Shown piece by piece: positions 1 to 52,545 of a stretch of DNA of 52,545 nucleotides. The stretch is from Acidobacteriota bacterium (GTDB lineage Bacteria > Acidobacteriota > Terriglobia > Terriglobales > Acidobacteriaceae), in NCBI GenBank assembly GCA_003225055.1, contig QIAU01000158.1:1-52545 (forward strand), in the 5' to 3' direction. The position numbers and the translations under genes are program-made. Every line of letters starts with the position of its first letter. Positions within the stretch are counted from its first letter, which is position 1. The notes under the pieces are model-generated. The model was not told the origin of the DNA. It saw only the letters and a program-made list of their open reading frames with translations, and did no database searches.

Positions 1-1
1 A

Positions 2-205
2 ACCAAATTCGGTGCTCCGATCGCGATCAAGGCCATGGCCGCCAAGCTGGCCCGGCTGGTATATCTCATGCTGCGCTATGGAATGGCATACGTGGACCAA
101 GGAGTCGAGTTCTACGACGCCCAACAGCGCAAGCTACAGGTTAAGTCTCTGAAGCGGAAAGCTGCCCAGTTGGGATTCCAAATCATCGAAGTTCCGGGGG
201 CTTAA
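2..205 (+). CDS. IS110-family transposase, C-terminal fragment (cut by window start)
   Basis: The reading frame entering from the window edge gives 67 residues beginning TKFGAPIAIKAMAAKLARL and ending IIEVPGA before a TAA stop. The run of basic and aliphatic residues followed by YGMAYVDQG and a Lys-rich tail (LKRKAAQLGFQ) is typical of the last part of IS110/IS116/IS902-type transposases, just after the Tnp_20 domain. The catalytic DEDD part would lie upstream of the window, so activity cannot be judged. IS110 elements usually lack long terminal inverted repeats, and none is seen after the stop. It lies about 150 bp from a tRNA-Pro gene, fitting an accessory insertion region. Confidence 0.75.
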   Translation, partial: TKFGAPIAIKAMAAKLARLVYLMLRYGMAYVDQGVEFYDAQQRKLQVKSLKRKAAQLGFQIIEVPGA

Positions 206-349
206 ATTCCGTGAGTTTCTGGAGGAGAATCTTGCGGTGACGAATGGTTTTAAGGGCGCGACCCCCTGGTCTCGATCCAGGGGCTCAAATGGGAGCCCTC
301 TTTGGGTGCCCCAACAGGAAGCAGGGGATTGCAAGCCCTTGAAAAGAAA
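206..349. other. Gap with a tRNA-like hairpin
   Basis: No gene is seen. Around 259-282 the sequence resembles the T-arm/anticodon-stem part of the neighbouring tRNA-Pro (shared 12-mer GACCCCCTGGTC) and folds as CCCTGG/CCAGGG. It may be a further, very short tRNA-derived fragment; similarity is too limited to be sure. Confidence 0.3.
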
Positions 350-426
<77 letters not shown>

Positions 427-499
427 ACTTGTGAAGTCCCGTGTTGCGTTTAGCTTACGCTGCCCCACAACGCCGAATCGGTAAATTTTCCAGCGTGTC

Positions 500-540
500 C
501 CGAAACTAGGTGCTCTACCAGGCTGAGCCACCTCCCGGCT
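500..540 (-). repeat. tRNA-Pro 5'-half duplicate (copy A)
   Basis: The plus strand carries the complement of the tRNA-Pro 5' half (CTCTACCAGGCTGAGCCAC) with a few differences, and the match stops at the anticodon loop. The flank on the far side (about 541-575) also resembles the region upstream of the intact tRNA (TTTAGTTTACGCTGC versus TTTAGCTTACGCTGC), so tRNA half plus promoter region were copied together. A CGCCGAATC stretch at 471-479 precedes it and recurs before copy B. Confidence 0.75.
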
Positions 541-575
541 TCTAATAGTTCCGTGTCGGGTTTAGTTTACGCTGC

Positions 576-941
576 ACCTGCCGTTGCCGCAACCAGCCCG
601 TTTCGGGTTCATTGGGACTAAGGTGCAATGTTTCTGCCCCTTTCCCTCCTCAAAAACTGCGTGTCCAAAGTGGAATGAAGAATGTGCAAACCGCGCATTG
701 CGGGCCACGTCATTGCGGGCTGTTCCAATAAGACTTCGCCATGATCTCGTCGCTCCCGCACCTCATCGGCTGGATGATCAGCGACAAGTTCACAGTCGTG
801 CACTTCGCCCGGCTCTGCACATGTAGCTTCCCCAGGGGTCTGGTGCGGCGGTCTACGGAGACATCAAGCCATTTTGGCCTCACTTGAACAGAGCGCTGCC
901 TTCGACTCATCGTTCCCTGATCAACTTTGAAACAGTCCGGC
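576..941. other. Non-coding or degraded stretch
   Basis: Only short open frames lacking ribosome-binding sites and recognisable motifs occur here on both strands. I see no RNA gene or repeat. It is probably decayed accessory DNA between the tRNA fragments and the permease remnant. Confidence 0.4.
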
Positions 942-1838
942 CTATTCGCTCCGTAGGGCATTGAGGGGATCTACGGTCGTAGCTCGGCGTACTGGAAGAT
1001 AGCCAACATTGCCACGCAAAGCACAATGGCTGAAATGCCAGCAAGAGTAGGCGGATTCGCGGGGCTCACGTTGTAAAGCAGGCCAGCCACAGTCCGCGCA
1101 AGGAACACGGTAGCTGCGAAACCTAGACCAAGTCCCATGAGAACGGTCCTAAGCGCGTCAACGAGGATCATCTGAAACACGCTTTCCCGAGTTGCTCCGA
1201 GTGCCATCCGAACTCCGATCTCCCTCGTTCGAAAGGCGACTGATTGCGTCAGCACTCCATAGATTCCCAGGGCTGTAAGCATCAATGCGAGGGGGGCAAA
1301 GGCGCTGAGCAGAATTGTGCGGAACCGCGGCTGAGACTGAAGTTCGGAAAGCCGCTCATCCATCGTCTTCATATTGGCAAGTGTCACCTCGTTGTCGAGG
1401 CCCCACAGCTTTTCCCGGAGCGGATTCATCAGAGCGTTGCGGTCGCCATTCGTCGGGACGAAGAGCGACATCGAAGCCGACGACTGTTGAGCAAACGGAC
1501 GATACACCGTTGGTTCGACTACGTAGCCCATTTCCTGGAACACCGTCGTGGTTTTCACGTTTCCAACAACGCCAACGATTGTGAGCCAGGGCTTGGGATC
1601 GTCGGGCGGCTCCGTTTTGATCTGGTGGCCGATGGAGTCCTGATTTGGGAAGTACTGATCTGCCAAGGCCTGATTAATGATCGCTACCGGTTCCGTATTT
1701 CCCCGATCGCGTGTGTCGAATTCCCTCCCGCGCAGAAGCGGAATTTCCATTACTTGCCGGAAATTCTGGTCTACCGTTTTGCTGGCTACGTTGTGCGCAG
1801 CGCTCTCGCGAGAGAATGTTTTGCCCTCGATGGCCAAG
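942..1838 (-). pseudogene. ADOP/MacB-like ABC permease, C-terminal part, frameshifted
   Basis: The minus-strand frame (971-1837) encodes the periplasmic MacB_PCD-like end (VMEIPLLRGREF, VAIINQALADQYF, IVGVVGNVK) and the final FtsX-like domain (TALGIYGVL, RTREIGVRMALGATR, VFLARTVAGLLYNVSP). Near 1000 the frame slips. In the alternate frame the family's usual end follows (YLPVRRATTVDPLNALRSE) with a stop at 942-944. The N-terminal half is missing, and the middle of a similar gene lies immediately upstream on the opposite strand (1839-2110). ADOP permeases are abundant in Acidobacteriota and have roles in export or unknown substrates. With the truncation and frameshift this copy is not expected to work. 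Confidence 0.85.
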
Positions 1839-2110
1839 GCGTTGCTACCTGTGGGAGAAAAGCTCGAGGCGAACGGTGCTTATTGTCGGTGAGGTCGGCC
1901 TATCCGTCATCCTGTCGGCTGGCGCGGGACTGCTCGTTCAAAGTCTCGCCCGGCTTGCGGCAACGCCGCTCGGCTTTCGCACCGATCATCTGCTTACCGC
2001 GTCAGTTCACTTGCCGAACAAAAGATACAGCAGTTCCGACGAGAAGGTTCAATTCTTCCATCGCCTTGCGGAACAGATCGATTCCATATCTGGTGTACGA
2101 GGCGTATCGC
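1839..2110 (+). pseudogene. ADOP/MacB-like permease, middle fragment (inverted)
   Basis: The plus strand reads RRTVLIVGEVGLSVILSAG, then AGLLVQSLARL, GFRTDHLLTASVHLPNKRY and EQIDSISGVRGVSLG. This is the transmembrane and early periplasmic segment that normally lies just before the part encoded at 942-1838 on the other strand. Inverting this block would put it in the correct order and orientation with that fragment, although about 20 residues would still be missing and the frame would differ. Its ends coincide with a 7-bp inverted repeat, GGCCAAG (1832-1838) and CTTGGCC (2110-2116). Confidence 0.75.
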
Positions 2111-2116
2111 TTGGCC

Positions 2117-2700
2117 GTTTGGGAAGTCCGGCAGGACATGGACGCGGGAGAGGATTTGGCGCGCCCGATGATACTGCCGCTGCAGGTCGTTTTGGGTGAC
2201 AGCGACGTACACCATGGTCATACGAATATCGTGATGCCCGAGTAATTCTTTGAGAACGGGAAGGCTAATCCCGGCGCGGAGCATTTCCGTGGCAAAAAGT
2301 GTGACGACGAAGCTGATGTGGGCGAAGGCAGCGGAGCAGGCAGTGCGCTGGGCTGCCTGGGCGAGCGCTTTCGACAATCGCGGATAAGAACCCTGGCGAC
2401 CATCCGGCTCCCGGAGCAGCCAGTCGCAGGAGTTGGGCGGCGGGGCGAGTGGCGCAGTCCCCCGTAACAGCAAAATGCGAGCGACGATCTGGCGGATGTG
2501 TTCATCGGCGGGCACCCAGCGTTCGCTGTGGAGTTTGCCCAAGGGGACATGCACCGCCCACTGGTCGTTGTGCTCGGGGTGGGGACTCAGATGACGGAGG
2601 CAATCGGTGCGCAAGCGAGACACTCGCCGATGCGCATTCCGGTAGCGCGGAGCAACCGCAGGGCATTGCAGTGCAAGTTGCAGGCTTCCAATGCTGCGGG
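2117..2700 (-). pseudogene. Tyrosine recombinase/integrase remnant
   Basis: Minus-strand frames contain LRTDCLRHLSP, HVPLGKLHSERWVP, LSKALAQAAQRT, FATEMLRAGIS, LKELLGHHDIRMTMVYV and DLQRQYHRARQ. These are hallmarks of phage-integrase-type tyrosine recombinases, including the LGH box and the terminal Tyr. The pieces are in different frames. The catalytic HxLRHTFAT box is split by indels (one frame reads HQLRRHTF, another FATEML), and the N-terminal SAM-like domain is not recognisable. It is therefore inactive. It may be what remains of the recombinase that moved this island. Confidence 0.8.
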
Positions 2701-2839
2701 AGATTTCTTCGCAAGCACGCTCTATTTGAATTGATGAGAGAGACCAGGCAACTTCGCCATCAGCAGCGGCTGACTCGATCATATCTTCAGTCCGCCAGTG
2801 GGCGGCGAGGCAGGAAGATGATTTGACCGTACTCGTTTG

Positions 2840-3012
2840 AGACTACGTCCTTCGATATATTCGAGCACCTCTCTGCCGGATGAATCTATTCCAAGCGGCT
2901 TGGGCTGCCAGATCGAATCCTTCAGCCCGGAGTCCTTTGAGTAGTTGCTGCACGGAAGGAGTCCACTGCCCTGCGGGACGGCGCACTGTATTGCCAATAC
3001 GAATAAGCTTTC
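2840..3012 (-). pseudogene. Aminoglycoside phosphotransferase (APH)-like fragment
   Basis: One minus-strand frame reads IGNTVRRPAGQWTPSVQQLL then KGLRAEGFDLA. After a one-base slip the next frame gives PLGIDSSGREVLEYIEGRS. Together these match the N-lobe of APH-family phosphotransferases (VRRPAGPWTPxVHxLLxHL, then GID..GREVLxxI.G). The kinase catalytic loop (HxDxxxxN) and C-lobe are absent. It is a short relic and no function is expected. Confidence 0.65.
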
Positions 3013-3731
3013 GATCTTGCAGGGCTGCGTCTGAGATTCTTGAACCCTTTTCCCTCGCCTAGCTAGCTCCCTACGCATGATCGGCTCAATTCGCAACCCA
3101 GCACTCGAGAGGGCTACGCCGAATGGTGTCTTTCCATCTGCCGTGCCACCAGTACTCAGCAACGCGAGCCGATGCTTGCTCCCAATCGACCGGGGGGCTT
3201 TTGTGCTGCATGGGGGAAAATCCAAAATCGCGTCCTCGACCACGATACGGCCACCATGTTCGCGGAAATACCGCAAACCAGCTTCGCATTCCATTCTCAT
3301 CGAGACCTCATCGCACTTTTCATTCTCGGCGAATGTCGCCGCTCTGCGCTGGAGATAATTATCACGGCCTTTCTGCCACTTGAAGTGATACACAGGCAAA
3401 GGCGGCATTGCTCCCGGCCCAGTTCGGAGCCCAGGTGCCCAATGGTTCCCTGAGCCCAATTGAACGGTTGAGCGTGCAACCATTACTTTACGTGGATCGC
3501 CCCCGAGTACTCAGTGTGTAAAAAACCGTCCAGCGGGAAAGTTCTGTCAAGGCCAAAACGTAGCTTCCCAATCCGATAGAATTCAGGTTCTGGAGACTCT
3601 ATCAACTAGGAGACCTCTCACGGTAGATTCTCCGACTACCTCAGCTTGTTCAATAGAGACCCTTAGAGATGTGGGATAACAATGGAATTCGTCTACGTCC
3701 GCCAATGAACCCCTCGGCATGTAGGAGACAA
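3013..3731. other. Unrecognised decayed stretch upstream of the GH2 gene
   Basis: The minus strand stays open over much of 3013-3483 in more than one frame (for example EAGLRYFREHGGRIVVEDA), but I recognise no family and the frames compete. From 3484 to 3731 nothing coding is seen except the ribosome-binding site of the next gene. Confidence 0.35.
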
Positions 3732-6263
3732 ATGAACACACTTGTTCGCAGTTGGCAGGCTGTCCTACTAATTCTTTTCCTCTTTGCCTTTTCAATGATT
3801 GTTGTCGCGACCGCGGCTTCGAGCAACGTCGATTCGCGCCAACGCCGGATCAGATTCAATGACGGCTGGCTTTTTCTCAATGCTGCCGCTGATGGCGCCG
3901 AAAGACCTAATTTCGACGACTCGCAATGGCGCGAGGTACGGCTGCCTCACGACTGGGCGATTGAAGGTTCGTTCGATCCGAAGCTAAATCCACATACCGG
4001 GGCGCTTCCCATTTCGGGTACAGGCTGGTATCGGAAGACGTTCACCGTCTCGAATGACCTGAGGGGCCGTTTCTTCACCATCGAATTCGATGGCGCGATG
4101 GCGAACGCGCACGTCTGGATCAACGGCGACGAGCTCGGTGGACGTCCCTACGGATACAGCTCATTCGCCTTCGATTTGACTCCGCACCTTCGCTTCGACG
4201 GACAAAAGAACGTTCTCGCCGTCCGGCTGACGCCTGAGGACCATTCATCGCGTTGGTATCCCGGAGCGGGTATCTACCGCAATGTTTGGCTCACGATCAC
4301 CGGACCTGTGCATGTAGCGCACTGGGGCACGTACGTAACGACCTCCGATGCGGCAAACGGAAGTGCGGCCGTTACGGTGAAGACGAGCATTCAGAATGAA
4401 CTTGGAGAAGCTGCCAGCATAAAACTTCAGACCTCGATTTTGGATGCGAGTGGACGCCGAGTCGCTCTGACCGAGACCCCGGGTTCTGTTGCCCCCGCCA
4501 ACTCGAACACCCTCCATACGACTCTGGCGATCGCCAAGCCGCAGAGGTGGGGCGTTGGCCACCCTTATCTTTACACGCTGGTAAGCGAAGTGATCGGCCA
4601 AGACGGGGTCCTGGATCGATATCTGACTCCATTCGGCGTTCGCGCAATCAAATTCGACAAAGAAAAAGGCTTCCTGCTGAACGGAAGAGCGATGAAGCTG
4701 CACGGCGTGTGCCTTCACCACGACCTCGGCACACTTGGGGCCGCCGTCGACCGGCGTGCCACAGAGCGACAGCTCCAGATCATGAAGGCTGCAGGCGTGA
4801 ATGCTGTGCGGACTAGTCACAACCCGCCGTCGCCTGAGCTCCTGGAGTACGCCGACCGGCTGGGCCTTGTCGTCATGGATGAGGCATTTGATATGTGGCG
4901 CATTCCCAAAGTTCCGAACGGGTACAGCAAGTACTACGACGAATGGTCGGAACGTGACCTTCGCGACATGGTGCGACGCGATCGTAATCACCCCAGCATC
5001 ATCATGTGGAGCATCGGCAACGAAATTCCCGAACAGGCACAAGCGGATGGTTGGAAGGAAGCTCGCCGGTTGACGGCCCTTTTTCACGAGGAAGATCCAA
5101 CACGGCCCACGACTTCTGCGTTCAATCAGTGGCAGGATGCGATTCGCAACAAGCTCACCGACGAGGTCGATCTTCCCGGGTTTAACTACCAGCCAATGCA
5201 CTACGGCGAGATCATGAAGGAACATCCGAACTGGATCATTTTCGGATCGGAAACAGCATCATGCGTCAGCTCGCGCGGCACGTATCATCTTCCGCTGGAG
5301 AAGTATCAGAAGCATCCTTCACACGAGATCAGCAGCTACGACATCATCGCGCCGCATTGGGCCTATTGCCCCGATGTGGAATTCACCTACCAGGACATGT
5401 ATCCCAATGTGCTCGGTGAGTTCGTCTGGACTGGCTTTGATTACATCGGCGAGCCCACACCGTACTTTGACCGGGGCGCCACGGAAGCAGACTGGCCGGC
5501 GCGCAGTTCCTATTTTGGGATGGTCGATCTTGCCGGATTCCCCAAAGACCGCTACTACTTATATCAAAGCGTCTGGTCGACAAAGCCGATGGCGCACCTC
5601 CTGCCGCATTGGAATTGGGAAGGACGCGAGGGCCAGAACATTCCTGTAATGGTGTACACGAACCAGGATGAAGTCGAGCTATTTCTAAACGGGAAGCCGC
5701 TAGGCCGCAAGAAGCGCTTCTCCGATCCGATAGAGATTCCTGTCGGGCAGAACGTGAGCCCTGACGGCAAGTTCGAGACCAAATATCGCCTAATGTGGCA
5801 GGTAGCATTCCAACCAGGCACCCTCAAAGCAATCGCTTACCATAATGGGAAACAGTCCGTTGTTGATGAGGTGAAAACCGCCGGCGCTCCGGCAAAGATC
5901 AAGCTGATTCCAGACCGTAACGTGATCCAGGCCGATGGGGACGATCTATCGTTTGTCACCGTGCGCATTGAGGACACGGATGGAAACCTTTGCCCATTAG
6001 CCAGCAACCTGGTGCATTTCGATGTCACCGGCCCCGGCGCCATCGCAGGAGTGGATAACGGCAATGCCGCCACGACCGAGCCGTTCCACGCGGATCATCG
6101 TCAGGCATTCAACGGACTGGCGCTGTTGCTTGTTCGTTCGCGCTCCAGGCAGCCAGGGCAGATTCACGTTGTGGCCAGCTCCGAAAATCTGATTGAGGGA
6201 AAAGCAGAGATCACGACCCAACTGGCTGCTAAGAGTAAAGGACCGCAGAACCACCTGCCGTAG
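3732..6263 (+). CDS. Secreted glycoside hydrolase family 2 (beta-galactosidase-like)
   Basis: The 843-residue protein would hydrolyse beta-linked sugars from oligosaccharides or polysaccharides in the periplasm or outside the cell. Start ATG 3732 is chosen because AGGAG (3723-3727) lies four bases upstream and the product opens with a signal-type hydrophobic segment (VLLILFLFAFSMIVVATAA). Upstream ATGs at 3669 and 3705 lack such a site. The domains follow GH2 order: sugar-binding jelly roll (LPHDWAIEG, GWYRKTF, WYPGAGIYRNVWL), Ig-like domain, then TIM barrel. The acid/base is Glu431 in MWSIGNEIPE and the likely nucleophile is Glu507 in IIFGSETAS. A C-terminal Ig-like or DUF4982-type region follows (VPVMVYTNQDEVELFLNGKP-like). 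Substrate could be a galactoside, glucuronide or mannoside. It is intact, unlike most of its neighbours. Confidence 0.9.
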   Translation: MNTLVRSWQAVLLILFLFAFSMIVVATAASSNVDSRQRRIRFNDGWLFLNAAADGAERPNFDDSQWREVRLPHDWAIEGSFDPKLNPHTGALPISGTGWYRKTFTVSNDLRGRFFTIEFDGAMANAHVWINGDELGGRPYGYSSFAFDLTPHLRFDGQKNVLAVRLTPEDHSSRWYPGAGIYRNVWLTITGPVHVAHWGTYVTTSDAANGSAAVTVKTSIQNELGEAASIKLQTSILDASGRRVALTETPGSVAPANSNTLHTTLAIAKPQRWGVGHPYLYTLVSEVIGQDGVLDRYLTPFGVRAIKFDKEKGFLLNGRAMKLHGVCLHHDLGTLGAAVDRRATERQLQIMKAAGVNAVRTSHNPPSPELLEYADRLGLVVMDEAFDMWRIPKVPNGYSKYYDEWSERDLRDMVRRDRNHPSIIMWSIGNEIPEQAQADGWKEARRLTALFHEEDPTRPTTSAFNQWQDAIRNKLTDEVDLPGFNYQPMHYGEIMKEHPNWIIFGSETASCVSSRGTYHLPLEKYQKHPSHEISSYDIIAPHWAYCPDVEFTYQDMYPNVLGEFVWTGFDYIGEPTPYFDRGATEADWPARSSYFGMVDLAGFPKDRYYLYQSVWSTKPMAHLLPHWNWEGREGQNIPVMVYTNQDEVELFLNGKPLGRKKRFSDPIEIPVGQNVSPDGKFETKYRLMWQVAFQPGTLKAIAYHNGKQSVVDEVKTAGAPAKIKLIPDRNVIQADGDDLSFVTVRIEDTDGNLCPLASNLVHFDVTGPGAIAGVDNGNAATTEPFHADHRQAFNGLALLLVRSRSRQPGQIHVVASSENLIEGKAEITTQLAAKSKGPQNHLP

Positions 6264-6329
6264 CGGTTGGCCGGTGCTGCTATCGGGGTGCACGGATTCG
6301 GCGTGACCGGATTCTCTCGACACCGCCCA

Positions 6330-6650
6330 AAGCGTGGAGGCAAGTTAGCAGGGGTCGACTTGGCATCTTCGTATGCTTTATCGCCTACGGCGCGCGAGCT
6401 GGCCGTCAACCTCGGCCCGAGTCTGCCGCCCAAGCTGCACACAGTCCCAACCGCGTGGCGACAGACGGACCCGCTTTGCACGCTTGTCTTTTGCGGACGT
6501 CGCTTGCACAACTCCAAGACGAATCAACTCCGCAATCATCTTTGACGCTGCCTGTTGCGTGACGTTCACACGTTTTGCCACTTCCGTGAGGGCCGGGCCT
6601 CGCGATGGGGTCCGGCTACTCGATCCTGCCGGCACCCCTCGTGCCCGCAG
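6330..6650 (-). pseudogene. MarR-family regulator remnant
   Basis: The 85-codon frame (6378-6635) holds a winged-helix core: ALTEVAKRVNVTQQAASKMI (recognition helix region), ELIRLGVV, and the wing DKRAKRVRLSPRGWD. The N-terminal dimerisation helices are missing from this frame, although a second frame just upstream gives ILIEATLRGW. The C-terminal helix appears only in another frame (ARAVGDKAYEDA). At least two frameshifts are needed to rebuild a normal MarR protein, so it is probably non-functional. It lies downstream of the membrane protein gene on the same strand. Confidence 0.7.
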
Positions 6651-6770
6651 TAGAACGCCAGCCTCGCAGAGTCGCCTCGATGAGAATCATTTCCGAAGTA
6701 GCACACGGTCAAATTTGTCAGAGTTGTTAACGCTTGGGCGCGACACACTTGCTCAGCAACGAGCGTCTTG

Positions 6771-7691
6771 TTACAAGCACGCCCTGCTTATCTGGCCGTC
6801 TGTCCCTTTGTTAAGCTTCACCCTCGGCACCAGTCCCAGGGGTTCTCCCAAGAATGCGTAGGCGACGGACAGTGGCGCAATCGCGAGGACCGGACGCACA
6901 TATCGCAGAGCGCCAGCCCACTTGTGCGTGTCGGCCCAAAAACCGAAAGCACCCATCAGGACTCCTACGAGGAGCGCACCCCACTCGCTACCCGCACCGA
7001 ACGGTGCCGCACCACGCCGCCCCTCGTCTGACTTACGCGGCACGAGCACGGGGAGCAAGAAACGCATCGGAGCGAAGACCACCAGCGCCCCAAGCACAAC
7101 AGTGAGGATGTGGACTGTTGTCGAGCTGTTGTCGCTTGGCCACTCCGGACAAAACACGAGGAGCAGTATGGCGAGTGCAGGCGCCAATGCCGCCAGCTTC
7201 CAACGCGTGGGGCCGACCCGCGGCAGAGTTCGTTGCGCGGTGAGGGTCAGCAACTGCCCGGCAAACGCAACGGCTGCGAAAATCCCGAGCCATGTGAGCA
7301 ATTTATTGTGCGACCTAGCACTGATCCACATCAATGGATGCCTTGCCAAAGCGACGGAATCCGCCACGAGCGTGATGAGGACGGCGAGAACAACTGCTTG
7401 GTGCGACCTGATTACGTGAAGACGTTGCGCTGCGGAGGCGAGACCTTTCCGGTACGGGCGAAACACTCGCACCATGGAGATCAGCGGGACCAAAATTACG
7501 ATGGTGAACGCGAACACCCCCACCGCGTCGCACGGATCCTGCTGCAAAGGAGTCATCCTGTGGCGGGCTAAGTTGTGCTTGGCGAATACGAGCACGGCGG
7601 CAAGTCCGAACACGACGACAGCATCGCGTTTGAACCGTATTGGCATCAGGAATCCTATTCGCGATAAATCCGGAAGTATAATGCTCCTCAC
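6771..7691 (-). CDS. Integral membrane protein of unknown function
   Basis: This 306-residue protein has about eight predicted hydrophobic helices, for example AVVVFGLAAVLVFA, AFTIVILVPLISMV, AVVLAVLITLVADSVAL, IFAAVAFAGQLLTL, LAALAPALAILLLVF and ILTVVLGALVVFAPM. They are separated by short basic loops, as expected for an inner-membrane protein. I recognise no catalytic motif or family. The first codon is GTG (7689-7691); an ATG 15 codons later (7644-7646, MPIRFKRD) with AGGA upstream is an equally good start. It diverges from the secreted-protein remnant at 7697. The frame is intact, unlike its neighbours. Confidence 0.7.
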   Translation of the reverse strand: MRSIILPDLSRIGFLMPIRFKRDAVVVFGLAAVLVFAKHNLARHRMTPLQQDPCDAVGVFAFTIVILVPLISMVRVFRPYRKGLASAAQRLHVIRSHQAVVLAVLITLVADSVALARHPLMWISARSHNKLLTWLGIFAAVAFAGQLLTLTAQRTLPRVGPTRWKLAALAPALAILLLVFCPEWPSDNSSTTVHILTVVLGALVVFAPMRFLLPVLVPRKSDEGRRGAAPFGAGSEWGALLVGVLMGAFGFWADTHKWAGALRYVRPVLAIAPLSVAYAFLGEPLGLVPRVKLNKGTDGQISRACL

Positions 7692-7696
7692 GCCGT

Positions 7697-8211
7697 ATGA
7701 AGCATCTCCTCACCTTGGCCTTACTTGTAGCAAGTCTTTTTGCGTACTCTCAGACAATAAATCAAGCAGATGGCGAGATTGGCGGGAACGTCATGTTCAG
7801 AGTGGAAACCCGGTACCCGGCGCCACTGTTTACGTAGTACTGCAGGGCATCTCGTTGGATGGGATGACGCGGCGCATACCAGCTCTATTCGCGAAAAGAT
7901 GCCGATGGCTATCCTGACTGTTCGGACAGCTTTTATGCACAGTCGGGCTGGGAGTTTCCTAACTTAAGGCAGATCTCACGGAAGATTATCCTTCAGCAAC
8001 AATCACAGTTACGATGGGCGAAAAAGCTGTAGTGCTGGTAGGGCGAGCTGTCGATGCTAGAACGCGGGCTCCGGTAAAAGCGAAGCTAGTCTTCTGGGAC
8101 GAAGATGGAAACGATCATTCCGTATTCGTTGAATGGCAGGGATTTTGTTCGCGTATAATTTTTTCTCGTGTTTCACATGTACGTGAGGGGACGATCAATC
8201 TCTGGAATTGA
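7697..8211 (+). pseudogene. Secreted carboxypeptidase-regulatory-like domain protein, shredded
   Basis: ATG 7697 opens a clear signal peptide (MKHLLTLALLVASLFAYSQ) followed by INQADGEIGGNV. The expected continuation occurs in a second frame (QSGNPVPGATVYVVLQGIS), then a third (KDADGYPDCSDSFYAQSGW), and after a further shift SATITVTMGEKAVVLVGRAV then DARTRAPVKAKLVFWDEDG. Read together these form a signal peptide plus two beta-sandwich carboxypeptidase-regulatory-like repeats, common in Acidobacteriota secreted proteins. At least three frameshifts make it a pseudogene. Confidence 0.75.
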
Positions 8212-8433
8212 GCGCCCTTTGGTGCGAAACTGCGCCCAATCAAACACCAAATAGAGCGGGAGTCTACATCTGATGGATGGCGAGTGTGAAACTTCGTTTT
8301 GCGGCTGCACTCGAATGCATGGACGCACCCGCGGACTCAGACTGTTTGGGCCTAAATTTTGGGACTAACCAGAGTGGGTTTTGACGTGGATTTTTAGGTT
8401 AAGCGACGCCGAATCAGTGAGTTTCCACCGTGT
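8212..8433. other. Non-coding stretch before tRNA-Pro copy B
   Basis: I see no gene. From 8404 the sequence becomes similar to 468-500 (shared CGCCGAATC at 8407-8415 and 471-479, then a TTTCCA/CGTGTC region), so the repeat around the tRNA copy extends beyond the tRNA part itself. Confidence 0.4.
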
Positions 8434-8474
8434 CGCGAACCAGGTGCTCTACCAGGCTGAGCCACTCCCTGACG
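8434..8474 (-). repeat. tRNA-Pro 5'-half duplicate (copy B)
   Basis: The sequence from CGAACCAGGTGCTC to CTGAGCCACTCCC is a 34-base exact match to the intact tRNA-Pro gene between its anticodon loop and acceptor stem. The 3' half of the tRNA is missing. It lies 8 kb from the intact tRNA and has the same break point as copy A. This is what is expected of an attachment-site half left by an element that recombined at the tRNA anticodon loop. Confidence 0.8.
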
Positions 8475-8636
8475 GTGAAAAGACAGCGCACCTTGCCACT
8501 CTGCAGCAACCAGGCGCACAAAGGGACTATAGCATCGTGCCGCCAAGCTCCTTGCCGTAATGCGAGGTCTGCCATCGTCGCAATTCGACAGCTTCGCTGT
8601 TTCCGATAGAATGATCTTCTTTCCCTTTCCGTCACC

Positions 8637-9818
8637 ATGTTAGCTTGCACTGCGGCCGTACTGTACACGCCACTGGAGCGAATTGATCGACCTCTGGTTC
8701 TAGTCGATGACGGCGTGATCGCCGAGGTGACTTCCCGCACTCGACGCCCGGTTCCTTCGAGGGCGCGGGTGGTGGATTTTGGCGATTCTGTCTTGGCACC
8801 TGGGTTCATCGACATCCATATTCATGGTGGAGCCGGGCACGATGTGATGGAATCCGATCCCGGAGCGCTGCCCGGCGTCGAAGCGCTCCTGCTCAAGCAT
8901 GGTGTAACCAGCTATTTTCCAACTACCGTCACCGCTCCTCTCGACGCCACATTGGGCGCCTTGGACCGCCTCGCCGTGGCGATCGAAGCCAGAGTCAATG
9001 GAAACGGCCGCCGCGCGCGGCCGCTCGGCATTCATCTTGAGGGCCCTTTCATCAGCCACGCGCGCCGCGGAGTCCATCCTCCGGAATACCTGCTGAAGCC
9101 GACCCTCCCTATGTTCGAACGTTTCTGGCAGGCTTCTCGTGGGCACATCAAAGTGATGACCATCGCTCCCGAAGTAGAAGGTGCTCAGGAGATTATTAAG
9201 GAGGCGACCAAGCGGGGAGTATGTGTCAGCCTCGGACATTCCGACGCTGATTTGGGCGCCGCTCGTTCGGCGATGGCGGCGGGAGCGCGTCATGCGACTC
9301 ACACTTTTAATGCAATGCGCCCGCTCAGCCATCGCGACCCCGGCATTCTTGGCCTGGTGTTGGCCAATGCCAATATGACCGCCGACATCATCGCCGACGG
9401 TATCCATGTCGATCCGGCGGTAGTAGAGCTTTTCGTCAAGTTGAAGGGCCCCGAGCGGGCGGTCCTGATAACGGATGCTACCTCCGCAACCGGCATGCCC
9501 GACGGGCATTATCGTCTTGGTGCTTTCGAGCTCGAAGTGCGGAACGGCAGGTGTATTCTGGGCGACAAGCTGGCGGGCAGCGTTCTGACCATGGATCGCG
9601 CGGTGCGCAACATCATGAAATTTGCCAATCTGGATCTGCAACAGGCTTTGCGGACCGCCACTTTGAATCCCGCGAGTGTTGTGGGGATCTCCGGGCGACA
9701 CGGGGTTCTGGCTTCAGGTGCTGACGCTGATTTCGTGGTGTTGAATCGGCAACATGAAGTCATCCAGACAATTGTGCGTGGGGGGTACCTATATCGAAAA
9801 ACGAGAGAACCAGAATGA
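8637..9818 (+). CDS. nagA: N-acetylglucosamine-6-phosphate deacetylase
   Basis: NagA removes acetate from GlcNAc-6-phosphate to give glucosamine-6-phosphate in the cytoplasm, the first committed step of GlcNAc use and cell-wall amino-sugar recycling. The 393-residue length is normal for the family. Amidohydrolase signatures are present: His61-x-His63 (FIDIHIHGG), Glu135 (IHLEGPF), His201 (LGHSDA), His222 (THTFNAM) and catalytic Asp280 (LITDATSATG). No clear Shine-Dalgarno precedes ATG 8637. Its stop overlaps the next start by four bases (ATGA), so the two genes are translationally coupled and probably serve one pathway. Confidence 0.95.
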   Translation: MLACTAAVLYTPLERIDRPLVLVDDGVIAEVTSRTRRPVPSRARVVDFGDSVLAPGFIDIHIHGGAGHDVMESDPGALPGVEALLLKHGVTSYFPTTVTAPLDATLGALDRLAVAIEARVNGNGRRARPLGIHLEGPFISHARRGVHPPEYLLKPTLPMFERFWQASRGHIKVMTIAPEVEGAQEIIKEATKRGVCVSLGHSDADLGAARSAMAAGARHATHTFNAMRPLSHRDPGILGLVLANANMTADIIADGIHVDPAVVELFVKLKGPERAVLITDATSATGMPDGHYRLGAFELEVRNGRCILGDKLAGSVLTMDRAVRNIMKFANLDLQQALRTATLNPASVVGISGRHGVLASGADADFVVLNRQHEVIQTIVRGGYLYRKTREPE

Positions 9819-10942
9819 GTAGTGAGCGCCAGTTCCGCCATCACATGATCAAGGAGATCTTCGAGCAGCCTCGCGGCTTGCGCGACACGATTGCTCCTCG
9901 TGTGTCCCTTGCCGACGGACTGGTCCGGTTGGAGGACGTTCATCTTAGCGTCGACGACTTGCGTGGGTTGCACCGTATCAATATCGTTGCTTCGGGAACC
10001 AGCCGCCATGCTGGCATGGCCGGGCAGTTCATGATCCAGGAATTGAGCGGCGTTCCCGTCGACGTGGACTATGCCAGCGAGTTCGAATACCGCAATCCCC
10101 TGACCGGTCCCGGCGAATTGGCTATTCTCATCACGCAGTCGGGTGAGACTGCCGACACTACTGGCGCTTTGCGCGAGGCCAAGGCCAAGGGCGCGCGCAC
10201 CATTGCCATCTCCAACGTGATCGGGTCCACGATAGCCCGCGAGGCGGACGGCGTTATCTATACTCTGGCGGGGCCGGAGATCAGCATTGCCTCCACCAAG
10301 GCCTTCACCGCACAGATGGCTGTCTTATATCTGTTCGCGCTTTATCTCGCCCATGCTCGTGGCTGCTTGAATCAAGAGCAAATACGCCAACACATTCGCG
10401 AGCTTCTCGATCTTCCCGCCCAGACCGAGCGGGTGCTGGAAGGAGCGAAGCAGTGTGAAGCTCTCGCGAACAAACACCACAAGATCGAGGACTTTCTCTT
10501 CTTAGGACGCGCGGTGCACTATCCGGTAGCGATGGATGGTGCGTTAAAGCTGAAGGAAGTGTCGTACGTTCATGCCGAGGGCTATCCCACGGGAGAGACA
10601 AAACACGGCCCGAATGCGCTAATTGACGAGAACCTGCCGGTCGTGACTCTTGCCACCTGCGATCGCAGCGATCCCGGTTCCCTGCTGCGCTATGGAAAGA
10701 CGGTGGCCAACATACGAGGATTCAAGAAGCAGGGCGGCAAAATTATTGCGATTGCGTCTGAAGGCGACGGCGAGGTGTCCAGCCTCGCGGACCACACCAT
10801 TTTTGTGCCCGCCGCTCCGGAATTGCTGGCTCCAATTCTGGAGATCGTGCCTTTGCAATTGTTCGCTTACTACATGGCGGTACACCGCGGGCTGGATGTG
10901 GATCGGCCGAGAAATCTGACTAAGTCGGTGACAGTGGAATAG
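9815..10942 (+). CDS. GlmS-like SIS-domain protein without glutaminase; probable glucosamine-6-phosphate deaminase
   Basis: The 375 residues correspond to the isomerase half of GlmS only. The protein starts MSSERQFRHHMIKEIFEQP, which matches the linker after the glutaminase domain. Two SIS domains follow (VASGTSRHAGMAGQ, ITQSGETADT; then FLFLGRAVHYPVAMDGALKL). Residues equivalent to GlmS catalytic Glu, His and Lys are kept in KLKEVSYVHAEGY, ETKHGP and the end DRPRNLTKSVTVE. Lacking the N-terminal Cys glutaminase it cannot use glutamine. Coupled to nagA, it is best read as a NagB-II-type deaminase turning glucosamine-6-phosphate into fructose-6-phosphate and ammonia. An AgaS-like role is the main alternative. 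Confidence 0.85.
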   Translation: MSSERQFRHHMIKEIFEQPRGLRDTIAPRVSLADGLVRLEDVHLSVDDLRGLHRINIVASGTSRHAGMAGQFMIQELSGVPVDVDYASEFEYRNPLTGPGELAILITQSGETADTTGALREAKAKGARTIAISNVIGSTIAREADGVIYTLAGPEISIASTKAFTAQMAVLYLFALYLAHARGCLNQEQIRQHIRELLDLPAQTERVLEGAKQCEALANKHHKIEDFLFLGRAVHYPVAMDGALKLKEVSYVHAEGYPTGETKHGPNALIDENLPVVTLATCDRSDPGSLLRYGKTVANIRGFKKQGGKIIAIASEGDGEVSSLADHTIFVPAAPELLAPILEIVPLQLFAYYMAVHRGLDVDRPRNLTKSVTVE

Positions 10943-10957
10943 AAGTAAAGAGGTGAG

Positions 10958-11350
10958 CTAGTTCGGCTTGCGAACTTTCCCCTCCGGCAGATACCGCATC
11001 ATGGCGGCATCTGTAGCCTGCTTGATCCTGTCAAAGAGGCTTAGTTCAGGAGTGGGCGACTTGTCCCCAGACGGACTTTGGCGCAGAGTCCGCCGCAGCT
11101 TTTCGTCCATCTCCAATTCGCTGGTAACGATCTGCATGTAGAACCAGAGGAAGTGCCGCATCTGGTCGAGCGCGGACTTCAGAGTTTGAATCGATTCCAT
11201 CTCACTTAGCTGACTGAGCGATTCCATTAACTCCGGATCGGCCGGGGCCTGCATTGCGGCGCAGTTCAGTTCCCGTTGGATGGCACGCAGATCCTCGGTG
11301 ACTCGCAGGATTCGCAGATCAATCTCGTCCATGTAGTCGTTCGCGTTCAT
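10958..11350 (-). CDS. Conserved-looking hypothetical protein, helical
   Basis: This is a 130-residue product if translation starts at the second in-frame ATG (11350, MNANDYMDEIDLR); an earlier ATG at 11389 adds 13 basic residues. It is predicted mostly helical and charged (ITEDLRAIQREL-like, METIQTLKSALDQMR-like, SELEMDEKLRRTL) with no signal peptide or membrane segment, so it is likely cytoplasmic. The family is not recognised. It converges on the nag genes and ends 15 bp after them. No clear ribosome-binding site is visible. Confidence 0.55.
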   Translation of the reverse strand: MNANDYMDEIDLRILRVTEDLRAIQRELNCAAMQAPADPELMESLSQLSEMESIQTLKSALDQMRHFLWFYMQIVTSELEMDEKLRRTLRQSPSGDKSPTPELSLFDRIKQATDAAMMRYLPEGKVRKPN

Positions 11351-11504
11351 CGTGCGTTCGATTCTGACATCTGAACATCTCACTCGCAAGAGCGAGCGAA
11401 CAGATGTCCGCTGTGCATGAGCTTTGGTAATTCTCAGTTACCTTGGTGTGAAAGGTGCGTCCCACGCGAGTTTTCACACGGAATTGGAGCCGGCTGACGC
11501 AATG

Positions 11505-12135
11505 CCGGCAGTGCCGCCACGGATCTCGGGCTCCCCACACACGCACTCCTGAACACGGACTTTCGAGCGCAGCGACGAGCGCGCGAATCATCTGATCAAG
11601 CTTCACCGGTCCGAAACGCCGAGCGCCCTCTCGCGTTGACGATATGCTTTCAAGCAGCCAATACATAGGGATCAACGCGTACGGCCAGAAATATCCTGGC
11701 CCAAGAACGTACTAAGGTCGCAAGATCGAAGCGCTCAGGCCACAGTCCCAGATGATGCTTTTCACACTCAGCTCTGACCCGAACATAAGCCTTCATGACC
11801 GGCGCGAGCTGCGCCACGCTGACGTGAACGAAATGCTCGATTCTGGCGTGCACAGCGGCTGACACTGCTTCACGCGCCGCTACTAAGTCGACAGCTCGAA
11901 AGTCGGCTGCCTTGGACGGGTTGGGATGAGAGACACCAACGATTGTATGAAGGTACCAGCAGGCGCAATCTGGTCTTGGTACGAATTTCTGTCGAGCGGA
12001 TTGCCAGAGATGCTGGTGCAACCCTTCGGAAGTTTCGACTCACACCCAGGGCGCACCAGGGCTCGAACCTGATGACCTGGCTCCAGTAACTGCGGAATCA
12101 ATCGCCGACCCCATGTAGCCGGTGCCGCCTGCCAT
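11505..12135 (-). pseudogene. NAD(P)-binding SDR/NmrA-like protein, frameshifted
   Basis: Starting at ATG 12135 the minus strand encodes a Rossmann dinucleotide motif (MAGGTGYMGSA). Other frames then supply consecutive parts: LLEPGHQVRALVRPGCESKL, VGVSHPNPSKAADFRAVDLV, HFVHVSVAQLAPVMKAYV and finally REGARRFGPVKLDQMIRALV with GVRVWG. All belong to an atypical SDR family of NAD-dependent epimerase-like proteins. At least three frame changes are required, so it is inactive. It lies directly after the GH31 gene on the same strand. Confidence 0.75.
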
Positions 12136-12170
12136 GAAGATTCTGTGCGGGTTCAGCAAAATGTCTTCCG

Positions 12171-14627
12171 CTACCTTTGTGTATAGTCCACCGATATCTC
12201 TGCCCCTTCCACCGGATTGGGAATCGTCGCAACCACTTGCTCCATTGCTGGCTCGTAGCTCCAGCCGGTAAGTGCAGTACCGGCGGTCAAAACCTGCTTG
12301 GGCTGTCTTGCGATCCCGAAGATTTCCAGCTTCACTTGATTCCACCAGGGAGAAAACGATCCCTGGGCCGGCGAAATCTTCACGCGAACCGAATCGGGCG
12401 ATGCATCACAGGTATAGTTCACGCGCAAGTACTCGCCTTTCTGATAGGCGAAACTGATGCCGTCGTCCAGGTAGAGCGAGCCACGACAGTCTTCTCCGGG
12501 ATAGACCTGCAGCGTCAATGGGCCATCGGGCTTTTGTGCCGTGTACTGCACCAATGGCTGCTGCGCAAGGATGGCGCCTCCACGAACATAGACCGGAAGC
12601 ACATCAAGCAGAGGTTCTAAGCGGATGTCGGTTCCGCCTTGCAGCTTCTGCCCAGTCCAGAAGTCGTACCAGGTACCGTGCGGCAACTCGACTTGCAGCG
12701 GATCCAACATCTCCACGACTTTCGGAGCAATCAATAGATCTGGCCCGAACAGGTACTCAGGGAGAAAACCGCTATCCACCTCTTCGTAGAATCTCTCGTC
12801 GTTCGGATACTCAAGAAATAACGGCCGTTCGAGCGGCAACCCGGTCCGCGTGGTCTCTTCCACGCCGGTGTAAATGTAAGGCAGAAGCCGGTAGCGCAGT
12901 TCAATGTAACGACGGCGAATCGCTTCCTGCTCCGGACCATGCACCCAGGGCTCCTGGTCGGCGGTTCCCTTCGCGGTGTGATCGCGAAAAATTGGCGTGA
13001 AGGTTCCAACTTCGATCCAGCGCGTGAGCAGATCTGGCGTTGGCGTTCCAGCGAAACCGCCGATATCAGCGCCCACCAACGGGTAACCCGACAGGCCAAG
13101 ATTCTCCAAATTGGGCGTCATCATGCGCAGGTGATTCCATGAACTGGTGTTGTCGCCGGTCCATGATGCGGCATAACGTTGTGCGCCCGCATAGGCCGCG
13201 CGCGTCAAAACAAAGGGCCGCTCATTGGGACGTAGACGCAGCAGCCCTTCGTAGGTGGCGCGAGCGTTTTGCATGCCGTAGACATTGTGGATGGCGCGAT
13301 GACTCTCAGTTCCACCCCAGTCCACACGATGAACGACGTCCAGCGGCATAGTCTTATCGGGCCGCAAGAAAACAGACGGTTCATTCATGTCGTTCCAGAA
13401 ACCGGCCACGCCCACATCGACAAAATCCTTGTAGAGAGTGCCCCACCAGCGCCGAACTCTTTCCAGCGTGAAGTCTGGGAAAACGCTGTCGCCGGGCCAC
13501 ACCTTTCCCACGTAGACTGAGCCATCCGGATTCTTGACGAAATTGTCGCCGGCAATTCCTTCATCATAGGGCTTGTAGCCAGCTTGCTTCTTGATGTGTA
13601 AATCCGTGATGAGAATAACCTTGAAACCTTCCTTGCCGAGGTCGCGAATCATACCCTCAAAGTTCGGGAATTTCTGGCGATCCACTGTGAAAGGAGCGTT
13701 GCCCAGCTGGTAATCGATATCCAGGTAAATCACATCGCAGGGAATCTTGTGCTCGCGGAAGATGCGGGCAATCTCGCGAACCCGCGCTTCCGGATAGTAG
13801 CTGTAGCGGGATTGCTGAAATCCCAGCGCCCACAGCGGCGGCAACGGACTACGCCCAACCAGTGTGGTGTAGGACTGCAGCACCTTCTTAGGATCGGGAC
13901 CAAAGAAGAAGTAATAGTTCAGTTCGCCGCCTTCCGCCCCAAACGAGTATACATTGCGATCCGCCCGTCCCAGGTCGAAGCTGCTGCGATAGGTATTGTC
14001 GAGAAAAACGCCATAAGACACGCCATGGCGTAGCGCGAGAAAGAATGGAATGTCTTTATAAAGAGGATCGGTAGACTCCTGCCATCCATAAGCGTCGGTA
14101 TTCCACATGCTGTAGGCCTGGCCGCGATGATCAACCGATCCGGGCTTATCACCCAAGCCGTAATAATGTTCGTCTTCGGGCATCACCTTCCAGACTCGGA
14201 AAGAGCTCCCACTGAATGCCATCGGACGCGCGTCAGCCAACAGAACCTTTCCTTTGGTGTCCAGGAACACGATCTGAAGCGGCGATTTCTGCACGCGCAC
14301 TCGCCCCGTGCTGGTCGCGAATTCCACTGCACTTGACGAGTCGGAGACCTGTAGGTTGGGCACAGACTGAGCTGCTTCTGGCACAACTGCCCAGGAATGA
14401 TCAGCCGGGAAAGTCCCCTCTGTTGCCACCCGGACTCGCACGGTCGAGTGGTTGATTGCAACCACGCGCACTGCCGACGTTCCTGCCTTCAACTCAACGC
14501 CATTGGGTAGCTTTTGAACTCTCGTGACCGCCGCGAGCGGCTGCCACGATGCTTCGGCAACCTGCGCCGACGTACCAAGAGGAAAAAAAATGGCAAGAAC
14601 AACCAATATGCCAGCAATCCGTTTCAT
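12171..14627 (-). CDS. Secreted glycoside hydrolase family 31 (alpha-glucosidase/xylosidase-like)
   Basis: This 818-residue enzyme should release alpha-linked glucose or xylose from the non-reducing ends of oligosaccharides. ATG 14627 is chosen although the frame stays open far upstream, because it has AGGA about nine bases before it and begins a signal peptide (MKRIAGILVVLAIFFPLGTSA). GH31 order is complete: N-terminal beta-sandwich (YYGLGDKPGSVDHRGQ), (beta/alpha)8 barrel with nucleophile Asp413 in WNDMNEPSVF and acid/base Asp492 in SWTGDN, and C-terminal beta domains (FLEYPND, LLIAPKV, LPHGTWYDFWTG). Both catalytic acids are present. The flanking genes on both sides are decayed, so it may be transcribed alone. 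Confidence 0.93.
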   Translation of the reverse strand: MKRIAGILVVLAIFFPLGTSAQVAEASWQPLAAVTRVQKLPNGVELKAGTSAVRVVAINHSTVRVRVATEGTFPADHSWAVVPEAAQSVPNLQVSDSSSAVEFATSTGRVRVQKSPLQIVFLDTKGKVLLADARPMAFSGSSFRVWKVMPEDEHYYGLGDKPGSVDHRGQAYSMWNTDAYGWQESTDPLYKDIPFFLALRHGVSYGVFLDNTYRSSFDLGRADRNVYSFGAEGGELNYYFFFGPDPKKVLQSYTTLVGRSPLPPLWALGFQQSRYSYYPEARVREIARIFREHKIPCDVIYLDIDYQLGNAPFTVDRQKFPNFEGMIRDLGKEGFKVILITDLHIKKQAGYKPYDEGIAGDNFVKNPDGSVYVGKVWPGDSVFPDFTLERVRRWWGTLYKDFVDVGVAGFWNDMNEPSVFLRPDKTMPLDVVHRVDWGGTESHRAIHNVYGMQNARATYEGLLRLRPNERPFVLTRAAYAGAQRYAASWTGDNTSSWNHLRMMTPNLENLGLSGYPLVGADIGGFAGTPTPDLLTRWIEVGTFTPIFRDHTAKGTADQEPWVHGPEQEAIRRRYIELRYRLLPYIYTGVEETTRTGLPLERPLFLEYPNDERFYEEVDSGFLPEYLFGPDLLIAPKVVEMLDPLQVELPHGTWYDFWTGQKLQGGTDIRLEPLLDVLPVYVRGGAILAQQPLVQYTAQKPDGPLTLQVYPGEDCRGSLYLDDGISFAYQKGEYLRVNYTCDASPDSVRVKISPAQGSFSPWWNQVKLEIFGIARQPKQVLTAGTALTGWSYEPAMEQVVATIPNPVEGAEISVDYTQR

Positions 14628-14712
14628 CTCAATTCCTGTAATACTGAATTGCACGCCGAGTAGAGGCTTCATTCTATAATTTCGGGTCCGCCCGGGAGGT
14701 CCCCAGGCGAAT

Positions 14713-15597
14713 TTGCTTCTGGTGGTCGGTCGGGGCAACCGGACTCGTCGGCAAGAAAGGTTGCGCTGTGGCCACGCAAGAACGGGGCAGCGGTACTCGC
14801 GCTGGTTCGCGGCGGTGCCCAATCGCGGAGAAGCAAAAGCGCTTCTCGATGCCGGATCCGAGGTGGTGGATGGAGATCTGACCCAACCGGAAACTCTGGC
14901 CCCGCCCCTGCGCCGGAAGTCACACGATCGTGTGTACCGCCACCTCGATGCCGCAGGGGTAGGATGACGGATTGAGGCGGGTCGATCACGACGGCGTGCT
15001 GAGCCTGATCGATGCTGCCGAGCAGGAGTCAAGAAACTCGTGTACGTGTCTTAATTCAGGAAATATTAAGTTTGACTCTCCCCTGGAGACCGCGGAGAGG
15101 GACTGCGAGCGGCGCCTCCTGGCCAGCCAGATGCAAGCGATAATTCTCTGTCCAACGTGGCTTTATGGAAGTGCGGCTTAGCACAATATTGGGCTTTGAT
15201 CCGGCCAATGCGACGGCGCGAATCTATGGTTCAGGAGAAGCGCCTGCCAGCTACATCTCCGCCTTTGATGTCGCCGATTCTGCCGTGGCTACAGGGTTAG
15301 GGAGCGACACCGGCAACCAGGTTGTCGAACTCGGGGGGCCGAGCCGGTTTCGCAGCTGCAAGCGGTTTGCATCTTCGAAAACGAGCTCCACAGGAAATTT
15401 ACTCTGCAGCATGTCTCGGTGGAAGCTTTGCAGGAGCAGCATCGCTCCGGCGAACCTTTGCAGAAGACCGTTGGCACGCTGCTGTTGGGATACGTCGCCG
15501 GCGATGTCATCCCCACGGGCCGGGATAACGCGGCGCGTTATAGGGTGCGCCTGCATTCGGTAGACGACTATGCAGCTCAGTCTGCTGCTAAGCATTG
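14713..15597 (+). pseudogene. SDR/NAD(P)-binding oxidoreductase, heavily decayed
   Basis: Pieces of one protein occur in all three plus frames: EAKALLDAGSEVVDGDLTQP near 14830, STILGFDPANATARIYGSGE then ISAFDVADSAVATGLGSDTG at 15180-15320, and finally QAVCIFENELHRKFTLQHVS then GYVAGDVIPTG ending at a TGA at 15595-15597. Order and content fit an NmrA-like SDR with its C-terminal substrate domain. Stops and frame changes interrupt it at several places. It diverges from the GH31 gene. A second SDR relic lies on the other side of that gene. Confidence 0.7.
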
Positions 15598-15662
15598 ACC
15601 TTATTTCCGCACCTGCGGCCTTCTCTTTGTGAACAATCTCCTCATCTGTTACAAGCATCTCT

Positions 15663-16958
15663 GTGACTGAAGCGAACTCAACCGCCCTGGTGCGGGCCAT
15701 CGGACGCTGGAGCATGGTGGCGCTGGTGGTGAACTCCATCATCGGCAGCGGAATTTTCGGCCTGCCCTCCCAGCTCGCCGGACTAGTCGGACAATACAGC
15801 CCATTGGCCGTGTTGTTGGCGGGTGCGGTGATTGGCGTCATCATGTGCTGCTTTGCTGAGGTGGCTTCTTATTTCACCGAAGCAGGAGGTCCGTATCTTT
15901 ACGCGCGCGCCGCTTTCGGCCGCCTGATGGGTATCGAGATGGGGTGGATGCTCTGGCTCTCCCAGTTAAGCGCGCCCGCGGCTAACGCGAATCTTTTCGT
16001 TATTTATCTCGCAGAATTCTGGCCTTGCGCCAATGATCCCCTTCCGCGTTTCCTGATACTCGCGATTCTTGTGGGTATACTGGCTATCATCAATTACCGC
16101 GGCGTACGCAGCGGCACGCAGGTCAGTAACTTCTTCACCATCGCGAAGCTGTTGCCGATCGGCATCGTCATTATCGCGGGTGCGGTCTACATGTTCACCG
16201 GACATCGCGTGGCAGGCGCGGCGGGAACCCCGGGCGGTGCTGGAGCCTGGCTAAAAACAATTTTGCTGCTGGTCTTTGCCTACGGCGGTTTTGAAAGCGC
16301 ACTCACGCCTATGAGCGAAGCGACAAATCCTCAGCGCGACGCGGCTTTTGGTCTACTCGCAGCCCTGGTGATCTGCACCCTGGTCTACACCTTGATTCAG
16401 TGGGTCTCGGTCGCTGTGCTCTCTAATGCCGGCAACACGCAACGCCCGCTGGCTGACGTCGCTCGGCTTGCGCTTGGCGAGAAGGGAGCTGTCCTCGTAA
16501 CCATTGGCGCGCTGATTTCGTTCTATGGGTATCTCAGCGCAAAAATTGTCGGTGTTCCTCGCGTGACCTATGCCCTCGCCGAACGAGGAGACTTTCCAAA
16601 AATATTTGCTGCAGTCCACTCCCGGTACCGCACTCCCTATTTCTCAATCCTGGTCTTTGCCTTGCTGACCTGGTTGCTGGCTCTCTTGGGAAGCTTCGCG
16701 TGGAACCTGACACTCTCGGCGGTAGCGCGGCTCGTCTACTACGGCGTCGGATGCGCAGCCCTCCCGGTGCTTCGCAGACAGCGGCCCCGGTTAGCCCTGT
16801 TTCACCTGCCCGGTGGTCAACTCCTTTCAGGAGCCGGCGTTGTCCTTTGCGGGGTGCTGTTAACACAGGTGGACTTCAGAAAATCCCTCATCCTCATTGC
16901 TACTGTGGTGCTTGCCTTCCTCAACTGGCTGTTCGTGCGACGTAAACCAGCCGCATAG
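15663..16958 (+). CDS. APC-family amino acid permease
   Basis: The 431-residue inner-membrane transporter has about 12 hydrophobic helices. The first helix carries the APC signature (ALVVNSIIGSGIFGLPS), and FAEVASYFTEAGGPYLYAR and YGGFESALTPMSEATNP follow family patterns for TM3 and TM6. It is expected to move an amino acid or amine by proton symport or exchange; the substrate cannot be told from sequence. Start codon is GTG 15663, with no good Shine-Dalgarno. It stands alone between an SDR relic and the propeller protein. Confidence 0.88.
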   Translation: MTEANSTALVRAIGRWSMVALVVNSIIGSGIFGLPSQLAGLVGQYSPLAVLLAGAVIGVIMCCFAEVASYFTEAGGPYLYARAAFGRLMGIEMGWMLWLSQLSAPAANANLFVIYLAEFWPCANDPLPRFLILAILVGILAIINYRGVRSGTQVSNFFTIAKLLPIGIVIIAGAVYMFTGHRVAGAAGTPGGAGAWLKTILLLVFAYGGFESALTPMSEATNPQRDAAFGLLAALVICTLVYTLIQWVSVAVLSNAGNTQRPLADVARLALGEKGAVLVTIGALISFYGYLSAKIVGVPRVTYALAERGDFPKIFAAVHSRYRTPYFSILVFALLTWLLALLGSFAWNLTLSAVARLVYYGVGCAALPVLRRQRPRLALFHLPGGQLLSGAGVVLCGVLLTQVDFRKSLILIATVVLAFLNWLFVRRKPAA

Positions 16959-17217
16959 CGAGTCAGTCAAGCCGCGAAGCAGCGCAAGAATGAAGCCCAG
17001 GGGGTAAGCCGTAGTTATCGGCGGGAACCGGATTAGCCCCCGGAGGATCGAAATAATAGCTACAACACAGACTCCGTAATGAAACACCGGATGTCTCACG
17101 CACACACGTCAACGTTCGGAAAAGCAGGAAGCTGAGCGAGCCCCAGCCAGGGGCAGCACAGAACCACCGGTTCGGTATAATTCCCGCCTGGCGAAAGCGG
17201 CGAAACCTACTTGGGAG
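16959..17217. promoter_or_regulatory. Intergenic leader with possible -10 element
   Basis: No gene is seen. A TATAAT hexamer lies at about 17176-17181 in the sense of the downstream gene, about 40 bp before its start; no convincing -35 box accompanies it. I looked for riboswitch-like conserved boxes and found none. Confidence 0.3.
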
Positions 17218-19755
17218 GTGCGTTTGCGAACGCATCGTCGGCTATGCGCAGGTCTAGGGGTACTGTTTTCGACCTTATCCTTATTCGCTCAGCGCAAACC
17301 CGTGCTCCAGCAGATCGACGCACCCCATCCTTATTACTATCGCGAGATGTATCTGCCCCAACTGACCACCGGTCCGAGCGCGGCCGCCTGGCTGCCCGAT
17401 TCGCAATCGCTGGTCTACTCGATGGCAGGTTCGCTATGGCGGCAGAAGCTGAACTCGGACGTCGCAGAGCAACTGACTTTCGGCCCTGGTTATGACTATC
17501 AGCCCGACTGCTCTTCGGATGGGCGCTGGATCGTGTACGTGTCCTATTACAAAGATGCAATGGAACTCTGGTCGCTCGATTTGCAGAGCGGCCAGGCTAA
17601 GCAGCTTACTCGTGGAGGTGCAGTCAATGTAGAACCCCGTTTTTCGCCAGATGGCATGCGCATTGTGTTCGTCTCAACCGCCTTCAACGGACGCTTTCAT
17701 ATTTTCGTGGGGCGTTTTGCAAGCGGCGAACTCAGCAACCTGCAACGACTCACGGGCGAGACTCGCAGCCCCTTGCCGCGCTATTACTACAGCCAATTCG
17801 ATCACGAGATCAGTCCGGCATGGTCGCCCGACGGAACTGAAGTCATTTTCGTTTCCAACCGGGGTCACATCTACGGTACCGGTGGCTTCTGGCGGATGAA
17901 AGCCGAGCCCACTGCCGAGGCGCGCGAACTTCACTACGAAGAAACCACGTGGAAGGCTCGTCCTGACCTCTCTCCCGATGGCAAGCGCATCGTGTACAGC
18001 TCGTATCTGGGGCAGGCGTGGAACCAGCTATGGATGATGCCTTCCGACGGTGGTGACCGGTTCCCTGTTTCCTACGGCGACTTCGACAATACCAATCCTC
18101 GCTGGTCGCCCGACGGCAAGCTGATCGCTTTCATCTCTAATCGCGACGGCAATACTTCTCTCTGGGTACAACAGATCCCTGGAGGAGCTCAGACCCAGGT
18201 CGTACCTAAGCAAAAGCGCTACAAGAAACCCATGGGCGCGGTCGTTATCACCGTCCTTGACCTTGGCGGTAGTCCAACTGCGGCCCGAGTTTCAGTTACG
18301 GGAGAAGATGGGCGTGCCTACGCTCCAGACGCCGCCTGGATGCACGCCGACGACAGCTTCGATCGTACCAGGCACTTTTTTGAAGCGCATTACTTCCACT
18401 CGCCGGGTAAATCTGAGCTGGCCGTTCCGGCAGGCCGGGTCGGAATCGAGGTGATGAAAGGCTTCGAGCATCGCCTCGAGAGCCGAACCCTCGAGGTTCT
18501 GCCCAATCAGAAGGCGGACGTGATCATCCGCCTGGAGCCAATGGAAAAGCCGCGGAGCCCAAGTTCGCGTTGGGTCAGCGGCGATGTTCACGTGCACATG
18601 AATTATGGCGGGTCCTACCGAAGCACGCCGAAGCATCTGATCGACCAGGCGGCCGCAGAAGATCTCTCGATTGCCGAGAACCTTATTGTCAACAAGGAGC
18701 AGCGCATCCCGGATATCGCCTACTTCCGGACCACTCCCGATCCGGCCTCAACTTCTGTTAATCTGCTGCTGCACAGCCAGGAGTTTCACACTAGCTATTG
18801 GGGACATCTCGGGCTGCTGAACCTGACGCGCAACCTCATCCTTCCCGATTACGCTGGCTACCCGAATACTCCCGCTGCCAGCCTCGTGCCTACCAATGCC
18901 GATGTCGCCGACTTGGGGCATCAACAGCAGGCGCTCGTCGGCTACGTTCACCCGTTCGATGTCACTCCCGATCCTTCCAAAGATGAATCGCTCACAAACG
19001 AGTTGCCGGTGGACGTGGCCCTGGACAAGGTCGATTACATTGAAGTGCTCGGTTTCAGCGATCACAAATCGACTGCTGACATCTGGTATCGGCTTCTCAA
19101 TTTAGGATTCCACCTGCCCGCCGCCGCAGGCACCGATGCTATGGCGAACTTCGCGTCGCTGCGCGGACCGGTGGGCCTCAATCGCGTTTATGCAGATGTG
19201 CCTTCTGGACCACTCGACATTACCCCGTGGCTCCGTTCATTGAAAGCAGGCAGAACATTCGTGACGAACGGCCCCTTACTCGGGTTCACACTCGACAGGC
19301 ATCAAGGCGGGGATGCAATCAAGCTTCCTGCGGGGGAACATCAACTGAAATTTACGGCGTGGCTGCGGTCCATGGCGCCCCTTGACCACTTGGAAGTCGT
19401 GTGCAACGGGCGAGTGGCGCGCCCGTTGAGCTTAAGGGAAGGCCGCGCCAGCGCCGATGTCAGCGGGACCTTGCCCATTTCGCAGAGCGGGTGGTGCTTG
19501 TTGCGTGCCTGGAGCGACAAGGCAGAAGACCCCATTTTTGACGCATATCCCTATGCCACAACCAGCCCCATCTACATAGCTGTTGCGGGCGCGCCGTCAC
19601 ATCCGAAGAAAGATGCAGAATACTTTATTGCCTGGATCGATCGTCTGATTTCCTCCACGCAGGCCAACAAGGATTGGAATACTCCGGCGGAAAAAGATTC
19701 GGTCCTTAAGAAGCTGCGCTCCGCGCGGGTGGTTTACGCGCAGTTGGCGAAGTAA
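17218..19755 (+). CDS. Secreted TolB-like beta-propeller fused to PHP/CehA-like domain
   Basis: This 845-residue protein begins with a signal-like segment (LCAGLGVLFSTLSLFA). Residues about 45-330 are TolB/WD40-like blades with repeated SPDG and IVFVS motifs (FSPDGMRIVFVS, WSPDGTEVIFVSNRG, LSPDGKRIVYSS, WSPDGKLIAFISNRDG). A carboxypeptidase-like linker follows, and from about residue 455 a PHP-type metallohydrolase-like domain opens with GDVHVHMNYGG and later has YVHPFD and AAGTDAM. This resembles CehA/McbA-type proteins, though the substrate is unknown. GTG 17218 overlaps the strong GGGAGG box (17213-17218); TTG 17224, five bases past that box, may be the real start. Confidence 0.82.
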   Translation: MRLRTHRRLCAGLGVLFSTLSLFAQRKPVLQQIDAPHPYYYREMYLPQLTTGPSAAAWLPDSQSLVYSMAGSLWRQKLNSDVAEQLTFGPGYDYQPDCSSDGRWIVYVSYYKDAMELWSLDLQSGQAKQLTRGGAVNVEPRFSPDGMRIVFVSTAFNGRFHIFVGRFASGELSNLQRLTGETRSPLPRYYYSQFDHEISPAWSPDGTEVIFVSNRGHIYGTGGFWRMKAEPTAEARELHYEETTWKARPDLSPDGKRIVYSSYLGQAWNQLWMMPSDGGDRFPVSYGDFDNTNPRWSPDGKLIAFISNRDGNTSLWVQQIPGGAQTQVVPKQKRYKKPMGAVVITVLDLGGSPTAARVSVTGEDGRAYAPDAAWMHADDSFDRTRHFFEAHYFHSPGKSELAVPAGRVGIEVMKGFEHRLESRTLEVLPNQKADVIIRLEPMEKPRSPSSRWVSGDVHVHMNYGGSYRSTPKHLIDQAAAEDLSIAENLIVNKEQRIPDIAYFRTTPDPASTSVNLLLHSQEFHTSYWGHLGLLNLTRNLILPDYAGYPNTPAASLVPTNADVADLGHQQQALVGYVHPFDVTPDPSKDESLTNELPVDVALDKVDYIEVLGFSDHKSTADIWYRLLNLGFHLPAAAGTDAMANFASLRGPVGLNRVYADVPSGPLDITPWLRSLKAGRTFVTNGPLLGFTLDRHQGGDAIKLPAGEHQLKFTAWLRSMAPLDHLEVVCNGRVARPLSLREGRASADVSGTLPISQSGWCLLRAWSDKAEDPIFDAYPYATTSPIYIAVAGAPSHPKKDAEYFIAWIDRLISSTQANKDWNTPAEKDSVLKKLRSARVVYAQLAK

Positions 19756-19761
19756 AGCTTG

Positions 19762-19813
19762 TGTGGTGACCGGTCTCGGACCCGTCCAACGCGGGTCAGA
19801 GACCCGCGCCACA
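19762..19813. repeat. Palindromic intergenic repeat (GGGTCTCTGACCCG family)
   Basis: Two imperfect arms, 19762-19785 and 19790-19813, form a hairpin of about 24 bp beginning TGTGG and ending CCACA, with inner stem GCGGGTC/GACCCGC. Relatives occur near 22508, 28156, 29893, 34299 and 46209. It lies just after the propeller gene and may also act as a transcript end. Confidence 0.65.
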
Positions 19814-19830
19814 AAAATTTAATTGTGCGG

Positions 19831-20778
19831 TCAATCCCCCACTGTCTCAACCAGTTCTTCTTCTGCCGCTCGCTCTCTTACTTTCGCCGATGTGACCAGG
19901 ATCACGGAGGCGATGACGATCGCGCTGCCGGTAAAAATGAATTGATTCACCACTTCGTGCTCAATCGCCCATCCCAGAAAAACGGCCACGACGGGATTCA
20001 CATAAGCATAGGTCGATACTTTCGACGTCGGCACATGCCCCAGCAGCCAGATGTATGCGGTGTATCCGATCCAGGACCCGCACACGATCAAATAGAGCAC
20101 TGCGCCCATGCCTCGCACTGTCCAGACTACGCGCGAGAAATCTCCGATGACCACCGCCAGCAACAGATTGCCGACTCCTGCGAAGGTCATCTGCCAAGCG
20201 GTAGAACTCAGGCGGTCGGCCCCTGATTCCCATCTCTTGGAGAGCACTGACCCTAGCGCCCAACTGAATGACCCCAGAGGCAGAGTCAGCGCGGACCACA
20301 ATTCTCGACGACCTAGAGCTCCGGTAGCGCGCAGATCAGGCCACAACAACACCACCATTCCCGCAATCCCCAGAACCAACCCGATTACGCCGCGCTTCGA
20401 GATGCGATGATGCCCGAGCAGCAGCGAGTCGAGGACCAGAAACCATAACGGAGTCACCGACACCAGCAGCGCCGCTAGACCTGACGGCACAATCAACTCC
20501 GCGTACGAAAGCGTCAAATTACCGCCCATCAGCAGAAGAATCCCGATGATCGCCATCTGGCCAAGTTCCCGCGGGTTGTAGCGGATGGTCCGACCACTGA
20601 CTCCGCAGTAGAAAAGTAGCAAGGTTCCCGCCGTGATGAATCGCGCGCCACACATCAATGCGGGCGGAATATGCTCGACGCCAATGCGGATGCCAAGATA
20701 AGTCGAGCCCCAAAACAGATACACCAGCCCGAAGTTGAGGATCACCGTCCACCGGTGCTGGCGCTGAGCTTCAGTCAT
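19831..20778 (-). CDS. EamA/DMT-family transporter
   Basis: The 315-residue inner-membrane protein has ten hydrophobic helices in two EamA repeats. The first repeat includes YLFWGSTYLGIRIGVEHIPP, the hallmark start of YedA/RhaT-like drug/metabolite transporters, and LIVPSGLAALLVSVTPLW. The second repeat has TLPLGSFSWALGSVLSKRW and VSTYAYVNPVVAVFLGW. Members export metabolites or amino acids, and the substrate here is unknown. It converges on the propeller gene with the palindromic repeat between them. Confidence 0.88.
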   Translation of the reverse strand: MTEAQRQHRWTVILNFGLVYLFWGSTYLGIRIGVEHIPPALMCGARFITAGTLLLFYCGVSGRTIRYNPRELGQMAIIGILLLMGGNLTLSYAELIVPSGLAALLVSVTPLWFLVLDSLLLGHHRISKRGVIGLVLGIAGMVVLLWPDLRATGALGRRELWSALTLPLGSFSWALGSVLSKRWESGADRLSSTAWQMTFAGVGNLLLAVVIGDFSRVVWTVRGMGAVLYLIVCGSWIGYTAYIWLLGHVPTSKVSTYAYVNPVVAVFLGWAIEHEVVNQFIFTGSAIVIASVILVTSAKVRERAAEEELVETVGD

Positions 20779-21159
20779 GGCGCTGTAGGAAAGCTACAAG
20801 ATCAGACGGCCCAATGTCCCTGCAAGATTCTGAAATTCGAGGCAGCCATTGGCCTCATTGATGACCAACGGCCACGAACGAATGAGTGTACAAGGGGTTA
20901 CGCCGAAACAAGACGCAGGCTATAATGTAACTAGAGTTGCTGCGATGCGTGCCCTGCAAAATCCGAACTCGCACCTGCCGGCGTGCTGGCTGCAGTTCCT
21001 GGTGTGCCCGCGTCGTTATCTGGCAGTGCTGCCTTCGCAAGCGCGCCCCAACCTCTTCGGCAGCGACTAATCCCGATCCTGGCAGCGCAATCGAGTTATC
21101 AAGCCTCACCCGCCTGACAACTGGGAACTGAGAACCGGTAACTATTTCTGGAGGATCCC
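20779..21159. promoter_or_regulatory. Long upstream region of the aminotransferase gene
   Basis: No credible gene is present. A TATAAT element is at 20921-20926 in the plus sense; the hexamer 17 bp before it (TTACGC) is a weak -35. If used, the transcript would carry a leader of about 225 nt. I see no known riboswitch pattern in it. The next gene's GGAGG lies at about 21150. Confidence 0.35.
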
Positions 21160-22506
21160 ATGAATAAGACCCTGACTGCGGTCGGCCCGCACATCAAAAC
21201 CGCGCTGCCCGGCCCGAACGCGCAGCGCATTCTCGAAGCCGACAATCGCCTGATATCTCCTTCCTATACCCGTTCGTACCCACTGGTGGCCAAGTGTGGT
21301 CACGGCATGGTCATCGAGGATGTTGACGGGAACGAGTTTCTCGATTTTTCCGCCGGCATTGCCGTGGTTTCCACCGGACACTGCCATCCACATGTGGTCG
21401 CGGCTATTCAGAAGCAGGCTGCGCAACTCATTCACATGTCGGGCACCGATTTTTACTACGAGAGCATGGTGGAGTTGGCAGAGCGCCTGACCAGGATCGC
21501 GCCCATGCCCGGTCCACATCGTTTTTATTACGGTAACTCCGGCACCGAGGCCGTTGAATGCGCGCTGAAGCTCTCCCGTTATCACACCAAGCGGCAGCAG
21601 GTCATCGCGTTCTACGGCGCGTTCCATGGACGCACCATGGGCGCCCTCTCGCTGACGGCGTCGAAACCGCAACAGCGGCGCCGTTTCGCGCCGCTCGTGC
21701 CCGGCGTCACGCACGTACCTTTTCCCCATCTGTACCGGCGACCCAAGGGCTCGGATGCAAAGCAGTACGCCATCGAGTGCGCACGCTTCATCGAAGAAAA
21801 GGTCTTTACCTCAACAACCCCTCCCGAGGAAGTTGCTGCGATCTTTCTCGAACCCATACAGGGCGAAGGCGGCTACATTGTGGCTCCTACCGAATTTGTG
21901 CAAGAACTCCGCCGGATTTGCGACAAGCACGGCATTTTGCTAGTCGACGACGAAGTTCAAGCCGGCATGGGACGCACCGGCAAGTGGTGGGCGATCGAAC
22001 ACACGGGCGTCCACCCCGACATCGTTTGCAGCGCGAAGGGCATCGCTTCGGGCATGCCGCTAAGCGTGGTCATCACCAAGGCCGAGATTATGGATTGGGT
22101 GCCGGGTTCCCATGCTTCCACGTTTGGTGGCAACCCGGTCTGCATTGCCGCCGCCCTGGCGACCCTTGATCTTATCGAGCGCGACGGCATCAAGAATGCT
22201 TCCGAAGCTGGTGCCCTTCTGATGAAACGGCTGGGCACGTGGCCGGAGAAGCACGCGATCGTCGGGGATGTCCGCGGGCGCGGGCTCATGATAGGGGTAG
22301 AGATCGTTAAAGACAAAGAAGCCAAGACTCCGGCACCGGACCTGCGTGACCGAATCGTGCAATTGGCCTTCGAACGTGGAATCTTGTTCCTGGGCGCTGG
22401 CCCGAGTTCAATCCGGCTGTCGCCTCCGTTGGTGGTCACAGGCGAGGAGGCCGCCGTCGCCATCGACGTGCTCGAGGAGTGTGTTTCGATTGTAGAAAGA
22501 AGTTAG
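21160..22506 (+). CDS. Class III PLP aminotransferase (acetylornithine/4-aminobutyrate type)
   Basis: The 448-residue cytoplasmic enzyme transfers an amino group from an omega-amine or ornithine-like donor to 2-oxoglutarate. It has the class III features: the substrate-side strand DVDGNEFLDFSAGIAVVSTG, the PLP phosphate contact YGNSGTEAVECALK, the aromatic stacking segment FHGRTMGALSLT, the Asp that holds the pyridine nitrogen in LLVDDEVQAGMGRTG, and the Schiff-base Lys in CSAKGIASGMPLS. Length fits GabT and the archaeal-type acetylornithine aminotransferase or amino-acid racemase branch rather than ArgD (about 400). A good GGAGG precedes the ATG. Exact substrate is not resolvable. Confidence 0.9.
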   Translation: MNKTLTAVGPHIKTALPGPNAQRILEADNRLISPSYTRSYPLVAKCGHGMVIEDVDGNEFLDFSAGIAVVSTGHCHPHVVAAIQKQAAQLIHMSGTDFYYESMVELAERLTRIAPMPGPHRFYYGNSGTEAVECALKLSRYHTKRQQVIAFYGAFHGRTMGALSLTASKPQQRRRFAPLVPGVTHVPFPHLYRRPKGSDAKQYAIECARFIEEKVFTSTTPPEEVAAIFLEPIQGEGGYIVAPTEFVQELRRICDKHGILLVDDEVQAGMGRTGKWWAIEHTGVHPDIVCSAKGIASGMPLSVVITKAEIMDWVPGSHASTFGGNPVCIAAALATLDLIERDGIKNASEAGALLMKRLGTWPEKHAIVGDVRGRGLMIGVEIVKDKEAKTPAPDLRDRIVQLAFERGILFLGAGPSSIRLSPPLVVTGEEAAVAIDVLEECVSIVERS

Positions 22507-22507
22507 T

Positions 22508-22538
22508 TCGCGTGGGGGCGGGTCTCTGACTCGCCCTA
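22508..22538. repeat. GGGTCTCTGACCCG-family repeat, short copy
   Basis: GGGGGCGGGTCTCTGACTCG followed by CCC matches one arm of the palindrome at 19762-19813 and folds as GGGCG/CGCCC. It follows the aminotransferase stop. Confidence 0.55.
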
Positions 22539-22585
22539 TTCTTCTATTATTTCGGCCTCGTCATTAGGCGGATTTCAAAATGCTC

Positions 22586-22618
22586 TGTCATCCTGAGCGC
22601 AGCGAAGGATCTCTGCAG
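22586..22618. repeat. TCATCCTGAGCGCAGCGAAG-type intergenic repeat
   Basis: The 33-bp unit contains TCATCCTGAGCGCAGCGAAG followed by GATCTCTGC, a motif I recognise as recurring between genes in Acidobacteriota sequences. A degraded relative is at about 44331-44365. It sits between two convergent genes. Confidence 0.6.
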
Positions 22619-22629
22619 TTCCTGACTCT

Positions 22630-24021
22630 CTAAACAGCAATTATTTCGTCCTTGGCTACCGGCAGTTGCGCAGCCTGCCACGCGTCAAAGCCACCCACGA
22701 CATTCGTCACACTCCGATATCCCGCTCGCATGAGCAGACTGCAGGCAATCGTGCTGCGATAGCCGCTCTTGCAGTGCACGGCAATCGCCGTCGTCTTATC
22801 CAATTGCGGCAGCACCTCTTTGAATCGATCCAGCGGCCAGAGCTGCGCATCGGCGATGTGTCCCCCCTCCCACTCTCCCGCACGACGCACGTCTAACACA
22901 TGCCATCCTCGACCGCGGCGGCGCTCGTTCAAATCCTGAACCGTCATTTGCGGAAGCTGCGCAAGTGAAAATCCTGCTTGTGTCCACCCAGGAGGCCCGT
23001 CCTCGAGGTAACCGCTCAACTCCTCGATGCCAACTCGCGCCAGCCGCATGCGCGCTTCATCGATTCGCGACTGCGAGTCTGCGATCAACACCGGGCGTGA
23101 TTTCAAACCCAGGAGCGAACCGGCCCAGGAAGCAAACTGTCCTGAAAGTCCGATACCGATTGAACCCGGCACATGCCCAGCGGCAAATTCCTCCTGCGGT
23201 CGCACGTCCAACGCGGAAGCGCCGTCGTCCATCATCACTCTCAGCTTCGCAGCCGGAATCGCATGCAGTTCAGGCAGTTCGTTCAAAAAAGCAGCTCCTC
23301 CCCGGTTGATTTCGGCATCCTGCTGAAAATAGTCGGGGCGCGCCGGCAGATTCGAGGTCAGCTGGTGCACAAATTCAGCGCGGCTCCTGATTTGCAGCGC
23401 ATAGTTGGTGAGGCGTTCGGTCCCAATCGTAGAGGAGCGCTCGGCGCGCATGTTGCGTCCGCAAAGCGATCCCGCGCCGTGCGCCGGATAGACGAGCACT
23501 TCATCGGGCAATTTCATCAGCTTCTTATGCAGACTCTTATAGAGCAGACCTGCGAGCTCCTCGGGCGTATGGCTCTTGGAAAGATCGGGGCGACCGACAT
23601 CGCCAATAAATAAGGTGTCGCCCGTCAGCACCGCCCACGGCTGCGGCGATTTTTCCAAGTCGGTGACAACCAGACAAATGCTCTCGGGCGTATGGCCGGG
23701 AGTTTCGACTACGGAAAGCCGGCACTGTCCGACCTGCAACTGGTATCCGTCGCGCACGTCCACATGCGCATAGCTCGCCCCCGCTTTCTCGCCGATGTAG
23801 ATGCGGGCGCCAGTGCGGCCAGCGAGCTCCTTATGCCCGGAGACGAAATCGGCGTGCAGGTGGGTTTCGAAAATGTGACGGATTTTGAGCCCGTGCTCGT
23901 CGGCGGCCTTCAAGTAGATGTCGACGTCGCGCTGCGGATCGACAACTATCGCCTCGCCCTCAGAGCCCAGCATGTAAGAAGCATGTGCCAAACAACCGAG
24001 GTAAAACTGCTCGAAGTGCAT
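22630..24021 (-). CDS. MBL-fold persulfide dioxygenase fused to two rhodanese domains
   Basis: The 463-residue protein joins an ETHE1-like metallo-beta-lactamase domain (residues 1 to about 240) to two rhodanese domains. Metal ligands appear in FETHLHADFVSGH, in VETPGHTPES, and in LTGDTLFIGDVGRPDL. The last is diagnostic of sulfur (persulfide) dioxygenases, which oxidise glutathione persulfide to sulfite. The second rhodanese has the active-site Cys (AVHCKSGYRS). The first lacks it (PVLIADSQSR) and is probably structural. It is cytoplasmic with no signal peptide, and likely detoxifies sulfide or supplies thiosulfate. ATG follows GAGGGA at a normal distance. Confidence 0.9.
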   Translation of the reverse strand: MHFEQFYLGCLAHASYMLGSEGEAIVVDPQRDVDIYLKAADEHGLKIRHIFETHLHADFVSGHKELAGRTGARIYIGEKAGASYAHVDVRDGYQLQVGQCRLSVVETPGHTPESICLVVTDLEKSPQPWAVLTGDTLFIGDVGRPDLSKSHTPEELAGLLYKSLHKKLMKLPDEVLVYPAHGAGSLCGRNMRAERSSTIGTERLTNYALQIRSRAEFVHQLTSNLPARPDYFQQDAEINRGGAAFLNELPELHAIPAAKLRVMMDDGASALDVRPQEEFAAGHVPGSIGIGLSGQFASWAGSLLGLKSRPVLIADSQSRIDEARMRLARVGIEELSGYLEDGPPGWTQAGFSLAQLPQMTVQDLNERRRGRGWHVLDVRRAGEWEGGHIADAQLWPLDRFKEVLPQLDKTTAIAVHCKSGYRSTIACSLLMRAGYRSVTNVVGGFDAWQAAQLPVAKDEIIAV

Positions 24022-24191
24022 ATTCCCTCACCCGCCACAATCCATGGGGTCCGGTCCCGCCTATGATACTGCCATCGCAGGCATGCTGTCCGCCTGGTCT
24101 TTAAGGGGATTAAGGGGGCATGCCGTCATGGAGGGGGCCGCCAGGTCCCGAAGAATCTCGCGTGCAGCGCCGAGGCACTTTGGCTAAGGAT

Positions 24192-24767
24192 TCAGGTTCC
24201 CACCTCGCGGTAGCGGAAGCAGCTGACCAAGTGATCATTAACCAGACCCACGGCCTGCATGAACGCATAGCAAATCGTGGAACCCGCAAAATTGAAGCCA
24301 CGCCGCTTCAAGTCCTTGCTCATTGCGTCGGACTCGGCGGTCCGAGCGGGAACTTGTTTCAAGCTCCGCCAAGAGTTCACGCGCGGCTTTCCGCCGACGA
24401 ATTGCCAGATATAGTGGTCGAAAGTGCCGAACTGCTCTTGCACAGCAAGAAAAGCCTTGGCGTTCCGGGCCGCGGACTCAATCTTGAGACGATTCCGAAT
24501 GATGCCGGAATTGTTCAGAAGTTCTCGAACTTTTCGGCCGTCATATCGCGCTACCACCGCAGGGTCGAATTGCGCAAAGGCGGCCCAAAAGTTTTCCCGC
24601 TTTGCCAGGATCGTCTCCCAGCTCAGGCCCGCTTGCGCTCCTTCCAGGATGAGAAACTCAAAAAGCACCTTATCATCATGCTGCGGCACGCCCCATTCCC
24701 CATCGTGATAGGGAATGGACAGTGGACTTCGTGCCCACGCACAACGCACTAATTCCGGCTGTTTCAT
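24192..24767 (-). CDS. tag: DNA-3-methyladenine glycosylase I
   Basis: The 191-residue DNA repair enzyme excises 3-methyladenine from alkylated DNA. It shows the Tag signatures: RCAWA near the N-terminus (first zinc Cys), YHDGEWGVPQHDDKVLFE, ILEGAQAGLSWETIL, the Glu/Trp/Tyr base-pocket region and GFNFAGSTICYAFMQAVGLV, ending with DHLVSCFRY, which carries the His and Cys of the zinc snap. The length matches the E. coli protein (187). Fourteen bases separate it from the SYLF gene downstream on the same strand. Confidence 0.95.
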   Translation of the reverse strand: MKQPELVRCAWARSPLSIPYHDGEWGVPQHDDKVLFEFLILEGAQAGLSWETILAKRENFWAAFAQFDPAVVARYDGRKVRELLNNSGIIRNRLKIESAARNAKAFLAVQEQFGTFDHYIWQFVGGKPRVNSWRSLKQVPARTAESDAMSKDLKRRGFNFAGSTICYAFMQAVGLVNDHLVSCFRYREVGT

Positions 24768-24780
24768 CCGCCGCGGGGAC

Positions 24781-25500
24781 TCACTCGAGCGACTTCGGCT
24801 CCGATTTGTTCTTGGGCGAGTGCTTGTTCAACTCCGCCAAAAGTTCGTGGGCAGCCGCGGGAGCTGCCACCTTGCCATCTCGCAGGATTTGCTTCGCGCT
24901 GACCTCGCGTCCATACAATTTGCGGTTGGCGCGATTGTCGGACCGCAAGGTAGAACCCTCGAGCGAGATTCCCGCAAACAAGCCTCGGGAGCGCGAATAG
25001 GAAAGCATTTCAGCGCGCATGACTACATCGGTGGCGCCCTCAGCGCTGCGGCCCTTCGGTCCGGCGGCCGCCGAGGCATCAGCACCCAGTTTGACCTTGC
25101 TGCCCAACAGCGACTGGGCGCCCCGCGGATTCATTACCAGAATTACGAAGTCGGTGGCCTGCCCTCCCAGCTGAAATCCGATGTTGCCGCCTTCCAGCGC
25201 GTACATAGCCGGTGCCGTCCAGGGACCGGTATAATGCCGGCCCGATCGGCACGTCATCACACCGCGTCCATAGCTGATTCCGACTCCAAACGCAGCTTTT
25301 TTCACCGACGGCAATACGATCACGCACTCCGCTTTGTCAACCAGGTCTTTCGGGATGTTGTCGGGAATACCGATGATTTCCTTGAGCACCTCCCCGGCTT
25401 CTTTCACCCGATCTGTTTCCTTCTGGTTTTGTCCCTTGTCCTCAGCCCAAGCGAGCAGGGGCAACAGCACCAGCAAAACTAGTGCGAGCGGCTTCTTCAT
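24781..25500 (-). CDS. Secreted SYLF-domain (Ysc84-type) lipid-binding protein
   Basis: This 239-residue product starts at ATG 25500, preceded by GGAGG at six bases. The first residues are a signal peptide (MKKPLALVLLVLLPLLAWA). The SYLF core follows: LVDKAECVIVLPSVKKAAFG, ISYGRGVMTCR, WTAPAMYALEGGNIGFQLGG, QATDFVILVMNPRGAQSLL, and AEMLSYSRSRGLFAGISLEG (the SYLF signature). Family members bind phosphoinositides or phospholipids, and bacterial ones are periplasmic. A Lys-rich tail (KHSPKNKSEPK) ends it. It may be co-transcribed with tag downstream. Its role in the cell is unknown. Confidence 0.9.
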   Translation of the reverse strand: MKKPLALVLLVLLPLLAWAEDKGQNQKETDRVKEAGEVLKEIIGIPDNIPKDLVDKAECVIVLPSVKKAAFGVGISYGRGVMTCRSGRHYTGPWTAPAMYALEGGNIGFQLGGQATDFVILVMNPRGAQSLLGSKVKLGADASAAAGPKGRSAEGATDVVMRAEMLSYSRSRGLFAGISLEGSTLRSDNRANRKLYGREVSAKQILRDGKVAAPAAAHELLAELNKHSPKNKSEPKSLE

Positions 25501-25898
25501 CGCTGTCCTCCAGGCTAGAAATATCTTAACCGACGCACACTGCTTGGAGTCCATCGAACTTCTTCTTCTTTGTGCGGCACAGTGGAATATCGGCGAACGG
25601 AATCTAGGTTTAACGGCATCTCGGTTTACCTGTCAGGTTAGAAAAATTCCAGTTCGGCAATAGCGCTGTATTTTTTCGGCCACGACTTGAGCCTGTCTAA
25701 GTGTCATGTCCCTCGGCGGTTAGCTTATGACCAAACGTGTGCTCCTTTTGTAACTTGGCTTTGGGCACGGGGTGACCTACAGTCGCGCAAGGCAGGAATT
25801 AAACCAGCCCGCCGGGCCTTTCGGCATTAAACGTGCATCTATAGAGATGGGAAGCCATTTGGCCGTGGTTGGCAGTGAAAATATTGGACTCCTTAGGA
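25501..25898. other. Intergenic region between divergent genes
   Basis: About 400 bp with no credible gene. It should hold the promoters of the SYLF gene (minus) and the VWFA gene (plus). A hairpin-capable stretch with AGCCCGCCGGGCC lies around 25807-25820. I compared the 25770-25870 stretch with cyclic-di-GMP riboswitch boxes and do not find the conserved pattern. Confidence 0.4.
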
Positions 25899-26894
25899 AT
25901 GAAGTACACGAAGCCGATTTTTTGTCTCGCGTCGCTGATTCTGGCCGTCCTGCTGGGGTCTGCGCAGGCGCAATCGCCTTTCGAAGCTGCGTCCAGCAAT
26001 TCGGTTTATGCTGACCTTGCCGGCCGCTCCTCGGCGCCGGCTGACGATCAAAATTCCGTTCTCACCATCAAGAAAAGAGTCGACGAGGTCAACGTCCTAT
26101 TTATTGCCATGGACAAGCATGGCAAGTTTGTGCGCAACCTGAACGAGCGCGACTTCAACATCCTCGACGATCACAAGCCGCCGCAGTCGATCATCGCTTT
26201 CAGAGGTCAGACCGACCTTCCGCTGGAATTGGGACTCCTGGTGGATGTCAGCGGTTCGGTGCACAGCCGGTTCGATTTCGAGCAGGAAGCCGCCACCGGC
26301 TTTCTGCAGCATGTCATTCGTCGCGGATACGATAAGGCATTTGTGCTGGGATTCAATGCTCACGGGCAAATGACGCAGGATTTCACGGATGAGGTTTCCC
26401 TCCTTTCCGCAGGCGTGCGGCGCCTGCACGATGGCGGAGGCACAGCACTGTACGATGCTATCTACCGCGCCTGCAAAGACAAGTTGCTGAAGGAGAATTC
26501 CGAGCGCCCGATTCGCAAGGCGCTGATCGTGCTGAGCGATGGAGAAGACAACCAGAGCGAAATGACCAAGGCGCAGGCCATCGAAATGGCCCAGCGCGCC
26601 CAGGTCCTTATTTATGCGATCTCGACCGATGACAGCGGCCTTATCCTGCGCGGCGATAAGATCCTCGAGCAACTGGCCGACGCCACCGGTGGTCGCGCCT
26701 TCTTTCCCTACAAGATGAAAGACATCACGCACTCATTCTCGGCGATTGAGGACGAGTTGCGCAGCCAGTACGTTGTGTCTTACAAGCCTTCCGATTTCGA
26801 CGCTGACGGCCGCTATCGCAGCATTGAAATCACCTCTCTTAAGAAAGACCTGCAGGTCCGCGCCCGCAAAGGCTACTACGCACCCCGCCAGTAG
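25899..26894 (+). CDS. VWFA-related acidobacterial-domain secreted protein
   Basis: The 331-residue protein starts at ATG 25899, which begins a signal peptide (MKYTKPIFCLASLILAVLLG, then SAQAQ). A short beta region (VNVLFIAMDKHGKFVRNLNE then FNILDDHKPPQSI) is followed by a von Willebrand A domain with a complete MIDAS: DVSGSVHS, the Thr in GGGTALYDAIY, and Asp in VLSDGEDN. The C-terminal part (LRSQYVVSYKP then VRARKGYYAP) is the typical end of the VWFA-related Acidobacterial domain family (TIGR03436). These are exported proteins of unknown partner. The upstream AGGA abuts the ATG, so the exact start is uncertain. Confidence 0.92.
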   Translation: MKYTKPIFCLASLILAVLLGSAQAQSPFEAASSNSVYADLAGRSSAPADDQNSVLTIKKRVDEVNVLFIAMDKHGKFVRNLNERDFNILDDHKPPQSIIAFRGQTDLPLELGLLVDVSGSVHSRFDFEQEAATGFLQHVIRRGYDKAFVLGFNAHGQMTQDFTDEVSLLSAGVRRLHDGGGTALYDAIYRACKDKLLKENSERPIRKALIVLSDGEDNQSEMTKAQAIEMAQRAQVLIYAISTDDSGLILRGDKILEQLADATGGRAFFPYKMKDITHSFSAIEDELRSQYVVSYKPSDFDADGRYRSIEITSLKKDLQVRARKGYYAPRQ

Positions 26895-26911
26895 ACAGCC
26901 ATCCCCGAGTC

Positions 26912-27388
26912 TTATGCTCCCTTTTTCAATTCACGTTTGACCGGCTGGTATGTGCCAGGAGTGGTCCGGGCAGCAATGCTCAATCGATTCCACGCATTGA
27001 TCGTGGCAACCGCCAGGGTCAGATCGGCCAATTCTTTTTCGCTGAATTCTTTCCGGGCCTGCTCGTAGAGCTCATCCGGCACGTGCGTCTCTGCAACCCG
27101 GGTTAGCGCCTCAGTCCAGGCCAGCGCAGCGCGCTCTCGCTCGCTGTAGAACGGGGTTTCCGACCACGCCTCGAGAGAATACAGCCGCTGCTCGCTTTCG
27201 CCGATGGCCCTCAGATCCTTCCAATGCATGTCGAGGCAGTACGCGCAGCCATTGATTTGTGAAGTTCGGAGTTTGATGAGATGAATCAGCGATTCCTCCA
27301 GCCCGCACTCATGAAGATAATGTTCGAGACCGAGCATGGCATGGTAGGCACCGGGCGAGACCTTGGTATAGTGAATCCGCTCTTCCAT
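26912..27388 (-). CDS. AhpD-like/carboxymuconolactone decarboxylase-family protein
   Basis: The 158-residue all-helical protein has the AhpD-type redox motif NGCAYCLDMH, with CxxC and a His three residues beyond, and a DLTLAVATINAWNRLSIA ending typical of this family. Such proteins act as peroxidase-linked thiol reductants or as uncharacterised peroxidases in the cytoplasm. A good GGAGG lies just before ATG 27388. It converges on the VWFA gene. Decarboxylase function is unlikely because the CxxC motif is kept. Confidence 0.92.
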   Translation of the reverse strand: MEERIHYTKVSPGAYHAMLGLEHYLHECGLEESLIHLIKLRTSQINGCAYCLDMHWKDLRAIGESEQRLYSLEAWSETPFYSERERAALAWTEALTRVAETHVPDELYEQARKEFSEKELADLTLAVATINAWNRLSIAARTTPGTYQPVKRELKKGA

Positions 27389-27542
27389 GTTTCCTCCTGT
27401 ATAAATTGTCGATTACTTCGAGCGGTCTCACGTTGCACTTTTTCCAGTGCTGTAGCTGAATCCGTGTTGCTCCTCGGTTGCACGTGGGGCGGCGCTGTGT
27501 TACCGTCCGGTGGAATCCCCACTCCACAACCGGGAGCTGCAC

Positions 27543-28091
27543 ATGACCGCAATAATCGTCCTGGTTCTTCTTGTCCTGATCGTGATTTTTCTGATTGGGA
27601 TGTACAACAGCTTTGTGCAACTGCGTGTGCGCTGTGACTCATCCTGGTCTGATATTGACGTACAGCTCAAGCGGCGGCACGACCTGATTCCCAACCTGGT
27701 TGAGACCGTCAAAGGCTACGCTTCGCACGAGAAGGGCACGTTTGAAAACATCGCCAAGTATCGTTCGCAGGCCATGCAGGCTACTACTCCTGCCGACAAA
27801 GCCGTCGCCGAAAACCAACTCACGGGAGCGCTCAAGAGCCTGTTCGCGGTCGCCGAGAATTATCCTCAATTAAAAGCTTCCGAAGAGTTCACGCAGCTGC
27901 AAGGCTCCCTCAGCGAGGTCGAGGATACGATTCAAAACGCTCGTCGCTATTACAACGCGGTGGTGCGCGACCTGAATACCAAGATTCAGTCCTTCCCGAC
28001 TAACATCCTCGCCGGAATGTTCGCTTTCCAGCAGCGCCAATTCTTCGAGGTGCAAGCTGCCGACCGTGAACCTGTCGCCGTAAAGTTCTGA
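27543..28091 (+). CDS. lemA: LemA-family membrane-anchored protein
   Basis: The 182-residue protein has one N-terminal membrane helix (MTAIIVLVLLVLIVIFLIGM) followed by the LemA motif YNSFVQLRVRCDSSWSDIDV, then QLKRRHDLIPNLVETVKGYA and a long helical bundle ending FFEVQAADREPVAVKF. ATG 27543 is preferred to an upstream ATG (27510) because GGGAG lies eight bases before it and the helix then starts at residue 2. The next gene begins two bases after its stop. LemA and DUF2207 proteins are often paired; their biochemical role is unclear. Confidence 0.93.
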   Translation: MTAIIVLVLLVLIVIFLIGMYNSFVQLRVRCDSSWSDIDVQLKRRHDLIPNLVETVKGYASHEKGTFENIAKYRSQAMQATTPADKAVAENQLTGALKSLFAVAENYPQLKASEEFTQLQGSLSEVEDTIQNARRYYNAVVRDLNTKIQSFPTNILAGMFAFQQRQFFEVQAADREPVAVKF

Positions 28092-28093
28092 AA

Positions 28094-29887
28094 ATGGCGC
28101 CGGCTCCAAAATCCTGGGTAGAAACGGGGCCGGCCCCGTCTCTGTCCCGTGCGCCGTGTGGGAGACGCAGCAAGCCGCGTCTCTCCCACACCGGGTTGCT
28201 GTTTTTCATCCTGCTGCTGGCGGTTCCTTTGCATGCCAAGAGCTGGCGCATCGCTGATTACCAGGACACAATCGGAATCAACCAGGATGGAAGAGCAGTT
28301 GTCCGCGAGCGCATCACCTTGGTGTTCATCGGCGAATGGCACGGGATTCATCGCACCATCCCCCTTGAGTACCCCGGCCCACGCGGCACGAACTACACGT
28401 TGTTCGTGGATGTCCGGAGCATCACGGACGGCAGCGGAGCCAGGCTGAAATACGAGTCGCACGCGTCCAACGGTGATCGCGATCTGAAGATTTATCTTCC
28501 CGATGCGGTGGACACCACCAAGACGGTCCAGATTGACTACGCCGTGCGCAACGGCATTCGTTTCTTCGACAACTACGACGAGTTCTACTGGAACGTGACT
28601 GGCAACGACTGGACGGTTCCCATCGATCATGCCGGCGCTTTCGTGAACTTCCCGGACAATGCTTCCGGCTCGTTGCGCGCACAAGCCTTTACCGGTGCCT
28701 ATGGATCGACGGGACATGAAGCTACTTCCGAGGTCAAGGGCGCGGACACTGTTTTCGAAACATCCAATCCTCTCCCCATGCGCGGCGGTTTGACCATTGA
28801 CGTTTACATTCCGAAGGGGATCCTGAAAGAGCCCTCTGCCCTCACGCGTTTTGGATGGTTTATCGGCAGCAATCCAATCCTGCTCCTTCCCCTGGTGACC
28901 TTCGCCGTGATGTTTGCTTTCTGGTGGTACAAAGGCCGTGATCCCGATTCCGGCCAATCCGTCGCGCCCATGTACGAGCCCCCCAAGGAGATTTCGCCCG
29001 CAGAAGCCGGTACCCTGATCGATGACACCATTCACCCTCGTGATATCACCTGCACTATCGTGGATCTCGCGGTGCGCGGCTACGTGAAGATTGAGGAAAC
29101 GGTCGACCAAGGACTGATTTTCCACCACAAGGACTATACGTTTCACATGCTCAAAAGCGGTGAGGCCTGGCAAGACCTCGCTCCCCACGAGCGTGTGTTG
29201 CTTGGAAATGTCTTCGCGAGTGGAAAAACCGTTCGCCTTTCCAGCTTGAAGAACCACTTCTACACCGCGATTCCTGTAATCCGGCATGACATCTTCTCCC
29301 AACTGCGCAGCAAAGGCATGTACCTGCTCGATCCTGAGTCGGCGAATGGTTATAGCATCGTCGCCGCCGTGGTGATTCTCATTCCTTTTGCCATCGCCCA
29401 GTTCACCGGCTATGCCGATTTCTTCAACTCGATCCCGACCCTGATCGGAGCCGTGCTCATCTCAGCGGCGATCTGGTGGCTGTTTGCACGCCAGATGACA
29501 GCGAAAACAATTCGCGGTGGCCGCACTCGAGTGGCCGTACTTGGCTTTCAGGAGTTCATGAACCGCGTGGATGCCGACCGCCTGAAACGGATGCCACCCG
29601 ACACCTTCGAAAAATATCTGCCTTATGCGATGGCCTTGGGTATCGAGCACACGTGGGCACAGAAGTTCGCCGGCATCGTGCAAAATCCACCACAGTGGTA
29701 CGTGTCACCCAACGGAATGACCTTCAATCCCATTCTGTTTTCTAACACAATGCACAGCATGTCCAATGACATGCACCAGGCCTTCGTCTCCGCCCCACGC
29801 GCCAGCTCGACAGGCTCGGGTTGGAGCGGAGGCGGTGGAGGTTTCTCAGGCGGCGGATTTGGCGGCGGCGGCGGGAGTGCATTCTAA
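28094..29887 (+). CDS. DUF2207 (YciQ-like) membrane protein with Gly-rich tail
   Basis: The 597-residue protein has a signal-type helix (GLLFFILLLAVPLHA), a large extracytoplasmic beta domain (DYQDTIGINQDGRAVVRERI, FYWNVTGNDWTVPI), a membrane helix near residue 265 (PILLLPLVTFAVMFAFWW), a cytoplasmic part with WLFARQMTAKTIRGGR-type sequence after two more helices, and a Gly-rich end (SGGGFGGGGGSAF) usual in this family. The first 33 residues before the signal helix are encoded by two palindromic repeats (28124-28191), an odd extension. The ATG has no Shine-Dalgarno and may be coupled to lemA, or translation may begin at a downstream TTG. Confidence 0.88.
   Translation: MAPAPKSWVETGPAPSLSRAPCGRRSKPRLSHTGLLFFILLLAVPLHAKSWRIADYQDTIGINQDGRAVVRERITLVFIGEWHGIHRTIPLEYPGPRGTNYTLFVDVRSITDGSGARLKYESHASNGDRDLKIYLPDAVDTTKTVQIDYAVRNGIRFFDNYDEFYWNVTGNDWTVPIDHAGAFVNFPDNASGSLRAQAFTGAYGSTGHEATSEVKGADTVFETSNPLPMRGGLTIDVYIPKGILKEPSALTRFGWFIGSNPILLLPLVTFAVMFAFWWYKGRDPDSGQSVAPMYEPPKEISPAEAGTLIDDTIHPRDITCTIVDLAVRGYVKIEETVDQGLIFHHKDYTFHMLKSGEAWQDLAPHERVLLGNVFASGKTVRLSSLKNHFYTAIPVIRHDIFSQLRSKGMYLLDPESANGYSIVAAVVILIPFAIAQFTGYADFFNSIPTLIGAVLISAAIWWLFARQMTAKTIRGGRTRVAVLGFQEFMNRVDADRLKRMPPDTFEKYLPYAMALGIEHTWAQKFAGIVQNPPQWYVSPNGMTFNPILFSNTMHSMSNDMHQAFVSAPRASSTGSGWSGGGGGFSGGGFGGGGGSAF
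28124..28191. repeat. Two palindromes inside the DUF2207 coding start
   Basis: A perfect 16-bp palindrome ACGGGGCCGGCCCCGT occupies 28124-28139. A near-perfect hairpin follows, with GTGTGGGAGACGC at 28156-28168 against its complement at 28177-28191. The second belongs by sequence to the GTGTGG...CCACAC family found between genes elsewhere in the window, here within the reading frame. Confidence 0.8.
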
Positions 29888-29892
29888 AAGCT

Positions 29893-29977
29893 CGTGGGGA
29901 GCCAGGTTTCTGAGCCGCCCTGCCCGGGCTCAGTGCCAGTCGCGTCGTGGCGGTCTCTGACCCGCCTGTCCCCACAC
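29893..29977. repeat. GTGGGG...CCCCAC palindromic repeat
   Basis: Two arms related to the 19762 element face each other: GTGGGGAGCCAGGTTTCTGA on the left and GGTCTCTGACCCGCC with CTGTCCCCACAC on the right. It lies between the DUF2207 gene and the convergent PilZ gene. Confidence 0.6.
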
Positions 29978-29991
29978 TCAATAAAGTCCGC

Positions 29992-30267
29992 TCAAACCGC
30001 TAGCGGCGAGAGAAATTCCAACCCAAACGAGTATGCCGCACGGCTGCGGATGACGCCCATCACGCGGGTACCGGGCTCTTCGAACTGCACTTCCAAAAGA
30101 TCGCCGGGATTGAGGTCAATCCCGGCGCAGAAGCCCATGCCGCCTTCGCTGATTTCCGTGGCGCGTCCCGGCACTACGATTTGCGAGTTGCCGTTTCGCA
30201 CATAGAGTTGGATGGGAAGATCGACTTGGAGTCGCCTCCAGCGGCGAGTGTTTTGATGGGGGGGCAT
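29992..30267 (-). CDS. PilZ-domain protein
   Basis: The 91-residue single-domain protein is chosen to start at ATG 30267 (MPPHQNTRRWRRLQVDLPIQ); the frame stays open 48 codons upstream but without domain content. Both PilZ motifs are present: RRWRR with following beta strands (RxxxR) and EISEGGMGF ([D/E]xSxxG), so cyclic-di-GMP binding is plausible. The rest is the expected beta barrel (DLLEVQFEEPG, VIRSRAAYSFGLEFL). It has no enzymatic partner nearby. A second PilZ protein is encoded at 35074. Confidence 0.88.
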   Translation of the reverse strand: MPPHQNTRRWRRLQVDLPIQLYVRNGNSQIVVPGRATEISEGGMGFCAGIDLNPGDLLEVQFEEPGTRVMGVIRSRAAYSFGLEFLSPLAV

Positions 30268-30512
30268 GTTGTTCACCCTAGTGGCGCTGTTGCATGGAAT
30301 CTTAGTTCCCTGATTGGTCCGCTTCAAATTACGAAGGTATTCTGCGGTCACTTCGCCAATTACGTAGGTATAGTCGGAAGTCACTTGGGCGGCCTGCTCT
30401 AAGCCCGTCAAGAATCTGAAGGGCAGCTCTTTCTCTATGCGTACCTATCAGATACAAAGAAAAGCCGGCGCCCGAGTGATTGCGGCGCCGGCGTCCAGAG
30501 GTTTAACTTCGG

Positions 30513-31745
30513 CTACCTTATGGTGACTGTGACGTCGTCCAGGTACATGTAAGTCAGGTCGCCGTATCCGTCCTGGTGGCTGCTGAAGTAGATGCGAATG
30601 GTCTGCCCCTTGTAGGCAATCAGGTTGTACGTCACCTGCGTCCATGCCCGCGAGTTGGAGCAAACTTTCATGATCTGGGCCAACAAGGCGCCGGAGCTGT
30701 TCTGCACCTGCGCTTGCTGCCAGTCATAAGTGATCGTGTCGGTGGTGGACGGCCAGTACCAGAAAGTCAAGGTGGCGCTGGTCGCCGTGCTCGGGATGGT
30801 GATCGTCTGGTAAAGCGGTGAATCCCCATTGGGCTCCGCGCCCGAGCTGGCGCCCAGTTGCGCGCTCCAGCTTCCGCTATGAGCGTGACCCGTCACCGCC
30901 GTCGGCGCAAACACGCCGCCACCAGTCCAACTGGCCAGACTGCCCGATTCGAATCCGCCATTCTGGATCAACTGGGTAGTCGTGTTGCTGACGGTCACGG
31001 CGACACTAGCCGAGGTACCCACATTGCTGGCCGCGTCGTAAGCCTTCGAATAAATGATATGCGACCCGTTCGCTACCGTGGTCGAATCCCACGCGTAGCT
31101 GATGGAATTCGCATTCGTGTTCGAAGACTTAAGTGCGTTGTCGATGTAGATCTCCATCTTGCTCAAGGTCGGGTTATCCACATCCGAACCGGTCGCAGTG
31201 ACAGGAGCTGTACCGGTCACCGTCGCGCCGTTGGCAGGAGCGGTGACTTGCGTGGTAGGCGCTGTGCTATCGGTGCTGGTCGTTAGGCCAACGTCGTCGA
31301 GGTACATGTAGGTGAGATCGCCGTATCCATCGCCGTGCGCGTTGAAGTAAAGCTGCACGGTTTGACCTTTGTAAGGAGTTAGATCGAAGGTGACCTGCGT
31401 CCACGCCTGCGTGTTGGAACAGACTTTCATGATCTGCGCCAGCATGGCCCCGCTGGGGTTGCGAACCTGGGCCTCCTGCCAGTCATAAGTGATTGTGTCC
31501 GTGGTAGACGGCCAGTACCAATAGGTCAACGTCGCTTTGGTCACATTGGAAGGAATGCTGACCGTCTGGTAAATCGATGAGTCGCCATTGGGCTCTGGTG
31601 CGGATGCACCTCCCAGCAGAGCGCTGTAGCTGCCGCTGTGCTTCAGCACGGTCGACGCCGTAGGCACCTTGACTCCACCTGTAGTCCAGCAACCCACGTC
31701 GCCGGTTTCAAAACCACCATTGGAAAGCGTGTTCGGTGTACAGCC
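30513..31745 (-). repeat. Internal domain duplication in the 1042-residue protein
   Basis: Two coding segments, about 30513-30965 and 31290-31745, encode closely similar domains: both contain EPNGDS, WYWPSTTDTITYDWQ, QIMKVCSN and DGYGDLTYMYLDDV. Similarity is visible at the DNA level too, suggesting a fairly recent tandem copy with an Ig-like unit between. Confidence 0.75.
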
Positions 31746-33641
31746 GCCGCCAGGCGTCATTCCGGTGCCAGTGAGGCTGGCTGTCTGCGGGCTGTTGGTG
31801 GCATTGTCGGTGACGGTGAGCGTGCCGGTGCGCGTTCCCGACACAGTTGGCGTAAAGGTCACGTTGATGGTGCAGGTCCCATTCACGGCCAGCGAGGTTC
31901 CGCAGTTGTTCGTCTGCGCGTAATCACCACTCGTGGCAATGCTGGTGATACTCAGTGCGCCCGGACCGCTGTTGGTTAGCGTCACTGCCTGCGCCGCGCC
32001 GGTCGTGCCCACGTTCTGACTGGCGAACGTCAAGCTGGTTGGGCTGAGCGATGCGGAAGGCCCGGTACCGGTGCTGCCGCAGTTGGGAAATTTGAAGTTT
32101 GCGATGCGCGTGTTCCAGTTAAACGTACCGGTCGTCTTCATGTACTCGGTCGTAAACCAGAAGGTGCAGTCATCCACTGGATCGACTTGCATGGCGCTGT
32201 AGTCGCCCCAGCGCGTGAGGGTGCCATTCTGCACTCCCGTGCCGGTCACCACACTGGTCTCCGCTTGCAGCGTACCCGCCGGATCGCTCGCGGCACGGCC
32301 GGTGAACGCGATGGAGGGATCCACGGAACTGCCGGAAATACTGTAGCCCACAGCAATGTCTCCGGATTTGTCCATCGCGATGCTTCCCATCCAGCGATAG
32401 TTGGAATCCGGGGCAAAGGTTCCTTGTTGGGCGAGAACGGGCGTGGCGCTGGGGTTCTGAATTTCATACCAGCGAACACCGCCACTGCCACCGGCCGCCA
32501 CCGAATGGTTCACCACCAGCGACTCATGTGTGCCCAGGTTGCGATAAGCCAGGCGGTACATGAGGCGGTCGGCGAGCGAGTCCAACCGGTTATTGGTGCT
32601 AGGCTGGGGAACACAGGTTCCGCCACCGCAAAGGGGGGAGAACGCGGCCACTGGAATTACGGTCGGGCCGGTAAAGGTGGAGTTTGTCGGCGTAGTGAAA
32701 TCCACATGGAATTTGTAGAGGTTCAAATTATTGCTGCCGTAGAACAGCATGTAGTTGGGCGAACCGGCCGGCGGGGCAGTTGTGCCGTCCAGATCGGAGG
32801 GGAGCAGCCCGCCTACCGACGAATTTTGCTGGAAGCAGACCTGCGTGGCCGTTGCGCCATTTAACATGGCCGTGCGGTTGTAGGCGCAGGCATCGGAGCC
32901 GACGAAGTTGTTCCCGTTGAACATGTTGAAAGTCTCGTAATACCCGTCGGACCAGACGCCCATCTTGGGGTAATCATCAAAATTGTTGTATTGGAAGGAA
33001 TAGCGGTTGTAAGTGCCTGTGGCGTCGGAAGTCGTAGAGACGGCAATACACTGCAGGTAAGGTGTGGTGCTAACTGAAAACTGACTGAACACCCAGCGGT
33101 TCGCCAGCTTGTCGTAGAGCACGATGGGATCGCCGTCGTTGTTGTTCTGACAACCTCCCCCAAAGCCCGACCACAAGGTGTTGCCTGCTGTCGGCCCGGA
33201 AATCAGCCCTCCCGTGGATTTGTTGAACACGGCAAAGGAAGTATTGACCCACTGCACATACTGCGTCGCGCCGACCGCGCCGTTCGTGTCGGGAGGAGCG
33301 CCGGTGACGGTGAACCCGTGTTGTCCGTTGCCCAACCCTTCAAAGCCCAGGCCGACCACGGGAGCGAACGCGGCGATCGAAGCAGCGGTCCTCTGCCGAA
33401 CCGGGTCGTCCGGCAGCGTCGACAGCCCGGCAGGCAAGGGAATGCGCCGTGCCGGCTCGGCTTCATGTCGGGTCAGAGCTTGCCTGGGTACCCGCGCAAT
33501 CAGGTCGCGCAGGGGAGGAGAAATGTCATGGCGTTCCTCTCGCCGCACCGTCATTCTGGATTGTGCGAGCAACGGCAGAGTGAAGAACGCCGAGAGTGCA
33601 ACCAGGACCAGAACCTTGCTTGCGCGCATTCGCTCGAACAT
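30513..33641 (-). CDS. Large secreted multidomain protein (propeller-like, ASH, Ig and duplicated lectin-like domains)
   Basis: The 1042-residue protein starts at ATG 33641, with AGGAG seven bases upstream, and has a signal peptide (VLVLVALSAFFTLPLLAQS). Residues about 85-545 form a secreted beta-rich region (GAPPDTNGAVGATQYVQWVN, YNNFDDYPKMGVWSDGYY). Then comes a choice-of-anchor/ASH-type domain (LTFASQNVGTTGAAQAVTLT). Two similar jelly-roll-like domains of about 155 residues (start NGGFE, end DGYGDLTYMYLDDV) flank an Ig-like Big_9/HYR-type domain (VTAPANGATVTGTAPVTATG). This suggests carbohydrate or surface binding outside the cell. No catalytic motif or sorting signal is recognised, and no partner gene is adjacent. 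Confidence 0.88.
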   Translation of the reverse strand: MFERMRASKVLVLVALSAFFTLPLLAQSRMTVRREERHDISPPLRDLIARVPRQALTRHEAEPARRIPLPAGLSTLPDDPVRQRTAASIAAFAPVVGLGFEGLGNGQHGFTVTGAPPDTNGAVGATQYVQWVNTSFAVFNKSTGGLISGPTAGNTLWSGFGGGCQNNNDGDPIVLYDKLANRWVFSQFSVSTTPYLQCIAVSTTSDATGTYNRYSFQYNNFDDYPKMGVWSDGYYETFNMFNGNNFVGSDACAYNRTAMLNGATATQVCFQQNSSVGGLLPSDLDGTTAPPAGSPNYMLFYGSNNLNLYKFHVDFTTPTNSTFTGPTVIPVAAFSPLCGGGTCVPQPSTNNRLDSLADRLMYRLAYRNLGTHESLVVNHSVAAGGSGGVRWYEIQNPSATPVLAQQGTFAPDSNYRWMGSIAMDKSGDIAVGYSISGSSVDPSIAFTGRAASDPAGTLQAETSVVTGTGVQNGTLTRWGDYSAMQVDPVDDCTFWFTTEYMKTTGTFNWNTRIANFKFPNCGSTGTGPSASLSPTSLTFASQNVGTTGAAQAVTLTNSGPGALSITSIATSGDYAQTNNCGTSLAVNGTCTINVTFTPTVSGTRTGTLTVTDNATNSPQTASLTGTGMTPGGGCTPNTLSNGGFETGDVGCWTTGGVKVPTASTVLKHSGSYSALLGGASAPEPNGDSSIYQTVSIPSNVTKATLTYWYWPSTTDTITYDWQEAQVRNPSGAMLAQIMKVCSNTQAWTQVTFDLTPYKGQTVQLYFNAHGDGYGDLTYMYLDDVGLTTSTDSTAPTTQVTAPANGATVTGTAPVTATGSDVDNPTLSKMEIYIDNALKSSNTNANSISYAWDSTTVANGSHIIYSKAYDAASNVGTSASVAVTVSNTTTQLIQNGGFESGSLASWTGGGVFAPTAVTGHAHSGSWSAQLGASSGAEPNGDSPLYQTITIPSTATSATLTFWYWPSTTDTITYDWQQAQVQNSSGALLAQIMKVCSNSRAWTQVTYNLIAYKGQTIRIYFSSHQDGYGDLTYMYLDDVTVTIR

Positions 33642-33649
33642 CACTCATC

Positions 33650-35073
33650 TCCTGGTATTCTGAATTTGCCAGCAAGAGCAGATCCCCTCCTCCAGATCCA
33701 CTCCTGAAGAAGGGCAGCACTTCTATCGCCTGGTTGGCGCCAGCAGCCACCAGGATTTTCGCGGACCCTCTTGGCGCACCTTGTTTTCCGGTGAACCACC
33801 GGCCGCAGCAAAGTGTGTTTCCGGCACGGTTCGGGAACCCTCGGCACAAGAAATTCGGCGGCGGTGCTGAAAAAGCCGAGTGGGTGGCAAAAATTATTTG
33901 GAACTAAAACATCGCAGAGCGGGGCCTAGCGTACTTCAGGCGCGAGATGCCCACAAGTGACCGAAGGGTAAATAGCTCGATTGGCCTGAAGGGTGGGAGA
34001 AACCGGCTGGCGCCAGGCAACACGAGCTGGCACCAAGCCTATCTCCGTGCCTCAGACCGTCCGGATCAGATCGAGGACATATACGTTCCCGGAATTGGCG
34101 TACGTGCTGCGCTGGGTGGCGATGTTCCCGAACCCTCTACTTTCTGGCCTCCGGTTCGGGCGAAATGCGAACGGATAACCCAAAGCGTCCGTCATGGCCT
34201 GTCGGGCGTGTCCGGGAGGCGCCAGGGACACGGCCTCACGGACTTGGAACGGCCTGAGAAGCCGCCGGAAGATGCTGGACGTTGCTGTTCCTCCTCCTGT
34301 GTGGGGACGGGTCTCTGAACCGGCCGGGCCCGTCGAAGTCCGGCCACGACATGATTCGCGTTCGCCGGTTCGCCAATATGTTCTTCAAGCTCAATCTGTA
34401 CTTCTAGGCGCTTGGCCGAGTGTCCGACTTCGACTCCACCGGACTTCCAGTTATCGGCCAAAGCCGCTCCCCGTTCTCAGGTGGGTTGACAATCTCCGCC
34501 CTTGGCGGCCCTCCGCTTCGTTGCCGAACTCGAAAACTGTGCCTCGGGGATTGGTGCCCAGCCTCAGATACGGGCTCGATCTGAATGGACTGCGACGAGA
34601 CGCCTCTGTCTGGGCAGTGTTGTTTGTCATCCTCCTCTTTCTGGTCATCGAAATAGCAATGCACGACTCCTCCAGATACGCAGGGGTAACCTCCGTCAAC
34701 ACGGCCCAGGCGAGCGCAGTCCCGAGCCAACCCACCGTCGCCAGCGACGCTACTACTTTGTCCAAGCCCCAGGCGGGCTTGCGCCAGCTGCACCCGGCCG
34801 GAAAAGCGACAACGCGCTCCGCACACCGGCGCCGCCAGCGGACCCACTCAGCTAACTCATCTACTAAATAACCGGCAGGCGCCTGAGGTCGAGCTTTGGA
34901 TTATGCCTCCAGCTGCTTTGGGCCGTCCACCGGGCATTCTGGCCGTTCCGGAAAGAGGCTGGAACCGGGTCTGCACCTTAACAAATCAGTAATCCGGCTT
35001 TCGCTGGGGATGTCATCCGTGATATAACCGCCCCTGAGCAGATATAATCAGGCTCCGCCCAGGAGACGGTGGT
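33650..35073. other. 1.4-kb stretch without a recognised gene
   Basis: Several open frames overlap on both strands, but none has a good ribosome-binding site plus protein-like sequence. The longest (34194-34871 plus) has one hydrophobic stretch only, encoded opposite another hydrophobic minus-strand frame. A GGGTCTCTGA-type repeat lies at 34299-34350. A TATAAT element at 35042-35047 may serve the PilZ gene that follows. Confidence 0.45.
34299..34350. repeat. GTGTGGGGACGGGTCTCTGA repeat copy
   Basis: Starts with GTGTGGGGACGGGTCTCTGA and continues to a partly complementary arm (GGCCGGGCCCG...GGCCAC). It is one of the dispersed palindromic family also seen at 19762 and 29893. Confidence 0.55.
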
Positions 35074-35451
35074 ATGGATCTGGCTTCTGCCCGCAGAGAA
35101 GGCCAGGAGGGAGGAGATATTGTGTCCGAAGCGCGTACGGGAAAAAGGTTCCCGTTGGAACTGCCCATCAAAATTCACAAGCAAGATTCAGGCGGAGAAT
35201 CCAGCGGAGTAACGGGAAATTTGAGTGCGGCCGGAGTGTACATTCGTGCCGACGCCTCTCTCGAAGTAGGCACGCCGGTCGAATTCGAGATTGCACTCCC
35301 CCCAGAAATGACCGGAGCAAAGGAAAACGTCGTGATTCAATGCCGGGGCCGGGTGGTTCGCACCGACGAACCGGCATCGGGAGGCAAGCCGTCGGAGGCC
35401 CGAGGCGTGGCCTGCGTGATTGACTCCTATGAATTCGTACGTAATACGTAG
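35074..35451 (+). CDS. PilZ-domain protein paired with a response regulator
   Basis: The 125-residue protein is likely a cyclic-di-GMP-binding adaptor. After about 20 polar residues the PilZ domain begins with RTGKRFPLELPIKIH (RxxxR motif region) and has NLSAAGVYIRAD ([D/N]xSxxG) followed by barrel strands (GTPVEFEIALPPE, VIQCRGRVVRTD). ATG 35074 follows AGGAG by five bases. The next gene, encoding a response regulator, starts 17 bases after its stop, so the two form an operon that would link cyclic-di-GMP to transcription. Confidence 0.88.
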   Translation: MDLASARREGQEGGDIVSEARTGKRFPLELPIKIHKQDSGGESSGVTGNLSAAGVYIRADASLEVGTPVEFEIALPPEMTGAKENVVIQCRGRVVRTDEPASGGKPSEARGVACVIDSYEFVRNT

Positions 35452-35468
35452 ACGGGAGTGCTCACATC

Positions 35469-36140
35469 ATGCTTAAACTGATTTTGGCCGATAATCAGGC
35501 AATATTTCGCGCGGGAATTGCCAAAGTGCTGGCGGTAGAAGACGAAATGCGCATCGTGGCGCAGGCCCAGACTCCCGAGCAGATGATGATGGCGCTGGAT
35601 AAATTCCGTGCCGCCGTCCTCATCGTGGCGGGGGGATTTCATTCGGACTTCAATTCCATCGTTCAAGCCGGCACCAAGGCGAAGACGCGAATCGTGGTCC
35701 TGGCCGACACCGGCGAAAGCGCTCAACGCTATATGAACAGCGGAGCGCATGGCGTCGTGTATCGCAACGTGACCAGCTCTTCCCTGGTGGACTGCGTCCG
35801 CAAAGTGGCTCGCGGCGATACCTGGGTACAGGACATCGCTGTCCCCAGCGAGTTGACCGAAAACGATATGGTTGGCTTGCGCGTGCGGGACCGCTTGACT
35901 GCCAAGGAACTGCGGATCGTCGCGCTCATTGTGCAGGGCTACAAGAACAAGGAAATCGCGTCGCAGCTTGGGACTACCGAGCAGGTGATCAAGAATTACC
36001 TGCGCAACGTCTATGACAAGATCGGCGTCTCCGACCGTCTCGAGCTGGCGTTATTTACCATCCACCACCGCATCCTCAACGAAGCGGCCGCGGCGACCAC
36101 CATGACACAGCCCACCGCCGGTGCTGGGGCACCGTCGTAA
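35469..36140 (+). CDS. NarL/LuxR-type response regulator with degenerate receiver
   Basis: The 223-residue protein has a receiver-like N-terminal domain (LKLILADNQAIFRAGIAKVL) and a LuxR-type HTH at about 146-200 (LTAKELRIVALIVQGYKNKE, IASQLGTTEQVIKNYLRNVY). At the end of strand beta3 the phospho-acceptor Asp is replaced by Ala54 (AAVLIVAGG); only one of the paired acidic residues (Asp8) remains, and the conserved Lys near residue 99 is replaced. It is therefore unlikely to be controlled by ordinary Asp phosphorylation. DNA binding looks intact. A strong terminator follows (36159-36185). Confidence 0.9.
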   Translation: MLKLILADNQAIFRAGIAKVLAVEDEMRIVAQAQTPEQMMMALDKFRAAVLIVAGGFHSDFNSIVQAGTKAKTRIVVLADTGESAQRYMNSGAHGVVYRNVTSSSLVDCVRKVARGDTWVQDIAVPSELTENDMVGLRVRDRLTAKELRIVALIVQGYKNKEIASQLGTTEQVIKNYLRNVYDKIGVSDRLELALFTIHHRILNEAAAATTMTQPTAGAGAPS

Positions 36141-36158
36141 TTATCTGTGGTTTTTAGC

Positions 36159-36185
36159 AAGGCCGCCGGGGGCGGCCTTTTTGTT
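36159..36185 (+). terminator. Rho-independent terminator
   Basis: A GC-rich stem, AAGGCCGCC/GGCGGCCTT with a three-base loop, is followed by a T-run. It ends the PilZ-regulator operon and lies between convergent genes, so it may also serve the minus-strand gene at 36209. Confidence 0.9.
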
Positions 36186-36208
36186 TGCCAACTCGTCCCA
36201 GGCGCGGC

Positions 36209-36820
36209 TTACTGCGGCGGCTGTTGCGCATTGCTTTGGCTGCCCGGAGTTTGAGGCTGCTGCCTGGCCTTCTCTTGCATGTCCACGAGCTTTTTTCGCT
36301 GTTCGGGCGTTAGGATAGCCTCGATTTTCGGAAAGTGGTCTCTCTTGATCTGCGCGACCTTCGCTTGCTTTTGCTCCATAGTGAGCGAGTTGTCGTTACG
36401 CACAGCGTCAATCTGAACCATCTCTTCCTGGATAATGGGCTGTAGTTTTGCTTTCTGGTCGTTCGTCAACTGCAGCTCATCCTCGGTGGGTGATCCCTGT
36501 CCCGCAGCCTGGCCTTGTCCGCGGCTTGTCGCGGATCCCGGTTGGCTCTGCGGCGGCTGCGTTTGTGAGCCGGCTTCGCCCGCCGATGGCGTCTGGGACT
36601 GAAAACCCGTTTGCCCCTCAGGCGCCGTCTGCGACTGCGAACCCGCGGGCGCTTGCGGCGATGCCTGCGGCTGTGTTCCCGGCTGGGTGGAGGGTGCGGT
36701 CTGTGATGGCGCAGTCGCTCGCCCTTGCGTCGGCGATTGGGACCTTGAGGTCTGAGCCGCCGCCGTCAGGGTGACTGCTAGCGCCAATATGAGTCCTGCG
36801 ATCGTGTAGTGAGTTCGCAT
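36209..36820 (-). CDS. Secreted Spy-like protein with Gln/Pro/Ser-rich linker
   Basis: This 203-residue protein starts at ATG 36820, with AAGGAG upstream, and carries a signal peptide (MRTHYTIAGLILALAVTLTA, then AAQ). About 85 residues of low-complexity Q/P/S/T/G sequence follow. A helical domain then contains LTNDQKAKLQPIIQEE, SLTMEQKQAKVAQIKRDHFP and ILTPEQRKKLVDMQEKARQQ, the LTxxQ pattern of Spy/CpxP-type periplasmic proteins. It may act as an envelope chaperone or metal sensor; that is inference. The C-terminus is again Gln-rich. Confidence 0.82.
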   Translation of the reverse strand: MRTHYTIAGLILALAVTLTAAAQTSRSQSPTQGRATAPSQTAPSTQPGTQPQASPQAPAGSQSQTAPEGQTGFQSQTPSAGEAGSQTQPPQSQPGSATSRGQGQAAGQGSPTEDELQLTNDQKAKLQPIIQEEMVQIDAVRNDNSLTMEQKQAKVAQIKRDHFPKIEAILTPEQRKKLVDMQEKARQQPQTPGSQSNAQQPPQ

Positions 36821-37096
36821 ATTGCTCCTTCTGACGAAATGGGGATTCATATCCCGGAAGTGCCGCAAGGGCCAGGTCGGCGCCGGGTCATCCTGAGATG
36901 AACTCCCTGCGAGCCCGGTTGTTCAGGAAAGTCGGAAGCACCCGGTCGGAGCGATGCCCCGTTTGTTTTCAGGGCGTCAGGGCTAGCGCACGCGTAAAAA
37001 GGCTGGAGGCAGTCGTCTCCGGCTCATCGAACATAAATCGGGATCGTGTCAGGGCACGCGTTGAGCCGCCGAGAACCACTTCTACGAGAACCACTT
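36821..37096. other. Intergenic stretch, no gene seen
   Basis: No credible coding frame. Near 37072-37098 an 11-base unit, GAACCACTTCT, occurs twice with a 5-base gap, directly at the end of the dehydrogenase gene, and is followed by a short AGAAGATCTTCT palindrome. Confidence 0.4.
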
Positions 37097-38692
37097 CTAG
37101 AAGATCTTCTCGCCCACCGACTTGCCCTGCGTGAACAGGTAAAGATAATCTGGCCCGCCGGCCTTGGAATCCGTACCCGACATATTGAACCCGCCAAACG
37201 GATGCGCACCCACGATGGCGCCCGTACACTTTCGATTGATGTACAGGTTGCCGACGTGGAACTCACGCATGGCACGCTCGATCTTGTCGCGTGATTTGGT
37301 ATACACGGCACCGGTCAACCCGAACTCAGTATCATTGGCGATCTCCAGCGCCTGGTCGTAGTTCCTCGACTTGATCACCACCAGGACCGGTCCAAAGATT
37401 TCTTCCTGCTCGAGCTTTGATTTTGGTGCAATGTCAGCAATCACAGTCGGCTCGATGAAGTATCCTTCTCCGGCGCTTTTCGCAGCCTTGCCACCGGTGA
37501 GCAGACGGCCAGCTTTCTTGCCGGTCTCGATGTATTCAAGAATCGACTTCATCGAACCTTCGTTGATCACGGCACCCATATTGGTGTTTTCGGCGGGATC
37601 GCCCACAGTGATTCTTTCGACCCGCGCTTTGAGTTTTTCCAGGAACTTGTCATAGATGCGCTCATCGATGATGGCGCGGGAGCAAGCCGAGCACTTTTGT
37701 CCCTGGAAGCCGAACGCAGAAACCGCAACACCTTCGACCGCGGAATCAAGATCAGCGTCCGCATCTACCACGATGGCATCCTTGCCGCCCATCTCCAGGA
37801 TAGTGCGCTTGATCCAGATTTGGCCCGGAGCCTGATCGGCAGCAACTTTATTGATGCGCAGGCCGACTTCGCGCGAACCAGTGAAAGCGATGTAGCGCGT
37901 CTGGGGATGCGCCACGACAGCATCGCCAAAACTGGCGCCCGCGCCGGGACAGAAGTTCACCACGCCCTCCGGCATCCCCGCCTCTTCCAGCAATTCGACG
38001 AATCTTGCGGCGATCGTGGGCGAGTCGCTCGAAGGCTTCAGAATCACCGTGTTTCCCGCGACAATCGAAGCCAACGTCATGCCGGCCATGATCGCAGCCG
38101 GAAAGTTCCAAGGAGGAATTACCGCGCCTACGCCCAGCGGAATGTAGAAGACGTAGTCGCGCTCTCCCGGCAGTTGTACTGGCGGCTCTACCTTGGACAG
38201 GCGCAGCGCCTCGCGGCTGTAGAATTCGCAGAAGTCAATCGTCTCAGCAATATCCGCATCAGCTTCGCCCCAATTCTTGCTGACCTCAAAAACCAGCCAG
38301 GCGCAGAATTCGAACTTGCGTTCGCGCAGCAAGTCGCCGGTACGGAACAACAGCGCGGCGCGCTCTTCGACCGGAGTGCGGCTCCAGGTTTCGAACGCCT
38401 TCAATGCCGCATTCATCGCGGGCTCAACCTGGTCCTTGCCCGCCTTCTGGTGCAGACCAACCAGTTGCGAAGGCTTCGCCGGATTGATGGACTTGAGCTT
38501 GTCCTGGGTCTTGACGTGCTTCCCGCCAATAATCAGGTCGTACTCACGGCCAAGCTGGGCACGAACTTTTTCTATCGCCGCCCGCATTTTCCGGGCATTC
38601 TCTTCCTGGCTGAAGTCCGTGAATGGCTCATTGACGAAAGGTGCTTTGTGCAGACGAGTTTCGGGACGGGCAGGAGCTTGCAGGGTCGCCAT
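37097..38692 (-). CDS. rocA: 1-pyrroline-5-carboxylate (L-glutamate gamma-semialdehyde) dehydrogenase
   Basis: The 531-residue aldehyde dehydrogenase oxidises glutamate semialdehyde to glutamate with NAD+, the last step of proline and arginine breakdown. It matches the RocA/PruA branch: long N-terminal segment (RPETRLHKAPFVNEPFTDF), VLRERKFEFCAWLVFEV-type sequence, YVFYIPLGVGAVIPPWNFP, FTGSREVGLRINKVAA, catalytic Glu in ILEMGGKDAIVVD and catalytic Cys in GFQGQKCSACSR. No proline dehydrogenase gene is adjacent. The ATG at 38692 has a GAGGT box upstream. Confidence 0.94.
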   Translation of the reverse strand: MATLQAPARPETRLHKAPFVNEPFTDFSQEENARKMRAAIEKVRAQLGREYDLIIGGKHVKTQDKLKSINPAKPSQLVGLHQKAGKDQVEPAMNAALKAFETWSRTPVEERAALLFRTGDLLRERKFEFCAWLVFEVSKNWGEADADIAETIDFCEFYSREALRLSKVEPPVQLPGERDYVFYIPLGVGAVIPPWNFPAAIMAGMTLASIVAGNTVILKPSSDSPTIAARFVELLEEAGMPEGVVNFCPGAGASFGDAVVAHPQTRYIAFTGSREVGLRINKVAADQAPGQIWIKRTILEMGGKDAIVVDADADLDSAVEGVAVSAFGFQGQKCSACSRAIIDERIYDKFLEKLKARVERITVGDPAENTNMGAVINEGSMKSILEYIETGKKAGRLLTGGKAAKSAGEGYFIEPTVIADIAPKSKLEQEEIFGPVLVVIKSRNYDQALEIANDTEFGLTGAVYTKSRDKIERAMREFHVGNLYINRKCTGAIVGAHPFGGFNMSGTDSKAGGPDYLYLFTQGKSVGEKIF

Positions 38693-38909
38693 AAGTCTAC
38701 CTCGGAGAGATCTCTAGTCGGATGTACAACGACGCTAAAACACTTCATTCTACCACCCAGAAGCAGCCGACTTTTGTGACCGATTGTCCGATCCTGCCGC
38801 TGCTTAGTCACACCTTTGTGCCATTCTCGAATTCGCTTCGCCAGCACACAATCAGCTCTCCACCCTCCCCAGCCATTTGTTTTGACTTCTTGCGAGCACA
38901 GGAGCGTGC
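38693..38909. other. Upstream region of rocA and of the short terminator-ended unit
   Basis: No gene is seen. This region should hold divergent promoters, for rocA on the minus strand and a short plus-strand transcript ending at 39056. No clear -35/-10 pair was identified. Confidence 0.35.
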
Positions 38910-39002
38910 GTGAACAAAGCAGTTCTGGAAGCCGGAATCTCCCTGTTCCCCGAGGGCCTGGTCGGACCTGTGGGCCTGGCTCTTCACAAATTCTCGACTT
39001 AG
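38910..39002 (+). other. Short terminator-ended unit: 30-codon small protein or small RNA
   Basis: GTG 38910 lies five bases after a perfect AGGAG (38900-38904) and opens a 30-codon frame (VNKAVLEAGISLFPEGLVGP then VGLALHKFST) ending TAG at 39002. A strong terminator follows 27 bases later, and amtB starts independently 115 bp downstream, so something short is transcribed here. A structured RNA of about 180 nt ending at that terminator, such as a 6S-like RNA, is the alternative; GTGAA/TTCAC and GAGCAC/GTGCGC segments could pair. I cannot decide between them by eye. Confidence 0.4.
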
Positions 39003-39028
39003 TTTCAAACGGCCGAAGGTGCGCGAAC

Positions 39029-39057
39029 AACCCCGCTCATTCAGGGCGGGGTTTTTG
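39029..39057 (+). terminator. Rho-independent terminator upstream of amtB
   Basis: AACCCCGC (39029-39036) pairs with GCGGGGTT (39046-39053), followed by a run of T. It ends a short plus-strand transcript, since amtB begins only at 39172. Confidence 0.88.
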
Positions 39058-39171
39058 ATAGGTCTGTTTCTCAATAACAATTCCTAATGGGATTCATAAA
39101 TAGTTTCGATTTCCCCCGCCCGGTCTGCCCTCGATAAAGTAGCTTGCCTGCCGCCGAGCCGGGCAATTCTG

Positions 39172-40593
39172 ATGGCAAGGTTCTTGTCCAAAATTCTGCT
39201 CACGTCGTGCCTTGTCTGTCTGGCGGCCAATTGGATTGCCGCGCAGACAGGAAGCCCGGCCCCCGCGACCGCCGACGCGCGAATTGCAAAGCTTGAGCAG
39301 CAGGTGGCCGAGGCCAAAGGCTCTGCCGACAATGCCTGGATGCTAGTCAGCTCAGCTCTGGTGCTCATGATGACTGGCCCCGGTCTAGCGCTCTTTTATG
39401 GCGGCTTAGTACGCAAGAAGAACGTGCTGGCCACCATGATGCAAAGCTTCGCGATGATGGCCATCGTGACCGTCCTCTGGGGACTCCTTGAGTACAGCCT
39501 GGCGTTTGGCTCAGGCAATCGTTTCATTGGCGGGTTTCACCATCTCTTTCTTCGCGGTGTCGGACCTCAGCCGGATGCGGACTATGCCGCTACGATTCCG
39601 CAGCAGACCTTCATGGTCTATCAGTTGATGTTTGCCATCATTACTCCCGCTCTGATCAGCGGAGCGTTTGCGGAACGCATGAAATTCAGCGCTATGGCAT
39701 TATTCATGGTGCTCTGGTCCGTCCTGGTGTATGCACCCATGGCCCACATGGTTTGGGGAAAAGGGGGCCTGCTGAATGCAGCGCTGGGCGGCCGGTTCCC
39801 GACCCTCGATTTTGCCGGCGGCACGGTCGTTCACATCACCTCGGGTGTCTCGGCGCTGGTCTGCGCCTTGTATCTTGGCAAGCGGTTGGGCTATCCCCAT
39901 GAGCCCATGCCGCCGCATAGCGTCGTCCTAAGCTTTATCGGCGCCTGCCTGCTATGGGTTGGATGGTTTGGCTTTAACGCTGGCAGCGCGTTGGCGGCAG
40001 GGACCCTCGCGACCAGCGCCTTTGTAGCTACCCATTTTGGCGCCGCCGCGGCCGCCCTGGGTTGGAGTGCGGCGGAGTGGATTCGCAACGGCAAGCCCAG
40101 CGCGCTGGGAGCGATCTCGGGGGCCGTGGCAGGACTGGTGGCCATCACCCCGGCAGCGGGATTTGTTGGTCCAATGTCCGCCTTGGTGATCGGCGTAGTT
40201 GCCGGCGTCTCCTGCTACCTGATGGTGGCCAAAGGGAAAGCTCGCTTCGGTTATGACGATTCGCTCGATGCCTTCGGCGTTCACGGGGCCGGCGGTACGA
40301 TCGGTGCTCTGCTGACCGGAGTGTTTGCTCTGAGTGGCATCAATCCCATATTCAAGGACTCCCAGGGCAACCCGCTGCCCTCCGGATTAATTGACGGGAA
40401 TGGCTACCAGCTCGTGAATCAACTCGTCGGCATCCTCGTCGCGTGGATCCTGGCGATTGTGGGGACTTTGCTTATTTTGAAAGTGGTCGATCTCGTAATT
40501 GGACTTCGCGTGCCCGACGACCACGAGATTCAGGGATTGGACCTATCGCAACACGGAGAAGAAGGTTATTACTGGGAGGCCTCAGCCTCTTGA
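39172..40593 (+). CDS. amtB: Ammonium transporter
   Basis: This 473-residue inner-membrane channel takes up ammonium/ammonia. It starts with a signal peptide (MARFLSKILLTSCLVCLAAN) and a short helical segment (RIAKLEQQVAEAKGSADNAW) before the eleven transmembrane helices. Family motifs include ALFYGGLVRKKNVL, the pore twin histidines in GGTVVHITSG and DAFGVHGAGG, and FGFNAGSALAAG. The C-terminal tail (DDHEIQGLDLSQHGEEGYYW) contains the conserved DxxxHGE-type end that binds PII. The following genes glnK and glnD complete a nitrogen-control cluster. Confidence 0.96.
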   Translation: MARFLSKILLTSCLVCLAANWIAAQTGSPAPATADARIAKLEQQVAEAKGSADNAWMLVSSALVLMMTGPGLALFYGGLVRKKNVLATMMQSFAMMAIVTVLWGLLEYSLAFGSGNRFIGGFHHLFLRGVGPQPDADYAATIPQQTFMVYQLMFAIITPALISGAFAERMKFSAMALFMVLWSVLVYAPMAHMVWGKGGLLNAALGGRFPTLDFAGGTVVHITSGVSALVCALYLGKRLGYPHEPMPPHSVVLSFIGACLLWVGWFGFNAGSALAAGTLATSAFVATHFGAAAAALGWSAAEWIRNGKPSALGAISGAVAGLVAITPAAGFVGPMSALVIGVVAGVSCYLMVAKGKARFGYDDSLDAFGVHGAGGTIGALLTGVFALSGINPIFKDSQGNPLPSGLIDGNGYQLVNQLVGILVAWILAIVGTLLILKVVDLVIGLRVPDDHEIQGLDLSQHGEEGYYWEASAS

Positions 40594-40615
40594 AAACATT
40601 TTCAAGGTTCCAGTT

Positions 40616-40680
40616 TCTAGTTTCGAGGAGGTACGGAAGCACAACCGCTCACGCCCGAAACCTGAAATTCGAAAACTAGA
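40616..40680. repeat. Inverted repeat between amtB and glnK
   Basis: TCTAGTTTCGA near 40616 and TCGAAAACTAGA near 40669 are near-complementary arms separated by about 40 bp. It could be an attenuating hairpin or a mobile intergenic repeat reducing read-through into glnK. Confidence 0.45.
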
Positions 40681-40694
40681 CACTGTCTGGGCAT

Positions 40695-41033
40695 ATGACA
40701 AAAATCGAAGCGGTAATTCAAACCTCGCGATTAGACGCGGTTAAGGCTGCTCTCCACGATGTTGGTGTCGAGGGGATGACCGTAATCGAAGTCCGCGGAC
40801 ATGGCCGCCAGAAGGGCCACACCGAGTTTTATCGCGGCCGCGAATATACCGTTGACCTGTTGCCCAAAATCAAGCTTGAAATGGTCTTGGCTGATGCGCT
40901 AGTCGAGAAGGCGGTGCACGCTATCACCGAGGCGGCACGCACGGGAAAGATCGGGGACGGGAAGATTTTCTTGTCTCGCGTCGATGATGCGATTCGCATA
41001 CGCAACGACGAGCGGGGCGATGCGGCGTTGTAG
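40695..41033 (+). CDS. glnK: PII nitrogen regulatory protein
   Basis: This 112-residue cytoplasmic signal protein is a trimer that binds ATP, ADP and 2-oxoglutarate. The T-loop contains Tyr51 in YRGREYTVDLLPK, the uridylylation site, and the B-loop region is TGKIGDGKIF. Neighbouring amtB is the usual target, plugged by unmodified PII under nitrogen plenty, and glnD downstream encodes the enzyme that uridylylates Tyr51. GlnB is an alternative name, but linkage to amtB favours GlnK. Spacing to amtB is 101 bp. Confidence 0.96.
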   Translation: MTKIEAVIQTSRLDAVKAALHDVGVEGMTVIEVRGHGRQKGHTEFYRGREYTVDLLPKIKLEMVLADALVEKAVHAITEAARTGKIGDGKIFLSRVDDAIRIRNDERGDAAL

Positions 41034-41122
41034 AACCATGCGGCGCGGGAACACGGATCAGCATCTTAGCTACGCACCTCTCGTCGGATGGATAAGCTGA
41101 GCAGTGCAACCGGAATTTTAGT

Positions 41123-43717
41123 ATGGCGGCCCCTTCGATCACCAGTGAATTGCGCGAGTTGCAAGCGGGCGCATTGGCCCGCATCCGGCAGGGTTTCGGC
41201 AGCGTCATTCACGGCCGCTCCGCCGTAAGACAGCGCACCGAGCTCGTCGACACCATCGCGCTGCGGCTATGGAAAGAGTTCATTTCTTCCGATCTTAACG
41301 GTCCTGCAAAACTGGCCCTGGTCGCCATCGGCGGATACGGACGGGGAATACTCTTTCCGCATTCCGATATCGACATCCTGTTTCTGTATGACGGGAACGG
41401 AACCGAGAAGAAACTCAAGGACGAGGTGCGCCGTTTCTCGCAGGAGATGTGGGACCTCAAGCTCCGCCTGAGCCCGCAGCAGCGCACTGTCTCGGAGTGC
41501 GATCAGCTCGATCCTGATAACCTCGAATTCACCATTTCCCTGCTCGACTGTCGCTATCTAGCGGGTGATCGCGAGTTGTTCACGCATCTGCACGAATCCA
41601 CGGTGCCGCGGCTGGTCATGCGCGAATCCCAACTCATCGTGCAGCGGCTTGCCCAGGTTACACAGACTCGCCATGCCAAGTACGGCAACACGATTTTCCA
41701 CCTCGAGCCGAATATCAAAGACGGTCCTGGCGGATTGCGGGACTACAACGTGGTGCACTGGCTGTCGCTGGTATCCGCGCTTGAAAGAAACCGCTATTGG
41801 CCAAACCAGGAATCGCTGATTTCGCTCTCAGTGCGGGCGCAATTTGATTCCGCGCTGGATTACCTCCTGTCAGTGCGCTGCTTCCTGCATTTTCGCCATG
41901 GCCGTGATGACAACACGCTTTCCTGGGAAGCGCAGGTTGAAGCTGCCGGCCGCGCCATTGGCATGGAGAATGCCGAGGCAAGAAGTCCTGAAGAGTGGAT
42001 GCGAATCTACTTCCGCCATGCCAAATCGATCCACAAGGTCGCGACTCAGTTGCTGGAAGAGATTCCCGCCGCCCGCTCCTCGCTCTACCGGGAGTTCCAG
42101 AACTGGCGCTCGCGCCTATCCAATTCGAATTTTTCCGTGGTGAATGGTTTTATCCTGCTGCAGCAACCGGGAGGCGTAAAGGATCCTGACCTCCTGCTGA
42201 GTATGTTTTGCTTTATGGCCCAGCACGGATTAAAGCTCAGTACGGCGACCGAACAAAGAATCGAACAGGTGAATACTGTGATCGCTTCTCACATCCCCAG
42301 GGGAAGCGACATCTGGAAGCACCTCCGCGAACTGCTCGCTGCCCCTTATGCTGCCGACGCTCTGCGGGCCATGCATCATCTGCAACTCTTGACGCTTTTC
42401 CTGCCGGAGCTGCGTCCTATCGATTCATTAGTGATTCGCGATTACTACCACCGTTTCACGGTCGACGAGCACTCCTTTCTGGCGATCGAGAGCCTGCATC
42501 GCTTGCGAAAGCCTCAGTCCGACTGGGAGCGGCGCTTCGGAGAACTCCTGGGCGAGCTTGAGCAACCGGAACTGCTGTTCATGGCGTTACTGCTGCACGA
42601 CGTCGGCAAAGGACTGCCGGGTACGGATCACGTGCAGGCCAGCCTCGATGTCGCCTGGAAGTGTCTGGCCCGCCTGCAACTCGCGCCTCCCGATCGAGAG
42701 ACGGTCTACTTCCTGATCGCCAATCACCTGGAAGTGTCCGCGGCGCTGCGCAAAGACATTTTTGACCCGAACACAATCCGCGCCTTCGCAGAGAAAATGG
42801 GCACGCCGGAACGCTTGAAAATGCTCTGCCTGCTCACCTACGCCGATATCAAGTCGGTCAATCCCGAGGCTTTGACGCCTTGGAAGGCCGAAAACATCTG
42901 GCAGCTCTACATCGCAGCCACCAATCAACTGAATCGCAGTGTCGACCAGGAAAGAGTTCACTCCGATGTAGAGGATGAAAATCTGGCTCGCGTCCGCGCC
43001 CTCGCGCCCACTCTGGGGAAAAAGCTCAAGGGTTTTCTGGAAGGATTACCTCAACGCTACCTGAAGACTTACCCGGCAGAGGCCATTCTCAGCCACGTCG
43101 AGATGGCTAACGCGCTTGGCGCGGACCCGGCGCAACTCGATCTCAAGCGAGGCCGCCACTGGTTTGAGCTGACCCTGGTCACGGCCGACAGGCCTGCCCT
43201 CTTTGCCAAGGTTGCGGGCGTGCTTTCCGCCTGGGGCATGAACATCGTGAAAGCGAACGCAGTCTCCAATAGCGCCGGGGTCATCATAGACACGTTCTAC
43301 TTCACCGATCGCTTCCGCACTCTGGAATTAAATCTTCCCGAGTGGGAGCGCTTCAAGCGCAGCGTCAGCGATGTCCTGTGCGGAGAGGTTGACCTGGATC
43401 GACTGATGCGCGACCGGCTGCGTGCAGATAAAAACGGCATTGCCAAAGTGAAGGTCGCAACGCAGATCGAATTCGACGACAAGTCTTCGACCCACAGCAC
43501 CCTGGTTCAGGTGATTGCCCAGGACCGTCCAGGCCTCCTGCACCGGATCAGCTCCACTTTGTCCTACCAGAAATGCAATATCGAGATCGCTCTTATCGAC
43601 ACCGAAGGCCAGACCGCCATTGACGTCTTCTACCTGACGTCCGGGGGTGCAAAGCTGACTGCTGCGCACCAGGAAAGGCTTCGGAAAGCCTTGTCGGAGA
43701 CACTTGTCGAGCAATAG
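41123..43717 (+). CDS. glnD: PII uridylyltransferase/uridylyl-removing enzyme
   Basis: The 864-residue sensor adds UMP to PII when glutamine is low and removes it when glutamine is high. Domains in order: nucleotidyltransferase (GGYGRG at 70-75 then SDIDIL at 81-86, holding the catalytic acidic pair), central helical region, HD phosphohydrolase (His492-Asp493 in LLLHDVGKG), and two C-terminal ACT domains that sense glutamine (VTADRPALFAKVAGVL and IAQDRPGLLHRISSTL). The length matches the family (E. coli 890). It lies 89 bp after glnK and its substrate PII keeps Tyr51, so the module appears functional. Confidence 0.96.
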   Translation: MAAPSITSELRELQAGALARIRQGFGSVIHGRSAVRQRTELVDTIALRLWKEFISSDLNGPAKLALVAIGGYGRGILFPHSDIDILFLYDGNGTEKKLKDEVRRFSQEMWDLKLRLSPQQRTVSECDQLDPDNLEFTISLLDCRYLAGDRELFTHLHESTVPRLVMRESQLIVQRLAQVTQTRHAKYGNTIFHLEPNIKDGPGGLRDYNVVHWLSLVSALERNRYWPNQESLISLSVRAQFDSALDYLLSVRCFLHFRHGRDDNTLSWEAQVEAAGRAIGMENAEARSPEEWMRIYFRHAKSIHKVATQLLEEIPAARSSLYREFQNWRSRLSNSNFSVVNGFILLQQPGGVKDPDLLLSMFCFMAQHGLKLSTATEQRIEQVNTVIASHIPRGSDIWKHLRELLAAPYAADALRAMHHLQLLTLFLPELRPIDSLVIRDYYHRFTVDEHSFLAIESLHRLRKPQSDWERRFGELLGELEQPELLFMALLLHDVGKGLPGTDHVQASLDVAWKCLARLQLAPPDRETVYFLIANHLEVSAALRKDIFDPNTIRAFAEKMGTPERLKMLCLLTYADIKSVNPEALTPWKAENIWQLYIAATNQLNRSVDQERVHSDVEDENLARVRALAPTLGKKLKGFLEGLPQRYLKTYPAEAILSHVEMANALGADPAQLDLKRGRHWFELTLVTADRPALFAKVAGVLSAWGMNIVKANAVSNSAGVIIDTFYFTDRFRTLELNLPEWERFKRSVSDVLCGEVDLDRLMRDRLRADKNGIAKVKVATQIEFDDKSSTHSTLVQVIAQDRPGLLHRISSTLSYQKCNIEIALIDTEGQTAIDVFYLTSGGAKLTAAHQERLRKALSETLVEQ

Positions 43718-43730
43718 GATTCCCGCTTCG

Positions 43731-44116
43731 CTACCCCTCAGCCTTAGTGAGATACGGCGCGGCGGGTAGAACTTTCTGTTCCGCGAAGAACACCAGAACC
43801 GCCAGCCGCTCAGTGATGTCGTAGAAGGAATGGTGCACCCGCGCCGGCACGTAAATGATCGTGCCTGGAGAAACGTCAAAATTCCTAGCATTCCCATTTG
43901 CGCCGACCTTCATTTTCGCTTTCCCGCCCGCGACGTAGTAAACCTCGTCCAACGTATGCGGCTTCTGGTGGTCGGTGGCGCCCTCCTCGAGCACGTAAAT
44001 TCCGACGCTAAAGCACGTAAATTCCGACGCTAAAGGAGGAGACGCGCACAAATTCCACGTAGCGTTCCCTGGATCGTGCCAAAAATTGGGAAGAAGTCAA
44101 ACACGTTCACATGCAT
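43731..44116 (-). pseudogene. Cupin-domain protein broken by a 22-bp duplication
   Basis: A frame of 106 codons encodes a cupin beta barrel: LEEGATDHQKPHTLDEVYYV (motif 1 with metal-binding His and Glu) and GTIIYVPARVHHSFYDIT (motif 2). The expected N-terminus lies upstream in other frames: MHVNVFDFFPIFGTIQGTLR from ATG 44116, then VEFVRVSSFSVGIYVL. The frame is lost because 22 bases are duplicated in tandem (43991-44034), and a further shift is needed just upstream. An internal start giving a shortened cupin is possible but no ribosome-binding site supports it. It converges on glnD. Confidence 0.75.
43991..44034. repeat. Perfect 22-bp tandem duplication
   Basis: The unit starting GCACGTAAATTCCGACGCTA is present twice back to back (43991-44012 and 44013-44034) without a mismatch. 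Being not a multiple of three, it shifts the frame of the cupin gene. Confidence 0.95.
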
Positions 44117-44524
44117 GGGACGCCTGTTGTAATGTAATGTCGGAGTTCGTGCGAAATGATCCGCCGGGGAAGGCGGCTTCGGGACGGCGATTAAAATCGT
44201 GCACGCGAAGATATCACGTGATGCCCGATATCTGGGCAGCTTTTTGAAGGACTGATCCGTAAAACCTGCTGAACGCCTTCACCACTTCAAATCCCTTCTC
44301 ATCCTCTAGCCCCAATCATCCAAATTAATGCTTTGTCATCAAGCGAAGCGGAGGGATCTCGGTTCTTCCGCAACCCCAAATGTCGGGCTGCTCGAACCTG
44401 CTGGTCAAACATTGTGACAACACCGAGCACCGCGCTCACCGCGGGCTACAGGCAACCTTGCCCAGCAGGGCTTTCATCAGAATTGGGCACCACTTCAAAT
44501 CTTAAGACCCTGGAGACGAATACG
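44117..44524. other. Intergenic region with repeat remnants
   Basis: No credible gene is seen. A degraded TCATC...AGCGAAGCGGAGGGATC repeat is at about 44331-44365. The 14-mer CACCACTTCAAATC occurs twice, near 44279 and 44489. CCGCC/GGCGG at about 44161-44175 could form a small hairpin. Confidence 0.4.
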
Positions 44525-45013
44525 ATGAAAAAGCTATGTATGTTGACAGCTGCTGTTCTGCTGTCCTCGGCTTGGGTGGTTGCACAAAGCACTTCTCAGT
44601 CCGGCGGTTACAATTCTTCTTCTCAGTCCGGCAGCAGTGGTAATGAAACTACGATTGAAGGCTGCCTCTCCGGATCGAGCGGCAGTTTCACCTTGAGCGA
44701 TAATTCTGGCAAAACTTATCAGCTGCAGGGCGAAAGTTCCAAGCTGAAGGACGAAGTTGGGCACCAAGTGCGCATAAAGGGGACCGAATCGGGAACCTCG
44801 GCCAGCGCCGGCTCGCCTTCTGGCTCCAGCCAATCGTCCAGCGGCAATTCCGGAATGAGCCCTTCTTCCAGCAGTTCCGGCAGCAATCCGTCCAGCAGCG
44901 CTTCCAGCGGGACGTCCAGTTCGTCGGGTAGCAGCTCGGCGGCAACGCAGTTCAACGTGAGCAAGGTCAGCAAGATTTCGGACACTTGCACGGCCTCTCC
45001 GTCGAACAAGTAG
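44525..45013 (+). CDS. Secreted DUF5818-type protein with Ser-rich tail
   Basis: This 162-residue protein starts at ATG 44525 after a GGAG box; an open frame upstream to 44333 lacks signal content. The signal peptide is MKKLCMLTAAVLLSSAWVVA. A small beta domain (TTIEGCLSGSSGSFTLSDNS, then GKTYQLQGESSKL and HQVRIKGTE) resembles DUF5818/OB-like domains common in Acidobacteriota exported proteins. About 70 residues of Ser/Gly-rich low-complexity sequence follow, ending with FNVSKVSKISDTCTAS, so two Cys could pair. The role is unknown. It is followed by a strong terminator. Confidence 0.82.
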   Translation: MKKLCMLTAAVLLSSAWVVAQSTSQSGGYNSSSQSGSSGNETTIEGCLSGSSGSFTLSDNSGKTYQLQGESSKLKDEVGHQVRIKGTESGTSASAGSPSGSSQSSSGNSGMSPSSSSSGSNPSSSASSGTSSSSGSSSAATQFNVSKVSKISDTCTASPSNK

Positions 45014-45035
45014 AACGCTGCTAGAAAATCGTTTC

Positions 45036-45064
45036 AGCCCCGCGAACCCACGCGGGGCTTTTTA
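45036..45064 (+). terminator. Rho-independent terminator
   Basis: AGCCCCGCG and CGCGGGGCT form a nine-base stem around a six-base loop, followed by TTTTT. It ends the DUF5818 gene transcript. Confidence 0.92.
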
Positions 45065-45289
45065 CGGCTTGGTCCCTTGTGTTTGGCAAGCCTAAACGCT
45101 TAGTTCGGCAACTTATGGGCAGGCCAGAAAACAACCTCGCCGCGAACAGCTCCCATCCAAGCCTCGGAACCCAACAGGCAACGCCCCGGGTCTGCGGGTT
45201 TTTTGGGCTCGAGCACAGGTGTGAATTACCAAGAAGCTGGCGAAAGCGCTTCAGGAAAACGGCGCTCTGGCAGCGAGGCAAAGACAGAG

Positions 45290-46183
45290 ATGGGCGTGTG
45301 CAAGCGAACTGAAGGTTCCCTTCTCCCTTCTTTTTTCGTGATTGGCCCTCCCCGGACTGGGACTAGCTGGCTCCATGAAGTCCTGCGCGGACATACAATT
45401 CTTCCCAGCCCAACCAAAGAGACTCGTTTTTTCGACACTCATTTTCATCGCGGATTCGAGTGGTACCAGGCGCACTATCCGAGAGGGACTGGCTCGCGCC
45501 TCAAGGGAGAGGTCGCGCCCACCTACTTTGCATCCGAAACGGCCCGCGAGCGCATCGCCCGCGCGCTTCCGCACGCCCGAGTGGTGTGCATCTTCCGCAA
45601 CCCCGTCGAACGGGTTCTCTCGCTCTATCGGCTCAAACGCGCTTACGGCATGATCCCGTGGGCCTTCGAACAAGCTATTCTCCGGGATCCCGAGTTGACG
45701 GAAACCGGCAAATACGCAAGCAACTTGAAAGCGTGGCGGAACGCGCTTGGCGCAGACCAGGTGCTAGCGACGATCTACGATGATCTGCGAGAGGATCCGC
45801 AGGCCTATCTGGATACGCTGCTCGACTTCATCGGTGTGCCCCGTTTCGAGCTGCGTTCGTCGCAGCGCAGGTCGGTGCACTCGGCCGAAAGCCTCACCCA
45901 TCCCCGCAGCTACGCGGGCACTCGAAGCGCCACCTGGGTAGCCGACTGGTTTAAGGCGCGGCGTTTCGACAAACTGGTTGCGGTGGTCAGAAATTCACCG
46001 CTGCGCCAGCTCTTTCTCGGCGGAGGCCAGCCCTTTACCGAACTGGCGCAGGAAGCTTTAGCCCGCCTGTACGAACTCTTTCGCCCCGAAGTAGAGGAAC
46101 TCGAAGTAATTCTCAATCGTGACTTTTCAGCGTGGAAGCAGTTTAGCGGAGCACGCATATTGCAAACTGCCGGATTGCAGTAG
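45290..46183 (+). CDS. PAPS-dependent sulfotransferase-domain protein
   Basis: The 297-residue enzyme probably transfers sulfate from PAPS to a sugar, lipid or similar acceptor. The 5'-phosphosulfate-binding loop is FVIGPPRTGTSWLHEVL near residue 15, with TKETRFFD following, as in heparan-type sulfotransferases. The 3'-phosphate-binding segment is VVCIFRNPVERVLSLY. ATG 45290 (MGVCKRTEG) puts the loop near the N-terminus as usual; an ATG at 45203 would add 29 residues and neither start has a strong Shine-Dalgarno. No PAPS-synthesis gene or glycan cluster is adjacent, so the acceptor is unknown. Confidence 0.88.
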   Translation: MGVCKRTEGSLLPSFFVIGPPRTGTSWLHEVLRGHTILPSPTKETRFFDTHFHRGFEWYQAHYPRGTGSRLKGEVAPTYFASETARERIARALPHARVVCIFRNPVERVLSLYRLKRAYGMIPWAFEQAILRDPELTETGKYASNLKAWRNALGADQVLATIYDDLREDPQAYLDTLLDFIGVPRFELRSSQRRSVHSAESLTHPRSYAGTRSATWVADWFKARRFDKLVAVVRNSPLRQLFLGGGQPFTELAQEALARLYELFRPEVEELEVILNRDFSAWKQFSGARILQTAGLQ

Positions 46184-46208
46184 CTCATGGGTAAGCAAGA
46201 CCAACTCC

Positions 46209-46270
46209 GGTGTGGCGCGGACGCTCTTGTCCGCGCTTCTACCTTGTGTGGCGCGAACGCCCTCGCCCGG
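46209..46270. repeat. GTGTGGCGCGGACGCTCTTG-type repeat, two partial copies
   Basis: GTGTGGCGCGGACGCTCTTG followed by TCCGCGC forms a hairpin (GCGGAC/GTCCGC), and a second GTGTGGCGCGAACGCC copy begins about 37 bases later. It belongs with the TGTGG-starting repeats elsewhere in the window. Confidence 0.6.
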
Positions 46271-46857
46271 CGGATTTCATGGCCCCTTTGGATGTCGTCA
46301 TCCAAGTGGAAGTACCGATCCGGCGGTGCACAATCGACTGGCATGCCACTGCACAGGAAATGGCTCGCCGGTTGCAGCCAAATTGTTGATGGTGCAGCGC
46401 CATCCTAAATGAGAGTTCCTTATCTCTGCCACTGTTGAAAAAAATAATTGCAAGCTGTCGATTTTACAGCAAATTTACATCGATTCCCGTCATTCATTCT
46501 TGACCCAACGTGCTCTTTGACCGGGAGAGTATCTGGATGTGGTTTATGCGCCCGAATCTCCGAATCCATTCAGTGCGTCAAGGTGCCAAGTACCGGCGGA
46601 TTTTGAGTACACAGGCGGGTTCTGATCGGTTTTAAAGATTTTCTACTTTACTTATTTTCCAACCGCTTACCAGCCGAACATCTTGATCGGTTATGACCGG
46701 AATTGCTCGGCTTTGAGCATGGAACTACTACACTTTTACTCCAGTCCCCAAGCCGACTGGGGGCTTGCTGACCACAAATTTGACACTGCCGAGTTCGGGA
46801 CTCAGAATGCGTGCGAGATAATCGCGATTAATCGATTCATGGTGGAAGGAGGGTCTT
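46271..46857. other. AT-richer intergenic region, possible small RNA
   Basis: No confident protein gene. The base composition is visibly more AT-rich than the surrounding genes around 46430-46680. Short stems such as GCTCGGCTTTGAGC near 46707 and CCCCAAGCCGACTGGGG near 46746 could belong to a small RNA, but no terminator defines one. Confidence 0.35.
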
Positions 46858-47013
46858 ATGGAACTTCGAAGTGAAGCCGCAGCTCAGGAAAAACAACCCG
46901 GCGCAGTTCGCCTCCGAGCCCAAGCCGGAAGTCGTCTCTGCCTCACGCGCCTTCGTCTCAAAAGAATAGTGAAAGCGATAATCGCCCCCGCCGCTGGGAA
47001 ATCATTCGCATGA
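46858..47013 (+). CDS. Possible small basic protein (51 residues)
   Basis: ATG 46858 follows a strong GGAGGG box at a good distance and opens 51 codons (MELRSEAAAQEKQPGAVRLR...) ending TGA. The product is Arg/Lys/Ala-rich with a basic amphipathic middle. No family is recognised, and a competing frame is also open across part of it, so it may not be real. It converges on the minus-strand pseudo-subtilase cluster. Confidence 0.3.
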   Translation: MELRSEAAAQEKQPGAVRLRAQAGSRLCLTRLRLKRIVKAIIAPAAGKSFA

Positions 47014-47150
47014 GGTTGCGGCCGCGGTCAGGGTGCTGCAATTTGGCCATACGCCACCTGCTACGCAAACCGGCAAGGGAAAGCGTGCGCTTGAAATTCA
47101 GGAGAAATAACCAATCAGGCTCTCGCCGCGCTCAAGACTGGGAAGTAAAT
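47014..47150. other. Short gap between convergent units
   Basis: Nothing recognised; no terminator-like stem with a T-run is visible. Confidence 0.3.
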
Positions 47151-47393
47151 CTACCTCTCAACTTGAAACCCAGCAATCCGCTTGGTCTGAGGCCTTAACA
47201 GGACCGGCGTGATCTCTGAATATATGGCTCCTAGCGTGGCAGCCACCACCTGCTCGAGCGCCAGCCTCTCTCCCACCCCTAAAGCAAAATAGCTGCGCCC
47301 GTATAGCTCGCGCGCCGCTTTCATTGAAATTGCAAACCAGATTTCGGCCACCAGCAGGCGCAGCAAATCCACCTCGAAACTGTGCTCTCCCAT
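47151..47393 (-). CDS. 80-residue helical protein in the pseudo-subtilase cluster
   Basis: ATG 47393 is preceded by a good GAGGAG box and gives MGEHSFEVDLLRLLVAEIWF..., followed by two more helix-prone stretches (SYFALGVGERLALEQVVAAT and LGAIYSEITPVLLRP). No signal peptide, Cys pair or known domain is seen; the composition suggests a small alpha-helical bundle. An upstream in-frame start (47432) adds 13 residues but lacks a ribosome-binding site. It lies about 200 bp downstream of the subtilisin-like gene on the same strand, so it could be the last gene of that unit. Confidence 0.6.
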   Translation of the reverse strand: MGEHSFEVDLLRLLVAEIWFAISMKAARELYGRSYFALGVGERLALEQVVAATLGAIYSEITPVLLRPQTKRIAGFQVER

Positions 47394-47598
47394 TGGGCTC
47401 CTCTCGGGGCACGTGCCAACCAAAACCAGCATTCTTCACCCCGATGGCTGAATCTTCGCATGTTTCTGCAAAATGGGCGAGCCTTATCTTGCGCAAGAAT
47501 TTGCCTTATGTTTGCACGTCGCAGCCCCCCAGCCCTTAAAACCCGCCAGGACAGTTTTGAGGCGGAATACGGGCTCGGTTAGGTCAAGCTCCCGTAAC

Positions 47599-49488
47599 TT
47601 ATAGCAGGCCGGCGGATTGCATCGCAGTCTTTAACTGCTGAAAGGCCAGCAGCCACATGCTCTCGGGTAACTGCCCGCTCGCCCACGGTCCCGGCCCAGC
47701 ACCCCAGATAGGAGCATAGGGGAAGGGCTGACCGCTCGCGGCTGGCGCGTAGCCCCCAAAGGGAGCCGCGGCAAAGTAGGGCGCTCCCCGAGATTGAAGC
47801 CCGTGTGAGACCTCAGGAAATGCTGCCATCGTCCTGCCCACCTCCGCCGGCAGAAACGCCCGGGTCGCATCCGGCAATCCAGCCCCGGTGCGCATCGGGT
47901 CGCCCAGATTCAAGGGCTGACCGCATTGGCGAATGATCTGGAAAAGCCGATCCACTCGCTGAAGATTACGAGCGCCAAACATGCCCTGCGCCTGGAAGTC
48001 CGGATGATGGGCCAAGATTAGGGCGGCGAGGCCGGAAATATGGGCGGCGGCAACGGCCGTACTATCCCATGCCGCGAAGTTGTCCGGTGGAGCGGAGGAG
48101 ACGACCGCCACCCCGGGCGCACAAACGGCAATTGATGGGCCGAAACAAGTGAAGTTTGGAGAAAAGAAGCCTTGAGGGGTAAGCGGCGGCCTGGCTGTCA
48201 GGGCGTGATAGCTATCCGGCGGAAACTCCCCTTGCTTCCCGATTGCGGCAACGGCAAGCACGTTGGGAGACGAGGCCGGATACTGCACCGGGCCACCGGA
48301 GTTTCCTGCTGCGGCAATGCAAGCTATGCCCATTTGTGTGGCTTGGAAAATCTTCTGCTCAATGATCGCAGAGGGTTCAGCGGCACCCAGGCTCAAATTT
48401 ATGACATCCGCTCGCTGGCCAATGCAGAACTCGAGTGCGTCCAATAAGCTGCTATATCGGCCACCCGGGAAAAGCTTGCATACGATTATCTCAGCTTCTG
48501 GGGCAAAACCCCGCATGCCCTCGCTATTCTCTGCATTCCCGGCAATAATGCCTGCGCAGTGCGTTCCATGTCCGATGGCGTCTTCTTCCCAGCCTTCCTG
48601 GCTCTTGGCTACAACGTCATAACCGGCCTTTACCTGTCTTTTGATACTCCTGTGCGTGGTGGCCGCGCCCGAATCGATAATCGCGACCTTGACTCCTTTA
48701 CCCCGAAACGCGGAGGGAACGCTATCCAGGTGCATTGCCCTCTGGCCCCATCCAATGAACTGCTGAGAGGAGAAGTTCGGAAGGGTTGCGCCTAGATCCT
48801 TAAGCGAAATGACGTTCGGACCCTCGGGATTGAGAGTCGGCTGAGGTACCCAAATGCTCCAGAAATCCGACTGCGGTTTCACGTAGACGGCATGAATAGT
48901 GCTCGGTGATTCCCCAATCACATTCAATTCCACTCGACCCTGGCGCCCGGTCACACCCTGTGTGGGGAAAAGACTGCCAAAGATACGGACCAGAGCGCCT
49001 TCGACCGGGCCGTCGTCTCCCATTACCGTAATGTTGATGGTGAATCCGTTGGCTTGATTAAACCCGCCGGCATCCAACGGCAACGACGGTACTGCCGTAT
49101 GCGCGTAGGTAAGCGCATGATCTCGCTCGACGATCACTTGGTAGCCACCCTCCTGAGCCAACCGCGCCGCTTTGTCTTCCCGCATGCGTGCCACAATGAC
49201 ACGCTGCGATCCTGACCTGCCGTTGCCGAACGCGCCCGTAGCGCTGCGCGGGGTCAGGACGTCGACCACCTGCACTTCCGGGTCGCTCCTCAGATTTTGC
49301 TCAAGCAAATCAAGTCCAGCCAAGGGATGGACGCCGGGCACGGGTCTTGTAGAAATCAGGAATTGCCCCATGCGCGAGCTGAGTACATTATCCCCTTCGG
49401 GGGAACCGCCGCGTTCGCGGGTTGCTTTTTCTCCCGATGACCTGCCGGCCGACGTCTTACTCTCCTGTTCTTCTCTTTTCGATGGCAT
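47599..49488 (-). CDS. Subtilisin-fold (S8) protein lacking the catalytic serine
   Basis: This 629-residue protein has no signal peptide. Residues 1-40 are polar, about 40-135 an inhibitor-I9-like or unique region (MGQFLISTRPVPG), about 148-215 an Ig-like beta region, and about 245-545 the S8 domain. Asp272 (VAIIDSGA), His307 (GHGTHCAG) and oxyanion Asn396 (AAAGNSGGP) are kept. At the GTSMAxPH motif the protein reads DSTAVAAAHISG, so the position of the nucleophile Ser is Ala478 (codon GCC). Hydrolysis by the normal mechanism is therefore not expected. The tail (about 550-629) is rich in Ala, Pro, Gly and aromatics. AAGGAG precedes the ATG. Confidence 0.88.
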   Translation of the reverse strand: MPSKREEQESKTSAGRSSGEKATRERGGSPEGDNVLSSRMGQFLISTRPVPGVHPLAGLDLLEQNLRSDPEVQVVDVLTPRSATGAFGNGRSGSQRVIVARMREDKAARLAQEGGYQVIVERDHALTYAHTAVPSLPLDAGGFNQANGFTINITVMGDDGPVEGALVRIFGSLFPTQGVTGRQGRVELNVIGESPSTIHAVYVKPQSDFWSIWVPQPTLNPEGPNVISLKDLGATLPNFSSQQFIGWGQRAMHLDSVPSAFRGKGVKVAIIDSGAATTHRSIKRQVKAGYDVVAKSQEGWEEDAIGHGTHCAGIIAGNAENSEGMRGFAPEAEIIVCKLFPGGRYSSLLDALEFCIGQRADVINLSLGAAEPSAIIEQKIFQATQMGIACIAAAGNSGGPVQYPASSPNVLAVAAIGKQGEFPPDSYHALTARPPLTPQGFFSPNFTCFGPSIAVCAPGVAVVSSAPPDNFAAWDSTAVAAAHISGLAALILAHHPDFQAQGMFGARNLQRVDRLFQIIRQCGQPLNLGDPMRTGAGLPDATRAFLPAEVGRTMAAFPEVSHGLQSRGAPYFAAAPFGGYAPAASGQPFPYAPIWGAGPGPWASGQLPESMWLLAFQQLKTAMQSAGLL

Positions 49489-49809
49489 AAAGCACTCTCC
49501 TTGAAATTACAGTCACGGCCGAGTCTGGCTCATGACACGAGTTGAGCGGCCTCAAACATCTCCAGTCGTCTTCCTTTTCGACAATCAGCGGATCTTTCGA
49601 TCTACAATTCTCTTTAGTTGAATGCTCGGTCGTTCGTCTCACGCGCTAAATCCTGACTTAAGGCTTGCATATCAAGAGTGCTGCGGCGATCCTCGCAATA
49701 CCTGCGCACACTGAAAAGGTTACCCGTAGTGCGCGACTGAATGCGGCGAGCTTGCGCCCGCCGCATCGACTGTCGGGTTAGGCGACTTTCGTCTAATTAC
49801 CTACCGGGT
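49489..49809. other. Gap between cluster genes with a hairpin
   Basis: No credible gene. An eight-base stem ATGCGGCG/CGCCGCAT at about 49741-49766 with a ten-base loop lies just after the end of the low-complexity gene but has no T-run. It may be a weak terminator or processing site between the two minus-strand genes. Confidence 0.45.
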
Positions 49810-50265
49810 TTAGTAGTGGCCAAAAGGAGTTCCCCAGGGACTCCCCAACGAACCCAAACCTCCTATTGGATTTTGGAACAATCCGCTTTGCAAAGGAGTG
49901 TACGGGTTTTGGCCGATTATGCTCCCCAGTTGCGGCTGCACTCCAAAGGGCGTGATGTGCGGAACCTGCATCAGTGAGCCACTCTGCAAGAGCAGAGGAA
50001 GGATGCGGGTAACGATGGTTGCAACCTCGTACGGGTTCACCGTCGGAGGAATGAACTGCGGCTGACCGTAGGGATAGCCGAGCGGACCCTGTTGGCCCAG
50101 CCATTGCCCCACTCCGGCAATTGGCCCTTGCAGACCAAACGGCGACTGTTGGCCAAAAGGAGAGGCAAATGGAACCTGGCCGAGTCCGCCACCTAGGCCG
50201 AACTGACCGAACTGTGGTTGCGGGGTTCCCAAAGAAGTGAATGGTTGCTGGAACGGCTGGTGCAT
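49810..50265 (-). CDS. Pro/Gly/Phe/Gln-rich low-complexity protein
   Basis: ATG 50265 follows AAGGAG at seven bases, supporting a real gene of 151 residues. The sequence is built from FGQ, PFG, GLG and QQ-like units (PQFGQFGLGGGLGQ, SPFGQQSPFGLQG, IGGLGSLGSPWG). One non-repetitive stretch, VNPYEVATIVTRILPLLLQ, could form an amphipathic helix. There is no signal peptide, Cys or recognised domain. It lies directly upstream of the pseudo-subtilase gene on the same strand, whose own tail has similar Pro/Gly/aromatic composition, suggesting a shared assembly or partner. Function is unknown. Confidence 0.75.
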   Translation of the reverse strand: MHQPFQQPFTSLGTPQPQFGQFGLGGGLGQVPFASPFGQQSPFGLQGPIAGVGQWLGQQGPLGYPYGQPQFIPPTVNPYEVATIVTRILPLLLQSGSLMQVPHITPFGVQPQLGSIIGQNPYTPLQSGLFQNPIGGLGSLGSPWGTPFGHY

Positions 50266-50557
50266 AGAAACTCCTTTTCAATTCGGCTGGCGCTTACGCG
50301 CCAGGAAAAACTTTCGTGTGGATAGATGGATGTTTACTTCGGTTATCGGTTAACTGGATGACAGGCTTGACGACAACCGTACAAGCTAGCTTTTTTGATT
50401 GGCGCGCTCAAGAACCGTATAACTATGGGGCGAACAAATTCAAGCCCCAACAAGAACTTTCTTGTGGATTTTCCTGAAGATTTGCACGCTGGCACGATTA
50501 GTGCCAACCCTGCGATGAAGGGATCGGGTATTCACTGTAGAAGGGATGAAATATTCA
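50266..50557. promoter_or_regulatory. Upstream region of the pseudo-subtilase cluster
   Basis: No gene is seen. A perfect inverted repeat TGGCAC-GATTA-GTGCCA lies at 50490-50506. It could be an operator, and its spacing (GG-N10-GC) loosely resembles a sigma-54 promoter in either direction, although the -12 element is not TTGC. A second stem, TGGCGC/GCGCCA, lies at about 50285-50300. Confidence 0.35.
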
Positions 50558-51880
50558 CTAATGGATGAAGTCGAAGATCGACCAAAGATCGCCCAGCCGG
50601 TTCTCGATCGGGGTGCCGGTCAGGGCGAACCGAACGGCCGCGTTTAGCTTCTTTACCGCTTGTGTCTGTTTGGCAGCAGGGTTCTTGATAGCTTGCGCTT
50701 CGTCAAGCACTAACAAGTTCCACGAGACATCGGCAATCCAGGGAAGGCGGAGCAGAGAGCCGTAGCTGGTGATCACGACATCCACGGTTCGCAGTTGATC
50801 CGGCGTCATGGACTTGAGATCGTTGGCGGACATCTCGGAAGGATGCGCGACGATTGCGTTCAAACTCGGTGCGAAGCGTTCGAGTTGCGCCGCCCAGTTG
50901 GCTAACAGCGAAGCGGGCGCGACCAAAAGACTCGGGCGCCGAATGCCATCCGACTGCTGACGAAGGACGAGCAGCAAGGCCAAAACCTGAATCGTCTTGC
51001 CCAGTCCCATGTCATCGGCAAGACACGCGCCGAGGCCGAGTTTCGCAAGCAGATACAGCCACTGCACCCCGACTTGCTGATAAGGACGCAGCGTTCCCTT
51101 CAGCGCTGATCCGGGATCGACTCGCGTCAAGCCCTCCTGGCTGCGCAGGCCTTTCAGCGTTTCCGCGAGCCAGGGGCCGGCGATAACCTGCGCCCATTCC
51201 ACTCGTGCAGCGTCAGAATCTCCATCGACCGTGCCGTCGGCGCCAGCCAACATGCGCATGGCTTCTTGAAAGCTGATGCGTTGCTCAGCGACTCTACGCT
51301 CAATCTCGCCAAAGCGAGCGAGCGTTCGGTTCAATCGCTCGGCGTCGAAAATCGAGCAGCACATCCCGCCCCAGTCCCGATGGAGGCTTACCACCCAATG
51401 TGGCCGTTACCTGCGGGCGGGGAGGGCGATTTCCTGGCAAGACCGCCGGCATGCGCACGACTACCCCGGCACTCTCTAGTTGCGGGACATCGAGCAAGAG
51501 CTGCATCGCCTGTGTTGGCATCCAGCGCAGAGGGTGGAAGATCTCTCCCGCGTCAGCCATGGCCTTCAGCCAGGGACAACTTTCGGCCGCTCGCTGCACA
51601 GGAAGAAGCAGAGAGAGCAAGCGCGCGCGATTAGACGCACCAGCGCACTCGCGCAGCGCCTGGCCAAGCGGCACATGCTGAGCCTTAGCATGTGCCGAAA
51701 GCCGCGTCGTGTAGGTAGCAAGAAAGGCAAAGGGCGTGGCTTCGTCCTTGCGGTTTTCGGCAAGGTTGAAATGGACGCGGCCGATCAGGTTCCAGGCCGA
51801 ATTACGCCGCTTCAGAAATTCCTCAACCCCGCATTTCGCTTCCGACAATTCGGCACAAAATGCTCAGTCCAACGCATGCC
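50558..51880 (-). pseudogene. SNF2-family helicase, truncated and frameshifted
   Basis: The upstream frame (51300-51848) encodes the SNF2-associated N-terminal region of bacterial helicases (GRVHFNLAENRKDEATPFAF, PLGQALRECAGA, GVVVRMPAVLPGNRPPRPQV, GLGRDVLLDFR). After a frame change and an apparent loss of about 40 residues a second frame gives LNRTLARFGEIERR, LRPYQQVGVQWLYLL, Walker A DDMGLGKT, LVAPASLLANW, the DEAQ box and LTGTPIENRLGDLWSIFDF, then stops. The whole C-terminal helicase lobe (motifs V and VI) is missing, so translocase activity is excluded. Confidence 0.88.
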
Positions 51881-52120
51881 AGAGATCACTTAAGAGTGCC
51901 GCGCGATGGAGAAGACCAACAAGTCGCGAGATTCAGCCGTCGTCACAATCGCATCTTTGTTCTCTCTATATAAGTTCATACGTGCGCATCAGTTGCTCCA
52001 GACATCCTGCTGCCCGACTTTTGAATAAACATAATGGAGACTATATGTTGCTACAAATAATAAGGACAGGTCTGGGAATCCCTACCGGAACTTCGAGTTG
52101 ACCTCTGACGTAGGCGTTTG
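51881..52120. other. Intergenic, AT-richer stretch
   Basis: No gene is recognised between the helicase relic and the toxin-antitoxin operator. The local base composition (CTCTATATAAG, AATAAACATAAT, CTACAAATAATAAGG) is more AT-rich than its surroundings, compatible with promoters or a horizontal-transfer boundary. Confidence 0.4.
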
Positions 52121-52145
52121 TTAGACTAGTCTAACACTAGTCTAA
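52121..52145 (+). promoter_or_regulatory. Palindromic operator of the toxin-antitoxin pair
   Basis: TTAGACTAGTCTAA (52121-52134) is a perfect 14-bp palindrome and is followed one base later by a repeated ACTAGTCTAA (52136-52145). It lies 14 bp before the antitoxin ATG, where Phd/VapB antitoxins normally bind to repress their own operon. Confidence 0.75.
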
Positions 52146-52159
52146 TAAGAGGAATTTTT

Positions 52160-52420
52160 ATGGCCACACTGCAGGGCAGTCACACGGTCGGCGCGTACGA
52201 GGCAAAAACGCATTTATCGGAACTGCTGGAAAAGGTTGAGGCTGGCGAGGAAATCACGATCACGAAACATGGGGCACCTGTGGCCAAGCTCGTGCCCGTG
52301 AAAAAGGAAGTAAGACCAGAGGAGCGCGTCGCCGCCATTGATCGGATCCAGAAGCTGGCCACTGGTTTGTCCTTAGGTGCATTGAAGGTCAAGGACCTCA
52401 TTAGGGAGGGCCGCCGATGA
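52160..52420 (+). CDS. Phd/YefM-type antitoxin
   Basis: The 86-residue protein has the Phd/YefM DNA-binding fold: VGAYEAKTHLSELLEKVEAG then EEITITKHGAPVAKLVPV, with a C-terminal tail (AAIDRIQKLATGLSLGALKV then KDLIREGRR) that would bind and neutralise the toxin. AGAGGAA precedes the ATG. The toxin gene overlaps its stop by four bases (ATGA), the usual tight coupling. The upstream palindrome (52121-52145) is the likely autoregulatory site. Confidence 0.93.
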   Translation: MATLQGSHTVGAYEAKTHLSELLEKVEAGEEITITKHGAPVAKLVPVKKEVRPEERVAAIDRIQKLATGLSLGALKVKDLIREGRR

Positions 52421-52545
52421 GTGCGGCGTTTGTTGTTGATTGCTCCATCGCCATGGCCTGGCTGTTCCATGACGAAGCCACACCGAAGACCGCGGCGTTG
52501 CTGAATCGGCTGGCCACCGAGACGGCGCTTGTGCCGGCTTGGTGG
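52417..52545 (+). CDS. vapC: VapC-type PIN-domain toxin, N-terminal part (cut by window end)
   Basis: The 43 visible codons begin MSAAFVVDCSIAMAWLFHDE, the first strand of a PIN domain with the first catalytic Asp (VVDCSIAMAW). This matches VapC endoribonucleases that cleave RNA when freed from antitoxin. The remaining acidic residues lie beyond the window, so activity cannot be judged. It overlaps the antitoxin gene by four bases. Confidence 0.88.
   Translation, partial: MSAAFVVDCSIAMAWLFHDEATPKTAALLNRLATETALVPAWW

Follow-up and report, generated by a model that had tools for sequence, protein, structure and literature searches.

The gene P0001, in a stretch of 52,545 nucleotides from an Acidobacteriota bacterium (the window, that is, the whole stretch of DNA analysed here), encodes a subtilase with Ala in place of its nucleophile serine. 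Our preferred explanation, to which we give a probability of about 0.5, is that P0001 is a pseudo-subtilase which forms the second gene of a cassette and binds the charge-depleted protein encoded upstream, or helps it assemble, without cleaving it. By homology and fold it belongs to peptidase family S8 (Pfam score of 134 bits, cut-off 21.8; structural match at Z 41.8, rmsd 1.5, 265 residues aligned), but it does not qualify as an active S8 peptidase, as Asp272 and His307 are present and Ser is replaced by Ala478. Judged from its sequence, it is highly probable that P0001 is not a working protease; it is probably a dead enzyme kept for another job, putatively binding, and its predicted features are best read as those of a binding or scaffold protein. 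The active-site loss together with the selection on its relatives points to a pseudoprotease in the functional sense, of which P0001 would be a putative case, and the functional unit appears to comprise at least two genes, P0002 and then P0001 (Table 1).

Table 1. Features of the putative two-gene cassette in the window
Feature	Position	Strand	Evidence
Predicted pseudo-subtilase gene P0001, 629 aa, ATG start	47599..49488	minus	ORF, S8 domain, family relatives
AAGGAG ribosome-binding site of P0001	49497..49502	minus	from sequence
Ala478 codon GCC at the nucleophile position	48055..48057	minus	alignments and codon reading
S8 domain, residues 263-500	47989..48702	minus	Pfam Peptidase_S8 134 bits; pLDDT 87.3; Z 41.8
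Prodomain-like region, residues 38-132	49093..49377	minus	strand-helix order (low-confidence model), conservation across 18 family rows
Beta-rich linker domain, residues 147-215	48844..49050	minus	strands in low-confidence model
Pro/Gly/aromatic tail, residues 545-629, ending LKTAMQSAGLL	47602..47856	minus	similar ends in relatives
Upstream partner gene P0002, 151 aa, Q/G/P/F-rich	49810..50265	minus	composition, position; AAAAGGAG before its ATG

The best solved relatives of P0001 by sequence are those of subtilisin BPN', and in the printed alignment the motif around the nucleophile pairs without a gap (sgtsmasph in subtilisin, DSTAVAAAH in P0001), so that Ala478 falls on the catalytic Ser, which we take to be number 221, and Ser476 on the Gly two residues before it. 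Asp272 (GAT), His307 (CAT) and Asn396 (AAC) are kept, as is the SLG segment of the substrate groove (366-368), while codon 478 reads GCC. We aligned the S8 domain in 54 rows, consisting of P0001, two Streptomyces family members, 50 viral S8 domains (taken from 80 viral loci fetched) and one Micromonospora protein. The rows outside the family had been found by tblastn or by patterns around Asp and His, none of them via Ser, so the serine was not selected for in the viral rows. The nucleophile column holds Ser in all 51 rows outside the family, and Ala in both Streptomyces family rows. Moreover, P0001 departs from the other 53 rows at position 476 (Ser versus Gly in 53), 479 (Val versus Met in 43) and 482 (Ala versus Pro in 51), which makes a lone sequencing error unlikely. 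The sequence-only reading, which had claimed a full-length gene with a ribosome-binding site, a nucleophile Ser replaced by Ala with Asp, His and Asn kept, and a C-terminal tail rich in Pro, Gly and aromatic residues, is borne out on all these points by the gapless subtilisin alignment, the columns of the 54 rows, the codons and the open reading frame, and its residue numbers for the catalytic positions are correct; it named no strand, and the gene lies on the minus strand.

Peptidase_S8 is the single Pfam domain found in P0001. The model of residues 236-545, built from the 54-row alignment, has a mean pLDDT of 87.3 and a pTM of 0.90. In the modelled site, Asp272 closes a strand, His307 opens a helix, and Ala478 lies near the start of a long helix (242-259 in the model, residues 477-494); the equivalent long helix bears the catalytic Ser in subtilisin. 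The best solved chains for this model are subtilisin variants, with the match given above, and pro-forms of Tk-subtilisin carrying a Ser-to-Ala replacement match it at Z 39.9-40.3; among the 50 structure matches listed there are subtilisins only, and the absence of Csp proteins there carries no weight. Since the model matches subtilisin so well, the predicted fold is without visible damage and no other Ser takes over the nucleophile place. The alignment with active relatives and the model of the site, both of which had been proposed along with the original claim, agree on Ala478. The N-terminal domains are named tentatively, since the whole-protein model, built from four rows and used for secondary structure only, reached a pLDDT of 37.8. 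The region of residues 38-132 has no Pfam match and is called prodomain-like because its order of strands and helices resembles that of a subtilisin prodomain; the linker domain gives sub-threshold Ig-like and CarboxypepD_reg matches in the relatives L077 and L079 only. The same low-confidence model predicts a helix at residues 609-625 of the tail. C-terminal ends of the AGL type, like that of P0001, are present in the first L077 gene (L077a) and in L104-L110, and were not seen among the inspected ends of the 12-member dead clade described below.

Peptide patterns from P0001 alone retrieved no close relative in genome_contigs or viral_contigs, and none of the 53 records with S8 matches in the phage collection covered 80% of it. 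A tblastn search of plasmids found two genes of Streptomyces whose products are 36-37% identical to P0001 across 84-85% of its length, both without the nucleophile Ser (DGTAIAAAH and DGTTIAAAH). With a family profile built from these three genes, complete members in five genomes or records scored 1014-1127 bits, two partial matches scored 727 and 154, and all others were below 100. Family members were detected in at least 9 of 150 genomes of the genus Streptomyces, in at least 9 of 246 of its class (including G566, also in the genus set) and in at least 1 of 246 of its phylum (again G566). The phylum of the window gave at least 2 of 396, namely the window itself and a distant relative with an intact catalytic set, which scored 184 bits. 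These counts are lower bounds, because three to eight candidates per genome were scored in the wide searches. No further carrier at a family-level score was found among 200 genomes of the window's family and 396 of its phylum, nor any member in the other genome of its genus, and the window's own genome holds no second member at E 1e-30 (37 of 37 candidates scored). Two Streptomyces genomes were scored in full, and there the family members with a readable nucleophile position have Ala. Members are scattered thinly over genomes and also occur on plasmids, which suggests that they move horizontally.

For comparison across the family we used 22 rows with flanking DNA, one for the window and 21 taken from plasmids of Streptomyces and from genomes of its class. 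L041, L047, L050 and L092 are duplicates of L039, and L048, L053 and L091 are identical or nearly identical to L042; L043 stands outside the 22 rows, its S8 gene ending at the contig edge. In addition, a further fragment in G710 is a broken copy, in which the family sequence runs out beside undetermined bases. The nucleophile Ser is replaced by Ala, Thr or Gly in 13 of the 22 rows, 14 have a broken catalytic set and 8 are intact. In the order Asp-His-Asn-Ser, the set reads D-H-N-A in the window, D-H-D-A in L039, L042 and L103, D-H-D-T in L040, G-S/T-D-G in the eight rows of the Gly clade (L078-L085), where all four residues are replaced, D-R-D-S in L106, and D-H-N-S in eight rows (L077 twice, L104, L105 and L107-L110); six more distant relatives are also intact. 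L106 (6161-8113, minus strand) presents a second route to loss, in which Arg stands for His and Asp for Asn, while Ser is kept and the small third gene described below is present. The family therefore forms a series of grades on a single fold, from the complete set of four residues, through loss of the nucleophile only, of His together with Asn, or of Asn together with the nucleophile, to loss of all four. Together with a recurring odd partner gene, this series lets one ask when and why a protease gives up cutting and is nonetheless retained.

On the tree, the 12 Streptomyces-type rows without Ser form one clade (support 99/96, and 94/97 with the active-site columns masked), and L106 falls within a clade (100/100) whose other members are intact. 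The window gene is placed outside these, weakly beside L077a, and its branch is long, at 1.08-1.3 changes per column. At the minimum, three changes of state are needed, and the starred branches force two. A single origin of the window gene and the 12-member dead clade is not rejected (p-AU 0.177), a result for which the program warns of long branches meeting; the tree for this test and for the masked columns was built without L086-L090. According to the Nei-Gojobori method (own script), dN/dS is 0.23-0.40 in the Gly clade (28 pairs), 0.21-0.28 in the Ala/Thr clade (6 pairs) and 0.32-0.46 in one intact clade (6 pairs). By this measure the Streptomyces dead clades are under purifying selection at least as strict as that on the intact clade, a result that covers those clades, the window gene having no close relative for comparison.

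P0002, 321 bases upstream of P0001 on the same strand, consists of 55% Q, G, P and F, and its share of charged residues, 1.3%, is the lowest among the 119 mechanical ORFs of at least 100 aa in the window (median 22%). Genes of similar composition recur in the relatives: 11 of the 12 Streptomyces-type members without Ser were read and have a Q-rich gene upstream with 1.5-4.6% charged residues, L106 has one with no charged residues, and seven intact members have A/G/Q/P-rich ones with 3.1-5.1%. In this composition table, L083 is excluded for a misread frame (it counts in the scan below), and the rows of L080, L082, L084, L103 and L104 begin one or a few residues off the start codon. We also scanned blindly for stretches of 100 residues that contain no more than five charged ones. 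In 21 of the 22 family loci such a charge-depleted frame precedes the S8 gene on its own strand at a distance of up to 800 bp, the exception being L077a, whose low-complexity frame is broken by a run of N; around 6 distant relatives there is none. Conservation of the neighbours of homologues had been put forward as a check by the sequence-only reading, and a neighbour of this kind does recur. The scan also responds to other frames, some of them lying within several S8 genes of the family and of the window's own genome; in one case, ahead of the own-genome S8 gene L003, what it hits is by coordinates the adjacent S8 gene of L001. It is supportive, non-specific evidence. Because the partner proteins are weakly alike in sequence across the loci, the link between P0001 and its partner rests on composition and position, and we consider a functional link between P0001 and P0002 somewhat probable. 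In L043 (5451-7699, plus strand), two different Q-rich genes stand in tandem before one S8 gene without Ser, one resembling the partners of the Gly clade and the other those of the Ala/Thr clade. As to the surroundings of P0002 in the window, a perfect hairpin-like sequence, CTGGCGCGTAAGCGCCAG, is located at 50287-50304, a short way upstream. An SNF2-type helicase remnant lies at 50558-51848 (minus strand), with its DUF3670 part and SNF2 domain in different frames; the SNF2 match breaks off immediately ahead of the cassette, having reached position 179 of the 290 in the profile. Near the contig end, an ORF at 52160-52420 (plus strand) has by eye the look of a Phd/YefM-type antitoxin.

A third gene, of 92-123 aa, lies between the partner and the S8 gene at eight loci (the second gene of L077 and L104-L110), and a weaker copy precedes the first L077 gene. 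Its profile matches in 8 of 8 genomes with Ser-bearing members, including G1175, the source of the His-less L106, and in 0 of 11 genomes with Ser-less members, the window's included; there is also no match in G451, which holds the distant intact relative only. These searches scored 150 of 160-253 candidates per Actinomycetes genome and all candidates in G000 and G451, and an HMM of the small protein found nothing in the six frames of the window. The presence of Ser and of the small gene agree in 22 of 22 rows, which on the tree amounts to one or two independent contrasts and carries no significance; it suggests that the small protein goes together with cutting. Other small frames are found beside intact members as well. 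Those at L104:8502-8759 (minus strand) and L077:6073-6531 (plus strand) resemble a free-standing family prodomain (E 0.0038 and 8e-5, respectively), and such stand-alone frames may possibly encode separate propeptide inhibitors. Furthermore, an 80-81-aa protein, propeptide-like by eye, directly follows the intact distant relatives in L086 (4148-4390), L090 (4140-4385) and L089 (3994-4239), which sit on Rhizobium, Pararhizobium and Paracoccus plasmids.

Taking the cassette as a whole, we assume that P0001, in which no signal peptide is seen by eye, would be cytoplasmic and would remain one chain, because it could not remove its own prodomain. Its groove and tail might bind the Q/G/P-rich P0002 protein or one of its peptides and leave it uncut, and P0001 could then serve as an assembly, solubility or holding factor, while the intact relatives with the third small gene would cut where P0001 only holds. 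The proposal that a non-cleaving subtilisin fold would be a binding or scaffold protein is favoured by the confident fold model, the missing nucleophile, the purifying selection on dead relatives and the recurring type of neighbour, the lack of activity being predicted. Several points count against this explanation: the 321-base spacing, with co-transcription of P0001 and P0002 putative; the window gene, which keeps the tail and is without the small gene; its long branch; and the one or two contrasts between Ser and the small gene. A wider version, that the cassette moves between bacteria and that a subtilase which once served a charge-free low-complexity protein has repeatedly become an assembly factor for it that no longer cuts, is possible and on balance doubtful. 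If true, it would describe a protease-derived scaffold or condensate system of which the cutting (three-gene) and the holding (two-gene) versions are both in circulation.

We weighed four other explanations. P0001 may have been inactivated recently and be decaying in one genome, with the Streptomyces dead clades a separate story; a single copy on a long branch, and no other carrier at a family-level score in 200 genomes of its family, 396 of its phylum and the one other genome of its genus, would fit this. However, the reading frame is full-length with a ribosome-binding site, the fold is predicted at high confidence, Asp, His, Asn and SLG are kept and the dead relatives are under purifying selection, so that we find decay rather unlikely. 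Nor is it probable that P0001 has remained a hydrolase in which Ser476, or some other residue, serves as the nucleophile. Although Asp, His and the oxyanion Asn are kept, the motif is gap-free, the column of Ser476 is Gly in all 53 other rows, the model begins the catalytic-serine helix at residue 477, and in the dead relatives position 476 is Gly while 478 is Ala, Thr or Gly; the chance of such an activity is very small indeed.

The remaining two explanations accept a dead enzyme and give it a different job. A sensor or receptor that signals on binding a small ligand, either in its dead site or at the prodomain interface, with the upstream protein as its target or matrix, would have a precedent in CspC, which according to excerpts of PMC6636752 senses germinants with Gly and Thr in its triad and an uncleaved prodomain, and the Gly clade has Gly with Ser or Thr at the corresponding places. 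On the other hand, no active family partner was found in the window's genome, whereas CspC works with the protease CspB. The same excerpts describe a jelly-roll insertion of about 130 residues in the Csp subtilase domain, for which there is no room in the S8 domain of P0001, because the alignment with subtilisin 1-274 takes 265 of the 310 modelled residues. The CspC model scores 25.9 bits versus a cut-off of 675 and the CspBA model 41.3 versus 1250, and we judge this role unlikely. The inhibitor-like decoy that had been suggested from the sequence, occupying the substrates, inhibitors or propeptides of an active subtilase, agrees with the kept groove residues and with the other S8 genes in the window's genome (eight Pfam matches in all), but it is weakened for targets of the same family, of which the genome has no second member and for which the readable members of the two fully scored Streptomyces genomes likewise have Ala. 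The other S8 genes are distant, three (L002, L003 and L007) having no blastp match at 1e-10; these and L008 are left out of the own-genome triad table. We judge the decoy role unlikely as a whole, with an unrelated subtilase as its possible target.

With regard to known systems, P0001 was also compared with named subtilase types. The type VII secretion mycosin model gives 129.8 bits (cut-off 278.75), the PatA/PatG cyanobactin protease 30 (421.05) and the anti-phage subtilase IteS of NCBIfam 15.5 (900), with 20.7 for IetS of PADLOC, where no cut-off is given; for defence systems in general there are generic or sub-cut-off matches only. Dead subtilases are already known, those of bacteria in the literature found being mainly the Csp proteins of C. 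difficile, and among the titles and abstract beginnings listed from the open-licence literature we found no such family, charge-poor pairing or graded series described. The role that a protein rich in glutamine and glycine and nearly devoid of charge plays in a bacterium is a further question raised by the family. The intact sisters (L077, L104, L105 and L107-L110) share with P0001 the length class, 39-45% identity and the low-complexity gene upstream, and differ from it by the full Asp-His-Asn-Ser set and the small gene between partner and S8 gene. Pro-S324A Tk-subtilisin has, going by the structure titles, the same single replacement on the same fold; those are laboratory mutants, whereas P0001 is a natural protein with a partner gene. 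MamO of magnetotactic bacteria is not a subtilase and stands in a different context. It is alike as a bacterial protease kept for another job, being reportedly a repurposed serine protease with a degenerate triad (PMC4794232). The closest known logic is that of CspC of Clostridioides difficile, a dead subtilase acting in germinant sensing, in which, as far as the excerpts of PMC6636752 go, Gly stands for Ser and Thr for His, Asp is kept and the prodomain stays uncleaved. P0001 shares with CspC and CspA the subtilisin-like fold with a prodomain and a degenerate triad, and the Gly clade carries its substitutions at the same places as CspC; the window gene differs in having lost Ser only, in lacking the jelly-roll, in scoring far under the Csp cut-offs, and in having as its neighbour a charge-poor low-complexity gene where CspC has a Csp protease.
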